This document shows, piece after piece, positions 1 through 64,000 of a DNA stretch of 64,000 nucleotides. Origin of the DNA: Actinomyces wuliandei (GTDB lineage: Bacteria > Actinomycetota > Actinomycetes > Actinomycetales > Actinomycetaceae); assembly GCF_004010955.1 (NCBI RefSeq), contig NZ_CP025227.1, forward strand, positions 2,480,001-2,544,000, read 5' to 3'. Position 1 is the stretch's first letter, and each line of letters opens with the position of its first letter. The notes under the pieces were generated by a model that saw only the letters and a program-made list of their open reading frames with translations, was not told the origin of the DNA and ran no database searches. The position numbers and the translations under genes are program-made.

Positions 1-53
1 ACGACACCACGTACGGCACCACGTACGGTCCCGCCCGGCTCCCCAGCCCCTCA

Positions 54-84
54 CCCGCATCCTCCTGAGGTAGGAGGATGCGGG
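54..84. promoter_or_regulatory. Inverted repeat upstream of the ABC transporter operon
   Basis: A perfect 13-bp inverted repeat (arms 54-66 and 72-84, 5-nt spacer GAGGT) lies about 60 bp before the first gene. It has no T-tract. It could be an operator for a TetR/MarR-type regulator encoded upstream of the window, or the terminator of the preceding gene. The sequence alone does not decide between these. Just before it, CACCACGTACGG is repeated almost in tandem (about 5-29). Confidence 0.45.
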
Positions 85-145
85 GACGGCCTCCCCCTGC
101 CCTGGTAGGAGACGGCTCCCCAGATGCCATGCAAGACTCGCTGGC

Positions 146-1036
146 ATGAGTAGTCACAGCTCCCCGGCCTCACCCCCGGCCTCCCCTCTCCTCGCCCCTC
201 ACCGCCACGTCGACGACCCCGTCCTGACCGCCCGCGCCCTGACCAAGGTGTACGGCCGTGGCACAGGCGCCGTCACAGCCCTGGACTCTGTGGACGTCGA
301 CATCCCCCGCGCCCGCTTCACAGCAGTCATGGGTCCCTCCGGCTCCGGAAAGTCCACCCTCATGCACTGCCTGGCCGGCCTGGACTCGGTGACCTCAGGC
401 ACCATCATGCTCGACGGCGACGAGGTCTCCGCCATGAGCCAGCGCCGCCTGACCAGGCTGCGCCGCGAGCGCATCGGCTTCATCTTCCAGTCCTTCAACC
501 TGGTGCCCACGCTCACGGCAGCGGAGAACATCACCCTCCCCCTGGACATCGCCCGCCAGAAGGTGGACAGACAGCGCTTCGACCAGGTGGTGGAGGCCGT
601 GGGCCTGTCCGACCGGCTGTCCCACCGCCCCGCCGAGCTCTCCGGCGGCCAGGTCCAGCGCGTGGCCTGCGCCCGGGCGCTGGTGGGCAAGCCCGCCGTC
701 GTCTTCGCTGACGAGCCCACCGGCAACCTGGACTCCCACTCCACCCAGCAGGTGCTGGCCATCCTGCGCACCAGCGTGGACGAGCTGGACCAGTCCGTGG
801 TCATGGTGACCCACGAGCCGGAGGCGGCCGCCTGGGCCGACACGGTGCTCTTCCTGCGCGACGGCCACGTGGTGGCCGAGCTGGCCGACCCCAGCCGCGA
901 CCACGTCCTGGACGCCCTGCGCGAGCTGGGTGAGGACCGGCAGGACCAGGGCGGGAGCCAGGAGCAGCAGAGCCAGGGCCGGGGCAGCCAGCAGGGCGCC
1001 ACCGGGCCAGCCGACTCAACCGACACGGAGGCCTGA
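146..1036 (+). CDS. ABC transporter ATP-binding protein (MacB/LolD/FtsE-like class)
   Basis: Cytoplasmic ATPase subunit that pairs with the FtsX-type permease beginning 4 bp downstream. After a proline/serine-rich N-terminal tail of about 25 residues it shows Walker A GPSGSGKST (residues 63-71), a Q-loop (FIFQSFNLVPTL), the signature LSGGQVQR, Walker B VVFADEP with catalytic Glu, the D-loop GNLDS and the switch His (VTHEP). The C-terminal 30 residues are Gln/Gly-rich and look disordered. At 296 residues it is longer than the usual 230-250 because of the two tails. MacB/LolD-class systems move lipoproteins, peptides or drugs by mechanotransmission rather than simple channel transport; the substrate here is unknown. 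Confidence 0.93.
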   Translation: MSSHSSPASPPASPLLAPHRHVDDPVLTARALTKVYGRGTGAVTALDSVDVDIPRARFTAVMGPSGSGKSTLMHCLAGLDSVTSGTIMLDGDEVSAMSQRRLTRLRRERIGFIFQSFNLVPTLTAAENITLPLDIARQKVDRQRFDQVVEAVGLSDRLSHRPAELSGGQVQRVACARALVGKPAVVFADEPTGNLDSHSTQQVLAILRTSVDELDQSVVMVTHEPEAAAWADTVLFLRDGHVVAELADPSRDHVLDALRELGEDRQDQGGSQEQQSQGRGSQQGATGPADSTDTEA

Positions 1037-1040
1037 TCGC

Positions 1041-3611
1041 ATGGTCCGTGTCGCCTGGCGCTCCGTGCGCGCCCATGCCAGACAGTTCGCCCTCACCGCC
1101 CTGGCCGTCGTGCTGGGAGTGGCCTTCCTGTCGGGGACCCTCGCCCTGCGCGGGGTCCTGTCTGACACCTTCTCCGCGCTGACCTCCTCGACCATGACCC
1201 ACGACCTCTACGTCTCCGGCGAGCCGGTGGAGGGCACCGAGGGGACCGCGTCCTTCGTGACCCAGCCCATCGACTCCTCACTGGCGCAGGCGGTGGGTGA
1301 GGTCGACGGCGTCGACGTCACCCACCCGGCCACAAGCCTGACCGGCGTCCTGGTCGCGGCCGACGACACCCCCGTCACCTCCTCCGGCGCCCCCACCCTC
1401 CTGCTGCCGATCTTCGACCAGGAGCCCGGGCTGACCTGGGTCCAGGGCCGGGCACCCTCGGGCGAGGGGGAGGTCGTCCTGGAGTCGGCTGCCCTGGAGC
1501 GCTCCAGGCTGGCCGTCGGGGACACCACCCGTGTCGTCATCCAGGGCGAGCCCCGGGAGGTCAGGGTCGTCGGTGAGTTCACCTACGGCACCTCCATGGC
1601 GGGAGCCACCCTGGTGGGCATGGACGACGACTGGCTCATGCCCCTGGCCGCCCCGGACGGCCAGGTCTCCCAGATCGCCGTCACAATCGAGGACGGGGCC
1701 TCAGCCACCGAGGTCAGGGATGCCATCGCCGAGGTCCTGCCCGAGGGCGTGCGCGTCCAGACCCGCCAGGAGAGCATCGACGAGCAGAACGAGTACATCG
1801 AGTCGCTCCTGGGCTTCGCCCAGACCTTCCTGCTGGTCTTCGTGGTGCTGGCCATGTTCGTGGGCTCCTTCATCATCATGAACTCCTTCGCCATGAGCGT
1901 GCGCCAGCGCCAGAAGGAGTTCGCCCTCCTGCGGGCGGTGGGTGCCTCCCCGGCCTCCGTGTTCGGCACGGTGTTCCTCCAGGCCGTCGTCACCGGCCTG
2001 GTCGGCTCCCTCCTGGGTGTGGCCGCAGGCGCCGGGCTGCTCCAGGGCATCGTGGCCCTGCTGGAGGCCACGGGTATGCCGCTGACCGACGGGATCTCCA
2101 TGTCAGGCGGGGTCATCACCACCTCTGTCGCGGTGGGGCTGCTGGTCACCGTGGTGGGCGCCCTGCTGCCCGCCCGCGACGCCGCTCTGACCCACCCTGT
2201 GGAGGCGATGCGCGACGTGTCCGGGGCACGGGAGAAGTCCCTGGTGCTGCGCACCGTCATCGGCGGCCTCCTCCTGGCGGCCGGCGCAGCGGCTGTGGCG
2301 GCCGCCTGGGCCAACGACGGCCTGGAGCAGCGCACCCTGGTGCTGGGGCTGGGGGCCGGCGGGGTCATCCTGGGGCTCCTGACGGTCTCCCCGGTGCTGG
2401 CACGGCCCGTCGTCTCCGTCCTGGGGCTGCCCTTCCGGGTGCTGCGGCCCTCCGGGCGCCTGGCGGTGCGCAACATCATCCACAACCCCCGGCGCACCGC
2501 CAACACCTCTGGCGCCCTCATGGTGGGGATGGCCCTGGTGTGCGCGGGGGCGACGATAGCGGCCTCCACGGACTCCTCGGTGTCAGACACGGTCAACAAC
2601 TCGATGAAGGCCGACTTCCTCATCCAGCCCGCCTCAGCCGCGACCGTCTCCGCCCAGATCCCCTCCGGTATCGCCACCGACCTGGGCGAGATCGACGGGG
2701 TGGCGGGCACGGCGCCCTTTGTCTACGCCTCGGTGTCAGCCACTGCGGAGGACAGCTTCCAGGAGCCGATGGCCGGGCTCAACGTCTCCGACTCCCTCGC
2801 CTTCCTGGAGGCCTACGACCTGGCAGTCACCGAGGGGGACGTGGCCGACCTGGACGCCACCCACGTGGCCGCCTACGAGTCCACCAACCTGCACGTGGGG
2901 GACACAGTCACCCTGACCGGCCCCGTAGGGTCGGTGGAGGCCACCGTGGCGGCGGTCATCAACCCGCAGGGCATCTCCGGCAGCTTCAGCGCGCCTCCCG
3001 AGCTGGCCGTACAGCTAGGTTCCTGGACGGGGGCGCTGCCCACCGACCCCGATCAGGTCCTGGCCTCCCCCTCCGGCACCTTCCTCACCCTGGAGGAGGG
3101 GGCAGACGCGGACCAGGTGCGCCGCGAGGCCGAGGACATCCTGGCTCCCACCTACCAGTACGCGGTGCTGGACGCCGACGAGCTCTCTGACATGGTTGGC
3201 CAGCAGGTCAACCAGATCCTCGCCGTCCTCTACGGCCTGCTAGGACTGTCGATCGTCATCGCCGTCCTGGGCATCGTCAACACCCTGGTGCTCTCGGTGA
3301 CGGAGCGCACTCGGGAGATCGGCCTCATGCGCGCCGTCGGCCTGGGCCGCGCCCAGCTGGGCGGGGAGATCATGGTGGAGTCGGTGCTCACCTCCCTGTA
3401 CGGCACGGTCGTGGGCGGTGCTGCCGGGCTGCTGCTGGCTGCGGCCCTGCGGGCCGTCCTGGAGGACGACGGGCTGACGACCCTGACCGTCCCCTGGGGA
3501 CAGGTGGTGGGGATGCTGGTCCTGTCCGTGGTGGTCGGCGTCGTGGCCGCCGTGTGGCCCGCGATGAGGGCCTCCCGCCTGCCGGTCCTGGACGCCATCG
3601 CCACGGAGTAG
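1041..3611 (+). CDS. FtsX-like ABC transporter permease (856 aa)
   Basis: Membrane subunit of the ABC system encoded with the preceding ATPase. The ATG at 1041 (MVRVAWRSVRAHARQF) is chosen over upstream in-frame starts because it gives the typical short cytoplasmic N-terminus of this family. It shows an N-terminal membrane helix, a large extracytoplasmic MacB-PCD-like domain (about residues 60-270), three membrane helices around residues 285-410 with an FtsX-type cytoplasmic loop (RQRQKEFALLRAVGAS), then a second half with its own extracytoplasmic domain and a second FtsX domain (TERTREIGLMRAVGLG). This duplicated FtsX organisation is common in Gram-positive permeases of this family. The substrate is unknown. 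Confidence 0.92.
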   Translation: MVRVAWRSVRAHARQFALTALAVVLGVAFLSGTLALRGVLSDTFSALTSSTMTHDLYVSGEPVEGTEGTASFVTQPIDSSLAQAVGEVDGVDVTHPATSLTGVLVAADDTPVTSSGAPTLLLPIFDQEPGLTWVQGRAPSGEGEVVLESAALERSRLAVGDTTRVVIQGEPREVRVVGEFTYGTSMAGATLVGMDDDWLMPLAAPDGQVSQIAVTIEDGASATEVRDAIAEVLPEGVRVQTRQESIDEQNEYIESLLGFAQTFLLVFVVLAMFVGSFIIMNSFAMSVRQRQKEFALLRAVGASPASVFGTVFLQAVVTGLVGSLLGVAAGAGLLQGIVALLEATGMPLTDGISMSGGVITTSVAVGLLVTVVGALLPARDAALTHPVEAMRDVSGAREKSLVLRTVIGGLLLAAGAAAVAAAWANDGLEQRTLVLGLGAGGVILGLLTVSPVLARPVVSVLGLPFRVLRPSGRLAVRNIIHNPRRTANTSGALMVGMALVCAGATIAASTDSSVSDTVNNSMKADFLIQPASAATVSAQIPSGIATDLGEIDGVAGTAPFVYASVSATAEDSFQEPMAGLNVSDSLAFLEAYDLAVTEGDVADLDATHVAAYESTNLHVGDTVTLTGPVGSVEATVAAVINPQGISGSFSAPPELAVQLGSWTGALPTDPDQVLASPSGTFLTLEEGADADQVRREAEDILAPTYQYAVLDADELSDMVGQQVNQILAVLYGLLGLSIVIAVLGIVNTLVLSVTERTREIGLMRAVGLGRAQLGGEIMVESVLTSLYGTVVGGAAGLLLAAALRAVLEDDGLTTLTVPWGQVVGMLVLSVVVGVVAAVWPAMRASRLPVLDAIATE

Positions 3612-3676
3612 GAGGACGAGTAAGAGGAAGAACCACGGGACCCTGACGGCTGCCACGCCAACCCGACGGCCGTCCC

Positions 3677-3707
3677 ACGAGGGGGCGGGCTCAGCCCGCC
3701 CCCTCGT
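3677..3707. terminator. Strong GC hairpin after the FtsX permease
   Basis: Perfect inverted repeat with 15-nt arms (3677-3691 and 3693-3707) around a single C, effectively a stem with a 3-nt loop. It begins 65 bp after the permease stop codon. There is no U-tract, which is usual for actinobacterial terminators. Confidence 0.7.
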
Positions 3708-3809
3708 CCTGCCCCGGGGGAGAGAGGTCCTGCCCCTGGACCTGCAGAGAAGATCCCTAGGATCTGAGGTGCGGGAACCACCGCCAAGGACGCTGGAAAG
3801 GCTGGAAAC

Positions 3810-4532
3810 ATGGAACACGCCGGGAAGAGCACCGAGAAAGACTTCTCCAACGACGAGGTCGCCGACGACGGGAACGAGCGGGAGGTCTGGGAGTACGGGG
3901 ACGAGTGCCGGACTGCCTTCTGGGCACAGTACGGGGAGGTCTCGCCCATGGCCTACTTTGGACCGACCAACGGGTTCATGTCGCCGTGGCCAGGCAAGGC
4001 GGAGAACTTTGTCCCCGTGTGGCTGCCCGACTCCACTATCGTCACGACCAGCGGCCTGTCCTCCCCCTGGTCCGAAGAGGGTGGCGACCCCGGTGAGGGC
4101 CTTGAGTTCTACATTGACTCCCCCCGGCTGGCAGGTATCACGCTTGAGGACATCGCGACAACCTGGGAGCTGGTCCTGCTCATGCTGGTTGTCTCCCACC
4201 AGGCAGGGCAGAACTACCGCCCAACCTATGACCACCACGGCTGCCTGACGCTTTCAGGCATTACCGACACAGGTATCCCTGAGGACTGGCTGGACGAGGA
4301 CGGAGGCCTGGGAGTGCTCCTGGGGGCCTCCGCAGGAACCAGACCGGACTACATCAAGATGTTCGGCGACACCTCGGCCGTACGCCTCATATCGGTAGCC
4401 CCGCTACGACCCAGCGAGCTAGCCGAGATACACCGCACCGGCAGGCGCCGGGAGGCCGGACAGATACTGACAGCCTCCCCCTACCGCAACCAGGTCCACC
4501 TCGACCGTCCGCTCCTCCTCGACCGCCTGTAG
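3810..4532 (+). CDS. Suppressor-of-fused (SUFU)-like domain protein, hypothetical
   Basis: A 240-residue acidic soluble protein with no signal peptide or membrane helix. The central segment VPVWLPDSTIVTTSGLSSPW followed by GLEFYIDSP resembles the SUFU family pattern of a 'TsGlS' motif followed by an aliphatic strand, and VRLISVAPLRPSEL near the C-terminus resembles the family's late strand before the 'P-x-x-x-E' turn. Bacterial SUFU proteins are often immunity proteins of polymorphic toxin systems (established for the family), but no toxin gene is next to this one. The gene stands alone between two ABC loci, with its own gap of about 200 bp upstream. Assignment is by motif memory only. Confidence 0.55.
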   Translation: MEHAGKSTEKDFSNDEVADDGNEREVWEYGDECRTAFWAQYGEVSPMAYFGPTNGFMSPWPGKAENFVPVWLPDSTIVTTSGLSSPWSEEGGDPGEGLEFYIDSPRLAGITLEDIATTWELVLLMLVVSHQAGQNYRPTYDHHGCLTLSGITDTGIPEDWLDEDGGLGVLLGASAGTRPDYIKMFGDTSAVRLISVAPLRPSELAEIHRTGRRREAGQILTASPYRNQVHLDRPLLLDRL

Positions 4533-4610
4533 CACCTACCGGGCAACGCGTCGGATATCACGAGGCCGTCACCACCACAGCACACCCTGCTGAGGTAACC
4601 TGCCAGCCTC

Positions 4611-6497
4611 ATGCCCTCTCTGACCTCCGTCCTCCCTGCACCTGACGCCCCCCTGCCTCAGCCGCCCGTCACCGGAGCCGCCGCCCTCATGCGGTGGCTC
4701 CTGCGCCGGGCAGCCGTCCCCATCACCATCGGCGCCCTGGCAGCCACAGTCTCCAACGTCATCCAGGCCATCGTGCCCGCCTTCCTGGGGGCGGCCCTGG
4801 ACTCCGGTATTGAGGACGGCCTCAACACCCGGGTCTGGGGCATCGGCCTGCTGCTCCTGGTGCTGTTCGTCGTCTACGCCGTCGGGGACACCGGCATGTC
4901 CTACTTTGGTGTCATCGCCTCCATGCGCACCACCTTTGACGTGGACAGACTAGTAGGCCGCCAGGTCTCCATCACAGGCAGCTCCCTGCCCCGCCAGGCC
5001 TCCACCGGCGAGGTCGCCTCCATCGTCGCCTCCGACGCCCAGTACCTGGGGCAGCTCGTCAACTCCGTGCCCCAGCTGGTTGGCGCAGGGCTCAGCTTTG
5101 CCGTGGTCGCCGTCCTCATGCTGAGGACCTCCGTGCTCCTGGGGACCATTGTCATTGTCGGTATGCCCCTGGTGGCCTGGGTCGTCACCCTGGTCATCAG
5201 GCCGCTCCAGCGCCGCCAGGCCGTCCAGCGCGAGGCCCAGGCCCAGGTCACCACGGTGACCACGGACACCGTGGCGGGCCTGCGCATCCTGCGCGGTATC
5301 GGCGGGGAGGAGGTCTTCGCCCGGCGCTACCGGGACGCCTCCCAGGAGCTGCGCCGCCGGGGTGTGGACGTGGCCCGCCCCCAGTCGCTCCTCATGAGCC
5401 TCCAGGTCCTCCTGCCCGGCCTGTTCGTGGCCATGGTCGTGTGGGTGGCCGCGCGCATGGCAGTCTCGGGCACCATCACCGCCGGGGAGCTGGTGACCTT
5501 CTACGGCTACACCGCCTACCTGGCGTGGCCGCTGACGGTCTTCTCCATGGCCGTACAGAACTTCACCCGGGCGGTGGTGGGGGCACGCCGTCTGGCCCGC
5601 CTGCTGCACGTCACCCCGGCCGCCGGGGCCGTCCCCGAGCGGCTGGACCTCGACCCCTCCCACGGCGAGCAGGTCAGCGGGGACCTGGTGGACTCCGCCA
5701 GCGGGGTGCGCCTGGCCCAGGGGCGGATGACCGCTGTGGTGGCCTCCGACCCGGACGTCTCCGCCGGGCTGGCCACCCGCCTGGGCCGCTTCACCGACAC
5801 CGGACCAGCCGTGACCCTGGCCGGGCGGCCCCTGACGGACATGCCGCTGGAGAAGGTGCGGGCCAGCGTCGTCGTCTCCGGGGCCACGGCCCAGCTGTTC
5901 ACCGGCACCCTGCGCGAGGCCCTGGACGTGCGCGGTGGCCCCCTCCCCCAGCCGGTGGACGTGCGCACCCTCGTCCAGGCTGAGGCGCGCCGGGAGGGTG
6001 TGGCCGACGTCGACCAGCAGGTGCGCCCCCAGCCCCGTCACGTCCCGGGCGACGAGCGCCTGGAGGCGGCTGTCGAGGTTGCTGACGCCGCCGACGTGCT
6101 CACCTCCTTGGAGGAGGGCCTGGCCGGGATGATCACGGAGAAGGGCCGCTCGCTGTCCGGCGGCCAGCGACAGCGGGTGGCCCTGGCCCGCGCCCTGCTC
6201 ACCGAGGCACCCACCCTGGTGCTCATCGAGCCGACCTCCGCCCTGGACTCCCACACGGAGTCCCGCGTGGCCCAGCGCGTGTCCACGGCCCGGCGGGGCC
6301 GGACCACGGTGGTGGTCACTGCCTCCCCCCTGGTCCTGGAGGCCTGCGACGAGGTGGTCCTGCTCGGTGAGGACGGCACGCAGCGCCTGCGCTCCACCCA
6401 CCGTGACCTGCTGGCCCGCGCCCGGGCCGGGGAGCCCGCCGCCCAGGACTACCGCCGGATCGTGGCCCGGGCCACCGGCGAGGAGGTGAGCCGCTGA
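4611..6497 (+). CDS. Heterodimeric ABC exporter half with degenerate nucleotide-binding domain
   Basis: A 628-residue fused membrane/ATPase half-transporter with about six membrane helices in residues 30-325 and an NBD from about 340. The NBD is strikingly degenerate. The Walker A region reads MTAVVASDPDVSAGLATRLG with no GxxGxGKS/T. Walker B is LVLIEPTSALD, with Ile in place of the Mg-binding Asp. The switch-His position reads VTASPLV. The signature LSGGQRQRVALARAL is intact. The stop overlaps the start of the next gene (TGATG), so the two halves are translated together. Together they form one composite ATP site from the partner's Walker motifs and this protein's signature. Multidrug, lipid or peptide export is likely; the substrate is unknown. 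Confidence 0.92.
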   Translation: MPSLTSVLPAPDAPLPQPPVTGAAALMRWLLRRAAVPITIGALAATVSNVIQAIVPAFLGAALDSGIEDGLNTRVWGIGLLLLVLFVVYAVGDTGMSYFGVIASMRTTFDVDRLVGRQVSITGSSLPRQASTGEVASIVASDAQYLGQLVNSVPQLVGAGLSFAVVAVLMLRTSVLLGTIVIVGMPLVAWVVTLVIRPLQRRQAVQREAQAQVTTVTTDTVAGLRILRGIGGEEVFARRYRDASQELRRRGVDVARPQSLLMSLQVLLPGLFVAMVVWVAARMAVSGTITAGELVTFYGYTAYLAWPLTVFSMAVQNFTRAVVGARRLARLLHVTPAAGAVPERLDLDPSHGEQVSGDLVDSASGVRLAQGRMTAVVASDPDVSAGLATRLGRFTDTGPAVTLAGRPLTDMPLEKVRASVVVSGATAQLFTGTLREALDVRGGPLPQPVDVRTLVQAEARREGVADVDQQVRPQPRHVPGDERLEAAVEVADAADVLTSLEEGLAGMITEKGRSLSGGQRQRVALARALLTEAPTLVLIEPTSALDSHTESRVAQRVSTARRGRTTVVVTASPLVLEACDEVVLLGEDGTQRLRSTHRDLLARARAGEPAAQDYRRIVARATGEEVSR

Positions 6498-8233
6498 TGG
6501 CGCTGCCCGTCGCGCCCGGCCGGGTGGCCATGCGCAAGACCTTCGGGATCATGGCCTCCTACCGCTGGCGCTTCGTGGTCGCGCTGATCCTGCAGGTCCT
6601 GGGGATCCTGGCCCCCCTGGTGGCACCCCAGCTGCTGGGGCGCCTGGTCTCGCGGGTGTCTGCCGGCACTGCGGACCGAGGCTACGTGGACCTGGTGGTC
6701 CTGGTCATCGTCGTCGTCACGCTCGTGGGGGCCGTGGTCAACCGCTACGCCCAGATGTACGCCCGCACCCTGGGGGAGTCGGTCTTCGCCGACCTGCGTG
6801 AGCGCATGATGGGGCGGGTGGTGCGCCTGCCGCTGAGCGCGGTGGAGACTGCGGGCACCGGGGACCTGGTGGGGCGCACCACCAACGACGTCTCCCGCAT
6901 CGAGTTCCTGGTGCGCGTGGGCATCCCCCAGATCATGGTCTGCACGGTGACGATCGTCTTCACCGTGGTGGCTGCCGCCGTGTCCAGCCCACTGCTGGCC
7001 CTGGGGCTGCTGGTGATCGCCCCCCCGGTGTGGGCGATGATGAGCTGGTACCTGCCGGTGTCCGTGCCCGCCTACCGCGCGTCCTCGGCGGCCTACGCAC
7101 GGCTCAACGGGACGGTCTCGGAGACGGTGGACCACGCCGAGACGGTGGACGCCCTGGGCATGGGCGCCCGCCGGGAGGCCACCATCCTCACTGCGGTCAC
7201 GGAGGCCTGGTCCCTGGACCGCTACACCGCAGCCCTGCGGGTGCGCCTGTTCATGGTGCTCGACGTCGCCTGGCGGGCGCCGGTGGTGGTCATCCTCCTG
7301 TGGGGCGGGTTCCTGGCCTCACGCGGCTACACCTCCCTGGGGGCGATCACCACGGTCAGCCTCTACGCCATGGAGCTGCGCAGGCCGGTGGGCCAGCTCA
7401 TGTTCTGGATCGACCAGGTCCAGATCGCCCAGGCGTCCCTGTCACGCATCCTCGGGGTGGAGGAGGTTCCCGACGACCGCACCCCCACCGGGCAGCAGCC
7501 TGCGGACCGGCGTGTCCGTCTCAGAGACGTGCGCTTCTCCTACCGGGAGGGAACGGAGGTGCTCCACGGCATCAGCCTGGACCTGGTCCCCGGTGAGCGC
7601 CTGGCGGTAGTCGGCCCCTCCGGCTCGGGCAAGTCCACGCTGGGGCGGATGCTGGCGGGCATCAACCCGCCCACCTCTGGAGAGGTGACGGTAGGAGGCG
7701 TGCCCCTGACCAACCTGAGTGAGGAGGAGCTGCGGCGCAACGTCGCGCTGATCACCCAGGAGCACCACGTGTTCGTGGGCTCGGTGGCCGACAACGTGCG
7801 GCTGGGCAGCCCGCAGGCCGACGACGCGACGATCCGGGGCGCCATTGAGGCGATCGGGGCCAGCAGCTGGGTGGAGGCACTGCCCCAAGGGATGGACACG
7901 ATGGTGGGCTCGGGCCACCTGACCCTGAGCCCTGCGCAGGCCCAGGAGCTCGCCCTGGCCCGGCTGGTGCTGCTGGACCCGCACACGCTGGTCCTGGACG
8001 AGGCCACCTCCCTGCTGGACCCCCACGCCGCCCGCGCCCTGGAGCGGACCCTGTCCACCGCCCTGGCGGGGCGCACCGTGGTGGAGGTGGCCCACCGTCT
8101 CTACACCGCCCAGGACGCCGACCGGGTGGCCGTGGTCATGGACGGGCGCGTCGTCGAGCTGGGCACCCACGAGGAGCTGGTGGCCCTGGGCGGGGAGTAC
8201 GCCAACCTGTGGCAGGCCTGGAGCCAGGAGTGA
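6497..8233 (+). CDS. Heterodimeric ABC exporter half with intact Walker motifs and degenerate signature
   Basis: A 578-residue half-transporter translated in overlap (TGATG) with the preceding half. The membrane domain covers about residues 20-310. The NBD has canonical Walker A VVGPSGSGKST, Walker B LVLDEATS with catalytic Glu, and the switch His (VAHRL). The ABC signature is replaced by LSPAQAQELALARL instead of LSGGQ. This is the mirror image of the defects in the partner. In the heterodimer one composite site is complete and the other lacks Walker A, Walker B Asp, His switch and signature all at once. No regulator is adjacent. Confidence 0.93.
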   Translation: MALPVAPGRVAMRKTFGIMASYRWRFVVALILQVLGILAPLVAPQLLGRLVSRVSAGTADRGYVDLVVLVIVVVTLVGAVVNRYAQMYARTLGESVFADLRERMMGRVVRLPLSAVETAGTGDLVGRTTNDVSRIEFLVRVGIPQIMVCTVTIVFTVVAAAVSSPLLALGLLVIAPPVWAMMSWYLPVSVPAYRASSAAYARLNGTVSETVDHAETVDALGMGARREATILTAVTEAWSLDRYTAALRVRLFMVLDVAWRAPVVVILLWGGFLASRGYTSLGAITTVSLYAMELRRPVGQLMFWIDQVQIAQASLSRILGVEEVPDDRTPTGQQPADRRVRLRDVRFSYREGTEVLHGISLDLVPGERLAVVGPSGSGKSTLGRMLAGINPPTSGEVTVGGVPLTNLSEEELRRNVALITQEHHVFVGSVADNVRLGSPQADDATIRGAIEAIGASSWVEALPQGMDTMVGSGHLTLSPAQAQELALARLVLLDPHTLVLDEATSLLDPHAARALERTLSTALAGRTVVEVAHRLYTAQDADRVAVVMDGRVVELGTHEELVALGGEYANLWQAWSQE

Positions 8234-8701
8234 GCCCTGGAACCACGTGCCGCAACACCTGCCAGGAGCCGCGTGGAGCCGACAGGCTGTCCCGCCAGGC
8301 CGCCCTCATCACCACTCATCACTGTCGGCGCTGACTCCGAAAGGCCTCCGCCGGTAACCCTCTCTGGCTGCCGGGGCAGCACAGCGAGATCACCGCGAGG
8401 TCTCGGATACGCACATGCTCGACCTGCTCTGCCGTCAGCACGGCCCTCGCTCACACCGATACCTGGCAGGATGTCGGCACATACGCCCCCAGAGGCAGCC
8501 GTCGATAGTGCACGGATCCGTGCACTACAAAGTATGCAGGGATGTCGCTGGCTCCCGGCACGCTCAGGCTCGGGCCTCGAACTGTTCGGCCTGTCAGAAG
8601 TACTCAGCCTGCCGTTTGGGTAACGGAGCCCTTGGCCCAGTAGACTGGAGACAGGTCACCCTGTGGGAGGTAACGTCAGCATAGAGGAGGAGAGGTACGC
8701 C
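8234..8701. other. Intergenic region, no gene seen
   Basis: These 468 bp lie between the ABC exporter and the DUF262 operon. No open frame here looks like a protein. The region contains the 22-bp palindrome described separately and, just before the DUF262 gene, a strong ribosome binding site (GAGGAGGAGAGG, about 8684-8695). Confidence 0.6.
8506..8527. promoter_or_regulatory. 22-bp perfect palindrome, operator-like
   Basis: A perfect palindrome centred at 8516/8517, with half-site TAGTGCACGGA. It lies about 175 bp upstream of the DUF262/HEPN/methyltransferase operon. Its length and perfect symmetry fit a binding site for a dimeric regulator. No regulator gene is adjacent, so the binder is unknown. 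Confidence 0.5.
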
Positions 8702-9785
8702 GTGACACGTCCAAGTGAACGGCCGACCCCTGAGCAGGTTGAGCGTGCCGAGGAGCAGATCGTCGAGCAGTCCAAGCGGATCGACTTCTACATCACCGAG
8801 TACTCCGTGGAGATTCTGGCCCAGAAGGTTCCGGGACGACGAGTACGTCATCCCGGACTACCAGCGGGAGTTCACCTGGGAGGACCACCGCAAGTCTCGC
8901 TTCATCGAGTCCCTGATCATGGGGCTGCCCATCCCCTTCATCTTCTTCTGGGAGATGCCTGACGGCAGGCTTGAGATCGTGGACGGGTCCCAGCGCCTTA
9001 GAACGCTCAACGAGTTTATCTACGGAGGATTCCGGCTCGGGGAGCTTGAGGCCCTGACCCACCTGTCAGGGCTCCGGTTCGGCGACCTGCTGGAGTCAAG
9101 GCGGCGCAAGATCCGGAACCGGTCCATTCGCGGAATTGTCCTGAACGAGCACGCCGACGAGGCGGCACGGCTGGACATGTTCGACCGCATCAACACAACC
9201 GCCAAGATCGCCAACAGCGCCGAGATACGCCGAGGAGCGCTTGCCGGGCCGTTCATGGACATGGTGACAGAACTCGCTCAGCTCCCGATCTTGACCGACC
9301 TTGCCCCCATGCCCGCCAAGACCAGGAAGGAGCGCGGGCACGAGGAGCTTGTGACGCGCTTCTTTGCCTACGGCGACGGGCTAGAGGAGTACCGGGACCG
9401 TCCCGCCGATTTTATCTTCTCCTACTCGAAGAAGATGAATAAAGAGTTTGAGGCTGACCCGGCGCTGGCAGACAGTTATCGTGAGTGGTTCATGACAGTC
9501 ATGAGCTTTGTCTCACGCAACTTTCCATTTGGATTCAAAAGGACAGAGAAAGGTAAGTTCACTCCTCGGGCGCGATTCGAGGCCATTGCGGTTGGGTCTG
9601 CGCGCGCACTGGCGGAGGAGCCGGCTCTTGCAGAGGCTGCCGCCGAGGATACTGGTGTCTCCTCCTGGATCGACGGGAGAGAGTTCCAGAAGATCACCAG
9701 CGCTGACGGCGCGAACGCGAAGGCGCGCCTCAACGGGAGGATCGACTTCGTGAAAGACAGGCTGGTGAGCCGTGGCGACTACTGA
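8702..9785 (+). pseudogene. DUF262 (ParB/GmrS-like) domain protein, frameshifted near the N-terminus
   Basis: The GTG at 8702 with a strong ribosome binding site starts a frame reading VTRPSERPTPEQVERAEEQI and on to SVEILAQK, typical of DUF262 N-termini. From about 8830 the homologous reading continues in the next frame (FRDDEYVIPDYQREFTWED). Removing one G at 8827-8828 joins them as AQK-FRDDEY. The rest is intact: IVDGSQRLRTL, the DGxQR nucleotide-binding/hydrolysis motif of DUF262 (about 8982-8996), and FDRINTTAKIANSAEIRRG. The repaired protein would be about 360 aa with no DUF1524 HNH domain. DUF262 proteins occur in GmrSD, SspE and other phage-defence systems. The 3' end overlaps the HEPN gene by 14 bp. 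Without a repair, an internal start would give an N-terminally altered protein. Confidence 0.85.
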
Positions 9786-10533
9786 ACTCGTCCGGTTCTT
9801 CGAGGAGCGGCACGACGAGATCAAGGAGTACGTGTCGTTCTTGCAGAACCTGGAGAAGGCCGCGCAAGGAGGGGCACCACGGCTCCGTGGGACAGGTGCG
9901 CAGATCACGACCACGCAGACGAGGATCCTGAGCTCGAGCCTCTATCTTCAGCTCTACAACCTGGTTGAGGCCACCGTGGTTCGGTGCCTTGAGGAAGTTG
10001 CGGCCGCAACTGAGAAGGCTGGGTGCCGTCCCGGTGACCTGAGTGATGAGTTGAGAACCCAGTGGGTGCGCTCCGTCGCACGTACCCACATCAACGACCT
10101 CACTCCCGAGAAAAGACTGGAAGCCGCCCTGGATCTGTGCAACCATCTCTTGGGGCAGGAGCCGGTCAAGGGCTTCAAGATCGACCCCGGCGGAGGAGGA
10201 AACTGGGACGACGACTCCATCAGAAGGCTCTGTGAGCGCATTGGTTGCAAGCTGGTGATCTCCCCGGACGTCTTCCAGGAGGCCAAGCGCAACATCAGAC
10301 ACAACATGGGCGCGCTCAAACTCGTCAAGGACCGTCGTAACAGGCTCGCGCACGGCTCGTTGTCCTTTGTTGACTGCAGTGACGGCGTGGCAGTCAGCGA
10401 GCTCAAGAAGGTTGCTGATGCGGTCGGTGGCTACCTCCGGGAGGCCGTTGACTGCTTCGAGGCCTTTATCAGGTGTGAGATCTCGGATAGGGGTGACCCT
10501 GCGAAGAAGAAGAAGGGGGTACTCATCTCGTGA
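9772..10533 (+). CDS. HEPN-like nuclease of the MAE_28990/MAE_18760 type
   Basis: A 253-residue soluble protein with GTG start inside the end of the DUF262 gene. It carries the HEPN active-site pattern Rx4H as RNRLAH (R189-H194), preceded by an all-helical segment (SSSLYLQLYNLVEATVVRCLEE) typical of HEPN folds. The MAE_28990 family is known next to DNA methyltransferases and restriction genes, and HEPN domains are usually metal-independent RNases acting as toxins or abortive-infection effectors. Its stop overlaps the methyltransferase start (GTGA), so the three genes form one translationally coupled operon. It is the only member without a frameshift. Function as a defence effector is inferred. 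Confidence 0.82.
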   Translation: MATTELVRFFEERHDEIKEYVSFLQNLEKAAQGGAPRLRGTGAQITTTQTRILSSSLYLQLYNLVEATVVRCLEEVAAATEKAGCRPGDLSDELRTQWVRSVARTHINDLTPEKRLEAALDLCNHLLGQEPVKGFKIDPGGGGNWDDDSIRRLCERIGCKLVISPDVFQEAKRNIRHNMGALKLVKDRRNRLAHGSLSFVDCSDGVAVSELKKVADAVGGYLREAVDCFEAFIRCEISDRGDPAKKKKGVLIS

Positions 10534-11610
10534 GGCAGAAAGGAGGCACTCCCTCGATCCGTGCTGTCGACCTGTTCTGCGGAGTCGGCGGGCTCACCCA
10601 CGGACTCGCGCGGGCCGGCATTGAGGTCGTAGCCGGGGTCGACATTGATCCCGCATGCAGGTACCCCTACGAGGCCAACAACAAGGCAAGGTTCATTGAG
10701 AGGGACGTGAATGACCTTGATGCCTCGGAGATAGGAGATCTCGTCAACGGGTCTGGGCTCAGCCTGATTGCGGGGTGTGCGCCCTGCCAGCCGTTCTCGA
10801 CATACAGCCGCTCTGGCCGCGGCAAGAGGCGCGGTAACGACTGGCAGCTGGTTGAGGTATTCGGCAGGCTGGTGAAAGAGGTCCAGCCTGACATCGTGAC
10901 GATGGAGAACGTCCCGCAGCTGCTGGACCATCCAGTATTTAGCCGGTTCGTGGAGGACTTGAGTGGCTACTCGGTCGGGTGGTCCGTGGTCCAGGCTGCC
11001 CGTATCGGTGTCCCGCAGACAAGAAAACGTCTTGTCCTGATCGCCTCAAGGCTCGGCGGCGCCGGCCTTGCCCTCCCGCAGGACGAGCAGGAGACAAGGA
11101 CAGTGCGTCAGGCTATCGGGGGGGCTCCGCCCCATCAGGGCTGGCGAGTCGGACCCCGAGGACCGGTTGCACGTCGCCTCTCGGCTGAGCAGGGTGAACC
11201 TGGAGCGGATACGTCACTCGAAGCCGGGGGGGACGTGGCGTGACTGGCCCGAGGAGCTCCGGGCCGCGTGCCACCGCAGGACCAGTGGTGCGACCTACCC
11301 GAGCGTGTACGGACGCATGTCCTGGGACGAGGCGAGCCCAACCATCACCACTCAGTGCTTCGGCTACGGGAACGGACGTTTCGGCCACCCTGAGCAGGAC
11401 CGGGCCATCTCGCTACGTGAGGCTGCTGTCCTGCAGACCTTCCCACCTAGATACAAGTTCGTGCGACCAGACGAGCCTGTCCGTTTCAGCGTTCTTGGAC
11501 GCCTCATCGGCAACGCCGTTCCCGTCCGCCTGGGAGAAGTAGTAGGGCGTACGATAGTGTCGCACGTCCGCACGGGCAGTCCGTCCGGGCGTGCGGTAGG
11601 GGCTCAGTAA
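10530..11610 (+). pseudogene. DNA (cytosine-5) methyltransferase, frameshifted in a G7 tract
   Basis: The frame from GTG 10530 contains C5-methyltransferase motifs in order: AVDLFCGVGGLTHGL (SAM binding), APCQPFSTYSR with the catalytic Cys, MENVPQLL, and QTRKRLVLIAS. At 11118-11124 a run of seven G shifts the frame. With six G the text continues as QAIGGLRPIRAGESDPEDRL and runs through GGTWRDWPEELR, YPSVYGRMSWDEASPTITTQ, GHPEQDRAISLREAA and RLIGNAVPVRLGEVV to the stop at 11610, giving a complete methyltransferase of about 359 aa. As sequenced, the protein ends at 11243, soon after the target-recognition region begins. The lesion may be decay, a phase-variable contingency tract or a homopolymer sequencing error. 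Confidence 0.9.
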
Positions 11611-11736
11611 GGACGTCACTCGGTCAGCTCGACAGACCTGTCTGGTCCGCCTGGGCGCTCCCCAGCAGGAGCCCGCCAGGCCCGTGGCAGCCCGGACTAC
11701 GCGCCCCACGTCCCACGGCCCCACGTCCCGAAAGGT

Positions 11737-12339
11737 ATGCAGCCGAGCATGCTCCCACCCCGCACCCTGAGCACCTCCCTGCCCGCCCCTGCTGAGCAGC
11801 GGCGGTGGAGGAGCCAGGTCCTTCCCACCCTGCGGGGAACGGTGCTCGACGTCGGCGCCGGACCAGGGTTCTGCGGCGCGGTACTTGACCCGCAGGTCTC
11901 CTGGCTGGCCCTTGAGCCCAGGCCCGGGCGGCGGCTGACCGCCGCTGTGCGCTCCCGCCCCCGTTCCCGGCTGCTGGAGGCCACGGCCGAGCAGGTCCCG
12001 TTGGAGGATGGCAGCGTGGACGCCGTCGTCTGCTCCACCGTCCTGTGCTCGGTCACCGACCCGGCACATGCCCTGGCCGAGATCTTACGGGTACTGCGCC
12101 CCTGCGGTCGGCTCGTGTTCTTTGAGCACGTTGCCGCCCCTCCTGGCACAGCTGCCCGCCACGTGCAGGGACTCGCCGCCCCCCTCACCCGGCTACTGGG
12201 CCACGGGTGCGATCCCTGCCGGGACACGGCCGCCACCATCTACCAGGCTGGGTTCTCCGCCGTGGAGCTGGAGACCCTGCGCACCGGTGGCCTCCTGGGC
12301 AGGCTCGTCCCGGTCGTCCAGGGCCAGGCGGTGCGCTAG
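11737..12339 (+). CDS. Class I SAM-dependent methyltransferase (Methyltransf_11/UbiE-like)
   Basis: A 200-residue cytoplasmic enzyme. SAM-binding motif I is TVLDVGAGPGFC, motif II LALEPRP, the acidic motif GSVDAVVCSTVLCSV with DPAHALAEILRVLRPCGRLVFFEHV typical of the UbiE/METTL7-like subgroup, and a conserved C-terminal VVQGQAVR. Substrate is not predictable. The upstream boundary is uncertain: ATG 11737 or the in-frame ATG at 11749 (MLPPRTLS) are both possible. The stop codon TAG immediately abuts the left end of the first IS copy. Confidence 0.88.
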   Translation: MQPSMLPPRTLSTSLPAPAEQRRWRSQVLPTLRGTVLDVGAGPGFCGAVLDPQVSWLALEPRPGRRLTAAVRSRPRSRLLEATAEQVPLEDGSVDAVVCSTVLCSVTDPAHALAEILRVLRPCGRLVFFEHVAAPPGTAARHVQGLAAPLTRLLGHGCDPCRDTAATIYQAGFSAVELETLRTGGLLGRLVPVVQGQAVR

Positions 12340-13527
12340 CCTTGATGTTTCGTGGGTGGGGTGGGTGGGGTTGTTGGGGTGGGGTTGGTTGTGGCGTGTG
12401 GGTGTGGCGGGGTGGGGCGTGTGGTCGCGGTGGGTGGGCCTTGCCTGCCGACGGGTCCTTCCTGGGGGTCGTGGGTGGGTGGTGGTTTGCTAGTGCTGTG
12501 GGTCGGCGTGCGCGCAGGGTGGTGATCGCTGGGGTCAGCAGGTCGGCGAAGGGGGCTGGGGGTCTTGCAGCGGGTGGTGGTGCGCCGCGCGTGGCGCGTG
12601 ATGACACGCGTGGCCCTGGGCCACCCGCCCACGTCGACCAGGTCCGTCAGCCCTGCCACGTCCGCCGCCTCGCGGGGGCCGCGTCGGCGCCGCAGGCAGG
12701 GGTCCAGGCCTGGGCGGGGACCAGCCTGCAGGCCCGCGACATGTCACTGGGCAGGGTGAGTCCGACGCTGCAGGACACCCCTCTGCGCTCCAGGGCGGCC
12801 AAGGTGGCCTTGGTCCCACCAGCGGCGTCGGTGCGCACGAGCACCTTGCGTCCGGGCCCGGGGCCCAGGCCCACACGGGCCAGCACCACGGCGATGACAG
12901 CCTCATGGTCGGCGGCGGTGTCCGACCCCGCGCTCGCGGGCCGCAGCATGACCGCGGCGTTCTCGCCAGCACCTTGGGGACCGTGGTCGGTCCACGCGGT
13001 CAAGGGACGGAGCCCAAAGCCCCTTCCTGCCCTTCTTGAAGGTCGGTGCCACCCCCCTCCTTCATTGTCAGGGTGGGCGGTGACCAAGGTGGCGCCGGTA
13101 TCAGTGACCAGCGGCCGCTGGGCGCTGACAGCGGCCGTCAGCGCCCACGCTCCGGCCAGGGTCCAGCCCGCGCGGCGCGCCCTGGCCAGGACCACCGCGC
13201 GCTCAACCACCAGCGACAGCGCCAGGTCGAGGACGACCTTGACCGGGTCATGGCGCGCCAGCAGCCTGGACCACGGCGCCAGAACCTGTGACAGCAGCAC
13301 GTCCAGCCCGCGGGCGCGCACCGTCTCGGCCAGCAGCACTCCACCACCATGAGCGAGCACGTTGACCCAGCCGGTCCCGACACCCACCAACAAGCACAAC
13401 CCTGCTGCAGTCCCCACCTCGAAGCTGTCCCTCCCCTGAAACACGACAGACCCCAACAACCCACACCACTCCAGACGAAACGACACCTTCACCCCCGCCT
13501 CAGCCCCTCAACCACAAAACCCCGAGG
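12340..13527 (-). mobile_element. Defective IS1380-family element, copy 1
   Basis: A 1188-bp segment nearly identical to 54607-55785. It starts with CCTTG and ends with CGAGG; the outer about 20 bp form imperfect inverted repeats (left CCTTGATGTTTCGTGG, right complement CCTCGGGGTTTTGTGG), and CCT ends fit the IS1380 family. The transposase remnant reads leftward. The left end is extremely G/T-rich on the + strand, with a run of G-tracts at 12353-12385. Flanks ctag and ccag are at best an eroded 4-bp target duplication. This copy has 9 bp more than the other one because of an extra GGGTGGGGT-like unit at the left end. Confidence 0.8.
12647..13492 (-). pseudogene. IS1380-like transposase remnant
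   Basis: The open frame of 281 residues contains IS1380-type DDE transposase blocks: a start like GVGTGWVNVLAHGGGVLLAE, LLARHDPVKVVLDLALSL, ATLVTAHPDNEGGG around the family's 'D-A-T-L-V-x-A-H-S' motif, then AGSDTAADHEAVIAVVLA, RKVLVRTDAAGGTKA and SVGLTLP. About 80-100 residues expected between DLALSLV and the DxDATL block are missing, and the Asp preceding ATLV falls in altered sequence (VTDTGATLV). The C-terminal part continues in another frame (AGLTDLVDVGGWPRATRVI, about 12590-12660) and then degenerates. It is therefore not expected to be active. Confidence 0.75.
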
Positions 13528-13781
13528 CCAGTGAGGCCAAGTATCGAGTAGGTGCTGATTGCCGCCGAGCGTGGCAACCTGCACTGGCACGACTGAACGT
13601 CCAACTGCGTCAGGACACAGCCTTCAAACCTACGAAGCGCAGACGCTGGGACCAGGCGGAAGCGCTGGTGACCTCAGCCTTGAAATTATAACGGCTAGGC
13701 ATCGCGACGCGCCTCCTGGCCGCTTCTGCCTGGAGCAGGCGGCAAGCACAGACGAGCATGACCAGTCCTCGTCACGGACCC

Positions 13782-15425
13782 CTAGAAGGCTGACACAGCC
13801 TCCGCCTTCTCCCACAGGCTCCTGGCCTCGGCCTCGTCGTAGGTGAGGACCTCGTTGCCCGGGACCTCAGCTGTCCAGCCGACCATGACCGGGCTGGTGA
13901 CGTCACTGGCTGGGGTGCACGCGCCCTCGTAGACGGTCTCGCAGATCTCCTCCCGGTTGATCGCCCGGGACAGCGCGGCGCGGCGCAGGCGCCCCTCCGT
14001 GTCCGTGCCCCAGTGCGGAGCGTCGACGTTGATGGCAAGCCCCTGGACCAAGTCACCCGGCAGGGTGACAGCCCGCCCCTCCAGGTCCTCCTCAAAGGTG
14101 GACAGCCTCGTGCTCGGGACGGCGTCGACGACGTCCAGCTCCCCGGCAAGCAGGTCGGCGTAGGAGGCGTCGTCGTCAGGGTAGATCATGAAGGTCACCC
14201 CGTCGTTGGCGACGGCGCGCTCCCCCGAGTAGAGGGGGTTGGGGACCAGGATGACCTCAGAGTGGTGGCTCCACTCATCCAGGACGTAGGGGCCGTTGCC
14301 GACGGGGGACTCCCCGAAGGCCTCCATGTCCTTGAAGGCGGTGGCAGGCAGGGGGTAGAAGGCGGGGCATCCCAGGCGCTGCACGAAGTCAGCGGTCGGC
14401 TCGGTCAGGGTGATGGTGAAGGTGCGGTCATCGACCTTGGACAGCCCGGTCAGCTCGGAGTCCTCCTCTGCGGAGAAGCCCTCAATGGGCGCGTAGAGGT
14501 GGGAGGCGACGTGGTTGTGGGAGGCCTGGGCCCCGTAGTCCCACGCCCTGATGAAGGAGTCCGAGGTCACGGCCGTGCCGTCACCAAAGGCCCAGTCGTC
14601 CTTGATCGTCACCGTGAAGTGCTGGTTGTCCTCGGTCGTGATGGACTCGGCCATCTCGTTGACCACCGTGCCGTCCTCCCGGTAGCGCACCAGACCGGAG
14701 AAGAGCAGGTCCACGACCCGCCTGCCCCCCGGCTCGTTGGTGGTGGAGGGGACCAGTGGGTGCCGGGGCTCGGTGCCCCGGGCGCGGATAACGCCGTCCT
14801 CAACCGAGGTCCTCATGGCCTCGTAGACAGGCAGCCCGTTCCACGACCACGTGACGTCGGAGACCGTGGAGGACCAGCCGCCCGCCCCGTCGTGGTACCA
14901 CAGGGGGATGACGGGCAGGTCGGCGAGCAGGACGGACTGGGCCTGCTCGCACAGCGCGAGCACCGCGGCAGCGTCGTCAGCAGCGGCCGCCTGGGCCAGC
15001 AGGTCGTCGAGCTCGACGCTGGAGTAGTCGGTGGTGTTGGCCTCCCCACCCGTGCGGTACTGGCTGGCCAGGACACTCGCGGCAGAGGGGTAGTCCGCCC
15101 TCCAGCTGGAGCGGAAGGCCCCCACGACCGTGCGGTTGTCAACCTCGTCACGCAGCGCGGATAGGTCGGCGAGGGGCAGCGGCTCCATCGTGACGCCCAA
15201 GGTCGAGCTCACCGAGTCGCACACGGCCTCGACCCAGGCCTGGTGCGGACCGTCAGCGTTGTAGGCCAGCGTGAGGACGCCACCACCAGACGTGCCCTGG
15301 CTACCGGCCGCACCGGAGGTGGGCGAGCCCTCCGGTGAGCCCGACGAGCACCCGGAGGCCAGGAGCACCGCAGCAGCACCAAGGCCCAGGCCGAGGCTGC
15401 GGCGGGAGATAGGCGTGTTACGCAT
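13782..15425 (-). CDS. Circularly permuted oligopeptide-binding lipoprotein (SBP_bac_5/OppA family)
   Basis: A 547-residue extracellular solute-binding lipoprotein: n-region MRNTPISRRS, hydrophobic core, lipobox LASGC with C26, and a Gly/Ser linker to about residue 48. Residues 49-205 (VLTLAYNADGPHQAWVEAVC, then FRSSWRADYPS, DLPVIPLWY, WNGLPVYEAM) match the part that is normally C-terminal in OppA-type proteins. Residues 210-547 (VIRARGTEPRHPLVPSTTNE, then LFSGLVRYREDGT, PVGNGPYVLDEW, AALSRAINREEI, TPASDVTSPV) match the part that is normally N-terminal. The protein stops at LWEKAEAVSAF, exactly where ordinary homologues run on into the 'LTLSYNADGGHQAWV' segment. No permease or ATPase lies nearby, so it is an orphan binding protein. 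It is third in a possible bioY-LLM-SBP run, 89 bp behind the LLM gene. Confidence 0.9.
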   Translation of the reverse strand: MRNTPISRRSLGLGLGAAAVLLASGCSSGSPEGSPTSGAAGSQGTSGGGVLTLAYNADGPHQAWVEAVCDSVSSTLGVTMEPLPLADLSALRDEVDNRTVVGAFRSSWRADYPSAASVLASQYRTGGEANTTDYSSVELDDLLAQAAAADDAAAVLALCEQAQSVLLADLPVIPLWYHDGAGGWSSTVSDVTWSWNGLPVYEAMRTSVEDGVIRARGTEPRHPLVPSTTNEPGGRRVVDLLFSGLVRYREDGTVVNEMAESITTEDNQHFTVTIKDDWAFGDGTAVTSDSFIRAWDYGAQASHNHVASHLYAPIEGFSAEEDSELTGLSKVDDRTFTITLTEPTADFVQRLGCPAFYPLPATAFKDMEAFGESPVGNGPYVLDEWSHHSEVILVPNPLYSGERAVANDGVTFMIYPDDDASYADLLAGELDVVDAVPSTRLSTFEEDLEGRAVTLPGDLVQGLAINVDAPHWGTDTEGRLRRAALSRAINREEICETVYEGACTPASDVTSPVMVGWTAEVPGNEVLTYDEAEARSLWEKAEAVSAF

Positions 15426-15514
15426 GATCAGGTGCCTCCAGTCACTCAGTGGCGGACAGGATACCGAACCCGGTGCCGCTCCCCGGGGTCCCCGGCTCCC
15501 CGAGGCTGCCTGCC

Positions 15515-16732
15515 TCAGGCTCGCGCCCCGGTTCCGCTGCCGGGTGGCCCCGGTTCCCCGCCCGCCCCGTCGGCAGGGGCGCGTCTCCTCCCGCCAGCGT
15601 AGTCCGTCCAGGCCTGCGCCAGAAGGGTGTAGGAGCGTCGGCGCAGCACAGGGTCGTGGACGTGGGTGACGACTAGGAGCTCCTCAAGGTCCCAGCGCAC
15701 GGCGTAGGCGCGCAGGCGGGCGGCGACGTCATCCGGCTCCCCCACGAAGGACAGGGCCATGGCTGACTCCACAGCCGCCTCCCGCCCCTGGGCGTACCTG
15801 CGCCAGGAGCCCGGGTCCGGGCTGGGCGGGTCGAGCGGACCGGGCAGGCCGCCGATGACGCGGGCAGCCGCCGCCATTGCCGTGGAGTTGAGCAGCTGCG
15901 CCTGGTCCGCGCTCGGGGCCACGACGACGTTGACTGCCGCCGCCGCACGAGGCCGGTCCTGCGCCCGGGTGGGGGCCTGAGGGTCGAACACCGAGCGGTA
16001 GGTGCTCAGAGCCGCCTCCGCCTGGGCAGGTGCGAAGTGGGAGGCCACGGCAAAGGGCAGGCCCAGGCTGCCAGCCACGCGCGCGCCGTTGACCGAGGAC
16101 CCCAGGATCCACGTGGGCACCCGCGTGCCCTCAGCCGGGACGGCACGGACACGACGCCCGTAGTCTCCCCAGTCTCCCCCGGGCTCTCCTTCGGCGTCAG
16201 GACCGGCATCTGGGGGCGAGCCGAGGAGGAGGGAGGCGGGGACCCGGTCCCAGGCCTCCCGGGGGACAGAGCCCAGGTAGGTCAGGGTCTCCAGGATCTC
16301 CTCGACGAAGTCGGGCAGGCTGGCACTGCGTCGCCGCAGCGCCGCCGCAGTAAGACGGTCCGTGCCAGGTGCCCGGCCCAGCCCCAGGCTGACACGGCCG
16401 GGGTAGAGGGAGGCAAGGGTCCCCACCTGCTCCGCGACGACAAGAGGGGCGTGGTTGGGCAGCATAATGCCCCCGGAGCACACGCCGACACGCTGGGTGG
16501 CGGCCAGGACCTGCCCCATGAGGACAGTCGTGGCTGAGGACATGTAGGTGGTGGAGCCGTGGTGCTCAGCCAGCCAGTAGCGCTCGTACCCGGCGGTGTC
16601 AGCAGCCACGGCAAGGTCACGCATGTCCGCAAGCGCCTGAGGGCGGGTGCGTCCGGCGCTGACCGGCACCATGTCCAGCACGGACAGGGCGACGTCACCC
16701 TGGTCGCCCTGACGGGGCACCTCCCCACTCAT
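15515..16732 (-). CDS. LLM-class flavin-dependent oxidoreductase (luciferase-like)
   Basis: A 405-residue cytoplasmic TIM-barrel flavoprotein of the bacterial-luciferase superfamily. Seen are LSVLDMVPV near the start, DTAGYERYWLAEHHG (family 'W.aEHH' motif), the VGVCSGGIMLPNHAPLVVAEQ block, LASLYPGRVSLGLGRAPGTD, PTWILGSSVNGARVAGSLGLPFAVASHFAP and FVGEPDDVAARL. This is the MsnO8/YhbW-type subgroup of putative alkanal-monooxygenase-like enzymes. The substrate is unknown, and use of F420 versus FMN cannot be decided from sequence. It sits 71 bp after bioY on the same strand. The C-terminus is a low-complexity Gly/Pro/Arg tail. Confidence 0.9.
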   Translation of the reverse strand: MSGEVPRQGDQGDVALSVLDMVPVSAGRTRPQALADMRDLAVAADTAGYERYWLAEHHGSTTYMSSATTVLMGQVLAATQRVGVCSGGIMLPNHAPLVVAEQVGTLASLYPGRVSLGLGRAPGTDRLTAAALRRRSASLPDFVEEILETLTYLGSVPREAWDRVPASLLLGSPPDAGPDAEGEPGGDWGDYGRRVRAVPAEGTRVPTWILGSSVNGARVAGSLGLPFAVASHFAPAQAEAALSTYRSVFDPQAPTRAQDRPRAAAAVNVVVAPSADQAQLLNSTAMAAAARVIGGLPGPLDPPSPDPGSWRRYAQGREAAVESAMALSFVGEPDDVAARLRAYAVRWDLEELLVVTHVHDPVLRRRSYTLLAQAWTDYAGGRRRAPADGAGGEPGPPGSGTGARA

Positions 16733-16803
16733 ACAGGTACCTTAGAGCACACCCGACGACGCGCACCGCACCCCCAGGGGCCCACGGACAGGTTCAGCCA
16801 GGC

Positions 16804-17448
16804 TCAGCGCCAGATGCTGCGCACGGGCACCAGGCCAGCCACCGCCAGGGACTTCAGCAGGTCACCGACCACGAAGGGGACGAGCCCCATGCCCACTGTC
16901 GCGGCCCAGGAGGCTCCGGTCGCCAGCCTCAGCCACAGCAGGCCAGGGACGTAGACGACGGCGGAGGCCAGCAGCATGGTGGCTCCCAGGACGAGCACCC
17001 GCCTGGCGAGAGAGGTGGTAGAGCCTGCCGCGGTCCCGGCGGGGCGCAACCAGCCCCGCGCGCCACGTCCGGCCACGCCAGCAGCCAGCGTGTAGCCCAG
17101 GACATAGCCGAAGGACGCGGTCACGCCCGCGCTCCAGCCCGCCAGGACCGGCACGCCAGCAGCAGCCAGGACCGCCAGCAGAAGCGCAGAGGCCATCCCA
17201 CGCCGGGGGCCGAGCACGGAGCCCACGCCGAGCGCGGCAAAGGTACCCAGCGTCACCGGGACAGGGGTGAAGGGCAGGGGAAGAGCCACCTGCCCCAGGA
17301 GGGCCAGGGCAGCCGTGCCGACCAGGACAGGGGCGAGCTCGCGCACCGCAGGTCGGGCAAGGCTCGCGGCACGGCCCACGAAACGGCCAGAAGAGGTTGT
17401 TAGCGTACGGGAGGAACGGGAGACAGGGATCCTACTCTTAACTGTCAT
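16804..17448 (-). CDS. bioY: Biotin transporter BioY (ECF substrate-binding component)
   Basis: A membrane protein of 214 residues with about six helices. The blocks LLGQVALPLPFTPVPVTLGTF and SFGYVLGYTLAAGVAG match BioY hallmarks (the 'P-x-T-P-V-P-x-T' loop and the G-Y-x-x-G-Y/F-x-x-A helix), as does VPFVVGDLLKSLAVAGLVP near the C-terminus. ATG 17448 (MTVKSRIPVSRS) is preferred over an upstream in-frame start at 17520 because it gives a normal N-terminus. No BioM/BioN energising genes are next to it, so it may use a shared ECF module or work alone. It diverges from the Nudix gene across a gap of about 134 bp. Confidence 0.92.
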   Translation of the reverse strand: MTVKSRIPVSRSSRTLTTSSGRFVGRAASLARPAVRELAPVLVGTAALALLGQVALPLPFTPVPVTLGTFAALGVGSVLGPRRGMASALLLAVLAAAGVPVLAGWSAGVTASFGYVLGYTLAAGVAGRGARGWLRPAGTAAGSTTSLARRVLVLGATMLLASAVVYVPGLLWLRLATGASWAATVGMGLVPFVVGDLLKSLAVAGLVPVRSIWR

Positions 17449-17582
17449 ACCGCAACCATAAGACCTGTAGCGGCGACGGGAAAGGGGCAGAGACAGGCTC
17501 CACAACAGGCACCTCACCACTGTGGCCCTCGTACCTCGCCCCAGCTGACCAGCGCGACCGCAGCCAGCCCTAGACTGAGACC

Positions 17583-18215
17583 GTGCTCGCCCGTCCCCTG
17601 CCCGCCCTCAGCCTGGTCCCTGCCGCCTACGTGCTCCTCCTCCGGCAGGCCCCCACGGACCAGTCTGGCACGAGACAGGCAAGTGTGAAATCCCCCACAA
17701 CACCGCGACCCTCGGGGCTCCCCGGCGGTCAGGAGGCGCCAGGCTCGTCCACCCAGGTTCTCCTGCAGCTGCGGCAGCACACCGGCTACATGGACGGATA
17801 CTGGGCATGTGGTGTCGCCGGGCACGTTGAGCCCGGCGAGAGCGTGCTGGAGACTGCCGTCCGGGAGGCCCAGGAGGAGGTCGGCGTTGTCGTGGCGCAC
17901 ACGGACCTGGAGCCACTGACCACGGTGCACCGCAGCAACGACGTCGGAGGGCCAGGGCTGGAGCAGCGGGTCGACTTCTTCTTCACCCTGCGCCGGTGGG
18001 AGGGGCGGCCCCGTGTCCGCGAGCCCGCCAGGACTGCCGCCCTGGACTGGTTCGCCCTGACCTCCCTGCCCCGCGCGGTCCCTGAGCACGAGCGCCACGT
18101 CCTGCAGCTGCTGGCAGACGCCCTCGACTGCGGGAACAGGGTCCCACCGGTCACGACCTTCGGCTTTGCCGCCGGTCAGGAGATGGCCCGCTACGGTACC
18201 GCCCGGTCCCACTGA
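17583..18215 (+). CDS. Nudix hydrolase
   Basis: A 210-residue enzyme with a complete Nudix box: G-x5-E-x7-REAQEEVG, reading GHVEPGESVLETAVREAQEEVG. It is preceded by GYMDGYWACGVA. The N-terminal strand (SLVPAAYVLLLRQA) is separated from the box by a Pro/Ser-rich insert of about 35 residues (SGTRQASVKSPTTPRPSG) not typical of short Nudix enzymes. The family hydrolyses nucleoside-diphosphate-X bonds using Mg bound by the box glutamates; the substrate cannot be told. GTG 17583 is the start. Confidence 0.9.
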   Translation: MLARPLPALSLVPAAYVLLLRQAPTDQSGTRQASVKSPTTPRPSGLPGGQEAPGSSTQVLLQLRQHTGYMDGYWACGVAGHVEPGESVLETAVREAQEEVGVVVAHTDLEPLTTVHRSNDVGGPGLEQRVDFFFTLRRWEGRPRVREPARTAALDWFALTSLPRAVPEHERHVLQLLADALDCGNRVPPVTTFGFAAGQEMARYGTARSH

Positions 18216-18308
18216 ACCAGGCAGCAGGCCCAGGCGGCACCCAGCGCGGGGCAGCCTTGCCCCACCGGAGACGAGCCCGGGCGGGTCATGAGCGAGGCAG
18301 CGGGCAGG

Positions 18309-19286
18309 TCAGGAGGCCAGGAACTCCTCAATGGCAGGCAGCTCGCGCCGCGCCTGGGCCAGCCCCGCCTCAAAGGCGGTCACCACCCGGTGGTAGCGCA
18401 GGTCGCCGTTGACCACTGGCATCCTGGTGGGCCGGAACAGGTAGACCCTCCCCTCGCGCTGCATCGCCTCCAGCTGGGCGACGCTCTGGTTGTAACGCTG
18501 AGGACGTCGGCGCACCCCCTCCGCCGCCGCAGGGTAGCGGCGCAGGAGGCTGCGGTAGAGCGCGGACAGGCGCCGCTCAGGCTTGCGGTAGCCTGCCGGG
18601 CGGGTCATGACCACCAGCATCTTGTCGTAGCCGTCCGCACGGGCCGCGTCCGTGGCGAACCCTCCGGTGGGTCCCAGCGCCCCGTCCAGGTAGGGCACAC
18701 CGTCAACGTGGGTCACCGGCATGAGCACCGGCATGGACGAGGAAGCCCGAACCCGGGGCAGCAGGTGCGCCATGGTCGGCATGTCCTCCAGCCCCCAGTA
18801 GACCTCCTCACCGGTGTCGCAGCGGAAGGAGCCGATACGCACCGTGGAGGAGCTAGAGGCGAAGGTCTCCCAGTCAAAGGGCAGAGGCTCGTCAGGAGCG
18901 GAGGTGCGCTCGTAGATGTACCCGGAGTTGAAGTAGCCCTGTCCACGAGCAAAACTGCCCCAGCCCCCGGCCTGGGGCTGGGTGGTCAGCCCCACGAAGG
19001 CCTCCCGGGCACGCCAGGTGTCGCGGGAGACAAAGTTGCACGTGTGCGAGGCCCCGGCGGAGATCCCCCCGACCCAGGGGAAGGACAGGCCGGCCTCCAG
19101 CATGACCCGCACCAGTCCTGCGGTGTAGGCGCCTCTCATTCCTCCACCCTCGAAGACCAGGGCGACGTCGTCAGGTCCGTGCGTGACCGGGGCCGGGACG
19201 TGGCTGGGGCTGCTGACCGGAACCGGGCGGGCAGGGACAGGTGGCAGGGAGGGGTCGCGAGTGGGTGTCATGGTCACGGTGCTCAA
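18309..19286 (-). CDS. Patatin-like phospholipase family protein
   Basis: A 325-residue predicted lipid acyl hydrolase with a Ser-Asp dyad: oxyanion-hole motif FEGGGMRGAYTAG, nucleophile elbow GISAG, and DGALG carrying the catalytic Asp. The spacing and the downstream YDKMLVVMTRPAGYRK and LRYHRVVTAFEAGL segments match the YjjU-like bacterial branch. It has no signal peptide, so it probably acts in the cytoplasm or at the inner membrane face. It diverges from the old-yellow-enzyme gene across about 110 bp. Confidence 0.92.
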   Translation of the reverse strand: MSTVTMTPTRDPSLPPVPARPVPVSSPSHVPAPVTHGPDDVALVFEGGGMRGAYTAGLVRVMLEAGLSFPWVGGISAGASHTCNFVSRDTWRAREAFVGLTTQPQAGGWGSFARGQGYFNSGYIYERTSAPDEPLPFDWETFASSSSTVRIGSFRCDTGEEVYWGLEDMPTMAHLLPRVRASSSMPVLMPVTHVDGVPYLDGALGPTGGFATDAARADGYDKMLVVMTRPAGYRKPERRLSALYRSLLRRYPAAAEGVRRRPQRYNQSVAQLEAMQREGRVYLFRPTRMPVVNGDLRYHRVVTAFEAGLAQARRELPAIEEFLAS

Positions 19287-19397
19287 GACTATGGCTCCCT
19301 GGCGACACCCGAGGCCGACAGAGCACCCGAGGTCGTGAGAGCCTCAAAACACCACGAGGACGTTGCCACCACTGAGCCGACGTCATAGCGTGCACGT

Positions 19398-20495
19398 ATG
19401 AGAACATCACGACTCCTCAGTCCCCTGACCATGCGTGACCTCACCGCCCGGAACCGCCTGTGGCTGCCTCCGATGTGCATGTACTGCGTGCCGGGGGACG
19501 ACGGCGCCGTCACGGACTGGCACGTTGTCCACTACGCCAGCCGCGCGGTCGGCGGGTTCGGCACGCTCATTGTGGAGGCCACCGCCGTCGCCCCGGAGGG
19601 TCGCCTGTCCCCCAACGACCTGGGCCTGTGGGAGGAGAGCCAGGTCGAGGGGCACCACCGCATCGTCGAGGCCGTTCACGCAGCGGGCGCCCTGGTCGGC
19701 GTCCAGCTGGGCCACGGCGGGCGCAAGGCAGGCACTCCCCCGATGCGCCCCCGGGAAGAGGGCGCCCGCACCAGCACGATTGAGGGCTGGGACCTCCTGG
19801 CTCCCAGCGCAGTGGCCTACCCGGAGCACGCGGTACCCGCCGAGCTTGACGAGGCGGGGATCGACCGCCTGGTCGAGGCCTTTGCCGCGGCGGCCCGCCG
19901 GGCGGTGGAGGCTGGGTACGACATCGTCGAGCTGCACGGCGCCCATGGCTACCTCATCCACGAGTTCCTCTCCCCGCTGTCCAACCTCCGCACCGACTCC
20001 TACGGCGGCTCGCCCCAGGCACGGCGTCGCTTCCTGCTGCGCGTGGTCGAGGCCGTGCGCCAGGCCATCGGGGAGGAGAAGGTCTTGGACGTGCGCCTGT
20101 CTGCCACTGACTGGGCCGACGGCGGCCTGACCGCACAGGACACCGTCGAGCTCGCCTGCCAGCTGGCCCAGGCCGGAGTCGACGTCCTGCACGTGTCCAC
20201 CGGAGGCAACGTACCGGCTCAGGTCCCGGCCGGGCCTGGCTTCCAGCTGCCCTTCGCCGCCCAGGTGAGAGAGGCGGTCGCAGGAACCAGGACCCAGGTA
20301 GTGGGCGTGGGCCTCGTCGAGACAGCCACCCAGGCAGAGCAGGCCCTGGTAACCGGCCAGGCCGACGCCGTCGCCGTGGGGCGGGCCGCCCTACGGGACC
20401 CCTACCTCCCGCTGCGCTGGGCTGCCGACCTCGGGGTCAAAGGCTGGGAGGAGGCGCCCTGGCCCATCCAGTACTGGCGCGGCACCTGGCACTGA
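19398..20495 (+). CDS. NADH:flavin oxidoreductase / old yellow enzyme (YqjM-like)
   Basis: A 365-residue FMN-dependent TIM-barrel ene-reductase. Recognised are NRLWLPPMCMYCV (the YqjM-type Cys in the PMCMY motif), the QLGHGGRKAG strand, and the substrate-binding HGAHGYLIHEFLSPLSNLRTDSYGGS block, with LDVRLSATDWADGG and GQADAVAVGRAALRDPYLPL towards the phosphate-binding end. Length and order match thermophilic-like (YqjM-class) ene-reductases reducing activated C=C bonds. A strong hairpin terminator follows. Confidence 0.93.
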   Translation: MRTSRLLSPLTMRDLTARNRLWLPPMCMYCVPGDDGAVTDWHVVHYASRAVGGFGTLIVEATAVAPEGRLSPNDLGLWEESQVEGHHRIVEAVHAAGALVGVQLGHGGRKAGTPPMRPREEGARTSTIEGWDLLAPSAVAYPEHAVPAELDEAGIDRLVEAFAAAARRAVEAGYDIVELHGAHGYLIHEFLSPLSNLRTDSYGGSPQARRRFLLRVVEAVRQAIGEEKVLDVRLSATDWADGGLTAQDTVELACQLAQAGVDVLHVSTGGNVPAQVPAGPGFQLPFAAQVREAVAGTRTQVVGVGLVETATQAEQALVTGQADAVAVGRAALRDPYLPLRWAADLGVKGWEEAPWPIQYWRGTWH

Positions 20496-20862
20496 GGTAA
20501 GCCAGCTGTGCCCCCCTCCCAGGGCCTGGGGGCACAAGCAGCGCGGCCCCGGCTCCCAGGACAACTGGGAGCCGGGGCCACCTACGGTACTCGCCATTCT
20601 TTCAGCAGCAGCACGGCATTCTCAGGAAGGTCCGCAGCAAAAAGACAAGCCAGTACGGGTGAGCGACACCCTGGCCTTCGCGACGACAGCACTGGCTGCG
20701 CTCAGGCCAGGCGCCTATTGGGGACCATGCACACTGGACGACCGGGAAAGGTGCCCGCAGCGACGACCACACTGCTTCCTAGCCGCCTGCGGCAGCGCGT
20801 CGCGCACCCCGGTGGGCACCCGATTCTTCTTCCCGCGCCAGGCCCGACGAGCTACACAGCAC
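20496..20862. other. Intergenic region between convergent genes
   Basis: After two hairpins (20508-20533 with arms TGCCCCC/GGGGGCA, and the strong terminator at 20545-20579) nothing convincing is seen in the remaining about 280 bp. Open frames here are extensions of the repeat region and lack protein-like composition. Confidence 0.5.
20545..20579. terminator. Hairpin terminator between convergent genes
   Basis: Perfect 15-bp stem (arms 20545-20559 and 20565-20579, loop GACAA) located 50 bp after the old-yellow-enzyme stop. A second smaller hairpin at 20508-20533 precedes it. It probably serves both the enzyme gene and the convergent repeat-protein gene. Confidence 0.8.
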
Positions 20863-21714
20863 TCAGCACTCGCCCTCCTTGCCCTTGGCCTTCTTGGCCT
20901 CGTCCTTGTCAGAGCCCTCCCTGTCCTTGGCCTTCTTGGCCTCGTCCTTGTCGGAGCCCTCCTTGTCCTTGGCCTTCTTGGCCTCGTCCTTGTCGGAGTC
21001 CTCCTTGTCCTTGGCCTTCTTGGCCTCGTCCTTGTCAGAGTCCTCCTTGTCCTTGGCCTTCTTGGCCTCGTCCTTGTCAGAGTCCTCCTTGTCCTTGGCC
21101 TTCTTGGCCTCGTCCTTGTCGGAGTCCTCCTTGTCCTTGGCCTTCTTGGCCTCGTCCTTGTCGGAGTCCTCCTTGTCCTTGGCCTTCTTGGCCTCGTCCT
21201 TGTCAGAGTCCTCCTTGTCCTTGGCCTTCTTGGCCTCGTCCTTGTCAGAGTCCTCCTTGTCCTTGGCCTTCTTGGCCTCGTCCTTGTCAGAGTCCTCCTT
21301 GTCCTTGGCCTTCTTGGCCTCGTCCTTGTCAGAGTCCTCCTTGTCCTTGGCCTTCTTGGCCTCGTCCTTGTCAGAGTCCTCCTTGTCCTTGGCCTTCTTG
21401 GCCTCGTCCTTGTCAGAGTCCTCCTTGTCCTTGGCCTTCTTGGCCTCGTCCTTGTCAGAGTCCTCCTTGTCCTTGGCCTTCTTGGCCTCGTCCTTGTCAG
21501 AGTCCTCCTTGTCCTTGGCCTTCTTGGCCTCGTCCTTGTCAGAGTCCTCCTTGTCCACGCCCACGCTGACGCCGCCCGCGCTCAGAGCGGTCTCACCGGA
21601 CACCGTTACCGCCTCCGGCGCCGCCGACGCGGCCGACGCGGCCGACACCGCACCGGCAAGCAGCAGGGCCGCGCACAAGGCTGTTGACATCTTCCTGACA
21701 GTGCTCTGTCCCAT
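20863..21714 (-). CDS. Secreted highly charged repeat protein (16 x 14 aa)
   Basis: A 283-residue protein. ATG 21714 gives a clean Sec signal (MGQSTVRKMSTALCAALLLA ending in ASAASAA); an earlier in-frame start at 21771 would add a non-signal tail. After a short mature segment (PEAVTVSGETALSAGGVSVGVD) come sixteen tandem copies of KEDSDKDEAKKAKD (fourteen exact, then KEGS- and REGS- variants) and a C-terminal KEGEC. There is no LPXTG motif or membrane anchor, so it should be released or held by charge. Composition (Lys, Asp, Glu, Ala, Ser) predicts either a stable single alpha-helix or a disordered polyampholyte. The only Cys in the mature protein is the last residue. Function unknown. Confidence 0.8.
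   Translation of the reverse strand: MGQSTVRKMSTALCAALLLAGAVSAASAASAAPEAVTVSGETALSAGGVSVGVDKEDSDKDEAKKAKDKEDSDKDEAKKAKDKEDSDKDEAKKAKDKEDSDKDEAKKAKDKEDSDKDEAKKAKDKEDSDKDEAKKAKDKEDSDKDEAKKAKDKEDSDKDEAKKAKDKEDSDKDEAKKAKDKEDSDKDEAKKAKDKEDSDKDEAKKAKDKEDSDKDEAKKAKDKEDSDKDEAKKAKDKEDSDKDEAKKAKDKEGSDKDEAKKAKDREGSDKDEAKKAKGKEGEC
20881..21552 (-). repeat. 42-bp tandem repeat array, 16 copies
   Basis: 672 bp made of exactly sixteen 42-bp units (14 codons) inside the secreted protein gene. Units differ mainly by A/G at the third position of the Ser-Asp codons (tcagag versus tcggag) and, in the two units nearest the 3' end, by Glu-Asp to Glu-Gly. The near-identity of the units implies recent expansion or homogenisation. 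All six frames stay open across the array because the unit has no stop codon in any frame. Confidence 0.95.
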
Positions 21715-22196
21715 GATCAGTCCTCTCCGTGGCTCCCGAGCCCCTGAACCAGAGACCCGAACTCTGGCCACTGATTGTTATCAGGTTGTTAGACAAGCGT
21801 TCCACCCTTCATTGCCACGGTCAAGCGCCCAGGTTTTCTCAAGGTAGAAAATTGCGTTCCTGAAAGGTTTCAGTACCCGATGGCGGCACCCACCAAAGAC
21901 AACTTTGACCCGAGGACATTCGCAGACAGGCGCGGACCTCCGAGGCGGAAGTTGAACGGGAGCGGGGATTTTAGTAAGAGAAAACAAAGAAGTATCTGGG
22001 CGCCATTCCTTGCCGCTCACCTCAAGTGACCTGAAACAATACTGGAAAGGGTCGTCGCCCAGCGACTCCTCCCCGTGCACCCTCGTGCCCCGGCAGAAGA
22101 GCACCCGACTACCGCACGCGAGCGCACCCACCACGACGGCCGATGACGAGGATCCCGCAGCCGAGGTCACCACAGCGGTCAACCAGCCTGCTTGCC
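21715..22196. other. Intergenic region, no gene seen
   Basis: These 482 bp are upstream of the repeat-protein gene and downstream of ychJ. The part at 21775-22030 is less GC-rich than its surroundings and probably holds the repeat protein's promoter, but no convincing -35/-10 pair could be fixed. The small open frames present lack protein-like composition. Confidence 0.5.
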
Positions 22197-22766
22197 CTAC
22201 CGGACCTCACCGTCGTAGTAGACCCACCGGCTGCCACGACGCACGAGTCGGGAGCGCTCCCGCAGTGTGTCAGCCACGACGCCCCCGTGCCCATCACCAG
22301 TGCGGTAGCAGGCGGCAAGCTCGACGACCCCCGTGTCATCCCCCGGACCGCCACCCACCACCTCGCCGACAGTCAGACTGGTCCACTGGGTACCAGGATG
22401 GCAGTAAGGCCCCTCCGGGCGGGTGCGCGGGTGCCAGGTACGAAACAAGTGGTCCTCGTCGCCGACGACGAAGGCCGTGAACCGCGAGCGCACCAGGGCC
22501 TCAGCCGTTGCCGCCACGCCGCCGTCGAGAACCGGCTCACAGCAGGAGCCGTAGGCAAGGCCCGAGCCACAGGGGCAGTCCGCAGAGCTGCGTACCCCCG
22601 CCGAGCGCACCGCAGACGGCACGGCAGCTGCCGACGCCGAGGGCAGGACCACAGCGCCCGACACCGCCCCGCTCGGGAGCTCCGTGTCGAGTACGGGACC
22701 AGTGTCGTGATGTCCACCACGCGGGTCGTCCGGTCGCCCCCGAGAACCTCTACCCCGCCTCACCAC
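22197..22766 (-). CDS. YchJ family protein with SEC-C metal-binding motif
   Basis: A 189-residue protein. It contains DCPCGSGLAYGSCCEP, a SEC-C motif (CxCGSGxxYxxCC) that binds zinc, directly followed by the YchJ middle domain AEALVRSRFTAFVVGDEDHLFRTWHPRTRP and a C-terminal strand RLVRRGSRWVYYDGEV. The N-terminal about 60 residues before the motif are Ser/Ala/Val-rich and unlike the short N-terminus of typical YchJ proteins; a later start is possible. It begins 2 bp after the M18 aminopeptidase stop, so the two form an operon. The YchJ family has no established function. Confidence 0.88.
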   Translation of the reverse strand: MVRRGRGSRGRPDDPRGGHHDTGPVLDTELPSGAVSGAVVLPSASAAAVPSAVRSAGVRSSADCPCGSGLAYGSCCEPVLDGGVAATAEALVRSRFTAFVVGDEDHLFRTWHPRTRPEGPYCHPGTQWTSLTVGEVVGGGPGDDTGVVELAACYRTGDGHGGVVADTLRERSRLVRRGSRWVYYDGEVR

Positions 22767-22768
22767 GG

Positions 22769-24184
22769 TCAGGCCCCCTGCCAGTAGGAGTACAGGGCGC
22801 GCGCCAGCCAGGGACCGTCCTTGACTCCACCCATCTCCCGGGCCGAGTGCATGCTCAGCAACGGCACGCCGACATCAACCGTGAGCAGGCCCAGCCGGGT
22901 CGCGGTGAGTGGACCAATCGTCGAGCCGCAGGGCACCGCGTTGTGGGACACGAAGACCTGGTGAGGCACGTCGGCAGCCGCACAGGCGCGCTCCCACAGG
23001 GCCGACCCCTGGGCGCCGGTGGCGTAGCGCTGCTGGGCGTTGATCTTCAGCAAGGGGCCGCTGTTGACCAGCGGCTGGAGCACCGGGTCGTGCAGCTCGG
23101 CACGAGCGGGGTGGACTGCGTGCCCGGCATCGGCACTGACGCAGCTGGACCGGGCCACGAGGGCGTGGAAGGCGTCGCCCTCAGCCCCCATGACCCTGCC
23201 CAGACGTTCCAGCAACGTCGCCAGGAGAGGACCGTCGGCCCCGGAGGCGGTGGCGGAGCCGACCTCCTCGTGGTCGAAGGCCACGAGGACCACCGGTCCG
23301 GCAGGCTCGGTGCCCGACTCGGCCAGGGCCTCCAGGGCCACCAGCCCCGCGTGGACGCTGGAGAGGTTGTCCAGGCGGGAGGAGGCGAGAAACTCTCCCT
23401 CACGGCCAAAACGCTGCGGAGGCTGCACGGGGAAGGTCAGGATGTCGTGCCCGGCCAGCTGCGAGCGGTCCAGGCCAGCCAGCTCGCACAGGTACTCCTC
23501 GACGGCGTCGCGACCGTCCCCGCCATCGGGACCGGACAGCGCCCACAGGGGCAGGAGGTGGGTCTGGCGCTCCAGGCGGAGAGCCTCGTTGACGCTGCGG
23601 TCCAGGTGGGGGGCCACGTGGGCGATCCGGGCGACAGGCCCGGTGCGTACCAGGTGGCTGGTACCGTCACGGGTCGTCAGGCGCCCGGCCAGCCCCAGCT
23701 CACGGTCCAGCAGTGATGGCAGGAGCGGGCCACCGTAGACCTCGACGTTGATGAGCTGCCAGCCGTGACGGGCCACGGCTGCAGACGGCTTGAGCCTCAG
23801 GGCCGGGGAGTCCGTGTGGGCGCCGACGACGCGGAAGCCCTCCCGCAGCCCGCTCCTGGCCCTGCCGGTGTCGCTGGGCAGGATCCAGGCAGCCACCGCT
23901 CCGTCACGCACCACGTAGCCGTGCCGGGGCAGGTCCTCCTGCCAGGGACGGGCCTCCTCCACGTGGTGGAACCCGTGCGTGGCCAGCCGACGGGCGACCT
24001 CGGCCGCAGCGTGGTAGGAGGTAGGTGAGGCCAGGACAAAATCAACCAAGGAGGCCGTGTAGGCCTCGTCAGCACGAAGGGTCTCCTGCGCCCACAGAGG
24101 TGGCGGTGCAGGCTGCGAAGGCTGTAAAGGCTGTAAAGACGGTGAGGATGGCGAGGAAGAGGGCGCGGCGTCGGGACTGGTCAT
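22769..24184 (-). CDS. apeB: M18 family aminopeptidase
   Basis: A 471-residue cytoplasmic zinc aminopeptidase. Metal-binding and catalytic blocks are VVGAHTDSPALRLKP (His and Asp), SRLDNLSSVHAGL (bridging Asp), VAFDHEEVGS (Glu pair), SADAGHAVHP and VPLLSMHSAREMGG (last His). Also typical is VSHNAVPCGSTIGPLTA. Family members release N-terminal acidic or neutral residues from peptides. The first about 35 residues are Ser/Pro-rich and may be disordered or mis-started. ychJ follows after 2 bp. Confidence 0.95.
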   Translation of the reverse strand: MTSPDAAPSSSPSSPSLQPLQPSQPAPPPLWAQETLRADEAYTASLVDFVLASPTSYHAAAEVARRLATHGFHHVEEARPWQEDLPRHGYVVRDGAVAAWILPSDTGRARSGLREGFRVVGAHTDSPALRLKPSAAVARHGWQLINVEVYGGPLLPSLLDRELGLAGRLTTRDGTSHLVRTGPVARIAHVAPHLDRSVNEALRLERQTHLLPLWALSGPDGGDGRDAVEEYLCELAGLDRSQLAGHDILTFPVQPPQRFGREGEFLASSRLDNLSSVHAGLVALEALAESGTEPAGPVVLVAFDHEEVGSATASGADGPLLATLLERLGRVMGAEGDAFHALVARSSCVSADAGHAVHPARAELHDPVLQPLVNSGPLLKINAQQRYATGAQGSALWERACAAADVPHQVFVSHNAVPCGSTIGPLTATRLGLLTVDVGVPLLSMHSAREMGGVKDGPWLARALYSYWQGA

Positions 24185-24269
24185 GGTGACCAGTCTGGCA
24201 CCACAGGCGTCAGCAGCCTGCCTCCTGCGCAGGTCCAGACCGGTCTAGAGAGTGGTAGAGATAGAGGCC

Positions 24270-24965
24270 ATGAGCACTCTCCCACCCCGCCCGTCACCGC
24301 CCTCCTCCACCAACCTGCCGGCATGTCCTCCTTCTGACCTGCCCCGGGTCCCTGCGGCTGCGACCACCAGCGTGCGCACCGTCATGCTTGACGCCGACGG
24401 CGTCCTACAACTGATTGGCACCCCGTGGAAACAGGCGCTGCGCGACGCCGGCGGCGCGGAGTTCGCCCACGCGCTGCTGGCTGAGGAGTGGGACGCGCTG
24501 TGCGGCAGGGAGAGCCTCACCACGCTCCTGGAACGCCTGGTCGCACGGCTGCGCCTGGCAGCCACCGTTGAGAGCCTTCTGGCGCTGTGGTACCAGGCCG
24601 TACCCGACCCGGGCGCCTGGCAGCTGGTGGCCGAGCTGCGCGGCGCAGGCTACACCACTGTCCTGGCCACGAACCAGCAGCACGAGCGTCGGCAGTGGAT
24701 GCGCGAGACCCTGGGCTACCGGGGGCGAGTGGATATTGAGGGCTACTCCTGCACTCTGGGGGTAGCCAAGCCGCGGCCCGAGTACTTCACCCGGCTCCTG
24801 GAGGAGTCGGGCAGCGAGCCGGGACAGGCTCTGTTTGTGGACGACAACGCGGACAACGTCGCCACCGCCCGGGCACTGGGAATCCATACCGTCCACCATC
24901 GCGCCGACTCTGGCGGTCAGGTGCTGCGCCAGGAGGTGGTCGCCGCCCTGACCAGCGGCTCCTGA
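24270..24965 (+). CDS. HAD-superfamily hydrolase
   Basis: A haloacid-dehalogenase-like phosphatase of 231 residues. Motif I is VMLDADGVL (nucleophile Asp), motif II VLATNQQ, motif III the Lys in GVAKPRPEYF, and motif IV LFVDDNADNV. The cap between motifs I and II is helical, as in subfamily IA. ATG 24270 (MSTLPPRPSPPS) is preferred to the upstream GTG 24252. Substrate unknown. Confidence 0.9.
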   Translation: MSTLPPRPSPPSSTNLPACPPSDLPRVPAAATTSVRTVMLDADGVLQLIGTPWKQALRDAGGAEFAHALLAEEWDALCGRESLTTLLERLVARLRLAATVESLLALWYQAVPDPGAWQLVAELRGAGYTTVLATNQQHERRQWMRETLGYRGRVDIEGYSCTLGVAKPRPEYFTRLLEESGSEPGQALFVDDNADNVATARALGIHTVHHRADSGGQVLRQEVVAALTSGS

Positions 24966-25283
24966 CACTGGCGGCCACTGACGGCACAGCGACTGGTACG
25001 GGCTGCTGCATGATGCGGCATGCGGTGCTGACGGCCTGGCACCCTGCGACGACACGCTCAGACCCGCCCACACTACTGCCTCACGCGTCTCCTCCCTGAG
25101 GCCTGCTGCTCCTTAGTGCCTCCTCCCGAGGAAGGAGACACAAGCGGTATCTTTCTCCTCCTTCAGGGGCTTGTCAGCCGCCTCAGCACTGACAAGACTG
25201 CCTCCTAGGTCCTCCGGGCAGGGAGGCCTGAGGCGGTCCGGTCAGGCCTGGAGCGGACCGGTACGGGAGCAGGAAGGACAACC
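24966..25283. other. Intergenic region upstream of the GtrA gene
   Basis: No gene is seen in these 318 bp. A 7-bp inverted repeat CGGTCCG ... CGGACCG (25234-25240 and 25254-25260) lies just before the GtrA start and could be an operator or a leader hairpin. Confidence 0.4.
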
Positions 25284-25844
25284 ATGACCACGACGAACAG
25301 GGCGACGTCAACGGCCTGGCTCAACGGCTCCGGGCAGGTCCGCCTCCACACCCCCTCCGCCCCTGCCGCGCGCAGAGCCCCGGACCACTTCCTGGGCCTT
25401 GTCTCAGCCATCCACCGCTCCCTGCCCAGCCTCCTGCGCAGGCGGGTGCCAGTCTCCTTCATCGGCTACGCCCTGATCAACGGCTCCGGCTTCTTCCTCG
25501 ACATCGCCTGCCTGTGGTTCCTCTACGAGAGGCTCCACTGGTTCTACCCCCTGGCCGTCACCGTCGGCTACGCAATCGCCGGCACCTACTCCCTGCTGCT
25601 CAACCGCTGGCTCAACTTCCGGTCCCACGGACACCTGGTCACCCAAGGCACACGCTACGCCATGGGACTGATCAGCCAGTACGTGATCTTTATCCTAGGC
25701 CTGTCCTCGCTGCTGCACTGGATGGGCATGGGGGCCGAGCTGGCCCGGGTCCTGTCAGCGTGCTGCGAGGGAGTCTTCCTGTACATCGTGACCCGCCTGT
25801 GGGTGTTCCGCGACTCGCCCGAGCCTGAGCCGGCCACGAACTGA
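25284..25844 (+). CDS. GtrA family membrane protein
   Basis: A 186-residue integral membrane protein with four predicted helices: FIGYALINGSGFFLDIACLWFL, FYPLAVTVGYAIAGTYSLLLNRW, YAMGLISQYVIFILGLSSLL and VLSACCEGVFLYIVTRLWVF. The 'LNRWLNF' turn after helix 2 and 'TRLWVFRD' at the end are GtrA hallmarks. GtrA proteins are thought to flip polyprenyl-linked sugars or act with glycosyltransferases in cell-surface polysaccharide modification. No glycosyltransferase is adjacent here. The N-terminal 50 residues are cytoplasmic and basic. Confidence 0.9.
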   Translation: MTTTNRATSTAWLNGSGQVRLHTPSAPAARRAPDHFLGLVSAIHRSLPSLLRRRVPVSFIGYALINGSGFFLDIACLWFLYERLHWFYPLAVTVGYAIAGTYSLLLNRWLNFRSHGHLVTQGTRYAMGLISQYVIFILGLSSLLHWMGMGAELARVLSACCEGVFLYIVTRLWVFRDSPEPEPATN

Positions 25845-25983
25845 GACACGCTGCGGCACACCGACGCACCATTCTGCCCCTGTCCTGCTGTCGGCCCGGC
25901 CACATCAGCCCACGTGCTCCGCCGGTCCTCACCACCCCTGCCAACCCCATTCCGAGGGCCAGCGTACTTGCGTACTTGGTAGC

Positions 25984-26865
25984 TCACCAGAAGGCTCGGG
26001 CCGTCTCCGTAGGACCACCCAGCTCGGTCAGTCCGGCATCAAGGACGCTGACAGGCCGCTGGCCACCAGCCCACTCCTGCGGCTCAGGCAGGAGGACACG
26101 GACCCGGTAGCCGTCACGCGCCCAGGCCTGCCTCAGTCCCGGGGGCATCTGCGCGCTCTCCCAGGCGAGCTGGGCAGCGTGGGCGCACTGGGCCGCCAGC
26201 TTGCCTGAGGTCATCTGGTGCAGCGGCGTGACCTCGATGGAGACCAGGGCACCGGCCGAGGCGGACTCCTCCCCCAGCCGTACCTCCTCGCCAGCCTGGG
26301 GGCAGCGGCGGACCCGCTCGGTTATCGCCGCCGGCTCAGGCGGCAGCCGTGCGCCAGTAGGAAAGTGGGTCCCCTCGACCTGGGTCCCGGCCAGGGGCTC
26401 GGGCAGGGGACGCACCGGTCCTGGCACGAAGGCGCGAGCAGCCGCCTGGCCCCACCCGGGCGGTCCGTCCTGGGTGACGGTGACGCCGGGAAGCTCCTGG
26501 ACGTCCCGCCACCGCCTGCCACGCGCCCGGCGCACCAGCTTGCGGATCTGCACACGACGCCAGCGGGCGACCGCCTTGTGCCAGGAGCCGCCGGGGGCAG
26601 ACTCCGGCTCCGCCAAAAGAGCCACGACAGCCCGGGCGACGACCTCGGCCACGTCCACCTGCCGAGGCGGGACCACCTTGTCGTAGCGCACCGCCACCTG
26701 CATGGCCCAGGGAGGGTCCTGCCCCCGACGTTGCGACGCAGCATCCACCAGACCGGGCTCCTCCTCGTGCCCCCTCGACTCCCGGCGTCCGCTCACACCG
26801 AAGGCACCGGCTCCAGGAGCAGCGGGCTCGTCCTGTCGTGGGTGAGGATGGTCAGGGGCGGGCAC
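25984..26865 (-). CDS. Peptidyl-tRNA hydrolase, actinobacterial PTH2 type
   Basis: The C-terminal part carries the PTH2 active-site region MTSGKLAAQCAHAAQLAWE, normally the Pth2 N-terminal 'K-x-x-AQ-x-x-H' helix, followed by RDGYRVRVLLPE. The N-terminal part (PPWAMQVAVRYDKVVPPRQV and WHKAVARWRRVQIRKLVRRARG) matches the actinobacterial family that has a related lobe before the PTH2 domain. The enzyme would release tRNA from peptidyl-tRNA dropped from ribosomes. The start is uncertain: the annotated 293-residue form has a charged tail of about 50 residues, and the family usually starts close to the WAMQ motif near 26703. Confidence 0.82.
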   Translation of the reverse strand: MPAPDHPHPRQDEPAAPGAGAFGVSGRRESRGHEEEPGLVDAASQRRGQDPPWAMQVAVRYDKVVPPRQVDVAEVVARAVVALLAEPESAPGGSWHKAVARWRRVQIRKLVRRARGRRWRDVQELPGVTVTQDGPPGWGQAAARAFVPGPVRPLPEPLAGTQVEGTHFPTGARLPPEPAAITERVRRCPQAGEEVRLGEESASAGALVSIEVTPLHQMTSGKLAAQCAHAAQLAWESAQMPPGLRQAWARDGYRVRVLLPEPQEWAGGQRPVSVLDAGLTELGGPTETARAFW

Positions 26866-27006
26866 GCCGCCAGTCTAGACCAGGCTGCGTGCCCGGCGGG
26901 CTCGGCAGGGTCGGAGACCAGGATCCGCCCGCAGACGCAGGAGACAGGACCAGATCGTTCTTCGGCATGAGCACCCCCTTGCCTCAGTAGCCGTAGATTG
27001 ACGCTC

Positions 27007-28353
27007 ATGAGTCAACCACCGTCTACCCCGGCTGCAGTCCCTGCCACACCTGGGAGCAGCCCAGCCCCCCGGGACCCGCAGCGGCCCAGGATCTTTAACG
27101 GCTCCACCATCCACGGGCTGCGCGGGACCTCCCGGCTGCGCCATCCTGTGGAGATCCCGCTGCTCATAGTCTGCATCCTGTTCACTGTGGTCGTCTACGT
27201 CCTGTGGATCGCCCTCATAGTCTGGCTGGCCCTGGTTCCTGAGCCGACCGGTGTCGGCGCCGAACTGCGTGACCTCATCCTGGAAGGTCCCGACAACAGC
27301 GTCACCCAGCTGCTGCTGGCAGCCCCCGCCCTCCCGCTCATCCTCTGGGTGGCGCGTGCGCTCATGTACGCCCAGATGCGCGCGTACTCCGTCCAGATGA
27401 GCCCCACCCAGTTCCCCGAGGGCTACCGGATGGTGGTCGAGGCCGCCCAGCACTTTGGCCTGCGCCGCGTGCCCGACGCCTACGTGGTCCTGGGCAACGG
27501 GGTCATCAACGCCTTCGCCGCCGGGCACGGGTTCCGCCGCTTCATCGTGGTCCACTCCGACCTGTTCGAGGTCGGGGGCTCCGCACGCGACCCCGAGGCC
27601 CTGCGCTTCATCATCTCCCACGAGGTGGGCCACCATGCCGCCGGGCACACCTCACTATGGCGTGTCGTCATCATGAACCTCGTGGGCAACGTCCCCCTGC
27701 TGGGACCAGCGCTGTCACGGACGCAGGAGTACACCGCCGACAACCACGGCTACGCCATCGCCCCCCAGGGGACGGCCGGCGCCATGGGGCTGCTCACCGC
27801 GGGCAAGTACCTCGGCGCACAGGTCAACACGCACGCGCTGGCAGACCGGGCCACCCGGGAGAAAGGCCTGTGGCTCCACCTGGTCAACTGGGGCGCGACA
27901 CATCCGGTCAACACCTGGCGCGCCCACGCCCTGCGCGACCGCAGCCGCCCGGGACGCATCATGATCCGCCCCAAGGAGTCCACAGCCTGGTTCCCGCCCA
28001 CCCACCCCGCGGGCAGCGACTGGAGCGACATCTGGCCCACCCCGGCCCAGGTCCTGGAGCGCCTGGACTCCACCCGCCCCCTGGTCCCCGCTGAGGAGCA
28101 GTTCGGCCGCTATCCCGGAGTCACCTACCAGGTACCCCGCGACCAGCTCCGCTGGGCGAGCCCGGTCCCCGTCCCGACAGCGCCCTCCGGGTTCCAGCCC
28201 TCAGGCTACGGCTTCCACGGAGACACCGCCTCAGGGGCACAGGCCTCGGGAGGCGCTGCGCCCTCACAGGGCACCACGGCGGCCCCTGACAGCAGGACCG
28301 AGCCCGGCAGGAGCCCGGGCGGCGTCCAGCCCGGTCCGGACGGCTCCACCTGA
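27007..28353 (+). CDS. M48 family zinc metallopeptidase
   Basis: A 448-residue membrane protease. Two membrane helices (IPLLIVCILFTVVVYVLWIAL and an adjacent hydrophobic segment around VTQLLLAAPALPLILWVARA) precede the catalytic domain with the zinc motif HEVGHH in FIISHEVGHHAAGH, and the third ligand in TQEYTADNHGYAIAP (E-x-x-x-D). The C-terminal about 100 residues are Pro/Ser/Gly-rich and disordered. ATG 27007 is chosen; an in-frame TTG lies 9 bp upstream. M48 proteases of this HtpX/Ste24-like class act in membrane-protein quality control. Confidence 0.9.
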   Translation: MSQPPSTPAAVPATPGSSPAPRDPQRPRIFNGSTIHGLRGTSRLRHPVEIPLLIVCILFTVVVYVLWIALIVWLALVPEPTGVGAELRDLILEGPDNSVTQLLLAAPALPLILWVARALMYAQMRAYSVQMSPTQFPEGYRMVVEAAQHFGLRRVPDAYVVLGNGVINAFAAGHGFRRFIVVHSDLFEVGGSARDPEALRFIISHEVGHHAAGHTSLWRVVIMNLVGNVPLLGPALSRTQEYTADNHGYAIAPQGTAGAMGLLTAGKYLGAQVNTHALADRATREKGLWLHLVNWGATHPVNTWRAHALRDRSRPGRIMIRPKESTAWFPPTHPAGSDWSDIWPTPAQVLERLDSTRPLVPAEEQFGRYPGVTYQVPRDQLRWASPVPVPTAPSGFQPSGYGFHGDTASGAQASGGAAPSQGTTAAPDSRTEPGRSPGGVQPGPDGST

Positions 28354-28420
28354 CCCACCTGACCAGGCCGGGCCACCTGGACCACACACCGGTGCCACGT
28401 GGCCCACGCGGGCCAGACAA

Positions 28421-28462
28421 CGGGCTGGGGCCTGCCCTGTCATCAGGGCAGGCCCCAGCCCG
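28421..28462. terminator. Bidirectional terminator hairpin
   Basis: Perfect 19-bp stem (28421-28439 and 28444-28462) with a TCAT loop, placed between the convergent M48 and PAS genes. It is the strongest hairpin in the window and likely ends both transcripts. Confidence 0.85.
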
Positions 28463-28539
28463 TCACCACTCACCTCACACCTACCGGAACGGCGAGCCAG
28501 GACCAGGCAGGAAAAGAGAGGCAAAGAGAAGCGGGGACA

Positions 28540-29907
28540 TCAGGAACTGACGGCCTGCACCGTCGTCCTCAGCCGCTCCAGGTGGTCACGCAGGCCAGAG
28601 GAGTCGGCAGGGACCTCCACACGCTGGCACCGTGCGGCAGCCTCATCCAGCTCAGCCAGACGCCGCCCCACGGACTCCACCGCCTGCGAGGCGGCCTCGG
28701 ACAGTGCCGTGGCCTTCTCAGGCAGGTCAGGGTCCCGGGAGGAGGCAGAGCCGGTCCACAGCATGAGGAGCTGGTGAGGAATAGCCATCATCCGGCTCAC
28801 CTCACCGATGTAGGAGGCTACCTGCTCTGCCAGGACACGGTGCTCCTGCGCCTGCTGCTCCATCTCGGTCAGCCCCTGCGCCAGGGACTCGATAAGGTCG
28901 GGGACGCCCTGGGAGGAGGCCTGCGTGTCTCCCACGCCGTCGATGATCTCCACAACGAACATCAAGGTGATGGTGGCGTGAAGACGGGCCAACGCAACGC
29001 GGAAGCGCGTGCGCGCACTGTTCGTGTCCAGCCGGGCCAGGCTGTCTGCCAGGCGCTCCGCCACAGGGCCGACGATCCCCTGCATCTGGACCCACAGGTC
29101 GAGCAGGTCCGCCAGAGGCCTGACCCTGGGGTCGCTGCGGTCCAGCCCGGAGACGGCACGCTCAGTGAGGAGCGGGTCCTCCAGGGTCTCGCGCAGCCCC
29201 TGGCCTGCCACCCTCAGCACGCTCGACAGCTTGGCAAGCTCGTCCTGGCCCCCCATCCACGCGTCGAGCCCGGCTGTCACGGCCGTGACGGCCTCAAGCA
29301 TCGTTCCCAGCTCGCCGTCAGTGCCAGGGCGCTGCGGAAGACCTGCGGACAGCTTCTCACGACGCGCCACCTCTGCGGGCAGAGCGGTGTTCTGGAAGTC
29401 CTCGTAGGAGGGTATCCCGACCTGCTTCAGGAGGTCGCCGATGCGCTGGGCACCCTTCTGGGCGGCGAGGCGGCGGCTGTCCCCCTGGGCGAGGGCCTGG
29501 TCCTCCACCCGCCTGGCTTCACGGTAGACGGCACAGGCAGTCTCGAAGAGGTCGGTGCACACTGGACGGGTCCGCACAGACAGGTAGCCGCCGTCGGGAA
29601 GCGGGGTCACCGTGGCGAAGACGTCGTACTCGCTGCCGTCCGCCGCGAGGTTGCGCACGTAGGCGGCAAAGGGGCGCCCTTCCTTGAGCGCGTCCCACAT
29701 CTCTCGGAACGCCCCTCCGGGCATCTCCGGGTGGCGGACGATGTTGTGCGGGGCGCCGGAGAGCTCCTCGCGCGTGTACCGGGACAGCTCGATGAACACG
29801 TTGTTCGAGTGCCGGATGAGCCCACGGGAGTCCGTGGTGGAGAAGAACAGCTGGTCCACCCCCACCTCATGGGTGGCTCCGGTGATGTTGACCTCGACCT
29901 CGTGCAC
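28540..29907 (-). CDS. PAS domain protein with Aer-like sensor and no signalling output domain recognised
   Basis: A soluble protein of 455 residues from GTG 29907, chosen because GAGGAG lies 10 nt upstream. An Aer-type PAS domain fills about residues 15-125: FFSTTDSRGLIRHSNNVFIE, SRYTREELSGAPHNIVRHPEMP, AFREMWDALKEGRPFAAYVRNLAADGSEYDV. In Aer this fold binds FAD and senses redox. The remaining about 330 residues are predicted helical with coiled-coil character (AEQVASYIGEVSRMMAI) but contain no canonical MCP hairpin (E-x-G-x-x-G-x-G-F), kinase or GGDEF motif, and no transmembrane helix. It could be a soluble redox sensor with an unusual helical output. Confidence 0.8.
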   Translation of the reverse strand: MHEVEVNITGATHEVGVDQLFFSTTDSRGLIRHSNNVFIELSRYTREELSGAPHNIVRHPEMPGGAFREMWDALKEGRPFAAYVRNLAADGSEYDVFATVTPLPDGGYLSVRTRPVCTDLFETACAVYREARRVEDQALAQGDSRRLAAQKGAQRIGDLLKQVGIPSYEDFQNTALPAEVARREKLSAGLPQRPGTDGELGTMLEAVTAVTAGLDAWMGGQDELAKLSSVLRVAGQGLRETLEDPLLTERAVSGLDRSDPRVRPLADLLDLWVQMQGIVGPVAERLADSLARLDTNSARTRFRVALARLHATITLMFVVEIIDGVGDTQASSQGVPDLIESLAQGLTEMEQQAQEHRVLAEQVASYIGEVSRMMAIPHQLLMLWTGSASSRDPDLPEKATALSEAASQAVESVGRRLAELDEAAARCQRVEVPADSSGLRDHLERLRTTVQAVSS

Positions 29908-30162
29908 GACGCTCACGCTCCTCAGGAGTGGGGCAGCACGACGAGCACGACATGGTCGACCACGACACACACGACATAACTGACGTCAAGCAGGTCTGCG
30001 GCTGCCCGCACGTGCCAGCACAGGACCCGTGTCCCACGCAGCGTGTAGCGTAGGGCACGGGCCTGCTGCGGCAGGGCACGAATGGCTCCCGTTCCGCTAC
30101 CCGCGTTCCAGGTTGTCACGAACCAATAACGGGATTATATTTCCCCGTTTCGGCACCAGCGC

Positions 30163-30654
30163 TCAGGCCTGGGCTCCAGCCACGACCCCCACCATGGTCA
30201 GGGCCGCTGCGGCCGCCTCGTAGCCCTTGTCCTCACGCGATCCGGGCAGTCCCGCACGGTCCAGGCCCTGCTCCTGCGTGTCACAGGTGAGCACCCCGAA
30301 GCCGACCGGTGTGCGCTCGTCGAGAGCCACCCTCGTCAGCCCCTGGACCGCAGCCTGGCAGACGTAGTCAAAGTGCGGGGTACCACCACGCACCACCACT
30401 CCCAGCGCCACCACCGCGTCACTGGTGGCGCAGGCCGCCTGAGCGGCTACGGGCAGCTCAAAGGTCCCGGGAACCCGCACCACCCGCGCCACGGCGCCCG
30501 CGTCAGCCACCGCCCGCAGCGCCCCCTCAAGGAGACCACTCATGATCGTGTCGTGCCAGCTCGCCGCCACAACCGTCACGACGACGGGTGAGCCGTCGTC
30601 GTGTCTTCCGCAGCCCACGTCCAGCCTGGTACCAGGCGCCCCGGATCCTGCCAT
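30163..30654 (-). CDS. ribH: 6,7-dimethyl-8-ribityllumazine synthase
   Basis: A 163-residue enzyme condensing 5-amino-6-ribitylaminouracil with 3,4-dihydroxybutanone 4-phosphate, the penultimate riboflavin step. Seen are VTVVAASWHDTIMSGLLEGA (substrate loop), RVPGTFELPVAAQAA, ALGVVVRGGTPHFDYVCQAA (family G-x-V-I-R-G-x-T-x-H-F motif, with Val for Ile and Gly for Asp/Glu) and GVLTCDTQEQGLDRAG. It is the last gene of the rib operon, 119 bp after ribBA. Confidence 0.96.
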   Translation of the reverse strand: MAGSGAPGTRLDVGCGRHDDGSPVVVTVVAASWHDTIMSGLLEGALRAVADAGAVARVVRVPGTFELPVAAQAACATSDAVVALGVVVRGGTPHFDYVCQAAVQGLTRVALDERTPVGFGVLTCDTQEQGLDRAGLPGSREDKGYEAAAAALTMVGVVAGAQA

Positions 30655-30773
30655 TGCCGCTCCTTAGTCTCGCTGTCTCGCTAGGTCCCGCTTGTCGTTA
30701 CCCGCCCCGCCGCCAACCTGGCGTCGTCCGCCTGCTGCGCCCCTACCGACGGTCGCGCCGCCCCGCTGTCCCA

Positions 30774-32120
30774 CTACCCGATCATGCCACCTGCTGAGCC
30801 CCGGTCCAGGTGGGTCAGGTGGTGGTGCATACGGTCACGCTTGGTGCGCAGGTAGCGCAGCGACTCGGGATGGACTCCTACCTCGATCGGCTCACGGCCC
30901 ACCACCTCGATCCCCTCGGCCTCCAGAGCTGAGACCTTGGACGGATTGTTGGTGAGCAGGCGCACACGAGTCAGCCCCAGCGACCGCAGGATGTCGGCTG
31001 CCGTGCCGTAGGTCCGCGCGTCCACCGGAAGCCCCAGGGTCTCGTTCGCCTCCACCGTGTCCGCACCGTTGTCCTGCTCGTGGTAGGCCCGCATCTTGTT
31101 GACCAGGCCGATCCCCCGTCCCTCGTGGTCACGCAGGTAGATCACCGCGCCGCCCTGGTCGTGGACCATCTCCAGGGCGCGGTCCAGCTGGCGGCCGCAG
31201 TCACAGCGGCGGGAGCCCATGACGTCCCCGGTCAGGCACTCCGAGTGCACGCGTACCAGCGGCACCGAGCCCGGCTCCGTCACGGGCGCGGTCAGGCTGA
31301 GGTGCTCCGAGGAGCCGGCTCCCCAGGCGACTGCGGTGAAGACACCGCGCTCTGTCGGCAGGCTGACAGCGGGCGCCGCGACAGGGTGCCCGCCCCGGCC
31401 GCCCGAGGTCTGGGCACCAGTCACCGCCTCCCCTGCGTCCCCCACAGCCCTGCGGTACTCCTGGAGACGGGCGATGGAGACCACGGTGAGGTCGTGCTCG
31501 TCCGCAAAGGCCCGCAGGGCCGCAGCGCGCATAAGAGAGCCGTCGTCGTGGACAAGCTCACCGATGGCTGCGACCTCCTCCAACCCCGCCAGGCGGCACA
31601 GGTCCACAGCGGCCTCGGTGTGCCCGGCACGCTCCAGGACGCCGCCAGCCCGTGCGACAAGAGGCAGGACGTGGCCGGGCCTGATGAGGGCCTCCGGCCC
31701 CGTCCGGGTGTCCAGCAGGGCACGTACCGTCAGGCACCGGTCGTGGGCGCTGATACCGGTGGTCGTACCGGTCCGCGCGTCACAGCTGACGGTGTAGGCG
31801 GTGCCGCGAGGGTCCTCGCCGTCCTCGACCATGACGGGAAGCCGCATCGCCCTGGCCCGCTCGGCGGTCAGCGGAGCGCAGATGAGTCCCGAGGTGTAGC
31901 GCACGAGCATGCCCATGGTCTCAGGGGTCGCCCGCTGGGCGGCAAGGACGAGGTCACCCTCGTTCTCACGGGCCTCATCATCGACGACGACGACGGGCCG
32001 TCCCTGGGACAGGTGCGACAGAGCCCGCTCCACGTCACCCTCCACGCCACCGAGGTCCTGCCACCCACCGCGCTCCCGGCCGGGCTCGCTACCAGACTTC
32101 CTACCGGGCTCCCCACTCAC
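30774..32120 (-). CDS. ribBA: Bifunctional 3,4-dihydroxy-2-butanone 4-phosphate synthase / GTP cyclohydrolase II
   Basis: A 448-residue fusion catalysing the two entry steps of riboflavin synthesis. The N-terminal DHBP synthase (about residues 25-225) shows VVDDEARENEGDL, TTTGISAHDRCLTV, RPGHVLPLVARAGGVLERAG and HTEAAVDLCRLAG. The C-terminal GTP cyclohydrolase II (about 260-440) shows the zinc-binding Cys triad in ECLTGDVMGSRRCDCG, the DHEGRGIGLVNKM loop and RLLTNNPSKVSALEAEGIEV. The start overlaps the ribE stop by 4 bp (ATGA). A loop of about 30 residues rich in Gly and Ser joins the two halves. Confidence 0.97.
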   Translation of the reverse strand: MSGEPGRKSGSEPGRERGGWQDLGGVEGDVERALSHLSQGRPVVVVDDEARENEGDLVLAAQRATPETMGMLVRYTSGLICAPLTAERARAMRLPVMVEDGEDPRGTAYTVSCDARTGTTTGISAHDRCLTVRALLDTRTGPEALIRPGHVLPLVARAGGVLERAGHTEAAVDLCRLAGLEEVAAIGELVHDDGSLMRAAALRAFADEHDLTVVSIARLQEYRRAVGDAGEAVTGAQTSGGRGGHPVAAPAVSLPTERGVFTAVAWGAGSSEHLSLTAPVTEPGSVPLVRVHSECLTGDVMGSRRCDCGRQLDRALEMVHDQGGAVIYLRDHEGRGIGLVNKMRAYHEQDNGADTVEANETLGLPVDARTYGTAADILRSLGLTRVRLLTNNPSKVSALEAEGIEVVGREPIEVGVHPESLRYLRTKRDRMHHHLTHLDRGSAGGMIG

Positions 32121-32764
32121 TGCTGCTCCCCCTGCACCTGGAGCATCCGCTGAAGGTACTTGGCCAGGACATCGGTCTCGATATTGACGCGGTCACCGGC
32201 CTGGAGGCTGCCCAGGCGGGTGGCCTCCAGGGTCGCTGGCACCAGGCCGACCTCGAACCACGGCTGCTGGGCACCTGCGGGACTGACGGCGGTCACCGTC
32301 AGAGAGACGCCGTCAACGGCGACAGCCCCCTTCTCCGCCACCTGGTCCTCAATCCGGGCGGGCATGCTCACACGCAGCCGCGTCCACGCCCCCTGCGGGA
32401 CGACCTCCGCCACCGCCCCCGTGGCGTCGACGTGCCCCTGGACCACGTGCCCGTCAAGACGCGCCCCAGCAGGCAGGCACCGCTCCAGGTTGACGGCGTC
32501 GCCCGGACGCAGCGTCCCCAGGGTGGTACGCACCAGGGTCTCCTCCACCAGGTCGGCGCAGAAGACGTCGGCACGACCGGTGGGCGGTACCTGGTCGGCG
32601 TCGACCAGGGCGGTCAGGCACGCGCCGTTGACGGCCAGGGACCCCCCAGCCTCCAGGTCGGCCGCTAGTCCGTGGGTGTCGATGACAAGACGGGTCACCC
32701 CCGGCGCGTGGTCGGGGACGAGGTCCAGGACAGTCCCCTGGCCCGTCACGATTCCTGTGAACAC
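32117..32764 (-). CDS. ribE: Riboflavin synthase
   Basis: A 215-residue enzyme dismutating two 6,7-dimethyl-8-ribityllumazine molecules to riboflavin. The start MFTGIVTGQGTV is typical, and the two internally repeated lumazine-binding barrels are visible as GGSLAVNGACLTAL with RLDGHVVQGHVDATG, and then EKGAVAVDGVSLTVTAV. It overlaps ribBA by 4 bp and lies about 120 bp after ribD. Confidence 0.96.
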   Translation of the reverse strand: MFTGIVTGQGTVLDLVPDHAPGVTRLVIDTHGLAADLEAGGSLAVNGACLTALVDADQVPPTGRADVFCADLVEETLVRTTLGTLRPGDAVNLERCLPAGARLDGHVVQGHVDATGAVAEVVPQGAWTRLRVSMPARIEDQVAEKGAVAVDGVSLTVTAVSPAGAQQPWFEVGLVPATLEATRLGSLQAGDRVNIETDVLAKYLQRMLQVQGEQQ

Positions 32765-32886
32765 GAGGTTCTCCCTCCTTGGCTCGTTGATCTCGGACTC
32801 TCATGCTGCCGGACCGCACGCGACCCGTCCCGCTCCCCGTGCGGCGCGCGCCGGCAGGAGGCTCGCCTGGCACGCCGAGGAAGCGG

Positions 32887-33975
32887 CTAGGCGGGCACGG
32901 ACGGGGCGGCAGGGGCAGGCGGGACCCTCTCGACCGGGGAGAGCTCCAGGAGCACGTCATCCCCGAGCCTCACGGGGTCGCGGTCGGGCTCCAGCCGCCG
33001 CGCCTGGGTCAGTGTCGTGACGCCGAGGTCCGCGACAGCGGCCTTGCCCGCACCCAGGAGCAGCGGCGCCTGGTAGACGACGAGGGAGTCAACCAGGTCC
33101 TGGGCAAGGAAGGCCGTGGTCACGCGGGCACCACCCTCCACCAGCAGGTGATGCACACCCTGACCGGCCAGGTAGGCGAGGGCCTCATGGGGATCGCGGG
33201 TCCTCAGGTGGCACCACCGGCCTGAGCGCAGGGCGGCGTCAGGAGGCACCTCGGTGGCACCCATGACGACCCTCAGCGGCTGGTCCGGCAGGTCGCGCCC
33301 CTGGGGGTCCCGGGCGCTCAGGCGAGGATCGTCAGCCAGCAGCGTGCCGGTACCGACGAGGACGGCGTCGCAGCGGGAACGTAGGAGGTGGGCGTGAGCG
33401 CGGGCCTGGGTGCCCGTGATCCACTGGGAGGTGGCGTCGGTCGCCGCCGTGCGTCCGTCAAGGGTCTGGGCGATCTTGGCCGTGACGAACGGGCGGTCCT
33501 GCGCCACTGCGCGCAGCCACCGGTGGTTGAGGCTGGCCGCCTCCCGGGCGAGCAGTCCGCCCACGACACGGACCCCGCAGCGGCGCAGGGCCTGGGCACC
33601 TCCACGGGCCTGCGGGCTGGGGTCCTCGGCGGCAAAGACGACCCGGGGCACCCCCGCCTCCAGGAGAGCCTGCGTGCACGGCCCGGTACGGCCATGGTGG
33701 TGGCAGGGCTCAAGAGTGACGACGACGGTGGCACGGCTGAGGTCGGTACCTGCCCGACGGGCCCGGGCCAGCACCTCTATCTCGGCGTGGGGCGCCCCGG
33801 CACCACGGTGCCACCCGACGGCCGTCACGCGGCCCTCGTCAAGGACGGCCGCCCCGACCAGGGGGTTCGCACCGCGCTGACCGGAGCGAGCGGCGTCCAG
33901 GGCGGCCCGCATGGCCTCCTCCTCAGCAGGTGTCCACGCAGCCTGTGAGGAGGACGAGGTCATCGGTACGTCCAT
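32887..33975 (-). CDS. ribD: Bifunctional diaminohydroxyphosphoribosylaminopyrimidine deaminase / 5-amino-6-(5-phosphoribosylamino)uracil reductase
   Basis: First gene of the rib operon, about 360 residues from ATG 33975. The N-terminal zinc deaminase has PHAEIEVLA (His and proton-shuttle Glu) and TLEPCHHHGRTGPC (two Cys). The C-terminal reductase has PFVTAKIAQTLDGRTA, SQWITG, VLVGTGTLLADDPRL and HHLLVEGGARVTTAFL. GGGAG lies just upstream of ATG 33975; ATG 33963 (MTSSSSQAAW) is an alternative. Transcription should be controlled by the FMN riboswitch immediately upstream. Confidence 0.95.
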   Translation of the reverse strand: MDVPMTSSSSQAAWTPAEEEAMRAALDAARSGQRGANPLVGAAVLDEGRVTAVGWHRGAGAPHAEIEVLARARRAGTDLSRATVVVTLEPCHHHGRTGPCTQALLEAGVPRVVFAAEDPSPQARGGAQALRRCGVRVVGGLLAREAASLNHRWLRAVAQDRPFVTAKIAQTLDGRTAATDATSQWITGTQARAHAHLLRSRCDAVLVGTGTLLADDPRLSARDPQGRDLPDQPLRVVMGATEVPPDAALRSGRWCHLRTRDPHEALAYLAGQGVHHLLVEGGARVTTAFLAQDLVDSLVVYQAPLLLGAGKAAVADLGVTTLTQARRLEPDRDPVRLGDDVLLELSPVERVPPAPAAPSVPA

Positions 33976-34137
33976 GATCTCCCTTACCGCAGTGGCCGGT
34001 CCGAGGAGACAGGAGGACACGACGGCGGCCGCCCGAGCCTGGCACCGGCACCAGCAGGCACCCCGTCAGGTGGCCCATCCGGGCACACCCACCAGGACCA
34101 CCTGGCGCCAGGGCGCACTCCCCGGCCCCATCATGCT

Positions 34138-34268
34138 CCTCCCATCCAGACTGTGACTGTCGGTCCTGGAGTCTCACCAGATCATCCGACGTGACTACTC
34201 GACGTCGGGTCGCGGACTATGACCGCCGGTACGGAGCTGCACCGTCCCCGGAACATAACGGCCCTAGT
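34138..34268 (-). ncRNA. FMN riboswitch (RFN element)
   Basis: Read on the minus strand, the conserved RFN blocks appear in order: TTCCGGGGACGGTGCAG, CCGTACCGGCGGTCATAGTC, GATCTGGTGAGACTCCAG, GACCGACAGTCACAGTCTGG and ATGGGAGGAG. The variable stem (GACGTCGAG and neighbours) lies between. FMN binding represses downstream riboflavin genes. The element sits about 160 bp before ribD; the stretch between could hold the expression platform. Confidence 0.95.
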
Positions 34269-34343
34269 ATGGCACGGCCCCCAGGGCTGTTAATGTAACA
34301 TACACCACACAGGGGTCGCCTCAGAGGCTGGCCCGAGCCTGGT

Positions 34344-34994
34344 TCAGACGGCCTCGGCCCGTTCCTGCTCAAGATCCTGTCCACCCCGGGCACCGCGCCG
34401 CCTCAGGGTCATGCGCGCGGAGTCGACGAGGAGGACAAAGCCAGCCCCCATCTGAATGCAGTCCTTGATCACCAGCCGCCCTCGCCCCGACAGGTAGGGG
34501 AAGCCGAGGTCGGAGTCCGCCAGGCCCTCAGCGGGAGCCGACACCCAGGTCTCCGGGGTGGTGACAATAAAGGACAGGGTGATGACGGAGAACCCGATGA
34601 CACCAAGCGCACCGAGCATCCCCAGCTCTGGCCGGACCCAGTGCGCCGCGACAAGCAGCCCGATGGCGACGATCGTGACACCAATAAAGACTGAGACCGG
34701 GTAAGTTGAGTTGGCCTCGTGCCAGGCACGGTTGGCCTCGTTGAGGACGCCCTCGGCATTCATGTGCGGCTTGTACCCCTCAGGGTCACCGATCATCCAC
34801 CGCATAAAGGGGGAGTTGGCGATAAAGGGAATGATGCCGTCAGCCTCGTACCTGAACCACTTCAGGCCACCGATCCACACGAAGACGATGACGACGCCGA
34901 CACGCAGCAGCGTCACGGACAGGCGCTCCAGGGAGGCGAATCGGCGCGCGGCCGAGTCGATGAGACTGGGACCAGCGGCAGTACTAGTGGTCAT
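34344..34994 (-). CDS. DUF417 (YkgB/RclC-like) membrane protein
   Basis: A 216-residue inner-membrane protein from ATG 34994. Hallmarks are LLRVGVVIVFVWIGGLKWFRYEADGIIPFIANSPFMRW, the conserved 'K-F-T-x-Y-E-A-x-x-I-x-P-x-x-x-x-S-P' block of the family, then VIGFSVITLSFIVTTPETW and the late GRGRLVIKDCIQMGAGFVLL block. There are about four membrane helices. RclC in E. coli helps survival of reactive chlorine, but the biochemical role is unknown. No RclA/RclB/RclR gene is adjacent. Confidence 0.9.
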   Translation of the reverse strand: MTTSTAAGPSLIDSAARRFASLERLSVTLLRVGVVIVFVWIGGLKWFRYEADGIIPFIANSPFMRWMIGDPEGYKPHMNAEGVLNEANRAWHEANSTYPVSVFIGVTIVAIGLLVAAHWVRPELGMLGALGVIGFSVITLSFIVTTPETWVSAPAEGLADSDLGFPYLSGRGRLVIKDCIQMGAGFVLLVDSARMTLRRRGARGGQDLEQERAEAV

Positions 34995-35476
34995 CAAGCA
35001 GCTCTTTCTGTCGTCGAAATGTCTCGCAAAAGACTCGGGATCACCCACAAGCACCCAAGCCCGTGAGCGCCCCCTCAATGCTAGGGTGGGCGACCATGTA
35101 ACGCTCACCTGGAACAGGTGGGGGCGGACACGGCGCAAACATTTTCCGGCCACCCTTGTTCGTTGGCACACATTTCCCGCTGTCACATCCGCAAAACATT
35201 CCTCGGAAACGCCCGGCATTAGGCGCAAAGAAGCACCCTCTGCACAAAAGTTCAGTCAGCCACCACGTCAGCGGAAACATGACCACACCAGCACTCTCCG
35301 CGCACCCTGGCCGAGATCCGCGCCCCGGCCGAGATCACCCTCTCACCGCTCGCGCGCTCCCCGCCCACCACGCAGGAGCCAGCAGCCACACGCCCCAACC
35401 AGTAGTAGCGTTGCGACCCGGGTCCCGGCACGACCGGGGCGCCGCCCAGGACCACCAACCTCCACAAGGAGCCCCC
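34995..35476. other. Divergent intergenic region, no gene seen
   Basis: 482 bp between the divergent DUF417 and DUF368 genes. The stretch 35130-35280 is relatively AT-rich for this genome and is the likely promoter zone for both. An in-frame extension of the DUF368 reading frame runs back through it (to 35156), but its composition is not protein-like. Confidence 0.5.
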
Positions 35477-36496
35477 GTGCCCAGCCATCCGCCCAGCCAC
35501 GCCGCGGCCCCCGCACCTCCTGCTGGCCCCGTCCCCCAGCGCCCGACCTCCCTGGTCGGCAACCTCCTGCGCGGAGCCCTCATCGGCACCGCAGAGACTG
35601 TCCCCGGAGTCTCCGGTGGGACCGTCGCCCTTGTCGTCGGCATCTACTCCGAGCTGATCGGCTCCGCCTCCAAACTGGTCTCCGCCCTGCGGGTCCTGGT
35701 GACCGGGCCGCAGCGCAGCGCACGCGCGCGGGCGCACCTGGCGGCGGTCAGCTGGCGGGTGCTGCTGCCGGTGGGCCTGGGAATGGTCGCAGCAGTGGTC
35801 CTGGTCGCCGGCCCGATGTCAGACGCCGTCGAGCAGCACCCGGAGCAGATGCGTGGGCTCTTCCTGGGTATGGTCCTGGCCTCGGTGGTCGTACCGGTAC
35901 GAATGGTCGTGCAGGCACCGGAGAGGTCCCCCCTGGCCGCAGGGTCCCCGGTACGCCGCTCACCGTGGCTGCGGCTGCTAGCGGGTGCCGCCGCAGCGGT
36001 GGTGACATGGCTGCTGGTCTCCATGAGCCCCGCCCAGGCCCAGCCCAGCCCACCGGTCATCGTCCTGGCAGCCGCTGTCGCCGTCTCGGCGCTGGTGCTT
36101 CCCGGGCTCTCCGGGTCCTTCCTGCTGCTCACCGTGGGCTTGTACCAGCCCACGCTGCGCGCCGTCGCAGACCGCGACCTGGGCTACCTGGCCCTGTTCG
36201 CCGTCGGCGCGGCCCTGGGGCTGGCCCTGGTGGTCAAGGTCCTCCAGTGGCTGCTCACCTACCACCAGACGATGACCCTGTCGGCACTGGCAGGCCTCAT
36301 GGTCGGCGGCACCAGGGCGCTGTGGCCGTGGCGTGACGAGGCCAACCACCTGCTGGCCCCCGGCGACGACGCCACGTCGGTGCTCCTCCTGGGGGCTGCC
36401 GGGTTCGCCGTGGTCACGCTGGTGGTCGTGGCCGACGGTCTCGTAGCCCGCCGCGCTGCGCGGGAGCAAGCGGCACGTCTGGCTGCAGGAGGCTGA
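35477..36496 (+). CDS. DUF368 domain membrane protein
   Basis: A polytopic membrane protein of 339 residues. GTG 35477 is chosen because AAGGAG ends 5 nt before it and the family's conserved start follows (LLRGALIGTAETVPGVSGGTVALVVGIYSELI). The duplicated family motif recurs as VLPGLSGSFLLLTVGLYQP. About eight to nine helices follow. DUF368 proteins (PopT) have been linked to undecaprenyl-phosphate recycling across the membrane, and that role is plausible here. In-frame ATG 35279 would add 66 low-complexity residues. Confidence 0.88.
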   Translation: MPSHPPSHAAAPAPPAGPVPQRPTSLVGNLLRGALIGTAETVPGVSGGTVALVVGIYSELIGSASKLVSALRVLVTGPQRSARARAHLAAVSWRVLLPVGLGMVAAVVLVAGPMSDAVEQHPEQMRGLFLGMVLASVVVPVRMVVQAPERSPLAAGSPVRRSPWLRLLAGAAAAVVTWLLVSMSPAQAQPSPPVIVLAAAVAVSALVLPGLSGSFLLLTVGLYQPTLRAVADRDLGYLALFAVGAALGLALVVKVLQWLLTYHQTMTLSALAGLMVGGTRALWPWRDEANHLLAPGDDATSVLLLGAAGFAVVTLVVVADGLVARRAAREQAARLAAGG

Positions 36497-36586
36497 GCCC
36501 TGGCGGCAGAGGACTCACACCTGCCAGCAGAAGGCCGAGGGGCACCATGAGCCATCACCACCACCGGCTTGGCTAGCATACCTGGC

Positions 36587-37441
36587 ATGCCACCCACGGA
36601 TGAGACTGCCGGGTCGTCGGATGCGGCCCACGAGGCAGCGCTCAGCGAGATCGAGCGCCGCTGGGGCACAGCCTGCGCGGCGCACGCCCGTTCCCGGGTG
36701 ACCGCCCTCCTGACTCTTGCCGAAGCTGCCGACAGGGCGCCCGACGCTAGCTCCCAGCGTGCGCTGCTTGAGGACGTGACCACCCAGCTGCGTGCCTTGG
36801 GCAGCCAGGAGCAGTACCACCCGCTCATGACGGACGACCAGGTCGTCTCCACCCTGGTTGACGCCATCCGGCTCGCCGTCTGGCTGGGCGTGCCTGAGAC
36901 CGGCCTGAGGCTCGCCGAGCCCGTCACGGTGCTCTCACGCATGCTGGGGCACGACCACCCCCACACCCTCACCGCCCGTTTCGCCCTGGCCAGCGCCTAC
37001 CGAGCCGCAGGGGACGTGCAGCAGGCGGTCACCCTGGGCGAGCAGGTGGTGGAGGGCACCGTGGCCCTGCTGGGGCCGGACCACCCTCGCACCCTCACCG
37101 CGCGCTCATCCCTGGCCAGCGCCTACCGGGCCGCAGGCCAGGTGGAGCAGGCGGTCCGGGTGCACAAGGAGCTGGCTGCCGACGCGGCCCGGGTGCTGGG
37201 AGCGGAGCACCCCGACGCGCTGTCCGCGCGCAACAACCTGGCCCAGGCCTATGAGTCGTGCGGCCACCGGCACCGGGCGCTCGCCCTGTATGACGACCTG
37301 GTCCATGACGCTGAACGAGCGCTGGGACCGCAGCACCCCTACCTGGCCGTCTTCGTCCGCAACCGGGAGCGTGCCAGGAACCGTGGCAGCAGGGAGGACG
37401 GAGACAAGGAGACGAGCACAGAAGTGGGTAGAGACGCCTAG
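36587..37441 (+). CDS. Tetratricopeptide (TPR_10/kinesin-light-chain-like) protein
   Basis: A 284-residue protein with three clear consecutive TPR_10-type repeats of 42 residues: LGHDHPHTLTARFALASAYR, LGPDHPRTLTARSSLASAYR and LGAEHPDALSARNNLAQAYE, ending in a fourth partial unit (LGPQHPYLAVFVRNRERA). No enzymatic or NB-ARC domain is joined to it. Such repeats act as protein-interaction scaffolds. The stop codon TAG at 37439-37441 interlocks with the stop of the convergent phosphotransferase pseudogene (TAG on the other strand at 37438-37440), which suggests a deletion joined the two genes here. Confidence 0.85.
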   Translation: MPPTDETAGSSDAAHEAALSEIERRWGTACAAHARSRVTALLTLAEAADRAPDASSQRALLEDVTTQLRALGSQEQYHPLMTDDQVVSTLVDAIRLAVWLGVPETGLRLAEPVTVLSRMLGHDHPHTLTARFALASAYRAAGDVQQAVTLGEQVVEGTVALLGPDHPRTLTARSSLASAYRAAGQVEQAVRVHKELAADAARVLGAEHPDALSARNNLAQAYESCGHRHRALALYDDLVHDAERALGPQHPYLAVFVRNRERARNRGSREDGDKETSTEVGRDA

Positions 37442-40107
37442 ATGGCGGCGTGGGAGAGCCTTCCGCCGCTCTTGGCAACCACTGCGGCAGCGCGAGCGAA
37501 CAACGGGGTCCACGCCGGGTCGGTGGTCTGGCACACCAGGACGTCGCCGGGTCGCAGGCGTGCGAACTCCGCTGGCCCGGTGACCACCCGGGCTGTGCCT
37601 GTGGCTGTCCCGGGGCTGGCGGCCACGCCGACCAGCGCGGTACCCGCCTCGCCCGTCCCCTCCAGGACCGCGCCCCGGCGACCGTCCGGTTCTCCTCGCT
37701 GCTGCTGCCAGGCCGCCTCCGCCCGGGGACGGGCCCGTACCCGGGCACGCACGAGCCGCTTGATGTCAGCATCTCCCCCGTGCAGCCAGGCCTCCAGCTC
37801 CTCCAGCCTCAGGTAGGCCACCTGCCGGGCGTCCTCGACCAGACCCGCCTCCCTGGGCCGCCGCCCCACCTCCAGGGCCAGCCCGCGCGCCGCCGCGCCC
37901 AACTGCTCAAACTCGACGACAGAGGCCTCCCGCATGACGTGCCCGGCGCGGTAGTCGGCCACGAGCCGGGTGAGGCTCTTCCGCAGGGGGCGGGGAAGAC
38001 GGTCACCCACCTGGGCCACAAGGCGGGCGTGGGCCGCCGTCTGGCCTCCACCAGAGCCCTCCTGGGAGCCAGGCTGGGAGCCATGAGAGGCCCCCTGGCA
38101 CCCGCCTGGCTCCGGCTTAGCGGCAGGCGGGTGCCAGGGGCTGTTGCGGCCCGGCCCCCACCCTCATCGCCAGGACGGACAGGAAGGCTGGCAGGTCCTC
38201 GCTCCAGCTGGTGGAGGAGAACAGCTGGTACATGGCAGTGGTCCGGCTACCGTGCTCGGCCAGGAAAGCCTCGACCTCCCGCCACCACCGGGGGCAGGCC
38301 TGGCGCACCGCCTCGACGTCCACCGTCGCACCCGCACCATCATCCGCAGTCTCCTGGGCGAGCAGCCTCCGCACTGGCTCAGGTGCTGAGGCGGCCAGTC
38401 GGGACAGGTCGCGGTCAATGACGACAGTGGCGTAGTCCAGGTCCCCCAGCAGGTCGAGCTGGGTGTACCTGGTCCGCGCCAGACGCAGCAGCACATCCAG
38501 CCAGGCTCCCCGCAGCAGGTGGGCACCCAGGTAGCGGGTAAACCGGGACCGCTCCATCACCTCAGCCTCGCTGACCACTCCCGCCAGCGCCTCCCCCAGC
38601 GCCTCGTTGGACATCCGTGTCCTGGGCAACGCCTCCATCCGCGTGGCGACAGCGAGGGCACGCGCCCCCTCACGGCGTTCCCACAGGCTCGGGTCGGGCC
38701 AGCGGGTCGAGGCGAGACGCAGCACGCCCAGCGGCAGGCCCCACAGGGTGGCCCTCGGGTACCCCAGACGGACCACGCCATCGTCGTCCACGCTGGCCAG
38801 ACCACCGTCAGGGGGGCTGCCGTGGATACGGACACCGCCTGCTGCGGCAGCGGCCCGCAGGCTGCGCCAGGCGATCTCCACGACCGTGACGTCAAGGGGG
38901 TAGGGGGCCGGGAAGTGCTCCATGATGTCGGCACGCAGGAACTGGCTGAGGCGGCCCGGACGCCGCGCTGGAGGCAGGCTCACCCAGTCTCTCAGGCTGC
39001 GGTGCCCCGTCTGCGTCCGGGCTGCTGCTGCGGCTGAGCCTGCTGGCTGCGCTGGGACAGCAGACCCCGCTGCGTCCAGCGTCGTGATGGGCCGGGCCTG
39101 CAGCAGCCACAGGCGCCCAGCCGCCACCGCCCACTCAATGTCGACGGGGTGGCCCTCGTAGGCCTCCACGCAACGGGCCAGCACGGCAACCTGTCGCGCC
39201 TGAGAACCGGTGAGCGAGAGCCGCCGACGCTCGCGGGCGGTCGTGGCCCGGCTGCGGGTGGCGCCTGCGGGAGCCAGGTCGGTGCGGCTGCGCTTGTCGC
39301 CCAGCCTGCGAGAGACCACGGTGCCGCTCGCACCCGGACCTGCCAACCGCCACCACCCACCGGCCCGGCCCCACCAGTCGAGGCCTCGCGCCCACGGCAG
39401 GCTCCTGCCCCGGCGGCGGCCGTGCTCACGGCGTGGCACACCACCCTGGACCCGGGAAGGCTCCCGGTCGGGCACCACGAAGGTGTCAGGGGTGACCGCC
39501 CCGGAGACCACGCTCTCACCCAGCCCCCAGGAGGACTCAATGACCACCACCCCGCGCTGGCCGGTGACCGGGTCGGCGGTGAAAGCCACTCCGGCGGCCT
39601 CAGCGGGCACCATCTGCTGAACGACGACGGCCAGGGCCACCCCCTCGTGGGCAAAGCCCTGCTCGTGCCGGTAGGCGATGGCCCGGTCGCTCCACAGAGA
39701 GGCCCAGCAGCGCCGGAGCGCGGCCAGCACGTCCTGGGCCCCACCACTCCCAGCACAGTCTCCTGCTGCCCGGCGAAGGACGCGTCCGGCAGGTCCTCCG
39801 CCGTCGCCGAGGAGCGCACCGCCAGCGGGCCGTCCAGCCGCTCGACGGCGGAGACCACCTGCTCCTCCAGGCCCGGGGGCAGCGGCGCCTGGGCCACCAC
39901 CTGCCTCAACCGGTCGTGCTCGCCTGCGGCCAGCAAGGGGAGCACCCGCTGGTGCAGCGGCTCGACAGTGGCACGGTAGGCCTGCGTGGTCACGCAGAAC
40001 CCCGGGGGAACCGGCAGGCCCGCGTGGACCATCTCTGCCAGGCTGGCGCCCTTCCCGCCGACGAGCCCGACGTCGTCAGCACCTACCTGCTCCAGCCACC
40101 TGATCAT
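37438..40107 (-). pseudogene. PEP/pyruvate-binding phosphotransferase (rifampin phosphotransferase/PEP synthase-like), frameshifted and truncated
   Basis: ATG 40107 begins a PPDK-N type ATP-grasp domain: VGLVGGKGASLAEMVHAGLPVPPGFCVTT and AVRSSATAEDLPDASFAGQQ. A one-base loss near 39738-39743 (run of C) shifts the frame; the text resumes as VLAALRRCWASLWSDRAIAY, FTADPVTGQRGVVVIESSWGLGE and EWAVAAGRLWLLQARPIT. A substrate-domain-like middle follows (FLRADIMEHFPAPYPLDVTV). A second shift near 38110-38160 restores the original frame. The swivelling domain then ends abruptly at KSGGRLSHAAI-stop, keeping the catalytic His but lacking the last 30-40 residues of the family. Start overlaps the MFS stop (ATGA). 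Confidence 0.85.
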
Positions 40108-41232
40108 GATCGCTCCTCTCGTCCCAGACTCATCACCGGCCCTGCGGCAGCGGCGGCGCGCATCGTGACAAGGATCCCCAGCAACGCCGTTCCCGTGCTC
40201 AGCCCCGCCCCCAGCCACAGGACCCCGGCTGCGGCACCGACGTTGCGGCCGAGCTGGACCACGCTCGAGGCCTGGGCCAGCTGGTCCTGAGCGACGGCGT
40301 CCTGGGCGTCAAGAAGCAGCAGCGGAAAGGCGGCACCCGCTCCCAGTGCCGCAGCGGCCAGGCCGATGACAGCCAGCACCAGGCTGGGGCCGGCCACCGC
40401 AGGCAGACCGACCATCATGAGCAGCCAGCAGGTGGGACGTGTCCAGCCGTGCACCGCCAGCCGCCCTGCGGCAGCGGTCCCCACTCCCGCGCTGGCAAGC
40501 ATGGGCACGAGCAGCCCGCCGGAGGAGGTGGCGTCCAGACTGTGGAGGCTGCGCAGGACGAGCGGGGCGTAGGTCAGTGAGCCCAGAGTGACAGCACCCA
40601 CCAGGACGGAGAGCACAGCACAGCGGCCCAGGGTGCCGCCCGTCCACAGCCGGACCTGCGCACGTGGACTGGGGCGCCACCACCCCGCCACCGGTTCCAC
40701 GCCGGGAAGACGACGGGGCAGGGGCAGTGACAGCAGGGACAACGGCAGGGCGGTGACGACACCCAGCCTCCAGCCAGGCCCGTCAGTCAGCCACCCAGCC
40801 GACGAGGTTGGCGACCACCTGGACCACTCCGACGTGCGACAGCGCCCGGCCCCGGCCCGCCCCGTCGAGCAGCAGTCCGAGCGCGGCCAGCCCTGCTGGC
40901 ACGATGGCACCGGCGCCCAGGCCCTGGACCACGCGGGCCAGCAGCAGGACGGGCATGCTGGGAGCCAGGGCGAGCCCCAGCGTGCCCGCGCAGAAGCAGA
41001 GGTGGCCAGCGGCGAGGACGGGTCGTGGTCCCAGGCGGTCTGCGTACTGGGGGAAGAGCGGCAGGGCCAGCACGGAGGACAGGAGGTAGCTGCCTGTTAC
41101 GAGCCCGTACAGCCCGGTGGTGGACAGCTCTGAGACGGCTCGCGGAGTGGCGTTGGCCAGGAGGGTCTGCATGAGGGCGGAGGCCCCTGCGCCTGAGGCG
41201 ACACAGATGAGGACGGCTCCCTCCTGGCTCAC
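40104..41232 (-). pseudogene. MFS drug-efflux-like transporter, frameshifted
   Basis: The first part (41232 down to about 40795) encodes helices 1-5 with the MFS motif A region PLFPQYADRLGPRPVLAAGH and the helix-4/5 segment LLLARVVQGLGAGAIVPAGLAAL, as in DHA1/DHA2 drug exporters. Near 40795 the frame changes from VGWVAD-stop to GWLTDGPGWRLGVVTALPL, which continues to the end of the transporter (LAQASSVVQLGRNVGAAAGV). A one-base insertion explains it. It overlaps the TetR gene before it and the phosphotransferase after it by 4 bp each. Confidence 0.85.
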
Positions 41233-42005
41233 TTCATACCCCGCAGGACAAGGTCCAGCATGGTCTGGACCCGCTCGCCCAGGGGGCGCTCGTCCGGGGC
41301 GGCCCGCAGGGTGGAGCGGTCGTCCTCGGCGTCGCGGACCGCCCGGGCAGCCGGACCGCGCCGCGTCTCCTGAGCGTCCCGGTCCGCTGCCCGGTGCTCC
41401 TGGTCCGCTGCCCGGTGCTCCTGGTCCGCTGCCCGGTGCTCCTGGTCCGCTGCCCGGTGCTCCTGGTCCGCTGCCCGGTGCTCCTGCTGTGGCTCCAGGC
41501 TGGCGGCCCAGGTCAGCACGCTCATGTAGTAGCCGGTCTGCACCAGCTGGGCGGCGTCATCGACGGGAAGGTCGGCACGCAGCTGGCCCGCCGCCACGCC
41601 GTCAGCCAGGATCCGTGCGAGCACCTGGTGGAAGCGCTGCTGGCTGGGCGAGGCCAGGTCGAGGGAGGCGCTGAAGGAGCGTGAGCCGACCATCTGCCGC
41701 GCGGGCTCGGGATGGTCCTCCAACCAGGCCGTGGCCGCACCCAGCAGGCGGGCCAGCCGCTCCTGGGCGGTGCCACTCTCCTGCGCGGCCGCCTCCATGA
41801 CCTCGGTGACCTGCTCACCCAGGTAGCGGAAGACGTCCCGCTTGGAGGGGAAGTGGGTGAAGAAGGTGCCCTTGCCGATGTCGGCGGCCTCGGTGATGTC
41901 AGCGACGGTGACCCGGTCAAAGCCCCGCTCAGCGAAGAGCCTCATGGCCTCGGTGAAGATGCGCTCCCGGGTCCGCGCCCGTCGTCGCACCACACGATCA
42001 CTCAT
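41229..42005 (-). CDS. TetR family transcriptional regulator with internal tandem repeat
   Basis: A 258-residue repressor. The N-terminal HTH is typical: TRERIFTEAMRLFAERGFDRVTVADITEAADIGKGTFFTHFPSKRDVF. The ligand domain (about 60-170) is followed by five tandem copies of EHRAADQ and an Arg/Asp/Pro-rich linker before a last helix (LGERVQTMLDLVLRGM). The repeat splits what is normally a continuous C-terminal helical region. It overlaps the MFS gene (ATGA), so it is likely the local repressor of the efflux/phosphotransferase operon. Confidence 0.92.
   Translation of the reverse strand: MSDRVVRRRARTRERIFTEAMRLFAERGFDRVTVADITEAADIGKGTFFTHFPSKRDVFRYLGEQVTEVMEAAAQESGTAQERLARLLGAATAWLEDHPEPARQMVGSRSFSASLDLASPSQQRFHQVLARILADGVAAGQLRADLPVDDAAQLVQTGYYMSVLTWAASLEPQQEHRAADQEHRAADQEHRAADQEHRAADQEHRAADRDAQETRRGPAARAVRDAEDDRSTLRAAPDERPLGERVQTMLDLVLRGMK
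41381..41485 (-). repeat. 21-bp tandem repeat, 5 copies, in the TetR gene
   Basis: Five in-frame 21-bp units (seven codons, EHRAADQ) fill exactly 105 bp. The units are identical at DNA level, with the seventh residue Arg only after the last copy. The repeat is a likely site of slippage that would change linker length by multiples of seven residues without a frameshift. Confidence 0.95.
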
Positions 42006-42173
42006 GCGGCGAGACTAGCCTGAGAATTTGACCGTGGTCAATTTCTGACCATGGTCACACACTGCTGCGGGGCGCGGCGACAGCCCTACCCTCGAGCGCG
42101 CCCGCACACCGACCGGCGGGCGACCCCATCCACCCCGACCCACGCCACCAAGACGTCATCTCCACCGCAGCCA

Positions 42174-42210
42174 CTGACGACAACGCCCCGCTATGATATA
42201 ATCACTCATA
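42174..42210 (+). promoter_or_regulatory. Promoter and operator of vapBC
   Basis: A perfect -10 TATAAT (42197-42202) lies 17 bp after a -35 like CTGACG (42174-42179). An inverted repeat TATGA-N9-TCATA (42192-42196, 42206-42210) straddles the -10, as expected for autorepression by the VapB/VapC complex. GAAGGAG (42235-42241) is the ribosome binding site for vapB. Confidence 0.65.
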
Positions 42211-42249
42211 TATAAGCGAGGATAGACTAGCGACCGAAGGAGAACCGCC

Positions 42250-42471
42250 GTGGCAGTGACCAGCGTTGACCTCGACCCGCAGCTTATCGAGCGCGCCCGC
42301 ACACTGACCGGCGAGCGGTCCAACCGCGCCGTCCTCGACCTGGCACTGCGGCGGCTCATCGCCTCCAAGCAGAAAGGCGCGATGATCGACGGCATCGCGG
42401 AGCTCCACGACCTGCCCGAGGGCCTGGACTCCCCAGTGGTGCGTCCCGGCACGTCCCACGACCAACCGTGA
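42250..42471 (+). CDS. VapB-family antitoxin
   Basis: A 73-residue protein starting at GTG 42250. The N-terminal half TSVDLDPQLIERARTLTGERSNRAVLDLALRRLI matches the VapB ribbon-helix-helix type (DUF2191/VapB_antitoxin), which binds DNA as a dimer. The C-terminal half (DGIAELHDLPEGLDSP) should wrap around the toxin. It overlaps the toxin gene by 4 bp. Confidence 0.9.
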   Translation: MAVTSVDLDPQLIERARTLTGERSNRAVLDLALRRLIASKQKGAMIDGIAELHDLPEGLDSPVVRPGTSHDQP

Positions 42472-42881
42472 CCGACTACCTGGTTGACAACTCGATCTGG
42501 GCACGGCTGGCGACTGGCGACCCAGGCGTCAGCACCAGGCTGCGCCGCATTGAGCGGACTCCTTCTGACCTTCTCGTCACCTGCCCTCCGCAGGTGCTCG
42601 AGTTCTGCCACAGCGCTCGGACCCCTCAGGAGCACACCCGCTACCGCGAGCTCATCTCTCTAGGCTTCCCCCTGGAGCGCGCGCCAGACGAGTCGCTGGC
42701 GCTCGACATCCAGGGCGCGCTGTGGAACTCAGGCCTGGTCCGTTGCGCTGGCACGCTCGACATCCTCATCGCCGCCTACGCCATCGTCAACGACGCGACG
42801 GTCCTGACAGCCGACCACGACTTCGACTACATCGCCCAGGTCAGCGACCTGATGCACGAGTACGTCGCGCCAACAGCATGA
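42468..42881 (+). CDS. VapC-family PIN-domain RNase toxin
   Basis: A 137-residue toxin, GTG start overlapping the vapB stop. The PIN acidic residues are visible: DYLVDNSIWARL (first Asp), VLEFCHS (Glu), GTLDILIAAYAIVNDATVLTADHDFDYIA (third and fourth Asp). This is the only fully intact PIN toxin of three in the window. VapC toxins cleave tRNA or rRNA; the target here is unknown. Confidence 0.93.
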   Translation: MTDYLVDNSIWARLATGDPGVSTRLRRIERTPSDLLVTCPPQVLEFCHSARTPQEHTRYRELISLGFPLERAPDESLALDIQGALWNSGLVRCAGTLDILIAAYAIVNDATVLTADHDFDYIAQVSDLMHEYVAPTA

Positions 42882-42907
42882 GTCGATCCCACCGCACCCG
42901 CGCCCCG

Positions 42908-43194
42908 CTACTTCCAGCGGGTCGCGCAGGCCTCCAGGTGCTCGGCGTAGCGAGCCAGGTCGGCCTCAACCTGGGAGTTCTTGCGGCCGTCGAGGACCGC
43001 GAACTCCGGCAGCACGGTGTAGCCGTAGAACCGGTAGGTGGCAGTGACGTCAGCCAGGGCGCCAGCACAGTCTCCACCACGTCGTCCCCACGCACCTCGA
43101 AGAAGCGTCGCGCAACCTCCTGGAGGGAGGCGTTCAGCCCTCCCTCCGACCAACCTGGGTGGCTGTGGTGAGCATTGATCAGCAACGCCTTCAT
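42908..43194 (-). pseudogene. Remnant of an MdaB-like NAD(P)H:quinone oxidoreductase
   Basis: ATG 43194 starts MKALLINAHHSHPGWSEGGLNAS, the N-terminus of a flavodoxin-fold quinone reductase. After about 40 residues the middle of the enzyme is missing and the reading resumes in another frame with the family C-terminus (ALADVTATYRFYGYTVLPEF, then NSQVEADLARYAEHLEA). About 95 residues expected are used where the family has about 190. It is a decayed fragment. Confidence 0.75.
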
Positions 43195-43479
43195 TACCAC
43201 CCCTCTCTCTGACAGGTAGCCTGAACGGGGGACCGACGGTACCACGCGACCACACCTGAGGCTGTCAGTGCGCTTAGAGACCAAGGTGGCGGTCCGCGCA
43301 GGAAGCCGACGGGTCGGCAGCCCCGCCGACGCCCCATACCACCCCCTTGCAATCCGGAGACCACCTCCGTATGATGCCTGGTGCCGGAACAAACATGGGG
43401 TCGGCTCGTGCGGACCCAGCGTGACACGTCGTCACCTGAAGACCTAGGACCACCTTCACGGCAGCAGACAGGAGCAGAC

Positions 43480-44223
43480 ATGCGCATCGGAGTCATCGGA
43501 ACCGGACACATCGGCAGGACCCTCGCTCAGCGGTTCAGCGAGCACGGGCACGAGGTCAAAGCGGCCAACTCCCGCGGCCCTGAGACGATTCCCCCCGAGG
43601 TGACCGAGGCAGGAGCACACCCGGTAACCGTCGCTGAGGCGGTTCAAGACGTTGATGTCCTCGTCCTGTCCGTGCCGCTGAGCGCCGTCCCGGCCCTCGC
43701 CCCGGTGGTGTCCAGCCTCCCGGAGTCAGCCACGCTCATTGACACCTCGAACTACTACCCGCAGCGCGACGGACAGGACCTCCTCCCTCCCGGCCAGGTG
43801 GAGAGCGAGTGGGTCGCCTCCCAGCTAGGCCGCCCGGTGGTCAAGGCCTGGAACTGCATCGGCTCAGGCTCCCTGGCTCACAAGAGCCTGCCCTCCGGCT
43901 CCCCCGGCCGCATCGCGCTGCCCGTGGCGGCAGACCGCCCCCAGGACCGCGAGCGTGCTACAGCCCTCATGGAGGACAGCGGCTTCGACGCCTACGACGC
44001 CGGCCCGATCTCGCAGTCGTGGCGCCAGCAGCCAGGCAACCCCTGCTACTGCACCGACCTCACCCTGGGTGAGCTGCCTGCAGCCCTGGAGGCTGCCGAC
44101 GCCGAGCACGCTCCCAGGCGCAGGGACCTCGCCGTTGCCGTGATCCAGGAGAGGATGGGCGACCCCAGGACAAACCCTGACCCAGACTGGGGCACCAGGC
44201 TGTCCCGGGTGCTCTACCAGTAG
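43480..44223 (+). CDS. NADPH-dependent F420 reductase-like NAD(P)-binding protein
   Basis: A 247-residue Rossmann protein; ATG 43480 with AGGAG upstream. The dinucleotide motif is MRIGVIGTGHIGRTLAQRFSEHGHEVKAANSRGPE, where the NSR after strand 2 fits NADP preference. The later blocks VLVLSVPLSAVPALAP, TLIDTSNYYPQRDG, VVKAWNCIGSGSLAHKSLP and IALPVAADRP match the F420-dependent NADP reductase-like family. No F420 biosynthesis gene is visible. A hairpin terminator follows directly. Confidence 0.88.
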   Translation: MRIGVIGTGHIGRTLAQRFSEHGHEVKAANSRGPETIPPEVTEAGAHPVTVAEAVQDVDVLVLSVPLSAVPALAPVVSSLPESATLIDTSNYYPQRDGQDLLPPGQVESEWVASQLGRPVVKAWNCIGSGSLAHKSLPSGSPGRIALPVAADRPQDRERATALMEDSGFDAYDAGPISQSWRQQPGNPCYCTDLTLGELPAALEAADAEHAPRRRDLAVAVIQERMGDPRTNPDPDWGTRLSRVLYQ

Positions 44224-44225
44224 CC

Positions 44226-44259
44226 GTGCGAGGCCCAGCCGCACGCTGGGGCCTCGCAC
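44226..44259. terminator. Hairpin terminator after the reductase gene
   Basis: Arms GTGCGAGGCCCAGC and GCTGGGGCCTCGCAC pair with one bulged base around a CGCAC loop, starting 2 bp after the stop codon at 44223. Confidence 0.75.
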
Positions 44260-44268
44260 TCAGGAAGC

Positions 44269-44508
44269 TCAGACCACGAGCGGCGCCAGGCCGAGCCCTC
44301 CCACAGGACCGAGCTCGTCATCAAGGTCGTCCAGCAGACGGGTCAGGCCCAGGCGGCTGATGGCGTCAGCCTGCACCACCTGGACCACACGTGAGGGGAA
44401 GTCCAGGATCCGCAGCCTGTGAAGGAGCGTGGAGCGGCTCAGACCGGTGTCCCTGCGCAGGTCCAGGTCCAGCTCCCTGCTCGTGGCGTCCTGCCACATG
44501 CCCCCCAT
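44269..44508 (-). CDS. Small hypothetical protein
   Basis: A possible 79-residue protein directly after the membrane-protein gene. It reads MGGMWQDATSRELDLDLRRD, then RSTLLHRLRILDFPSRVVQ, and ends DDLDDELGPVGGLGLAPLVV. The composition is protein-like and the Leu/Arg/Asp pattern suggests helices. I do not recognise the family. It could be a fragment of a larger decayed gene. Confidence 0.35.
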   Translation of the reverse strand: MGGMWQDATSRELDLDLRRDTGLSRSTLLHRLRILDFPSRVVQVVQADAISRLGLTRLLDDLDDELGPVGGLGLAPLVV

Positions 44509-44534
44509 GGTGCCCAGGGGCACGCAGGGAGGCC

Positions 44535-45239
44535 TCAGACGCCTTGTGCAGCAGGAAGGGGGCCGAGCAGCCGGGCCGCGACCACCACGAAGCCGCTGAC
44601 CACGAGCATCTCGCCCCCGTCCTCCACCAGCGTGAGCACATCTGCCAGCACGGTGCGCTCGGGGACCAGTGAGCCCAGCAGACCCACCCCGACCGTGAAC
44701 ACGGCCAGCAGGACGAGCAGTGCCACCAGCACCCGGTAGACCCACCGTGTCGACGAGGAGGCGCGGGTATAGCCCACCCACAGGAGAGCACCCACCGCGA
44801 GGGCACCCAGAAGAAGGGTGCACACCGCTCCAGCATCCTGCACCCAGTCGCCTGCCTGGGGAAGAAGCGTGCGGTGGACGTAGGATCCGGCACTCTCGTG
44901 GCCCTGAAACAGGTCGTCAAGGAGGAGCACGGCGAGGACGGGGAGCCACAGCACCAGTGACCACCTTTTCCGCGTGGCTGCCGCACCACACAGGAGCAGG
45001 GCGGCCATCGTGTACTTCAGCGCCTGGAAGATCTCGGCGTACCCCCGGTCGACGTCGATGTAGAGCATCCTGTTGCCTGGAAGCCACAGCAGCGCCGCAA
45101 GGTGCAGGAGCATGAACCCGAGGTCGAAGCAGACCAGCACACAGCCCAGGACCGCTACCGGGCGGTTTCCGCGAAACAGCCAGCACACAAGCGTGCCCGC
45201 CCTGCGGACACCCTCGACACCACGTAGGGACATGCTCAT
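44535..45239 (-). CDS. Hypothetical membrane protein
   Basis: A 234-residue protein with about six hydrophobic helices: PVAVLGCVLVCFDLGFMLLHLAALL, YTMAALLLCGAAA, SLVLWLPVLAVLLLDDLF, GAVCTLLLGALAVGALLWV, VYRVLVALLVLLAVFTVGVGLLG and GEMLVVSGFVVVAARLLG. Acidic residues lie inside or beside helices (LLLDDLFQGHE, LTLVEDGGEM), a pattern seen in small polytopic proteins of unknown function. No family name is given. Confidence 0.7.
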   Translation of the reverse strand: MSMSLRGVEGVRRAGTLVCWLFRGNRPVAVLGCVLVCFDLGFMLLHLAALLWLPGNRMLYIDVDRGYAEIFQALKYTMAALLLCGAAATRKRWSLVLWLPVLAVLLLDDLFQGHESAGSYVHRTLLPQAGDWVQDAGAVCTLLLGALAVGALLWVGYTRASSSTRWVYRVLVALLVLLAVFTVGVGLLGSLVPERTVLADVLTLVEDGGEMLVVSGFVVVAARLLGPLPAAQGV

Positions 45240-45489
45240 CCTTCCCTAGCCTCTTCCCGTCTCACGCTGAGCGGCAAGGACACGAGCAACCCTATCCCGA
45301 TACGCACAGCGGCGCGTCACCCCGATGGAGCCGCAGGCCCGGGCAGGACTGCCGGGCAGCCCTCCCCGGGGCGCCGTCTCACCCGCGAGCCCTCGCGGTG
45401 GCCGACAGCGCCCGGCACCCGGTGACACCGGAGTGCCGGCTGAGCACGAGCCCCGGCGGTGGCCGACGGTGCGCCCCGTAGGCGTGGTG

Positions 45490-46080
45490 TCAGTGGATGG
45501 AGGCGTCCGCCTCGGTGGTGCGCCAGGAGTGGAAGGGGATGGTCAGCCCGGCCCTGCTGGGGGCGCACAGGAAGGGGCCCGCCTGGGCGGCAGCGTCCTC
45601 AGGGAAGGGCAGGAGGCGGACAAGGCGCAGGGCGGCCGAGCCGTCTGGCCCCACCAGACCACCGCGTACCGTGAGGGCGCCGCCCGCACGGCTGACGCGG
45701 ACCCGCACACGCCGCCCTTGCCAGTCGGGGACCGCGCCGACGGACCAGTCAGAGCCGCCCGCCGTGACCACGGCACCCAGCTGACACACGCCGTCGGAGA
45801 ACTCGATCCCGGCCTTGACCCAGTTCTCAGCGTCGACACGAACCATGACTCCGGCCTGGTCGAAGGTCTCGGTGAAGTCGGCGGTCAGCTCCACCTCGAC
45901 CGCGCGCCCCTGCTCGAAGGGGATCAGGAGCGCGTGGGCGGTGTCGACGACGAAGCCGTAGCCGGTACGGCACCAGGCGTCAGATCCCTCGACAGCGGTG
46001 ACGAGGAGGTCCTCACCCCTCTCCTGAGCAGCGGCAGGTGGGTTGAGCCAGTGTCCCTCGGACCAGGGGATGAGTGCCAT
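45490..46080 (-). CDS. DUF1349 family protein (concanavalin-like fold)
   Basis: A 196-residue protein from ATG 46080 (MALIPWSEGHWLNPP). Family blocks are DLLVTAVEGSDAWCRTGYGFVVD, VEVELTADFTETFDQAGVMVRVDAENWVKAGIEFSDGV, and SDWSVGAVP. The fold is a beta-sandwich of unknown function, sometimes linked to carbohydrate binding. It is 99 bp downstream of the alcohol dehydrogenase on the same strand. Confidence 0.88.
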   Translation of the reverse strand: MALIPWSEGHWLNPPAAAQERGEDLLVTAVEGSDAWCRTGYGFVVDTAHALLIPFEQGRAVEVELTADFTETFDQAGVMVRVDAENWVKAGIEFSDGVCQLGAVVTAGGSDWSVGAVPDWQGRRVRVRVSRAGGALTVRGGLVGPDGSAALRLVRLLPFPEDAAAQAGPFLCAPSRAGLTIPFHSWRTTEADASIH

Positions 46081-46179
46081 GGCGGGCACTCTACTCCCGG
46101 TGGACCCGCCCCGCCTCAGGCACGTCCCCAGGCGCTGCGCCCCGGGCCGACAGGCCACATGCGTGTCCGCGACAGCATC

Positions 46180-47235
46180 CTAGAGCACGGTGACAGGCTT
46201 GATGAGGTCGCTGGGCTTGGTACGCATGAGCTCGACCCCCTGCTCAACGGCCTCCAGCCCCTCAAAGCGGTGGGTGATCATCTTCTCGGGGTGGATGCGC
46301 CCAGCGAGCACCAGATCGGCCATCCGCTCCATGCGGCGTCGGCCCCCGGGGGTCAGCCCCCCGACGAGCTGCTTGTGCCCCATGCCTACCAGGCTCGACT
46401 CGCGGCTGATAGTAATGAAGTCACCCTCACCCAGGTAGTTGACGTTGCCCACCTTGCCGCCGGGCTTGAGCACGTCGAAGGCCTGCTGGAAGGTTCCCAG
46501 GTCCCCGCCCGCCACGATGACCCGGTCGACGCCCTCGCCGTGGGTGGCCTCCAGCACCTGCTCGACGACGTCGGCCTCACGGTAGTTGACGATGTCCGTG
46601 GCCCCAAACTCTGTGGCGACCTCGATGCACCTGGGCCGGGATCCCACGGCGAAGAGCCGCCCCGCCCCCAGGATCACCGCGCCCGCGACAGACATGAGCC
46701 CCACCGGGCCGATACCGATGACCACGACCGAGTCCCCGGGACTGATCTGGGCGAGCTCAGCTCCATGCAGGCCCGTGGTTGCCATGTCCGACAACATCAC
46801 GGCCGCCTCCGGGCTGATGCCATCGGGCAGCCGTGCCAGGTTGGCGTCGGCGTCGTTGACGTGGATGTACTCGGCGAACACCCCGTCCTTGGTGTTGGAG
46901 AACTTCCACCCGCCCAGGGCGGTACCGGAGTGCATGGGGAAGCCGTCCTGGGCCGCCGTCGAGGACCAGTCGGGGGTAATGGCGGGGATGATCACCCGGT
47001 CCCCGACCTTGACGTCCCTGACCTCGGCCCCTACCTCGACGACCTCACCGACGGCCTCGTGCCCCAGGACCATGTCGTGACGCTCACCGACACCACCCTC
47101 GTAGACCGTGTGGATGTCTGAGGAGCAGGGGGCCAGGGCGACCGGCCTGCAGATGGCGTCACGTGGTCCTGGGACGGGGTCCTCCTTCTCGATCCAGCCG
47201 GTCTCTCCGATCCTGAGCATCGCGTAACCCCTCAC
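46180..47235 (-). CDS. NADP-dependent secondary-alcohol dehydrogenase (zinc MDR family)
   Basis: A 351-residue enzyme closely matching the Thermoanaerobacter/Clostridium secondary ADH pattern in length and order: MRGYAMLRIGETGWIEKEDP, VALAPCSSDIHTVYEGG with zinc ligand C37, LGHEAVGEVVEVG with H59, VIIPAITPDW, LSDMATTGLHGAELAQI with the third ligand Asp, and VVIGIGPVGLMSVAGAVILGAGRLFAVGSRPRCIE, whose SR after the strand fits NADP. It interconverts ketones and secondary alcohols. DUF1349 follows on the same strand. Confidence 0.94.
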   Translation of the reverse strand: MRGYAMLRIGETGWIEKEDPVPGPRDAICRPVALAPCSSDIHTVYEGGVGERHDMVLGHEAVGEVVEVGAEVRDVKVGDRVIIPAITPDWSSTAAQDGFPMHSGTALGGWKFSNTKDGVFAEYIHVNDADANLARLPDGISPEAAVMLSDMATTGLHGAELAQISPGDSVVVIGIGPVGLMSVAGAVILGAGRLFAVGSRPRCIEVATEFGATDIVNYREADVVEQVLEATHGEGVDRVIVAGGDLGTFQQAFDVLKPGGKVGNVNYLGEGDFITISRESSLVGMGHKQLVGGLTPGGRRRMERMADLVLAGRIHPEKMITHRFEGLEAVEQGVELMRTKPSDLIKPVTVL

Positions 47236-47267
47236 GGGCGTCTCCCTTCCTCAACATCATGCTCCTG

Positions 47268-47283
47268 TTCGCCGGACGGCGAA
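47268..47283. promoter_or_regulatory. Inverted repeat upstream of the alcohol dehydrogenase
   Basis: A 16-bp imperfect palindrome with arms TTCGCCG and CGGCGAA lies 33 bp before the dehydrogenase start. It may be an operator. The regulator is unknown. Confidence 0.35.
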
Positions 47284-47391
47284 TGGGAAACCTTAATGTT
47301 GGTGGAAGCTGAAAAGCTAGGACCTTCTCCTCACCTGCGGCATCCCGACCTGGTGCGCCCCGACAGGCAGGACGTGTCACTGCGGAGGCAC

Positions 47392-47422
47392 TGACGACAC
47401 CTTAAGGGCTAAAGTGTCGTCA
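47392..47422. promoter_or_regulatory. Operator-like inverted repeat upstream of fic
   Basis: Perfect 9-bp arms TGACGACAC (47392-47400) and GTGTCGTCA (47414-47422), 13 bp apart, end 38 bp before the Fic start. A third related half-site CGACACCTT follows near 47436. The Fic protein has a C-terminal winged-helix, so self-regulation through this site is plausible. Confidence 0.5.
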
Positions 47423-47460
47423 ACGCCTGCGAACCGACACCTTGCCAAGGAACACGACTC

Positions 47461-48858
47461 ATGGGGTACCACGTCACCCGCTTCTGGGAGAGCACCTACG
47501 AGAGCGGGCTGCGTCCCAGGGACCGGCGCTCAGGAGCCTACCTGGCCTACGTCCCCGCCCCTCTGGCAGGTAGCAGCCTCGCGCTGAGTCACGAGACCGC
47601 AGAGCTAGCAGCCCGGGCGGAGACCCGCGTACGCAGCCTCGCCACCTCGCAGGACCTCGCAGCAGTAGGCCGGTTCCTGCTGCGCAGCGAGGCCATCGCC
47701 TCCTCCCAGATCGAGGGGATCGCACCCTCAGCCCACAAGATCGCCCTGGCGGAGCTGGGGCAGCAGGAGGAGGTCAGGGGACTGAGCCGACAGGCCCGCA
47801 CCGTCGCCCACAACGTCACGCTCGTACGGGAGGCCGTCGAGAACCTCATGGCCCCCCAGCCGGTGACCCCGGACCACCTGCTGGACCTCCACCGGAGCCT
47901 GCTCCCCGACTCCCCGCAGCACCATGGTCTTCGCACTGTCCAGAACTGGGTAGGGGGCTCCTCCTACCATCCGCTGGACGCCGACTTCGTCCCCCCTCCG
48001 CCGGACCTTGTGCCGACGCTCGTCGAGGACCTGCTCACCTATCTCAACGAGGCCGCTCACGCCCCGCTCGTCCAGGCAGCGCTCGTCCACGCGCAGTTCG
48101 AGACAATCCACCCCTTCACCGACGGCAACGGCCGGGTCGGCCGTGCCCTCATCCACACGGTCCTGGCACGCAGAAGCCTGCTGGCAGGAACCGTCCTGCC
48201 GACGAGTCTGGTCATGTCGACGCTCAGCGAGAAGTACGTCGAGGCGCTCTCCCTGTTCCGCGAGAGCACAGAGCCCCCCCTGGGCGAGACCCCGGCGTCA
48301 GCCAAGGACGTAGTCGGCTCCACGCAGCTGACGGGGGGACACCACGAACCCAGGTCGCCCCAGACCCCGGCTCCCGGCACCACCCACGCACAGGGTGGGC
48401 CTGGCAGCGGGAGCGAGGCGTGGATCCTCTTCTTTCTTCGCGCTGTCATCCTCGCCTGCGACCAGGCGGAGCAGATCTCTGCGGAGCTGGCCGACATCCG
48501 CTGCGGGTGGGAGGAGAGCCTACGGGAGTGGGCAGCCCGGGAGAACGCAGGCCGCGCCCTACGTGCGGGCTCGGCCGCCTTGCGGATTCTGGAGGGCCTG
48601 CCGGGCACCCCCGTGCTCACGGTCGCGACGGTGTCACGCCTCTACGGCGTCTCGCGCACAGCCGCGTCCCGGGGCCTGGAGACCCTGCAGGCTGCTGGCA
48701 TCCTGAGGACAGAGTCCATCGGCTCGGGCAGGCGCGCCTACACGGCACCGGCGGTCCTGGACGCCATCACCTGGGCTGAGCGCCGCCTGGCCAGCACCCA
48801 GTTCGACACCCGGGTCCGCACGCCAGGCCGTGCAGTCCCTGCCCGCCCGCAGCGCTAG
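47461..48858 (+). CDS. Fic-family protein with N-terminal inhibitory motif and C-terminal HTH
   Basis: A 465-residue protein. The inhibitory motif [ST]xxxE[GN] is present as SSQIEG (S81-G86), marking a class II Fic. The catalytic loop is HPFTDGNGRVGR (H217 onward). A low-complexity linker (about 280-320) precedes a helical region and a winged-helix domain, TVATVSRLYGVSRTAASRGLETLQAAGILRTE. Fic proteins transfer AMP, other nucleotides or phosphates to protein hydroxyls. This is the common bacterial Fic plus HTH architecture. There is no separate antitoxin gene because the inhibitory helix is in cis. Confidence 0.95.
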   Translation: MGYHVTRFWESTYESGLRPRDRRSGAYLAYVPAPLAGSSLALSHETAELAARAETRVRSLATSQDLAAVGRFLLRSEAIASSQIEGIAPSAHKIALAELGQQEEVRGLSRQARTVAHNVTLVREAVENLMAPQPVTPDHLLDLHRSLLPDSPQHHGLRTVQNWVGGSSYHPLDADFVPPPPDLVPTLVEDLLTYLNEAAHAPLVQAALVHAQFETIHPFTDGNGRVGRALIHTVLARRSLLAGTVLPTSLVMSTLSEKYVEALSLFRESTEPPLGETPASAKDVVGSTQLTGGHHEPRSPQTPAPGTTHAQGGPGSGSEAWILFFLRAVILACDQAEQISAELADIRCGWEESLREWAARENAGRALRAGSAALRILEGLPGTPVLTVATVSRLYGVSRTAASRGLETLQAAGILRTESIGSGRRAYTAPAVLDAITWAERRLASTQFDTRVRTPGRAVPARPQR

Positions 48859-48941
48859 GTCCTGCCTGGACTACGAGGTCCTGGGCTACTCTGCGCACCG
48901 CAGCCAGGCAGGTCCGACAGGTGGCTCCGACCGGGCGACCC

Positions 48942-49913
48942 TCACAGGTAGTGGGCGCGCAGGTCCTCCGGGGTTCTCGCGGACAGGTCAGCCAGCGTCA
49001 CATCGAAGACAGTACGCGCACCGGCCTCCCCGCGCGCTGCCATCCTCGCAGCCGCGCGCCCCATGGCGGCGACCACGGAGCCGGTGAACTCCGGGTTTGA
49101 GCCCAGCTGGAGGTCGAAGCCCACGCTCGTTGCAGCCCCCTCAGAGGTGGTACCGCGACGCACGACGGTGCCGCCGTGGGGGATACCGCTGTGCTCGGCA
49201 GCCATCTCCTCGGCGGTGACAAAGGTGACGGTGGTGTCGTAGTCGGCGAAGTAGTTGGGCATCTCCACGATCTCCCGCTCGACACGAGCGAGGTCGGCGC
49301 CCTCCTCGGCCACGACGTAGCAGTCGCGCCGGTGCATGGAGCGGGTTGTCAACTCTACCTCCTCGCCCGCCCTGACCGCGGCGAGGGTCTCCTCCACTGG
49401 CAGCGTGTACTGCCGGGCGTCGAGGACCCCGTCGACACGGCGCAGGGCGTCAGAGTGCCCCTGGGAGACGCCGGGACCCCAGAAGGTCGTCGTCGCGCCC
49501 TCGGGCAGGACCGCCTCCCCCAGGACACGCAGCATGGAGAACAGGCCGGGGTCCCAGCCGGTGGAGATGAGTGCCAGGTTGCCTGCCTGCCTGGCGGCGG
49601 CGTCCACGGAGGCGAAGTACTCAGGGATACGGGCGTGGGTGTCGAAGGAGTCCACCGTGGTGAAGAAGGCTGCTGTCGCTGGCCCTTGCTGGTCCAGGTC
49701 GGTGGCGGACCCTCCGCAGTTGAGGCAGACGTCGACCTTGTCCGCCCAGCGGGGCATGTCGTCGACGTGGGCCACCGGGGCGCCCTGGGTGGTGAGCGAG
49801 TCCGGGTCGCGCCGGGTGAAGACGACGGCCAGCTCCATGTCGTCGTTGCGGGAGACCGCCTGCTCAGCACCCCGCCCGAGGTTGCCGTACCCGTTGACCG
49901 CGACCCTGATCAT
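48942..49913 (-). CDS. ddh: meso-Diaminopimelate dehydrogenase
   Basis: A 323-residue enzyme from ATG 49913 (MIRVAVNGYGNLGRGAEQAV, the NADPH-binding G-x-G-x-x-G). Typical blocks are VVFTRRDPDSL, DVCLNCGGSATDL, TVDSFDTHARIPEY, LISTGWDPGLFSMLRVLGEAVLP, FWGPGVSQGHSDALRRVDGV and HGGTVVRRG. It makes meso-DAP from tetrahydrodipicolinate in one step, the dehydrogenase branch of lysine synthesis known from Corynebacterium. It stands alone without other lysine genes. Confidence 0.95.
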   Translation of the reverse strand: MIRVAVNGYGNLGRGAEQAVSRNDDMELAVVFTRRDPDSLTTQGAPVAHVDDMPRWADKVDVCLNCGGSATDLDQQGPATAAFFTTVDSFDTHARIPEYFASVDAAARQAGNLALISTGWDPGLFSMLRVLGEAVLPEGATTTFWGPGVSQGHSDALRRVDGVLDARQYTLPVEETLAAVRAGEEVELTTRSMHRRDCYVVAEEGADLARVEREIVEMPNYFADYDTTVTFVTAEEMAAEHSGIPHGGTVVRRGTTSEGAATSVGFDLQLGSNPEFTGSVVAAMGRAAARMAARGEAGARTVFDVTLADLSARTPEDLRAHYL

Positions 49914-50685
49914 GCGTCCTCCTGGTGTGATCTGGAGATGTGCTGCGCTCCTGCGCCCTAACCGCCCTGCAGCCGCTCTAGCCACTCCGCGAGCCCTGGA
50001 GACGTGCGTCGTGGCAACTGGAGGCGTGCGTCCTGGCGACCCGGCGATCCTAAGGACGCGCGGTTGCCATCGTGTGACAGCCCCGCCGCACCCCGTCAGC
50101 CTCCGGACTCACAGCACCTGGGATCCTGCGGAGGTCACGCGGGTGGTGGCTGGCCAAAGCCCTGCCCCGCGCACCTGTCGCGGGCTCGTCGGACCCGCAG
50201 AGGGCACCCGGGCGGCGGCAGCCTGGCCCACGCAGCTGGTGCGGAGCCTCACATACCCGGCTGTGGAAGCGTCCGCAGGCTGACAGGAGCCGGTCGCGGG
50301 CACGGTTGCACGCTCACCCTTTCAGGTGGCGAGCGCAAACCGCGTCATTCCGCAGATTTCGGCTAGGCATGTGACCTGAGGTCGAGGCTCCCATGTGCAT
50401 CAGGGTGCTCGATGCACATGGGAGCCATCGAGGCGTCCCCGGCCCGCATGGTGAAACGGCGCCATCCCAACGATTCGCATAAACCTGGAGGAAGATGGGC
50501 GTGCAACCAGTGCCGTGCTGTCGGCAGCCGCGGCCTCCCGGCCCGTCCGCACCAGCCATACCAGCCCTCCATCCTCTGCGCGACCGAGGCCAGCCGCACC
50601 CTGCCACCAGGGTCCGCCCACCTGACGGGGCGAGCCCTACGGCTGGCAGGGATCACTTCCAGCACATGTAGTACCGCCGTAGCAC
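49914..50685. other. 772-bp region without a recognisable gene
   Basis: Short open frames here have no protein-like composition. It contains the 16-bp-stem hairpin at 50386-50426. Near the right end, partial direct repeats AGCACATG (about 50661 and 50681) lie just before the antitoxin gene and may be its operator. Confidence 0.5.
50386..50426. other. Long perfect hairpin in intergenic DNA
   Basis: Arms GGCTCCCATGTGCATC (50386-50401) and GATGCACATGGGAGCC (50411-50426) pair perfectly over 16 bp with a 9-nt loop. It is far from any stop codon on either side (473 bp after the ddh start, about 260 bp before the antitoxin), so it is not an ordinary terminator. Confidence 0.6.
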
Positions 50686-50973
50686 ATGAGGGTCGTGCGG
50701 ACCATCAGCAAGCGTGACCTCAACCAGCACACCGCCGCCGCGCTCGACCGCGTGGACGACGCCCATGACGTCATCGTGACCGAGCGCGGCAGGGCGCGCT
50801 GGCGGATCAGCACAGCACAGAACCCCACCGCACCCCTGACGCGCCTGGAGCGGGAAGGGCGCTACACCCCTCCAGCACCGGACCCTGCGCCGTGGCCAGC
50901 ACACCCTGGGGGACCGGGGTACACGGAGGAGGAGGCAGACGCCCTGCTCCATGAGCTGTGCGGTGACCACTAA
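50686..50973 (+). CDS. Phd/YefM-type antitoxin
   Basis: A 95-residue antitoxin. MRVVRTISKRDLNQHTAAALDRVDDAHDVIVTERGRARWRI is the Phd N-terminal DNA-binding fold. The C-terminal acidic part (GGPGYTEEEADALLHELCGDH) would bind a toxin. The toxin gene begins directly after the stop codon (TAAGTG) but is frameshifted. Confidence 0.88.
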   Translation: MRVVRTISKRDLNQHTAAALDRVDDAHDVIVTERGRARWRISTAQNPTAPLTRLEREGRYTPPAPDPAPWPAHPGGPGYTEEEADALLHELCGDH

Positions 50974-51377
50974 GTGCCTGCCAGCCTCATCTACCTCGAC
51001 TCCTCGGTGGCACTGCGCACGGTCCTGGACGTACCCGGACACGTGATCGGCTGCAGACGTGGATGGACACCTGCGGGGCGGTCTTCCTCGCCTCCCGGCT
51101 GCTGCGCACGGAGGTCATCCGCATCCTGAGACGCGACGGCAGGCCGCTCAACGACGCCACACCGCTCCTCGACCGCGTCGGCCTGCCTGAGATCACCCGG
51201 GAGACCCACGCCGTCGCCGACTCCATTGAGCGGCACGCCAAGACGCTCGACGCCCTGCACCTGGCGACTGCACTCCTGGTCGGAGAGGAGGTCACGGTGG
51301 CCACGCACGACTCGACGATGACGTCCGTCGCCGACCACCTGGGCCTGGCTGTCACCGACCCTGTCGAGCAGCGGTGA
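50974..51377 (+). pseudogene. PIN-domain toxin, frameshifted
   Basis: GTG 50974 starts VPASLIYLDSSVALRTVLDVPGH, the PIN N-terminus with its first Asp. Near 51042-51045 the frame changes. The rest reads DRLQTWMDTCGAVFLASRLL, RTEVIRILRRDG, KTLDALHLATALLV and VATHDSTMTSVADHLGL, with the remaining acidic residues (Glu, Asp, Asp). A net shift of one base separates the parts, so no full toxin is made. The Phd antitoxin before it is intact. Confidence 0.85.
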
Positions 51378-51525
51378 CACGCTCGCGGCCTGCCTGACGG
51401 GGTTCGTGCTGGTGCGGCACACCGGACAGGCCCGGTGCGGCGGGAGGCAGACCGGGGATACTGTCTGCACCGTCGCCGCCCCGGCACGCCCCGTGCTCAC
51501 GACCAGCCCCTTGAGAGGCCCCCCC

Positions 51526-52743
51526 GTGTACCTGCTGCTGCTCGCCATTATCTACCTGGCCTTTGTCAGCCTCGGCCTGCCGGACTCGCTGGTGGGGTCC
51601 GGGTGGCCCGTCATGCACGAGGACCTTAGCGTCCCGCTCTCCTTCGCCGGGGGTGCCACCGTCATCATCTCGATCGGCACGATCGTCTCCTCCCTGGCCT
51701 CGGAGCGGCTGACCCGGCGCCTGGGCGCGGGCGTGGTGACGGCGGTAAGCGTGGCGGCCACGGCGGTGGCCCTGCTGGGCTTCTCCACCGCCACGCAGTT
51801 CTGGGTGCTGTGCCTGTGGGCCGTCCCCTACGGCCTGGGCGCAGGGGCAGTGGACGCGGCGCTCAACAACTACGTCGCGCTCCACTACAGCGCGCGGCAC
51901 ATGAACTGGCTGCACAGCTTCTGGGGCGTGGGGGCGTCGGTCAGCCCCTTCATTATGAGCCTGGCGCTGTCCACCGACGCGAGCTGGCCAGCCGCCTACC
52001 GCTCCATCGGCCTCCTTCAGGTAGGACTGGCCGTCGTGCTGGCTACCAGCCTGCCGCTGTGGCGGCGCGTCGCAGCAATGCCCTCTGGCCAGCTGACGGA
52101 GGAACCCACCGCCAGCGGCAGCACTGACAGCAGCACTGAGGGCAGCGACAGTACCGGCGGCCACGTCTCGCTGCTGACAACGCTGCGCATCCCCGGGGTC
52201 CCCTCCGTCCTGCTGGCCTTCTTCGCCTACTGCTCCTTCGAGCAGACAGCCATGCTGTGGGGCGCCACCTTCTTCGTCGCCGACCGCGGCTTCGAGGCCT
52301 CCTCGGCGGCGTCCTTCGGCGCCCTGTTCATCCTGGGGCTAACTGCGGGCCGATTCCTGTGCGGCTTCTTCGCCGACCGCGTCGGGGACCGGACGCTCAT
52401 CCGCAGGGGCCTCACGCTGGGAGCCGTGGGGGCCGCAGTGGTAGCCCTGCCGCTGGGCCCCGCCTCCTGTGCCGGGTTCGTCCTGGCTGGCGTGGGCGCG
52501 GCCCCGGTGTACCCAGCGATCATCCACTCCGCCCCGGCAAACTTCGGGCGCCACCGCTCCCAGGCGGTCATCGGCATCCAGATGGCTGCGGCCTACACGG
52601 GCGCCACGGTCATGCCCCCGATCTTCGGGATCCTCTCCGGCTGGACGGGCCTGTGGCTGCTGCCCGTCTACCTGCTGGCACTGGCCCTCCTGGGCCTGGT
52701 CATGAGCGAGAGGCTCAACCGTGTGACGCGGCCCCAGGGCTGA
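51526..52743 (+). CDS. MFS transporter
   Basis: A 405-residue, twelve-helix transporter. GTG 51526 is chosen with GAGAGG upstream; the longer in-frame form from 51406 adds 40 non-membrane residues. Typical are YLAFVSLGLPDSLVGSGWPVMHEDL, GAVDAALNNYVALHYSARHMNWLHSFWGVGAS and, after a Ser/Thr-rich central loop, the second half with FFADRVGDRTLIRRG. The conserved NNYV and HFFWG-like motifs resemble sugar or fosmidomycin-type MFS members. Substrate unknown. Confidence 0.88.
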   Translation: MYLLLLAIIYLAFVSLGLPDSLVGSGWPVMHEDLSVPLSFAGGATVIISIGTIVSSLASERLTRRLGAGVVTAVSVAATAVALLGFSTATQFWVLCLWAVPYGLGAGAVDAALNNYVALHYSARHMNWLHSFWGVGASVSPFIMSLALSTDASWPAAYRSIGLLQVGLAVVLATSLPLWRRVAAMPSGQLTEEPTASGSTDSSTEGSDSTGGHVSLLTTLRIPGVPSVLLAFFAYCSFEQTAMLWGATFFVADRGFEASSAASFGALFILGLTAGRFLCGFFADRVGDRTLIRRGLTLGAVGAAVVALPLGPASCAGFVLAGVGAAPVYPAIIHSAPANFGRHRSQAVIGIQMAAAYTGATVMPPIFGILSGWTGLWLLPVYLLALALLGLVMSERLNRVTRPQG

Positions 52744-52901
52744 CGCGTCCATCCTCTCAGGCTGGCCAGCCCGCACCACGGCACCCAGGTGACAAAAACG
52801 TCATAGGACACCATGGCACCGTGTTGCCTTATGAACTTTTCGTTGCCTGGAACCCCGATCGTGCCAGCGTGGCGCGCAGCAGCCGCCACACCACCCACAC
52901 A

Positions 52902-52944
52902 CCGATAAACTTATCAGCCACCCTGCGCTCCGATAAACTTATCA
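52902..52944. promoter_or_regulatory. Two identical operator-like repeats before the ATPase gene
   Basis: CCGATAAACTTATCA occurs twice (52902-52916 and 52930-52944), 28 bp apart. Each copy contains an inverted GATAA-N2-TTATC core (52904-52915, 52932-52943). The second ends 2 bp before an ATG, so a transcript starting here would be almost leaderless. Likely an autoregulatory site. Confidence 0.65.
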
Positions 52945-52946
52945 CC

Positions 52947-52974
52947 ATGAGGTCCCCGCTATGAGGTCCCCGCT
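52947..52974 (+). repeat. 14-bp tandem duplication creating a leader peptide start
   Basis: ATGAGGTCCCCGCT occurs twice in tandem (52947-52960, 52961-52974). The first copy reads ATG AGG TCC CCG CTA TGA, a five-residue leader (MRSPL) whose stop overlaps the ATG of the ATPase gene. Confidence 0.7.
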
Positions 52975-54190
52975 TGACTCGCCGTTCAGTCCCGGCTCCG
53001 ACACGGTGCCCCAGGTGTGGGCGGGCCGCACCACCCAGCTCAGCGACTGGCGCGACGTCCTGCGGCCACGCCGCGTGGCCGGCATCCACGAGCGGGGCCG
53101 CACGGTCCTCGGGGAGGCGGGCTCGGGCAAGTCCTCGCTCGTACGCCGGATCGCCCGCGAGGCTTCCGAGGCCGGGGACTGGGTGACGCCGCAACTACGC
53201 ATCCCCTCTGGCACAGACCCTCTCAAGAGGGTGGCTGCCGCGCTCCTGGACCTGGCCTCACAAGCAGGCCTGGCTGCCGCCCGGGAGCGGCGCGTCGCCA
53301 ACCTCCTGAGCAGGGTAGAGACAGTCGCCGCATCCGGCGTCTCGCTGTCCGTGCGCGCACAGGAGGGCCCGGAGCCCTACACCGCCCTGACCGATCTCCT
53401 GGTCGAGATCGGGCGCGTGGCGACCCGCCACCGCGACGTCATGGTAGTCATCCACATTGATGAGGTACAGAACATCACCGACGAGCACGCGCGGTCCCAG
53501 CTGCTCACCGCCCTGGGGGACGCGCTCACCTACGAGGAGACCGTCAGTGTGCCCGGCGGCTGGCAGGTGGAGCGCGGACTGCCGATGGCTGTCTACCTCA
53601 CGGGCCTAGCAGAGTTCGCGGACATGGCAGGTGCCCGTACGGGTGCCACCTTCGCGCGCCGCTTCCGCACCACCACCCTGGACGCCATTGACGACGACGC
53701 CCTCATGGCCGCGCTCCAGCCCTTCGTCACCGAAGGCTGGCCACTGGCCAGCGGGAGAGGCGGTACCGAGAGGGTGCACATGGAGCCCGCCGCGCAGCGC
53801 GCCGTCGTCGAGCTGGCCTGCGGGGAGCCCTTCCTCTTCCAGCTCGCCGGGGAGCGCGCCTGGTACGCGGGCACCGACAGCCTCATCACCGCCACCCACG
53901 TGCGGACCGGGTGGCGCGACGCCGCACCCGAGGCCGAGGCACACGTACGGCGCATCCTGGACCGCCTCCCCGAGCGAGAGAGGCACTTCATCGAGACCAT
54001 GGCCGAACTCGCGCCGCAGGAGCGCAGCCTGACCACCATCGCCCAGGCCATGGGCTACCGGCGGGCCTCCGATGCCGGCCCCACAGCGCAGCGCCTGGAC
54101 CTCACCCGAGGGATCATCCGGCGAGGCAGGCACTACCGCTTCCACCACCGCGCTATCGAGGCCTACCTCACCTCGTCGTGGCCCTGGTAG
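52961..54190 (+). CDS. ORC1/Cdc6-like AAA-type ATPase with C-terminal winged helix
   Basis: A 409-residue STAND/Orc-like ATPase. Walker A is LGEAGSGKSSLVRRIAREA, Walker B VVIHIDEVQNI. A sensor-like segment PMAVYLTGLAEFADMAGARTGATFARRF follows, with an Arg-rich arm (FARRFRTTTL). The C-terminal 110 residues hold a winged-helix-like fold (LPERERHFIETMAELAPQER, then RGIIRRGRHYRFHHRAIEAYL). Preceded by two GATAA-N2-TTATC sites. Such stand-alone ATPases occur with mobile or defence genes; the function here is unknown. Confidence 0.75.
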   Translation: MRSPLDSPFSPGSDTVPQVWAGRTTQLSDWRDVLRPRRVAGIHERGRTVLGEAGSGKSSLVRRIAREASEAGDWVTPQLRIPSGTDPLKRVAAALLDLASQAGLAAARERRVANLLSRVETVAASGVSLSVRAQEGPEPYTALTDLLVEIGRVATRHRDVMVVIHIDEVQNITDEHARSQLLTALGDALTYEETVSVPGGWQVERGLPMAVYLTGLAEFADMAGARTGATFARRFRTTTLDAIDDDALMAALQPFVTEGWPLASGRGGTERVHMEPAAQRAVVELACGEPFLFQLAGERAWYAGTDSLITATHVRTGWRDAAPEAEAHVRRILDRLPERERHFIETMAELAPQERSLTTIAQAMGYRRASDAGPTAQRLDLTRGIIRRGRHYRFHHRAIEAYLTSSWPW

Positions 54191-54240
54191 CGCACTGACT
54201 GGGCGGCGGCGAGGCGGGCCATCATCGCTCCGAACTATCC

Positions 54241-54269
54241 TTGACCGGGCCACCCAGAAGGCCTAATGT
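54241..54269 (+). promoter_or_regulatory. Promoter of the second Phd antitoxin
   Basis: TTGACC (54241-54246) and TAATGT (54264-54269) are 17 bp apart, 39 bp upstream of the antitoxin ATG. GGTACC and TGCA-N6-TGCA motifs just downstream may be operator sites. Confidence 0.45.
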
Positions 54270-54308
54270 AAGTAGGTACCTGCATATTCTTGCACGGGAG
54301 GTGGTCGA

Positions 54309-54548
54309 ATGGTGACGATGACCACACGCGAGTTTAACCGTAACGTCAGTGCCGCCAAGCGTGAGGCCGCCCACGGCCCTGTCATCATCACTGACCGCGG
54401 TGAGCCAGCATACGTCCTCCTGTCCGTCGCGCAGTACCACCGTCTCAGCGAGACCGGTACGTCACTGGTTGAGCGGCTGAGCATGAAAGAGGACTCTGGC
54501 ATCGACATGACCCCAGTGCAGATCAACCTAGCAGTTCCCGAACTGTGA
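54309..54548 (+). CDS. Phd/YefM-type antitoxin
   Basis: A 79-residue antitoxin with the family fold MTTREFNRNVSAAKREAAHGPVIITDRGEPAYVLLSVAQYHRL. GGGAGG lies upstream. Its stop overlaps the toxin start (GTGA at 54545-54548). The toxin is interrupted by the IS copy, so the antitoxin is now effectively alone. Confidence 0.9.
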   Translation: MVTMTTREFNRNVSAAKREAAHGPVIITDRGEPAYVLLSVAQYHRLSETGTSLVERLSMKEDSGIDMTPVQINLAVPEL

Positions 54549-54606
54549 GCCACCTGCTGGACACCAACGTCGTTAGCGAACTTCGCAAGCCGTCGCGACG
54601 GGCTGG

Positions 54607-55785
54607 CCTTGTTGTTTCGTGGGTGGGGTTGTTGGGGTGGGGTTGGTTGTGGCGTGTGGGTGTGGCGGGGTGGGGCGTGTGGTCGCGGTGGGTGGGCCTT
54701 GCCTGCCGACGGGTCCTTCCTGGGGGTCGTGGGTGGGTGGTGGTTTGCTGGTGCTGTGGGTCGGCGTGCGCGCAGGGTGGTGATCGCTGGGGTCAGCAGG
54801 TCGGCGAAGGGGGCTGGGGGTCTTGCAGCGGGTGGTGGCGCGCCGCGCGCGGCGCACGATGACACGCGTGGCCCTGGGCCACCCGCCCACGTCGACCAGG
54901 TCCGTCAGCCCTGCCACGTCCGCCGCCTCGCGGGAGCCGCGTCGACGCCGCAGGCAGGGGTCCAGGCCTGGGCGGGGACCAGCCTGCAGGCCCGCGACAT
55001 GTCACTGGGCAGGGTGAGTCCGACGCTGCAGGACACCCCTCTGCGCTCCAGGGCGGCCAAGGTGGCCTTGGTCCCACCAGCAGCGTCGGTGCGCACGAGC
55101 ACCTTGCGTCCGGGCCCGGGACCCAGGCCCACACGGGCCAGCACCACGGCGATGACAGCCTCATGGTCGGCGGCGGTGTCCGACCCCGCGCTCGCGGGCC
55201 GCAGCATGACCGCGGCGTTCTCGCCAGCACCTTGGGGACCGTGGTCGGTCCACGCGGTCAAGGGACGGAGCCCAAAGCCCCTTCCTGCCCTTCTTGAAGG
55301 TCGGTGCCACCCCCCTCCTTCATTGTCAGGGTGGGCGGTGACCAAGGTGGCGCCGGTATCAGTGACCAGCGGCCGCTGGGCGCTGACAGCGGCCGTCAGC
55401 GCCCACGCTCCGGCCAGGGTCCAGCCCGCGCGGCGCGCCCTGGCCAGGACCACCGCGCGCTCAACCACCAGCGACAGCGCCAGGTCGAGGACGACCTTGA
55501 CCGGGTCATGGCGCGCCAGCAGCCTGGACCACGGCGCCAGAACCTGTGACAGCAGCACGTCCAGCCCACGGGCGCGCACCGTCTCGGCCAGCAGCACTCC
55601 ACCACCATGAGCAAGCACGTTGACCCAGCCGGTCCCGACACCCACCAACAAGCACAACCCTGCTGCAGTCCCCACCTCGAAGCTGTCCCCCCCCTGAAAC
55701 ACGACAGACCCCAACAACCCACACCACTCCAGACGAAACGACACCTTCACCCCCGCCTCAGCCCCTCAACCACAAAACCCCGAGG
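54607..55785 (-). mobile_element. Defective IS1380-family element, copy 2 (inside a PIN toxin gene)
   Basis: 1179 bp, matching copy 1 at 12340-13527 base for base except a 9-bp unit missing at the G-rich left end and a few substitutions (for example in the transposase, Gly for Arg at residue 21 and Val for Ala at residue 237). Ends CCTTG and CGAGG form imperfect inverted repeats. It lies in the 5' part of a vapC-like gene, with CTG on both flanks. Confidence 0.88.
54905..55750 (-). pseudogene. IS1380-like transposase remnant, copy 2
   Basis: Same 281-residue frame as in copy 1, with the same internal deletion between DLALSLV and the GATLVTAH block and the same frameshifted C-terminal part (AGLTDLVDVGGWPRATRVI in another frame). 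Because both copies share these lesions, the defects predate the duplication. Confidence 0.75.
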
Positions 55786-56275
55786 CTGACGCGCGTGTAC
55801 GAGCATGGGTTGCCGCCCGTCGGCCCTCAGACCTGTTCCTGTCGGCAATCACTGTCCTGGAGATTGAGGTCGGAATCGCGAGGTTGGGAAGACGAGACCG
55901 GGCACAAGCTGCGCGCCTACAAACGTGGCTCGACGAGGAGCTCTTGGACGTCTTCACAGGCAGGATTCTACCCGTGGACATACTAGTTGCTCGTCGTGCC
56001 GCCCGTCTGCACGTCCCCGACCCTCGCCCAGAACGCGATGTGCTCATTGCTGCAACTGCCGCAGTCCATGGCCTGACCGTGGCCACCCGCAATATCAAGG
56101 ACTTTGAGCCCCTGGGTGTCGCCGTCGTCAGTCCTTGGTGGCCGTAGTCGCGAAAGCGGCGTAGAGTTGAGACTGGCAGGACAGCACGCGACTACTCCTG
56201 AACGTGCCAGCCAGGACGCAGGCGACGACTCCGGCGCGCCTGGGGCCGCTCCAGTCACGGCTGCCCCTGCCGAGG

Positions 56276-56817
56276 CTACCTCGCCTTGATCCTGCCCGCC
56301 AGGGCGTGCAGAGCCGCCAGGTTGAGCAGCAGCACGGCGCCAGCCAGCAGCGTCCACAGCACCAAGGGTACGGGACTGACCTGCCCGGCAGCCGTGACGA
56401 CGACCAGCACCACCGACGGCAGCAGCAGCGCCACCGCAGTGCGGCTCCCCGGCGCCCAGCCAGGGAGCCGGGTCACCTCGAGCGCGTGCGGGACCAGATG
56501 AAGAGTAAAGGCTATATACGGTGCCAGGACGACCTCGACAGAGCCGGTGGCGACCCCGGCCCCATGATCAGGCTCACCAGCACGAGCTCCTCGCCAATCA
56601 TCAGCGCGAGGGTCTCCGTCGAGGGGTAGGCCCGATCGCCACCGGCGACAAACATCTCACCGGCAAACCTGCTGTCATTCCTGCACCGCTCAATATAAGG
56701 CCGGACGCAGGCTATCTCCTCAAGCTCGTGAACCATGAACAAGACGATGCCGACAAAGGCGAGGGTACCGGGCGAGACCACGCCGCTGAAGGTACTACCC
56801 ACCTGTGGCCGGAGCAC
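56276..56817 (-). pseudogene. HXXEE-domain membrane protein, frameshifted
   Basis: The first part (GTG 56817) reads LAFVGIVLFMVHELEEIACVRPYIE, with the family HxxEE motif, then LALMIGEELVLVSLIMG. It runs into a stop after ALSRSSWHRI. One base more in the G-run near 56556 would continue as VLAPYIAFTLHLVPHALEVTRLPGW and a further hydrophobic segment ending HALAGRIKAR. That would complete the typical HELEE / EE / FxxHxxxH arrangement of HXXEE proteins. Function of the family is unknown. Confidence 0.75.
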
Positions 56818-56956
56818 CCTGCGCCACCCACCCCGTCAGGACGAGGAAGCCACAGTGGGCGGGAAGGGGCAGGCGCGACGACTGCGGCTGGCGTCCCGGC
56901 CCCACCCACCGGCCGCCCGCAGGTTCACGGCAGCCGTGCCGCTACCAGCCTGGCAC

Positions 56957-57477
56957 TCACAGCTCCCTGAAGTACCTGGCCACCGGCCAGCGCGTGTAGC
57001 CCACCGCCTCGTAGGCGGCCCGCGCCGGGGTGTGGCCCGAGTCCCCGCCAGTCTCCACCATGACCATGCGCATGCCCGCCTCACGGGCGCGACTGTGCGC
57101 GCGCTCCATCAGCACCCGCCCGACTCCCTGGCACTGGTAGGCCGGATCAACGCAGAGGATGTGGACCTCCCCCATGGAGTCCTCCGGGTGGATACGGGTG
57201 CACACCCACCCCACGAGCTCCCCACCCACCCTGGCGACGTCGCAGCTGCCCGCCTCCTGGTCGAGGACCTGGGCCAGGTCCGAGCGCTGGCGCGCCTCCC
57301 AGCCCTGGGGATAGAAGTTCCCGTAGACAAACCGGGGCACGACCCCGGTGGCGATGTCCCCGCTCATGGCCTCAAAACAGGCGCCCACGCGCGGATCGAC
57401 AGGTCAAGGAGCTGGTCGCGGACGATTGGATCATAAGGGGAGATCTGGACAGCACCACCAGCATCAGCAGAAGTCAC
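56957..57477 (-). pseudogene. GNAT acetyltransferase, frameshifted near the N-terminus
   Basis: GTG 57477 reads VTSADAGGAVQISPYDPIVRD then LSIRAWAPV and stops; one T more in the T4 run near 57372 continues as FEAMSGDIATGVVPRFVYGN. The acetyl-CoA-binding block is intact: VHILCVDPAYQCQGVGRVLMERA, then TGGDSGHTPARAAYEAVGYTRWPVARYF. As sequenced, a shorter protein could still start inside the gene (GTG 57388) with most of the fold. Confidence 0.8.
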
Positions 57478-57685
57478 GACCAGGACTCTAGCATCCGCGC
57501 CGCTGGGGGGAAGAAGGTGGTCGGCCCCCAGCAGCCACACCACCCGACAAACCACCCCACTGCATCACCACCTCGCCCAGGAGCCGCAGCGCGGAAACCG
57601 CCGCACCGCACGTGTAGGGGACCACGTAGGGGACAATGGGCTCGTCTCATGACACAGCACGACGAAGCACGGTGAGAGGGACGGC

Positions 57686-58207
57686 ATGATTGAGACTCTC
57701 AGGGCGCGGTTCGAGGCGCACCCGCACAGGCACAAGGGCCTCTCCTGGGAGGACGTCGCCGCGCGCCTGACCGAGCACCCTGAGGCGCTGAGGGCGCTCC
57801 GAGGCATGGAGGACACGGGAGGCGAGCCCGACGTCGTCGGCTACGACGCCAAGGCGGACGCCTTCCTCTTCTACGACTGCGCAGCCGAGACGCCTGCGGG
57901 CCGCCGCAGCCTGTGCCTCGACGACGAAGCGCTGCGCTCGCGCAGGAGGAACCCGCCGCAGGGCAGCGCTGTGGGCCAGGCTGCCTCAATGGGCGTCGAG
58001 CTCATGGGCGAGACGGAGTACCGCAGCCTCCAGAGCCTCGGGGAGTTCGACCTGAAGACCTCGTCGTGGCTGGCCACCCCGGCAGACGTGCGCGCCCTGG
58101 GCGGGGCACTGTTCGGGGACCGACGCTTCGGCCGGGTCTTCGTCTACCACAACGGTGCGGAGTCCTACTACGGGGCGCGCGGCTGGCGCGGCGTCCTGCG
58201 GGTGTAG
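57686..58207 (+). CDS. DUF4256 family protein
   Basis: A 173-residue cytoplasmic protein matching DUF4256 along its whole length: GEPDVVGYDAKADAFLFYDC, CAAETPAGRRSLCLDDEALRSR, GVELMGETEYRSLQSLGEFDL, KTSSWLATPADVRALGGALFGDRRFG and VFVYHNGAESYYGARGWRG. Function unknown. A stand-alone gene with AGAGGGACGG upstream. Confidence 0.92.
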   Translation: MIETLRARFEAHPHRHKGLSWEDVAARLTEHPEALRALRGMEDTGGEPDVVGYDAKADAFLFYDCAAETPAGRRSLCLDDEALRSRRRNPPQGSAVGQAASMGVELMGETEYRSLQSLGEFDLKTSSWLATPADVRALGGALFGDRRFGRVFVYHNGAESYYGARGWRGVLRV

Positions 58208-58336
58208 CGAGGGTGGCGGCGGGGCGCCAAGCGTCCACCTATGCCTGAAGTGATCCAAGCGGACCGAGGTAGAGACGACACTGGTATGCTCGCCCGACCC
58301 CTGGACTTCCGAACACGTTCCGAACACCATGGAGGC

Positions 58337-58792
58337 ATGACCGGCGCGGCAGATGCTCCCACGCGTACCCGGCGCTCCTCGGACCTGAGCAGGTACTCTG
58401 CCGAGGCCGAGGACCACCCCGTCACGGTAACCCGTCGTGACGGTGAGGCGCTGGTTCTCATGTCGCAGCGCGAGGCCGAGGGCCGCGCACGACTGCTGGA
58501 CCTCGCCGCACGGCTGATCACGGTGGCCCTGGAGGACACGGGCACGCTCGTCGAGCGCATGAGCCGGGCCTTCCCGTGGATGCTTGCACTGTCGCCGACA
58601 GACCGCGAGACCTGCACGCAGGACCTGGTCGATGCCGCGCGAGCCTCGTTCTCCACCAACCAGCCGCACCTGGCAGTCTCTGAGCTGACCTCGTGGAAGG
58701 AGACCGCCGCAGCCGTTGCTGCGGGCCTGGGCCGCACTGACGTGGAGTGGCTGGATGAGGGCAGCGGGCTCGAGCCCGTCGAGCGCCCCTGA
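58337..58792 (+). CDS. Phd-like antitoxin of a RelE/ParE-type pair
   Basis: A 151-residue protein from ATG 58337 with GGAGG just upstream. The N-terminal half TRRSSDLSRYSAEAEDHPVTVTRRDGEALVLMSQREAE is the Phd/YefM fold. The longer helical C-terminal part (about 100 residues) is typical of actinobacterial antitoxins paired with short ParE-like toxins. Its stop overlaps the next gene (CTGA). Confidence 0.85.
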   Translation: MTGAADAPTRTRRSSDLSRYSAEAEDHPVTVTRRDGEALVLMSQREAEGRARLLDLAARLITVALEDTGTLVERMSRAFPWMLALSPTDRETCTQDLVDAARASFSTNQPHLAVSELTSWKETAAAVAAGLGRTDVEWLDEGSGLEPVERP

Positions 58793-59145
58793 TCGCGACC
58801 GCAGCCAGGAAGGGCGAGCCGGTCCCCCGACCTCCAAAAAAGGCCGAGTACGAGCTCCGCTTCGCCACCGCAGAGGCTCGAAAGGGTTGGCAGGACCTCG
58901 TTGCGACCATCCGCAACCCGATGACCGAGACCTGGGACTTCCTCACGCGCACCCCTCTGACCACGACCCAGACCAGCTACCGGCTCAAAGGCGAACTCGG
59001 GGTGATCTATCGCGGCGGGGCCGCCTACGAGCGCTGGCAGCACAAGCCGACGGCGAAGGGCGCCGCTCGGATCTGGTACTACGTCGACGGACGCACGGTC
59101 TACCTCGAGCAGGTACACACAAGTCATCCAAACGAGACGAAGTAG
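58789..59145 (+). CDS. RelE/ParE-like toxin, probable CTG start
   Basis: A 118-residue protein starting best at CTG 58789, which overlaps the antitoxin stop as CTGA. There is no ATG, GTG or TTG in frame between the previous in-frame stop and 58921. The text LIATAARKGEPVPRPPKKAE, YELRFATAEARKGWQDLVAT, WDFLTRTPLTTTQTSYRLKG, ELGVIYRGGAAYERWQHKPT and ARIWYYVDGRTVYLEQVHTSHPNETK matches the actinobacterial RelE-type toxin family from its usual N-terminus. Starting at ATG 58921 would remove the first strand and helix. Confidence 0.8.
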   Translation: MIATAARKGEPVPRPPKKAEYELRFATAEARKGWQDLVATIRNPMTETWDFLTRTPLTTTQTSYRLKGELGVIYRGGAAYERWQHKPTAKGAARIWYYVDGRTVYLEQVHTSHPNETK

Positions 59146-59298
59146 CCAACAAAGAAGCCACGCGACGGATCAGCCGCGTCTTCCTACTGGACCCGTAGTG
59201 GAACCCGCAGACCGAGGAGCGGCGGCCTACCGCACCCACCACATCGGCCAGGGCAAGCCGGTCATATCTATGACCGGCGCAAACAACTATACTCTGGG

Positions 59299-60779
59299 CT
59301 ACGCCCAAGTCTGGCCCTCAGGGGGAACCAAGCACCTCCGAGCCCGCTCGGCGGCCGCACTGATGGCCGGGTGGTATCGCACGATCTCCCTCTGGCGCTC
59401 AGCTGGCAGCCCCAGCTCATGTAGGACGTTAAGTAGAACAACAACTGTTGTCACATCGACAACAGCGGCGAGTTCTTCAAGACTATGCTTCGGCGTGCTG
59501 CCCTCGTGCGCGAGGTCGTTACGAGCCCGAACCGCCCTGCCCGCCCAGTGACCGACATCCGGAACCAGAAGGTCGACAACGCCAGGGTCTAAACGCCCAG
59601 CAAGCTGTTGAAGCCGGTCCCGAAGCGTTAGGTCGTTACGAATCTCTGACTTAAAGATCCTTCGATACTCCTCTGGCATCTGTTTAAGGAGAGCACTGCG
59701 CACCTTCTTGAACTCATCATCCGGGAACGGCTTCTCCTCGATGCCGAGCCTGCGGTGCAGCGCCTCGGCAGCACCCACCGCCGTCAGGAGCCTGTTCTCG
59801 ACAAAGGAAGTCGAGCCGTACCGCAGCCCCATGATCATGTTGATCGCTGGCAGCAGCCGCTCGCGAACCTCGCACCAACGAGGCAGTATCTCCTCGAAGG
59901 GGAGCGAGTCGCAACTGAACAGAATCCGCCAAGCATCGACAGCCTTGGAGTCATGGGCACCGACCGCGAAAGGGGCGTACAGAAGATCGACGCCGCGACG
60001 AGACCTTGAGCGACCGCTCAGCGAACCTATCTCACTGTCAGTAGGCTCGAGCCGGACCCACAGGACACCGGCAGCCTGGTGGGTCGCCAGCGCGACCAGG
60101 TACTGGACCAGACTCACCTTCTCCAGCACCGACTTCAGTGAGAACGGGGACTCAGGGACAACTCTCATTGACACCAAGTTGCGTATCCGCCCAATCGCCT
60201 CGCCCTTACGCCAGTCCATGAACGGGGCCGTGTACTGGCGCAACAAGCAGAAGGTGGTCCCGTCGCACGCGACCGACTTCTCCTCCACCGGACTGACCGA
60301 GATACTGCCAGTCCCGTCAAGCTTGCCCCCGTCGCAGCCCAGGGTACATTTCAACGCTGAAGTCCCAGCCCAGCTCACCATGTCCTCAACTGACATCTCA
60401 GCAGCAGAGAACACGGCGTCGTCCCAACTACTGACATGCGTCCCGACAAGTGCCGCATCCACGACGATGGCCTGCGTGTCGGGGCTGTCGACGCGAGCAA
60501 GAAACGTCCTCTTGCTTCTCAGCGGGCTGCACCCCAGCAGGGTGATCTCTCGGTTACCAGCCGCACCGTGCACAACGTCCCAGGACTCTCGAGGTCCGTA
60601 AACGACCGTCACATCTGGGGTCGGTGCGACACCACCCGGTCCTCAAGCGCGCCGATCAAGGAGAGCTCTAGGTTGCCGTCATCGTCGTAGCGGAGCACAC
60701 CTGGCACCCTCTCCTCCGGCAGCCACCAATAACCCACCCACTCTGAGGATTCAGCGATTCTCAGAGGATCGTTAGACAC
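59299..60779 (-). pseudogene. apeA: ApeA HEPN anti-phage defence protein, split by a frameshift
   Basis: GTG 60779 (AGGAG upstream) starts the ApeA N-terminal domain: WVGYWWLPEERVPGVLRYDDDGNLELSLIGAL, ending at a stop at 60609. One base out of frame, from about 60615, the domain goes on as TPDVTVVYGPRESWDVVHGA, EITLLGCSPLRS, ALVGTHVSSWDDAVFSAAEM and on to the C-terminal HEPN domain with LLTAVGAAEALHRRLG and the Rx4H motif RNDLAH. ApeA proteins abort phage infection with a HEPN RNase. The larger part could be made separately from GTG 60612 without the first strands. Confidence 0.82.
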
Positions 60780-60830
60780 GGCTAACCACTCCTGTTCACT
60801 ATCCGCCCGGCCAGCATGCACAGCCGCAAC

Positions 60831-61916
60831 TCACACGTTGAACCGGAACTCCACCACGTCGCCGTCGGCCATGACGTAGTCCTTGCCCTCCATGCGCACC
60901 CGCCCGCGGGCGCGGGCCTCGGCCACGGAGCCGTACTCGACCAGCTCGTCGTAGGAGACCACCTCGGCCTTGATGAAGCCCCGCTCGAAGTCGGTGTGGA
61001 TGACGCCGGCCGCCTGGGGCGCGGTGGCCCCCTTGGGGATGGTCCAGGCGCGCGACTCCTTCTCCCCCGCCGTCAGGTAGGTCTGCAGCCCCAGGGTGTC
61101 AAACCCCACCCGCGCCAGCTTGTCCAGGCCTGACTCCTCCTGACCGCTCTCACGCAGCAGCTCCGCTGCCTCCTGCGGCTCCAGCTCGACAAGCTCGGCC
61201 TCGAACTGGGCGTCCAGGAACACCGCCTCCGCTGGCGCCACCAGCTCACGCAGCTCGGCCTGGCGCGCCTGGTCGCTCATGCCCTCGTCGTCCATGTTGA
61301 AGACGTAGATGAACGGCTTGGTGGTCATGAGCTGGAACCCGCGCAGCACGTCGCGGTCCAGCCCGGCCGCCTCCGCCCCGGCTGACAGCAGGGTGCCCTC
61401 CCCCAGGACCTCCAGGGCGGCCTTAGCGGTCTCCAGCACCACGGCCTCGGTCTTCTTGCCCCGCACCTCCTTCTCCAGGCGGGGCACCGCCTTCTCCAGG
61501 GTCTGGATGTCGGCCAGCACCAGCTCGGTGGCGATGGTCTCGATATCGCTGGCGGGGTTGACCTGCCCGTCCACGTGGACCACGTCCGAGTCAGTGAAGG
61601 CCCGGGTCACCAGGCAGATGGCGTCGGCCTCACGGATGTTGGCCAGGAACTGGTTGCCCAGGCCCTCCCCCTCGCTGGCTCCGCGCACGATCCCGGCAAT
61701 ATCGACAAAGGAGACGGTAGCGGGCACAACCCGCGCCGAGCCGAACATCTCGGCCAGCCGGTCCAGGCGCGGGTCCGGCAGGGGCACGACCCCGACGTTG
61801 GGCTCAATCGTCGCGAACGGGTAGTTCGCGGCCAGGACGGTCGCGCGGGTCAGGGCGTTGAACAGGGTGGACTTGCCCACGTTGGGCAGCCCGACGATTC
61901 CAATGGTGAGTGCCAC
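60831..61916 (-). CDS. ychF: Redox-regulated ATPase/GTPase YchF (OLA1 family)
   Basis: A 361-residue Obg-family P-loop enzyme from GTG 61916 (MALTIGIVGLPNVGKSTLFNALT). G-motifs are GLPNVGKST (G1), DIAGIV (G3), and the non-canonical NMDDEG in place of NKxD, which explains ATP preference in the family. The TGS domain ends it: WTIPKGATAPQAAGVIHTDFERGFIKAEVVSYDEL and MADGDVVEFRFNV. The longer frame from 62087 is rejected. Core gene of translation or stress physiology. Confidence 0.97.
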   Translation of the reverse strand: MALTIGIVGLPNVGKSTLFNALTRATVLAANYPFATIEPNVGVVPLPDPRLDRLAEMFGSARVVPATVSFVDIAGIVRGASEGEGLGNQFLANIREADAICLVTRAFTDSDVVHVDGQVNPASDIETIATELVLADIQTLEKAVPRLEKEVRGKKTEAVVLETAKAALEVLGEGTLLSAGAEAAGLDRDVLRGFQLMTTKPFIYVFNMDDEGMSDQARQAELRELVAPAEAVFLDAQFEAELVELEPQEAAELLRESGQEESGLDKLARVGFDTLGLQTYLTAGEKESRAWTIPKGATAPQAAGVIHTDFERGFIKAEVVSYDELVEYGSVAEARARGRVRMEGKDYVMADGDVVEFRFNV

Positions 61917-62255
61917 GCCCCGGAGTCTAGGCCAGGCCCCACCCCGGAGCCACATGCCACCACCCCCACCACGTCTGCACATCTTCAGCTCGCCCCACGC
62001 CGCTCCACCCCGGTCTTTCCCTGATCCTTGGTCGATCTTGCCATCGCCACAGTGCCCAAGATGTGCAGCACAGGTCTTGCTGCACATCTTCAGCTCGGGC
62101 TGAGCCTGCCAGGCCGGAGTCTGATACTGGATTTCCGCGGTATTCCGCCACCACGCAGTGCGGCAACCTCGACCGGACCCTCACGTTGAGGACTGAAGAT
62201 GTGCAGCACAGAACAGGAATGAATTCATGTCGGCCTCCCGTGGTGCACTGTGCCC
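61917..62255. other. Divergent intergenic region with four GAAGATGTGCA repeats
   Basis: 339 bp between the divergent ychF and rmuC genes. A motif near CTGAAGATGTGCAGCA occurs four times: 62193-62208 (+), 62058-62070 (+), 62078-62093 (-, as TGCTGCACATCTTCAG) and 61976-61988 (-). The pair 62058-62070 and 62078-62090 forms a perfect 13-bp hairpin with a 7-nt loop. No gene is seen. Confidence 0.6.
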
Positions 62256-63650
62256 ATGACTGTCTCCGTCGGGCTCCTCGTACCCCTCCTGCTCCTGGTA
62301 TCCGCCACCAGCCTTGCCCTGGGCTACACGCTGGCCGTGGCCCGCATCTCCGTCCGTCGCTCCCAGCACAACCCTAGGCAGGACTCCCAGCACGAGGAGA
62401 CCGCCCGCCTCCAGGCGGAGGCAGCATCGTGGCGCGCCCGCGCCGAGGAGCTGTCCACCCGTGCCAGCCTGGCGGAGGAGCGTGCGGAGCGGGACGGGGC
62501 GGTGCTGCGCGCCCTGGCCCCGGTCCGCAGCCAGCTGGAGCAGGTCGGCGCCCGCGTGGAGTCCCTGGAGAGGCAGCGCGCCCAGCAGCACGCCACCCTG
62601 ACCGAGCAGCTGCGGGAGACCGCACGCGCTGAGCGGGACCTGCAGCGCACCACGGCCTCCCTGGAGGGAGCGCTGCGCTCCCGCTCCGCACGAGGCATGT
62701 GGGGGGAGGTCGAGCTGGCACGTATCCTGGAGGCCTCCGGAATGATGCGCCACGTGGACTTTGCCGAGCAGCGCACCGTGGGCTCGCTGGTCCAGCAGCG
62801 CTCAGGCAGGCTGTCCAGCGCCGACGGCGCCTCATCCCCACCGGCACCTTCCCGCCCCGAAGGCGCGACGTCCTCCCGGCCCGACGTCGTCATCCACCTG
62901 CCGGGCGAGGGGTACCTGGCCCTGGACGCCAAGGTACCCATGGACTCCTACCTGGAGGCCACCTCTCTAGGAACAACCACCCAGCAGGACCAGGACCGCC
63001 GCGCCGAGCTGCTAGCCGCCCACGCCAGGGCACTGCGCTCCCACGTCGACCAGCTCGCCTCCCGCCGCTACGACCGCGCGCTGGGAAGCTCCCCCGAGGT
63101 CGTCGTCCTCTTTGTCCCGGCCGAGCCGGTCCTGGCCGCCGCCCTGGAGACAGACACCTCCCTCATGGAGCACGCCCTAGGGCGCGGCGTGGTCCTGGCC
63201 TCCCCCGCCTCGCTGCTCGCCCTGCTGCGTACCTGCGCCACCGCGTGGGCACGCACCGCCGTCAACGACGACGCCCAGGACCTGCTGGAGCTGGGCCGCA
63301 CCCTGTACGACCGGCTGAGCACGCTCGCCCACCACCTGGACGACCTGGGCCGCGCCCTGCGCCGCAGCGTCACTGCGTACAACAAGACCCTGGGCTCCCT
63401 GGAGAACCGGCTGCTGGTCACCGCTCGGACCCTGAACACCCTGGGAAACGACCTGCACTCACCAGCGTCGATCGGCTCCGATGACGCCCAGCTCCGCTCC
63501 CTGACCGCCACCGAGCTCTCGACAGCAGGTCGGCAGCAGAAACTGCAGGAAAGCCGTCCGCAAGAGGAAAACCGACGGCAAGACGAGATTCAACCGCAAG
63601 ACGAGAACCAGCAGCAAGAAGGTGAGGGTGATTGGGGCGAGGGCGATTGA
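62256..63650 (+). CDS. rmuC: DNA recombination protein RmuC
   Basis: A 464-residue protein. An N-terminal membrane anchor (LLVPLLLLVSATSLALGYTLAVA) is followed by a long coiled coil (about 35-140) and the RmuC nuclease-like domain: SARGMWGEVELARILEASGMMRH, RPDVVIHLPGEGYLALDAKVPMDSYLEA (D-x-K motif), VVLFVPAEPVLAAALE and YNKTLGSLENRLLVTARTL. The C-terminal 60 residues are a Gln/Glu/Arg-rich tail. RmuC limits DNA inversions by an unknown mechanism. GTG 62250 is an alternative start. Confidence 0.95.
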   Translation: MTVSVGLLVPLLLLVSATSLALGYTLAVARISVRRSQHNPRQDSQHEETARLQAEAASWRARAEELSTRASLAEERAERDGAVLRALAPVRSQLEQVGARVESLERQRAQQHATLTEQLRETARAERDLQRTTASLEGALRSRSARGMWGEVELARILEASGMMRHVDFAEQRTVGSLVQQRSGRLSSADGASSPPAPSRPEGATSSRPDVVIHLPGEGYLALDAKVPMDSYLEATSLGTTTQQDQDRRAELLAAHARALRSHVDQLASRRYDRALGSSPEVVVLFVPAEPVLAAALETDTSLMEHALGRGVVLASPASLLALLRTCATAWARTAVNDDAQDLLELGRTLYDRLSTLAHHLDDLGRALRRSVTAYNKTLGSLENRLLVTARTLNTLGNDLHSPASIGSDDAQLRSLTATELSTAGRQQKLQESRPQEENRRQDEIQPQDENQQQEGEGDWGEGD

Positions 63651-63853
63651 GTACAGCTTAGATAAGTACGGTGTTGCACGCGGAGCGGCCGGCAAGGCCC
63701 CAGCAGGTCAGACCGAGGAGACCGAGGGACAGCCCAGGCCGCCAGAGAAAGACAGCAGGTCCCCGAGGATCATGCCCTGGGGGACTGTCAGTGGGGAAGA
63801 CGCGACCCTGGCGGAGGCCTGCACTGGCTCGCACGCTGGCTCCAGACACCAGC

Positions 63854-64000
63854 TCACCGCTCACCGGCCTCCGGCTCGACCCTGACCCCAGACACGTCCA
63901 CCTGCTCCAGGGGCACCATACGGGACCCGGTCACCAGACGGTGGCCCAGCCAGACCAGGAAGAACACCGGCAGCCCGATGTAGGAAGACAGCACCCGCAC
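63854..64000 (-). CDS. Amino-acid permease, C-terminal end (gene continues beyond the window)
   Basis: Reading leftward from the window edge: VRVLSSYIGLPVFFLVWLGH, RLVTGSRMVPLEQVDVSGVR, VEPEAGER, stop at 63854. The last membrane helix followed by a short basic segment and an 'E-x-x-D' tail is the C-terminus of amino-acid permeases of the LysP/AAT (APC) type. Only 48 residues are in the window, so the substrate cannot be told. Confidence 0.65.
   Translation of the reverse strand: MRVLSSYIGLPVFFLVWLGHRLVTGSRMVPLEQVDVSGVRVEPEAGER

Follow-up and report, generated by a model that had tools for sequence, protein, structure and literature searches.

Known DppA-type proteins and natural permutants

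When a whole protein is circularly permuted, this is generally taken to be a rare, one-off event that separates distant relatives. The closest solved relative by sequence of the protein described here is DppA of Mycobacterium tuberculosis (7jls, 8wd9 and 6e3d) with its Dpp importer, and both parts of the protein align with DppA nearly end to end. According to PMC6751184, the halves of DppA comprise residues 1-249 and 267-541 with a hinge at 250-266, and W442 and D445 are residues of its peptide pocket. In EppA, another cluster C protein, domain III is one contiguous stretch according to PMC7312458.

A natural permutant has been described in cluster B. TpMglB-2 (Tp0684) of Treponema pallidum is a tethered, permuted glucose-binding protein for which PMC4990184 showed both ligand binding and a conformational change. 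The name 'Type Ic / Cluster Bc' was proposed there, and the authors suggested that tethering might be the reason for the permutation. Features of its own are the Type I / cluster B sugar-binding fold, a fourth hinge crossing and a permuted part that resembles its unpermuted counterpart poorly in sequence. It was the only natural permuted binding protein found among the literature matches listed, among which no report of a permuted OppA/DppA or other cluster C peptide-binding protein was found either, both searches covering few of the subscription journals. The review PMC3320104 sets out permutation by tandem duplication, fusion and trimming.

Structure of the permuted gene

The window, which is the whole stretch of Actinomyces wuliandei DNA that was analysed (64,000 nucleotides), carries a gene with the following parts.

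13782..15425, minus strand: gene for a circularly permuted SBP_bac_5 (DppA/OppA-type) lipoprotein, ATG start, 547 aa, stop codon included
15348..15425, minus strand: residues 1-26, signal peptide with a presumed twin-arginine-like SRR and lipobox cysteine C26 (sequence and alignment)
15282..15347, minus strand: residues 27-48, Gly/Ser-rich linker (sequence)
14811..15281, minus strand: residues 49-205, corresponding to the C-terminal part of ordinary DppA (DppA chain 379-534; phmmer alignment and order scans)
15093..15104, minus strand: W108 to D111, probable equivalents of the DppA pocket residues W442 and D445 (placed by alignment and the W-x-x-D spacing)
14799..14810, minus strand: residues 206-209, at the join from the native C-terminus to the native N-terminus (..YEAMRTSVEDGVIRARGTEP..)
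13785..14798, minus strand: residues 210-547, corresponding to the N-terminal part of ordinary DppA (DppA chain 26-376) and ending at the cut loop

A first-pass annotation had proposed that the two parts of this binding lipoprotein stand in swapped order, and phmmer against PDB sequences bears this out, with residues 208-546 aligned to chain 26-376 of M. tuberculosis DppA (7jls, 303.9 bits) and residues 49-204 aligned without gaps to chain 379-534 (117.4 bits). The boundaries drawn there, 49-205 and 210-547, are right to a few residues, and the signal peptide is still in place as claimed, its lipobox cysteine being followed by the Gly/Ser linker. Compared with DppA, whose order is ordinary, the window protein has the ~156 residues that normally close the chain in the leading position, and the importer genes are missing. 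The canonical chain order of SBP_bac_5 / cluster C proteins is not that of the window protein, and at the level of sequence the gene is confirmed as a circular permutant of an OppA/DppA-type lipoprotein.

Family membership is given by Pfam, where SBP_bac_5 scored 184 bits against a gathering cut-off of 32.4; as the sole Pfam family matched at E<=1, it leaves no sign of cluster B (type I) membership. In NCBIfam, no model scored above its own cut-off for the proteins of the window, P0087, P0105, P0098 and L108. For annotation, it matters that linear profiles match permuted binding proteins piecewise only. By motif name, and judging by eye, we take SRR to be twin-arginine-like and C26 to be the lipobox cysteine (LASGC), which is invariant in all 20 aligned permuted rows. 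The W and D of the DppA peptide pocket are kept in the alignment as W108 and D111, with a deduced numbering offset.

The window protein would share with TpMglB-2 that it is a lipid-anchored binding protein of an ABC importer, naturally permuted within a single lobe. Unlike TpMglB-2, the window family belongs to cluster C, its parts are 41-60% identical to 28 unpermuted relatives, and it appears to have several origins.

Occurrence of the swapped order

Homologues of the same order, proposed earlier as a check, were found in many genomes. Among the 120 listed homologues of the window protein, 92 are swapped and 28 have the ordinary order, and a scan with ordinary references over 240 homologues (120 listed each for the window protein and for L019, a gene of Micrococcales MAG 73-13) gave 93 swapped and 147 ordinary, both sets being enriched for permutants because the queries were permutants. 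Across 49 Actinomyces genomes, a permuted gene occurs in 29, an ordinary one in 5, neither in 15 and both in none. The frame is split or broken in five of these 29 permuted genes (G002, G015, G022, G030 and G046); split-frame genes include the loci L093, L095, L096 and L097 as well as that of G002.

Permutants are uncommon in broader samplings, being present in 11 of 396 genomes sampled at the order level (E<=1e-125) and in 3 of 394 at the class level (E<=1e-130). The family of G394 has permutants in 6 of its 81 genomes, and one genus there holds both orders (G1032 permuted, G1020 ordinary); the family of G341 has permutants in 2 of 18 genomes and ordinary matches in 5, and the order of G806 has a permutant in 1 of 77. 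G341 itself (f20) contains three permuted copies, L122, L123 and L153.

An odd chain order together with the broken frame of the G015 copy might suggest an assembly or sequencing artefact, namely a misassembled repeat of two OppA genes. Such an artefact would have to recur in the many sources of the 92 swapped homologues and in 29 Actinomyces genomes, and the window's own genome offers no close unpermuted paralogue as a source: the paralogue that had been suggested as a control was sought at E<=0.001, and the sole other match is 32% identical over residues 245-521. Because independent assemblies carry the swapped order, misassembly is ruled out, and the chance of an artefact is practically nil.

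Operon position in relatives

In relatives, the permuted gene stands immediately 5' of dppB-dppC-dppDF, the position that the ordinary gene has in other genomes. Among 61 permuted loci, 52 have a same-strand dppB gene no more than 1.5 kb downstream; this count is redundant, some genomes being represented twice. Unpermuted loci with 900 bases of flank or more all have dppB within that limit (107 of 107, two further loci being too short), and dppC and dppDF come next in loci with long flanks. Nine permuted loci gave no dppB call. These are L001 and L109 from the window genome; L091 and L093 from G015; L012 and L096, one Actinomyces oris genome fetched twice, in which dppB is present and overlaps the shifted end of the SBP match; and L123 with L152 (one place) and L153, which are extra permuted copies of G341 lacking an adjoining dppB. 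The query genes of L079 match Opp/Dpp-type permease and ATPase models in NCBIfam, the permeases below the curated cut-offs.

The unpermuted genes L017 of Actinomyces and L026 of Microbacterium hold the same operon position as the permuted ones. As the permuted gene fills the operon slot of the ordinary gene, the permuted protein takes the place of ordinary DppA; in relatives, it would by association be the binding protein of a peptide importer, with a peptide specificity expected from the family. The adjacent dppB, dppC and dppDF of a DppABCDF component are present beside permuted relatives and absent beside the window gene.

Joins, cut sites and the lipid anchor

Ordinary proteins typically end with a sequence like VPLYYEITKA, start after the anchor linker with a sequence like IVTANGTEPQNPL and contain ISPW-SG-TFQIAYNADG inside. 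Permutants show a join like VPLYYAVTKADGTPVRANGTEPQNPL; their part of the chain after the linker opens with a sequence of the type FTIAYNADG, and the chain closes with one such as ISQW, ISPWE or ISAF. Only a few residues are added at the join, in many cases Asp-Gly or Glu-Gly, and residues 206-209 of the window protein have comparable short counterparts in permuted relatives. From the turn preferences of such residues, we read the Asp-Gly or Glu-Gly join as a probable tight hairpin that leads from the last strand to the first.

The new chain ends lie in one short loop in Actinomyces, Microbacterium, f45, f8 and f20. In L019 (ORF 5598-7295), which precedes dppB-dppC-dppDF, the native inner link is kept and the join is of the same kind, and the cut lies ~55 residues beyond the common one in the same lobe. 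No other gene with the L019 cut was found in 396 genomes at E<=1e-150, and among 120 listed L019 homologues it occurs only in P0121, which is L019's own protein. Since permutants of the common cut served as the starting point of the searches, ascertainment accounts for part of its dominance.

Both cuts, at chain 376-379 and about 427-433, fall in the C-terminal half of DppA as delimited in PMC6751184, to whose numbering the offset is presumably about four; the lipid anchor would therefore shift to that lobe in every case seen. The unpermuted DppA/OppA proteins of Actinomyces (P0087, L017) and Microbacterium (L026, P0120) have the ordinary order, with the lipid anchor beside the N-terminal lobe. 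Compared with EppA, whose domain III is contiguous (PMC7312458), the permutants would have this domain divided between the two chain ends.

The signal type does not follow the chain order. What we take to be a twin-arginine motif occurs in Actinomyces rows of both orders and is missing from permuted Microbacterium rows, and a link between the permutation and the twin-arginine signal was rejected.

Number of origins

For the trees, every row was first put into ordinary order, and careful trees of 86 and 73 rows were computed. The permutants are not monophyletic: they are not joined in the 86-row tree, whose bootstrap had not settled, nor in the 73-row tree, which has an ordinary-order outgroup and three long end branches (L153, L135 and L139). 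Five order changes are needed in the 73-row tree, all forced by starred branches. There, the Actinomyces permutants have ordinary Actinomyces genes as their sister (100/100), the permutants of the Microbacterium halotolerans group are grouped with ordinary Microbacterium genes (100/99), and that of G806, from another order, stands with an ordinary gene of its own genus (99/92); the f8 and f20 permutants form one of the five changes, inseparable from each other, and L019 forms another. P0087 and L017 in Actinomyces and L026 and P0120 in Microbacterium are unpermuted local sister sequences of permutants. One clade for the 20 permuted rows of the common cut is rejected (dlnL 366, p-AU 0.00048).

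Quick trees of the N-terminal and C-terminal parts taken separately (69 rows, with L066, L135, L139 and L153 dropped from the 73) both place the permutants of Actinomyces, Microbacterium, f45 and L019 beside or within groups of local unpermuted kin; the C-only tree is weak, with 8 order changes of which 4 are forced by starred branches. When full-length sequences are compared, five of six lineages have their nearest matches among unpermuted genes of their own family, f8 only just so (72% to its own ordinary genes, 71% to other ordinary ones). The values for f20 are 59% to its own ordinary genes, 62% to other permuted and 63% to other ordinary genes, and taken alone this family gives no support for a local origin. 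On these trees and identities, the permutation appears to have arisen about five times, in Actinomyces, in Microbacterium, in three further families, two of them unseparated, and in one MAG; the branching of f8 and f20 could put the number anywhere from four to six.

Alternatively, there might have been one ancient permutation, whose distribution would then reflect horizontal transfer or retention interrupted by many reversals. Consistent with this are the nearly identical cut loop and similar D-G join in lineages other than L019 and the failure of f20 to group with unpermuted genes of its own family; in addition, counts of order changes on a tree are blind to gain versus loss, although gain is the natural reading because the outgroup rows and the three solved relatives aligned have the ordinary order. 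A single event is contradicted by the rejected clade of 20 permuted rows and by L019, which is cut elsewhere. Transfer would not place both halves, each analysed separately, with local unpermuted kin in four lineages, and repeated reversal to the exact ordinary termini is implausible. One ancient permutation is thus quite improbable. Chimeras or transfer of the permuted order are rejected for those four lineages by the N-only and C-only trees and the segment identities. The similar D-G joins could still reflect shared descent of the join, against which the trees of the two halves speak.

Proposed route of permutation

The first-pass annotation had explained the swapped order by a tandem duplication followed by trimming, and that route fits what is found in relatives. 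Two unpermuted binding-protein genes stand in tandem directly 5' of dppB in L079 (9881-13206) and in L177 (1674-5499), and L175 (2665-8032) has three successive unpermuted copies, dppB being unmatched throughout the 10.5 kb opened there. Such tandem copies at the dppB locus could be the raw material for permutation. In the three regions opened, no fused double gene was found as an intermediate, only separate copies. The MAG gene L019 also agrees with a duplication route, as its native N-to-C link is intact and its C-to-N join is of the common type; fusion of a tandem pair with trimming at both ends would give either cut. The scheme of PMC3320104 would give the same orders; particular to the present case are several parallel events at one operon locus, with sisters of both orders.

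These observations suggest the following course. In an ancestor within Actinomyces, the gene before dppB would have been duplicated in tandem, and the copies would have been fused, a short turn linking the native C-terminus of one to the native N-terminus of the other. Trimming would then have put the start and end of the chain in one loop of the C-terminal lobe, with the signal peptide and lipid anchor retained. The product should still adopt the two-lobed trap fold of the family, with peptide binding retained, and its membrane tether would be on the C-terminal lobe, no longer on the N-terminal one. Rearrangements of this kind would have occurred about five times in Actinomycetes. In the lineage of the window, the importer genes would have been lost and an IS-linked rearrangement would then have cut the locus, leaving an orphan, drifting copy. 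As a whole, a natural DppA permutant of a DppABCDF-type importer, made by duplication, with several origins and orphaned here, is in our judgement a probable explanation.

Whether the change of order is of any consequence can be approached from the cut sites. The permutation may be neutral, the native termini being close and fused tandem copies being easily trimmed wherever the chain permits, and this has an even chance of being right. Joins of a few residues would imply close termini, and tandem copies do occur; on the other hand, the cuts are not scattered, most lineages using one loop and the second site lying in the same lobe, a pattern to be read with the under-sampling of cuts elsewhere by queries of the common cut. 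That selection in Actinomycetes convergently moved the lipid anchor of DppA-type proteins from the N-terminal to the C-terminal lobe about five times, at two cut sites of one lobe, because a tether on the other lobe alters the docking to DppBC, is a tentative and somewhat unlikely alternative.

Loss of the importer in the window lineage

The first-pass annotation had noted no adjacent transporter genes, and accordingly neither a dppB nor a dppC match was found within the 64-kb window; distant ATPase matches occur at 215-928, 7538-8230 and, a short one, 6129-6320. The window's own genome (G000) has no dppDF match at E<=1e-40, and its best dppB match is only 25% and lies elsewhere than the gene. 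The nearest relative, G015, likewise has no dppDF match at E<=1e-40, and its stretch L093 contains no dppB or dppC match. The missing importer is a loss in the window's lineage, not a property of the family.

The downstream side of the gene is marked by a further feature.

12339..13531, no strand assigned: insertion-sequence segment, which we take to be IS1380-type, with a DDE_Tnp_1_4 ORF at 12650-13492 (minus strand)

In L093 of G015, the gene is followed by typA ~4 kb on, and of 12 further loci examined, five (L003, L014 and L095-L097) have typA behind dppDF. In the window genome, typA is ~2 Mb away from the gene. Synteny between the window and G015 stops at 13530, where the insertion-sequence segment starts, and a 97-99% identical IS copy upstream of typA, at about C1:513677-515215, adjoins a 56-base match to G015 sequence that is missing at the window locus. 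From this, we infer that the IS pair marks a chromosomal rearrangement that split the locus; the importer would have been lost first, in the common ancestor with G015, and the IS-linked rearrangement would have followed later.

Between the binding protein and typA, where dppBCDF would stand, L093:3039-6803 in G015 holds a 343-aa ORF that matched nothing in PADLOC and one of 394 aa that resembles defence models of the capP/RmrA type weakly. Near the IS in the window, a defence-like run at 8715-11610 comprises a GmrSD_N/NsnA-like ORF (8715-9785), a HEPN MAE_28990-like ORF with no PADLOC match (9772-10533) and a C5 cytosine methylase whose coding sequence is split between two frames (10530-11243 and 11068-11610).

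State of the window copy

With the importer lost, a function can be assigned to the window copy with less certainty than to its relatives. The window protein departs from the alignment at 35 columns of at least 90% conservation, compared with 0-6 in 17 of the 26 aligned rows and 9-36 in eight others (P0080 36, P0078 22, P0108 21, P0074 18, P0112 17, P0095 12, P0101 10 and P0098 9). Its branch is a long one, at 0.77-0.80 in the 86- and 73-row trees, and so is that of P0080, at 0.75-0.79. The dN/dS (NG86) of the window gene is 0.21 and 0.30 against the two G015 pieces, where five neighbouring genes have 0.12-0.25, and 0.51 against L094, where the five neighbours have 0.29-0.42, which indicates that constraint is weaker than in the neighbours, yet has not vanished after the loss of the importer.

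Given the 35 changed conserved columns and the broken frame in G015, the window copy may not function. There is a little less than an even chance that it is merely the decaying remnant of an importer that was lost and does nothing today. The absence of the cognate dppDF from both G000 and G015 and the dN/dS against L094 above the neighbours' range also favour decay. In the other direction, the window ORF is intact, W108 and D111 of the pocket are kept, and dN/dS against the G015 pieces lies within or near the neighbours' range and far below neutrality, though both genomes are without the importer; moreover, other permuted rows such as P0080, P0078 and P0074 depart often too. Between a relic and a copy with a kept or changed role, the prospects are nearly balanced.

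Significance for the family

Close sisters with and without the permutation in the same operon slot, in several lineages, constitute natural matched pairs, which make the path, the cost and the benefit of a permutation testable. Such permuted and unpermuted pairs could also serve to test whether the place of the lipid anchor on the binding protein matters for ABC import.
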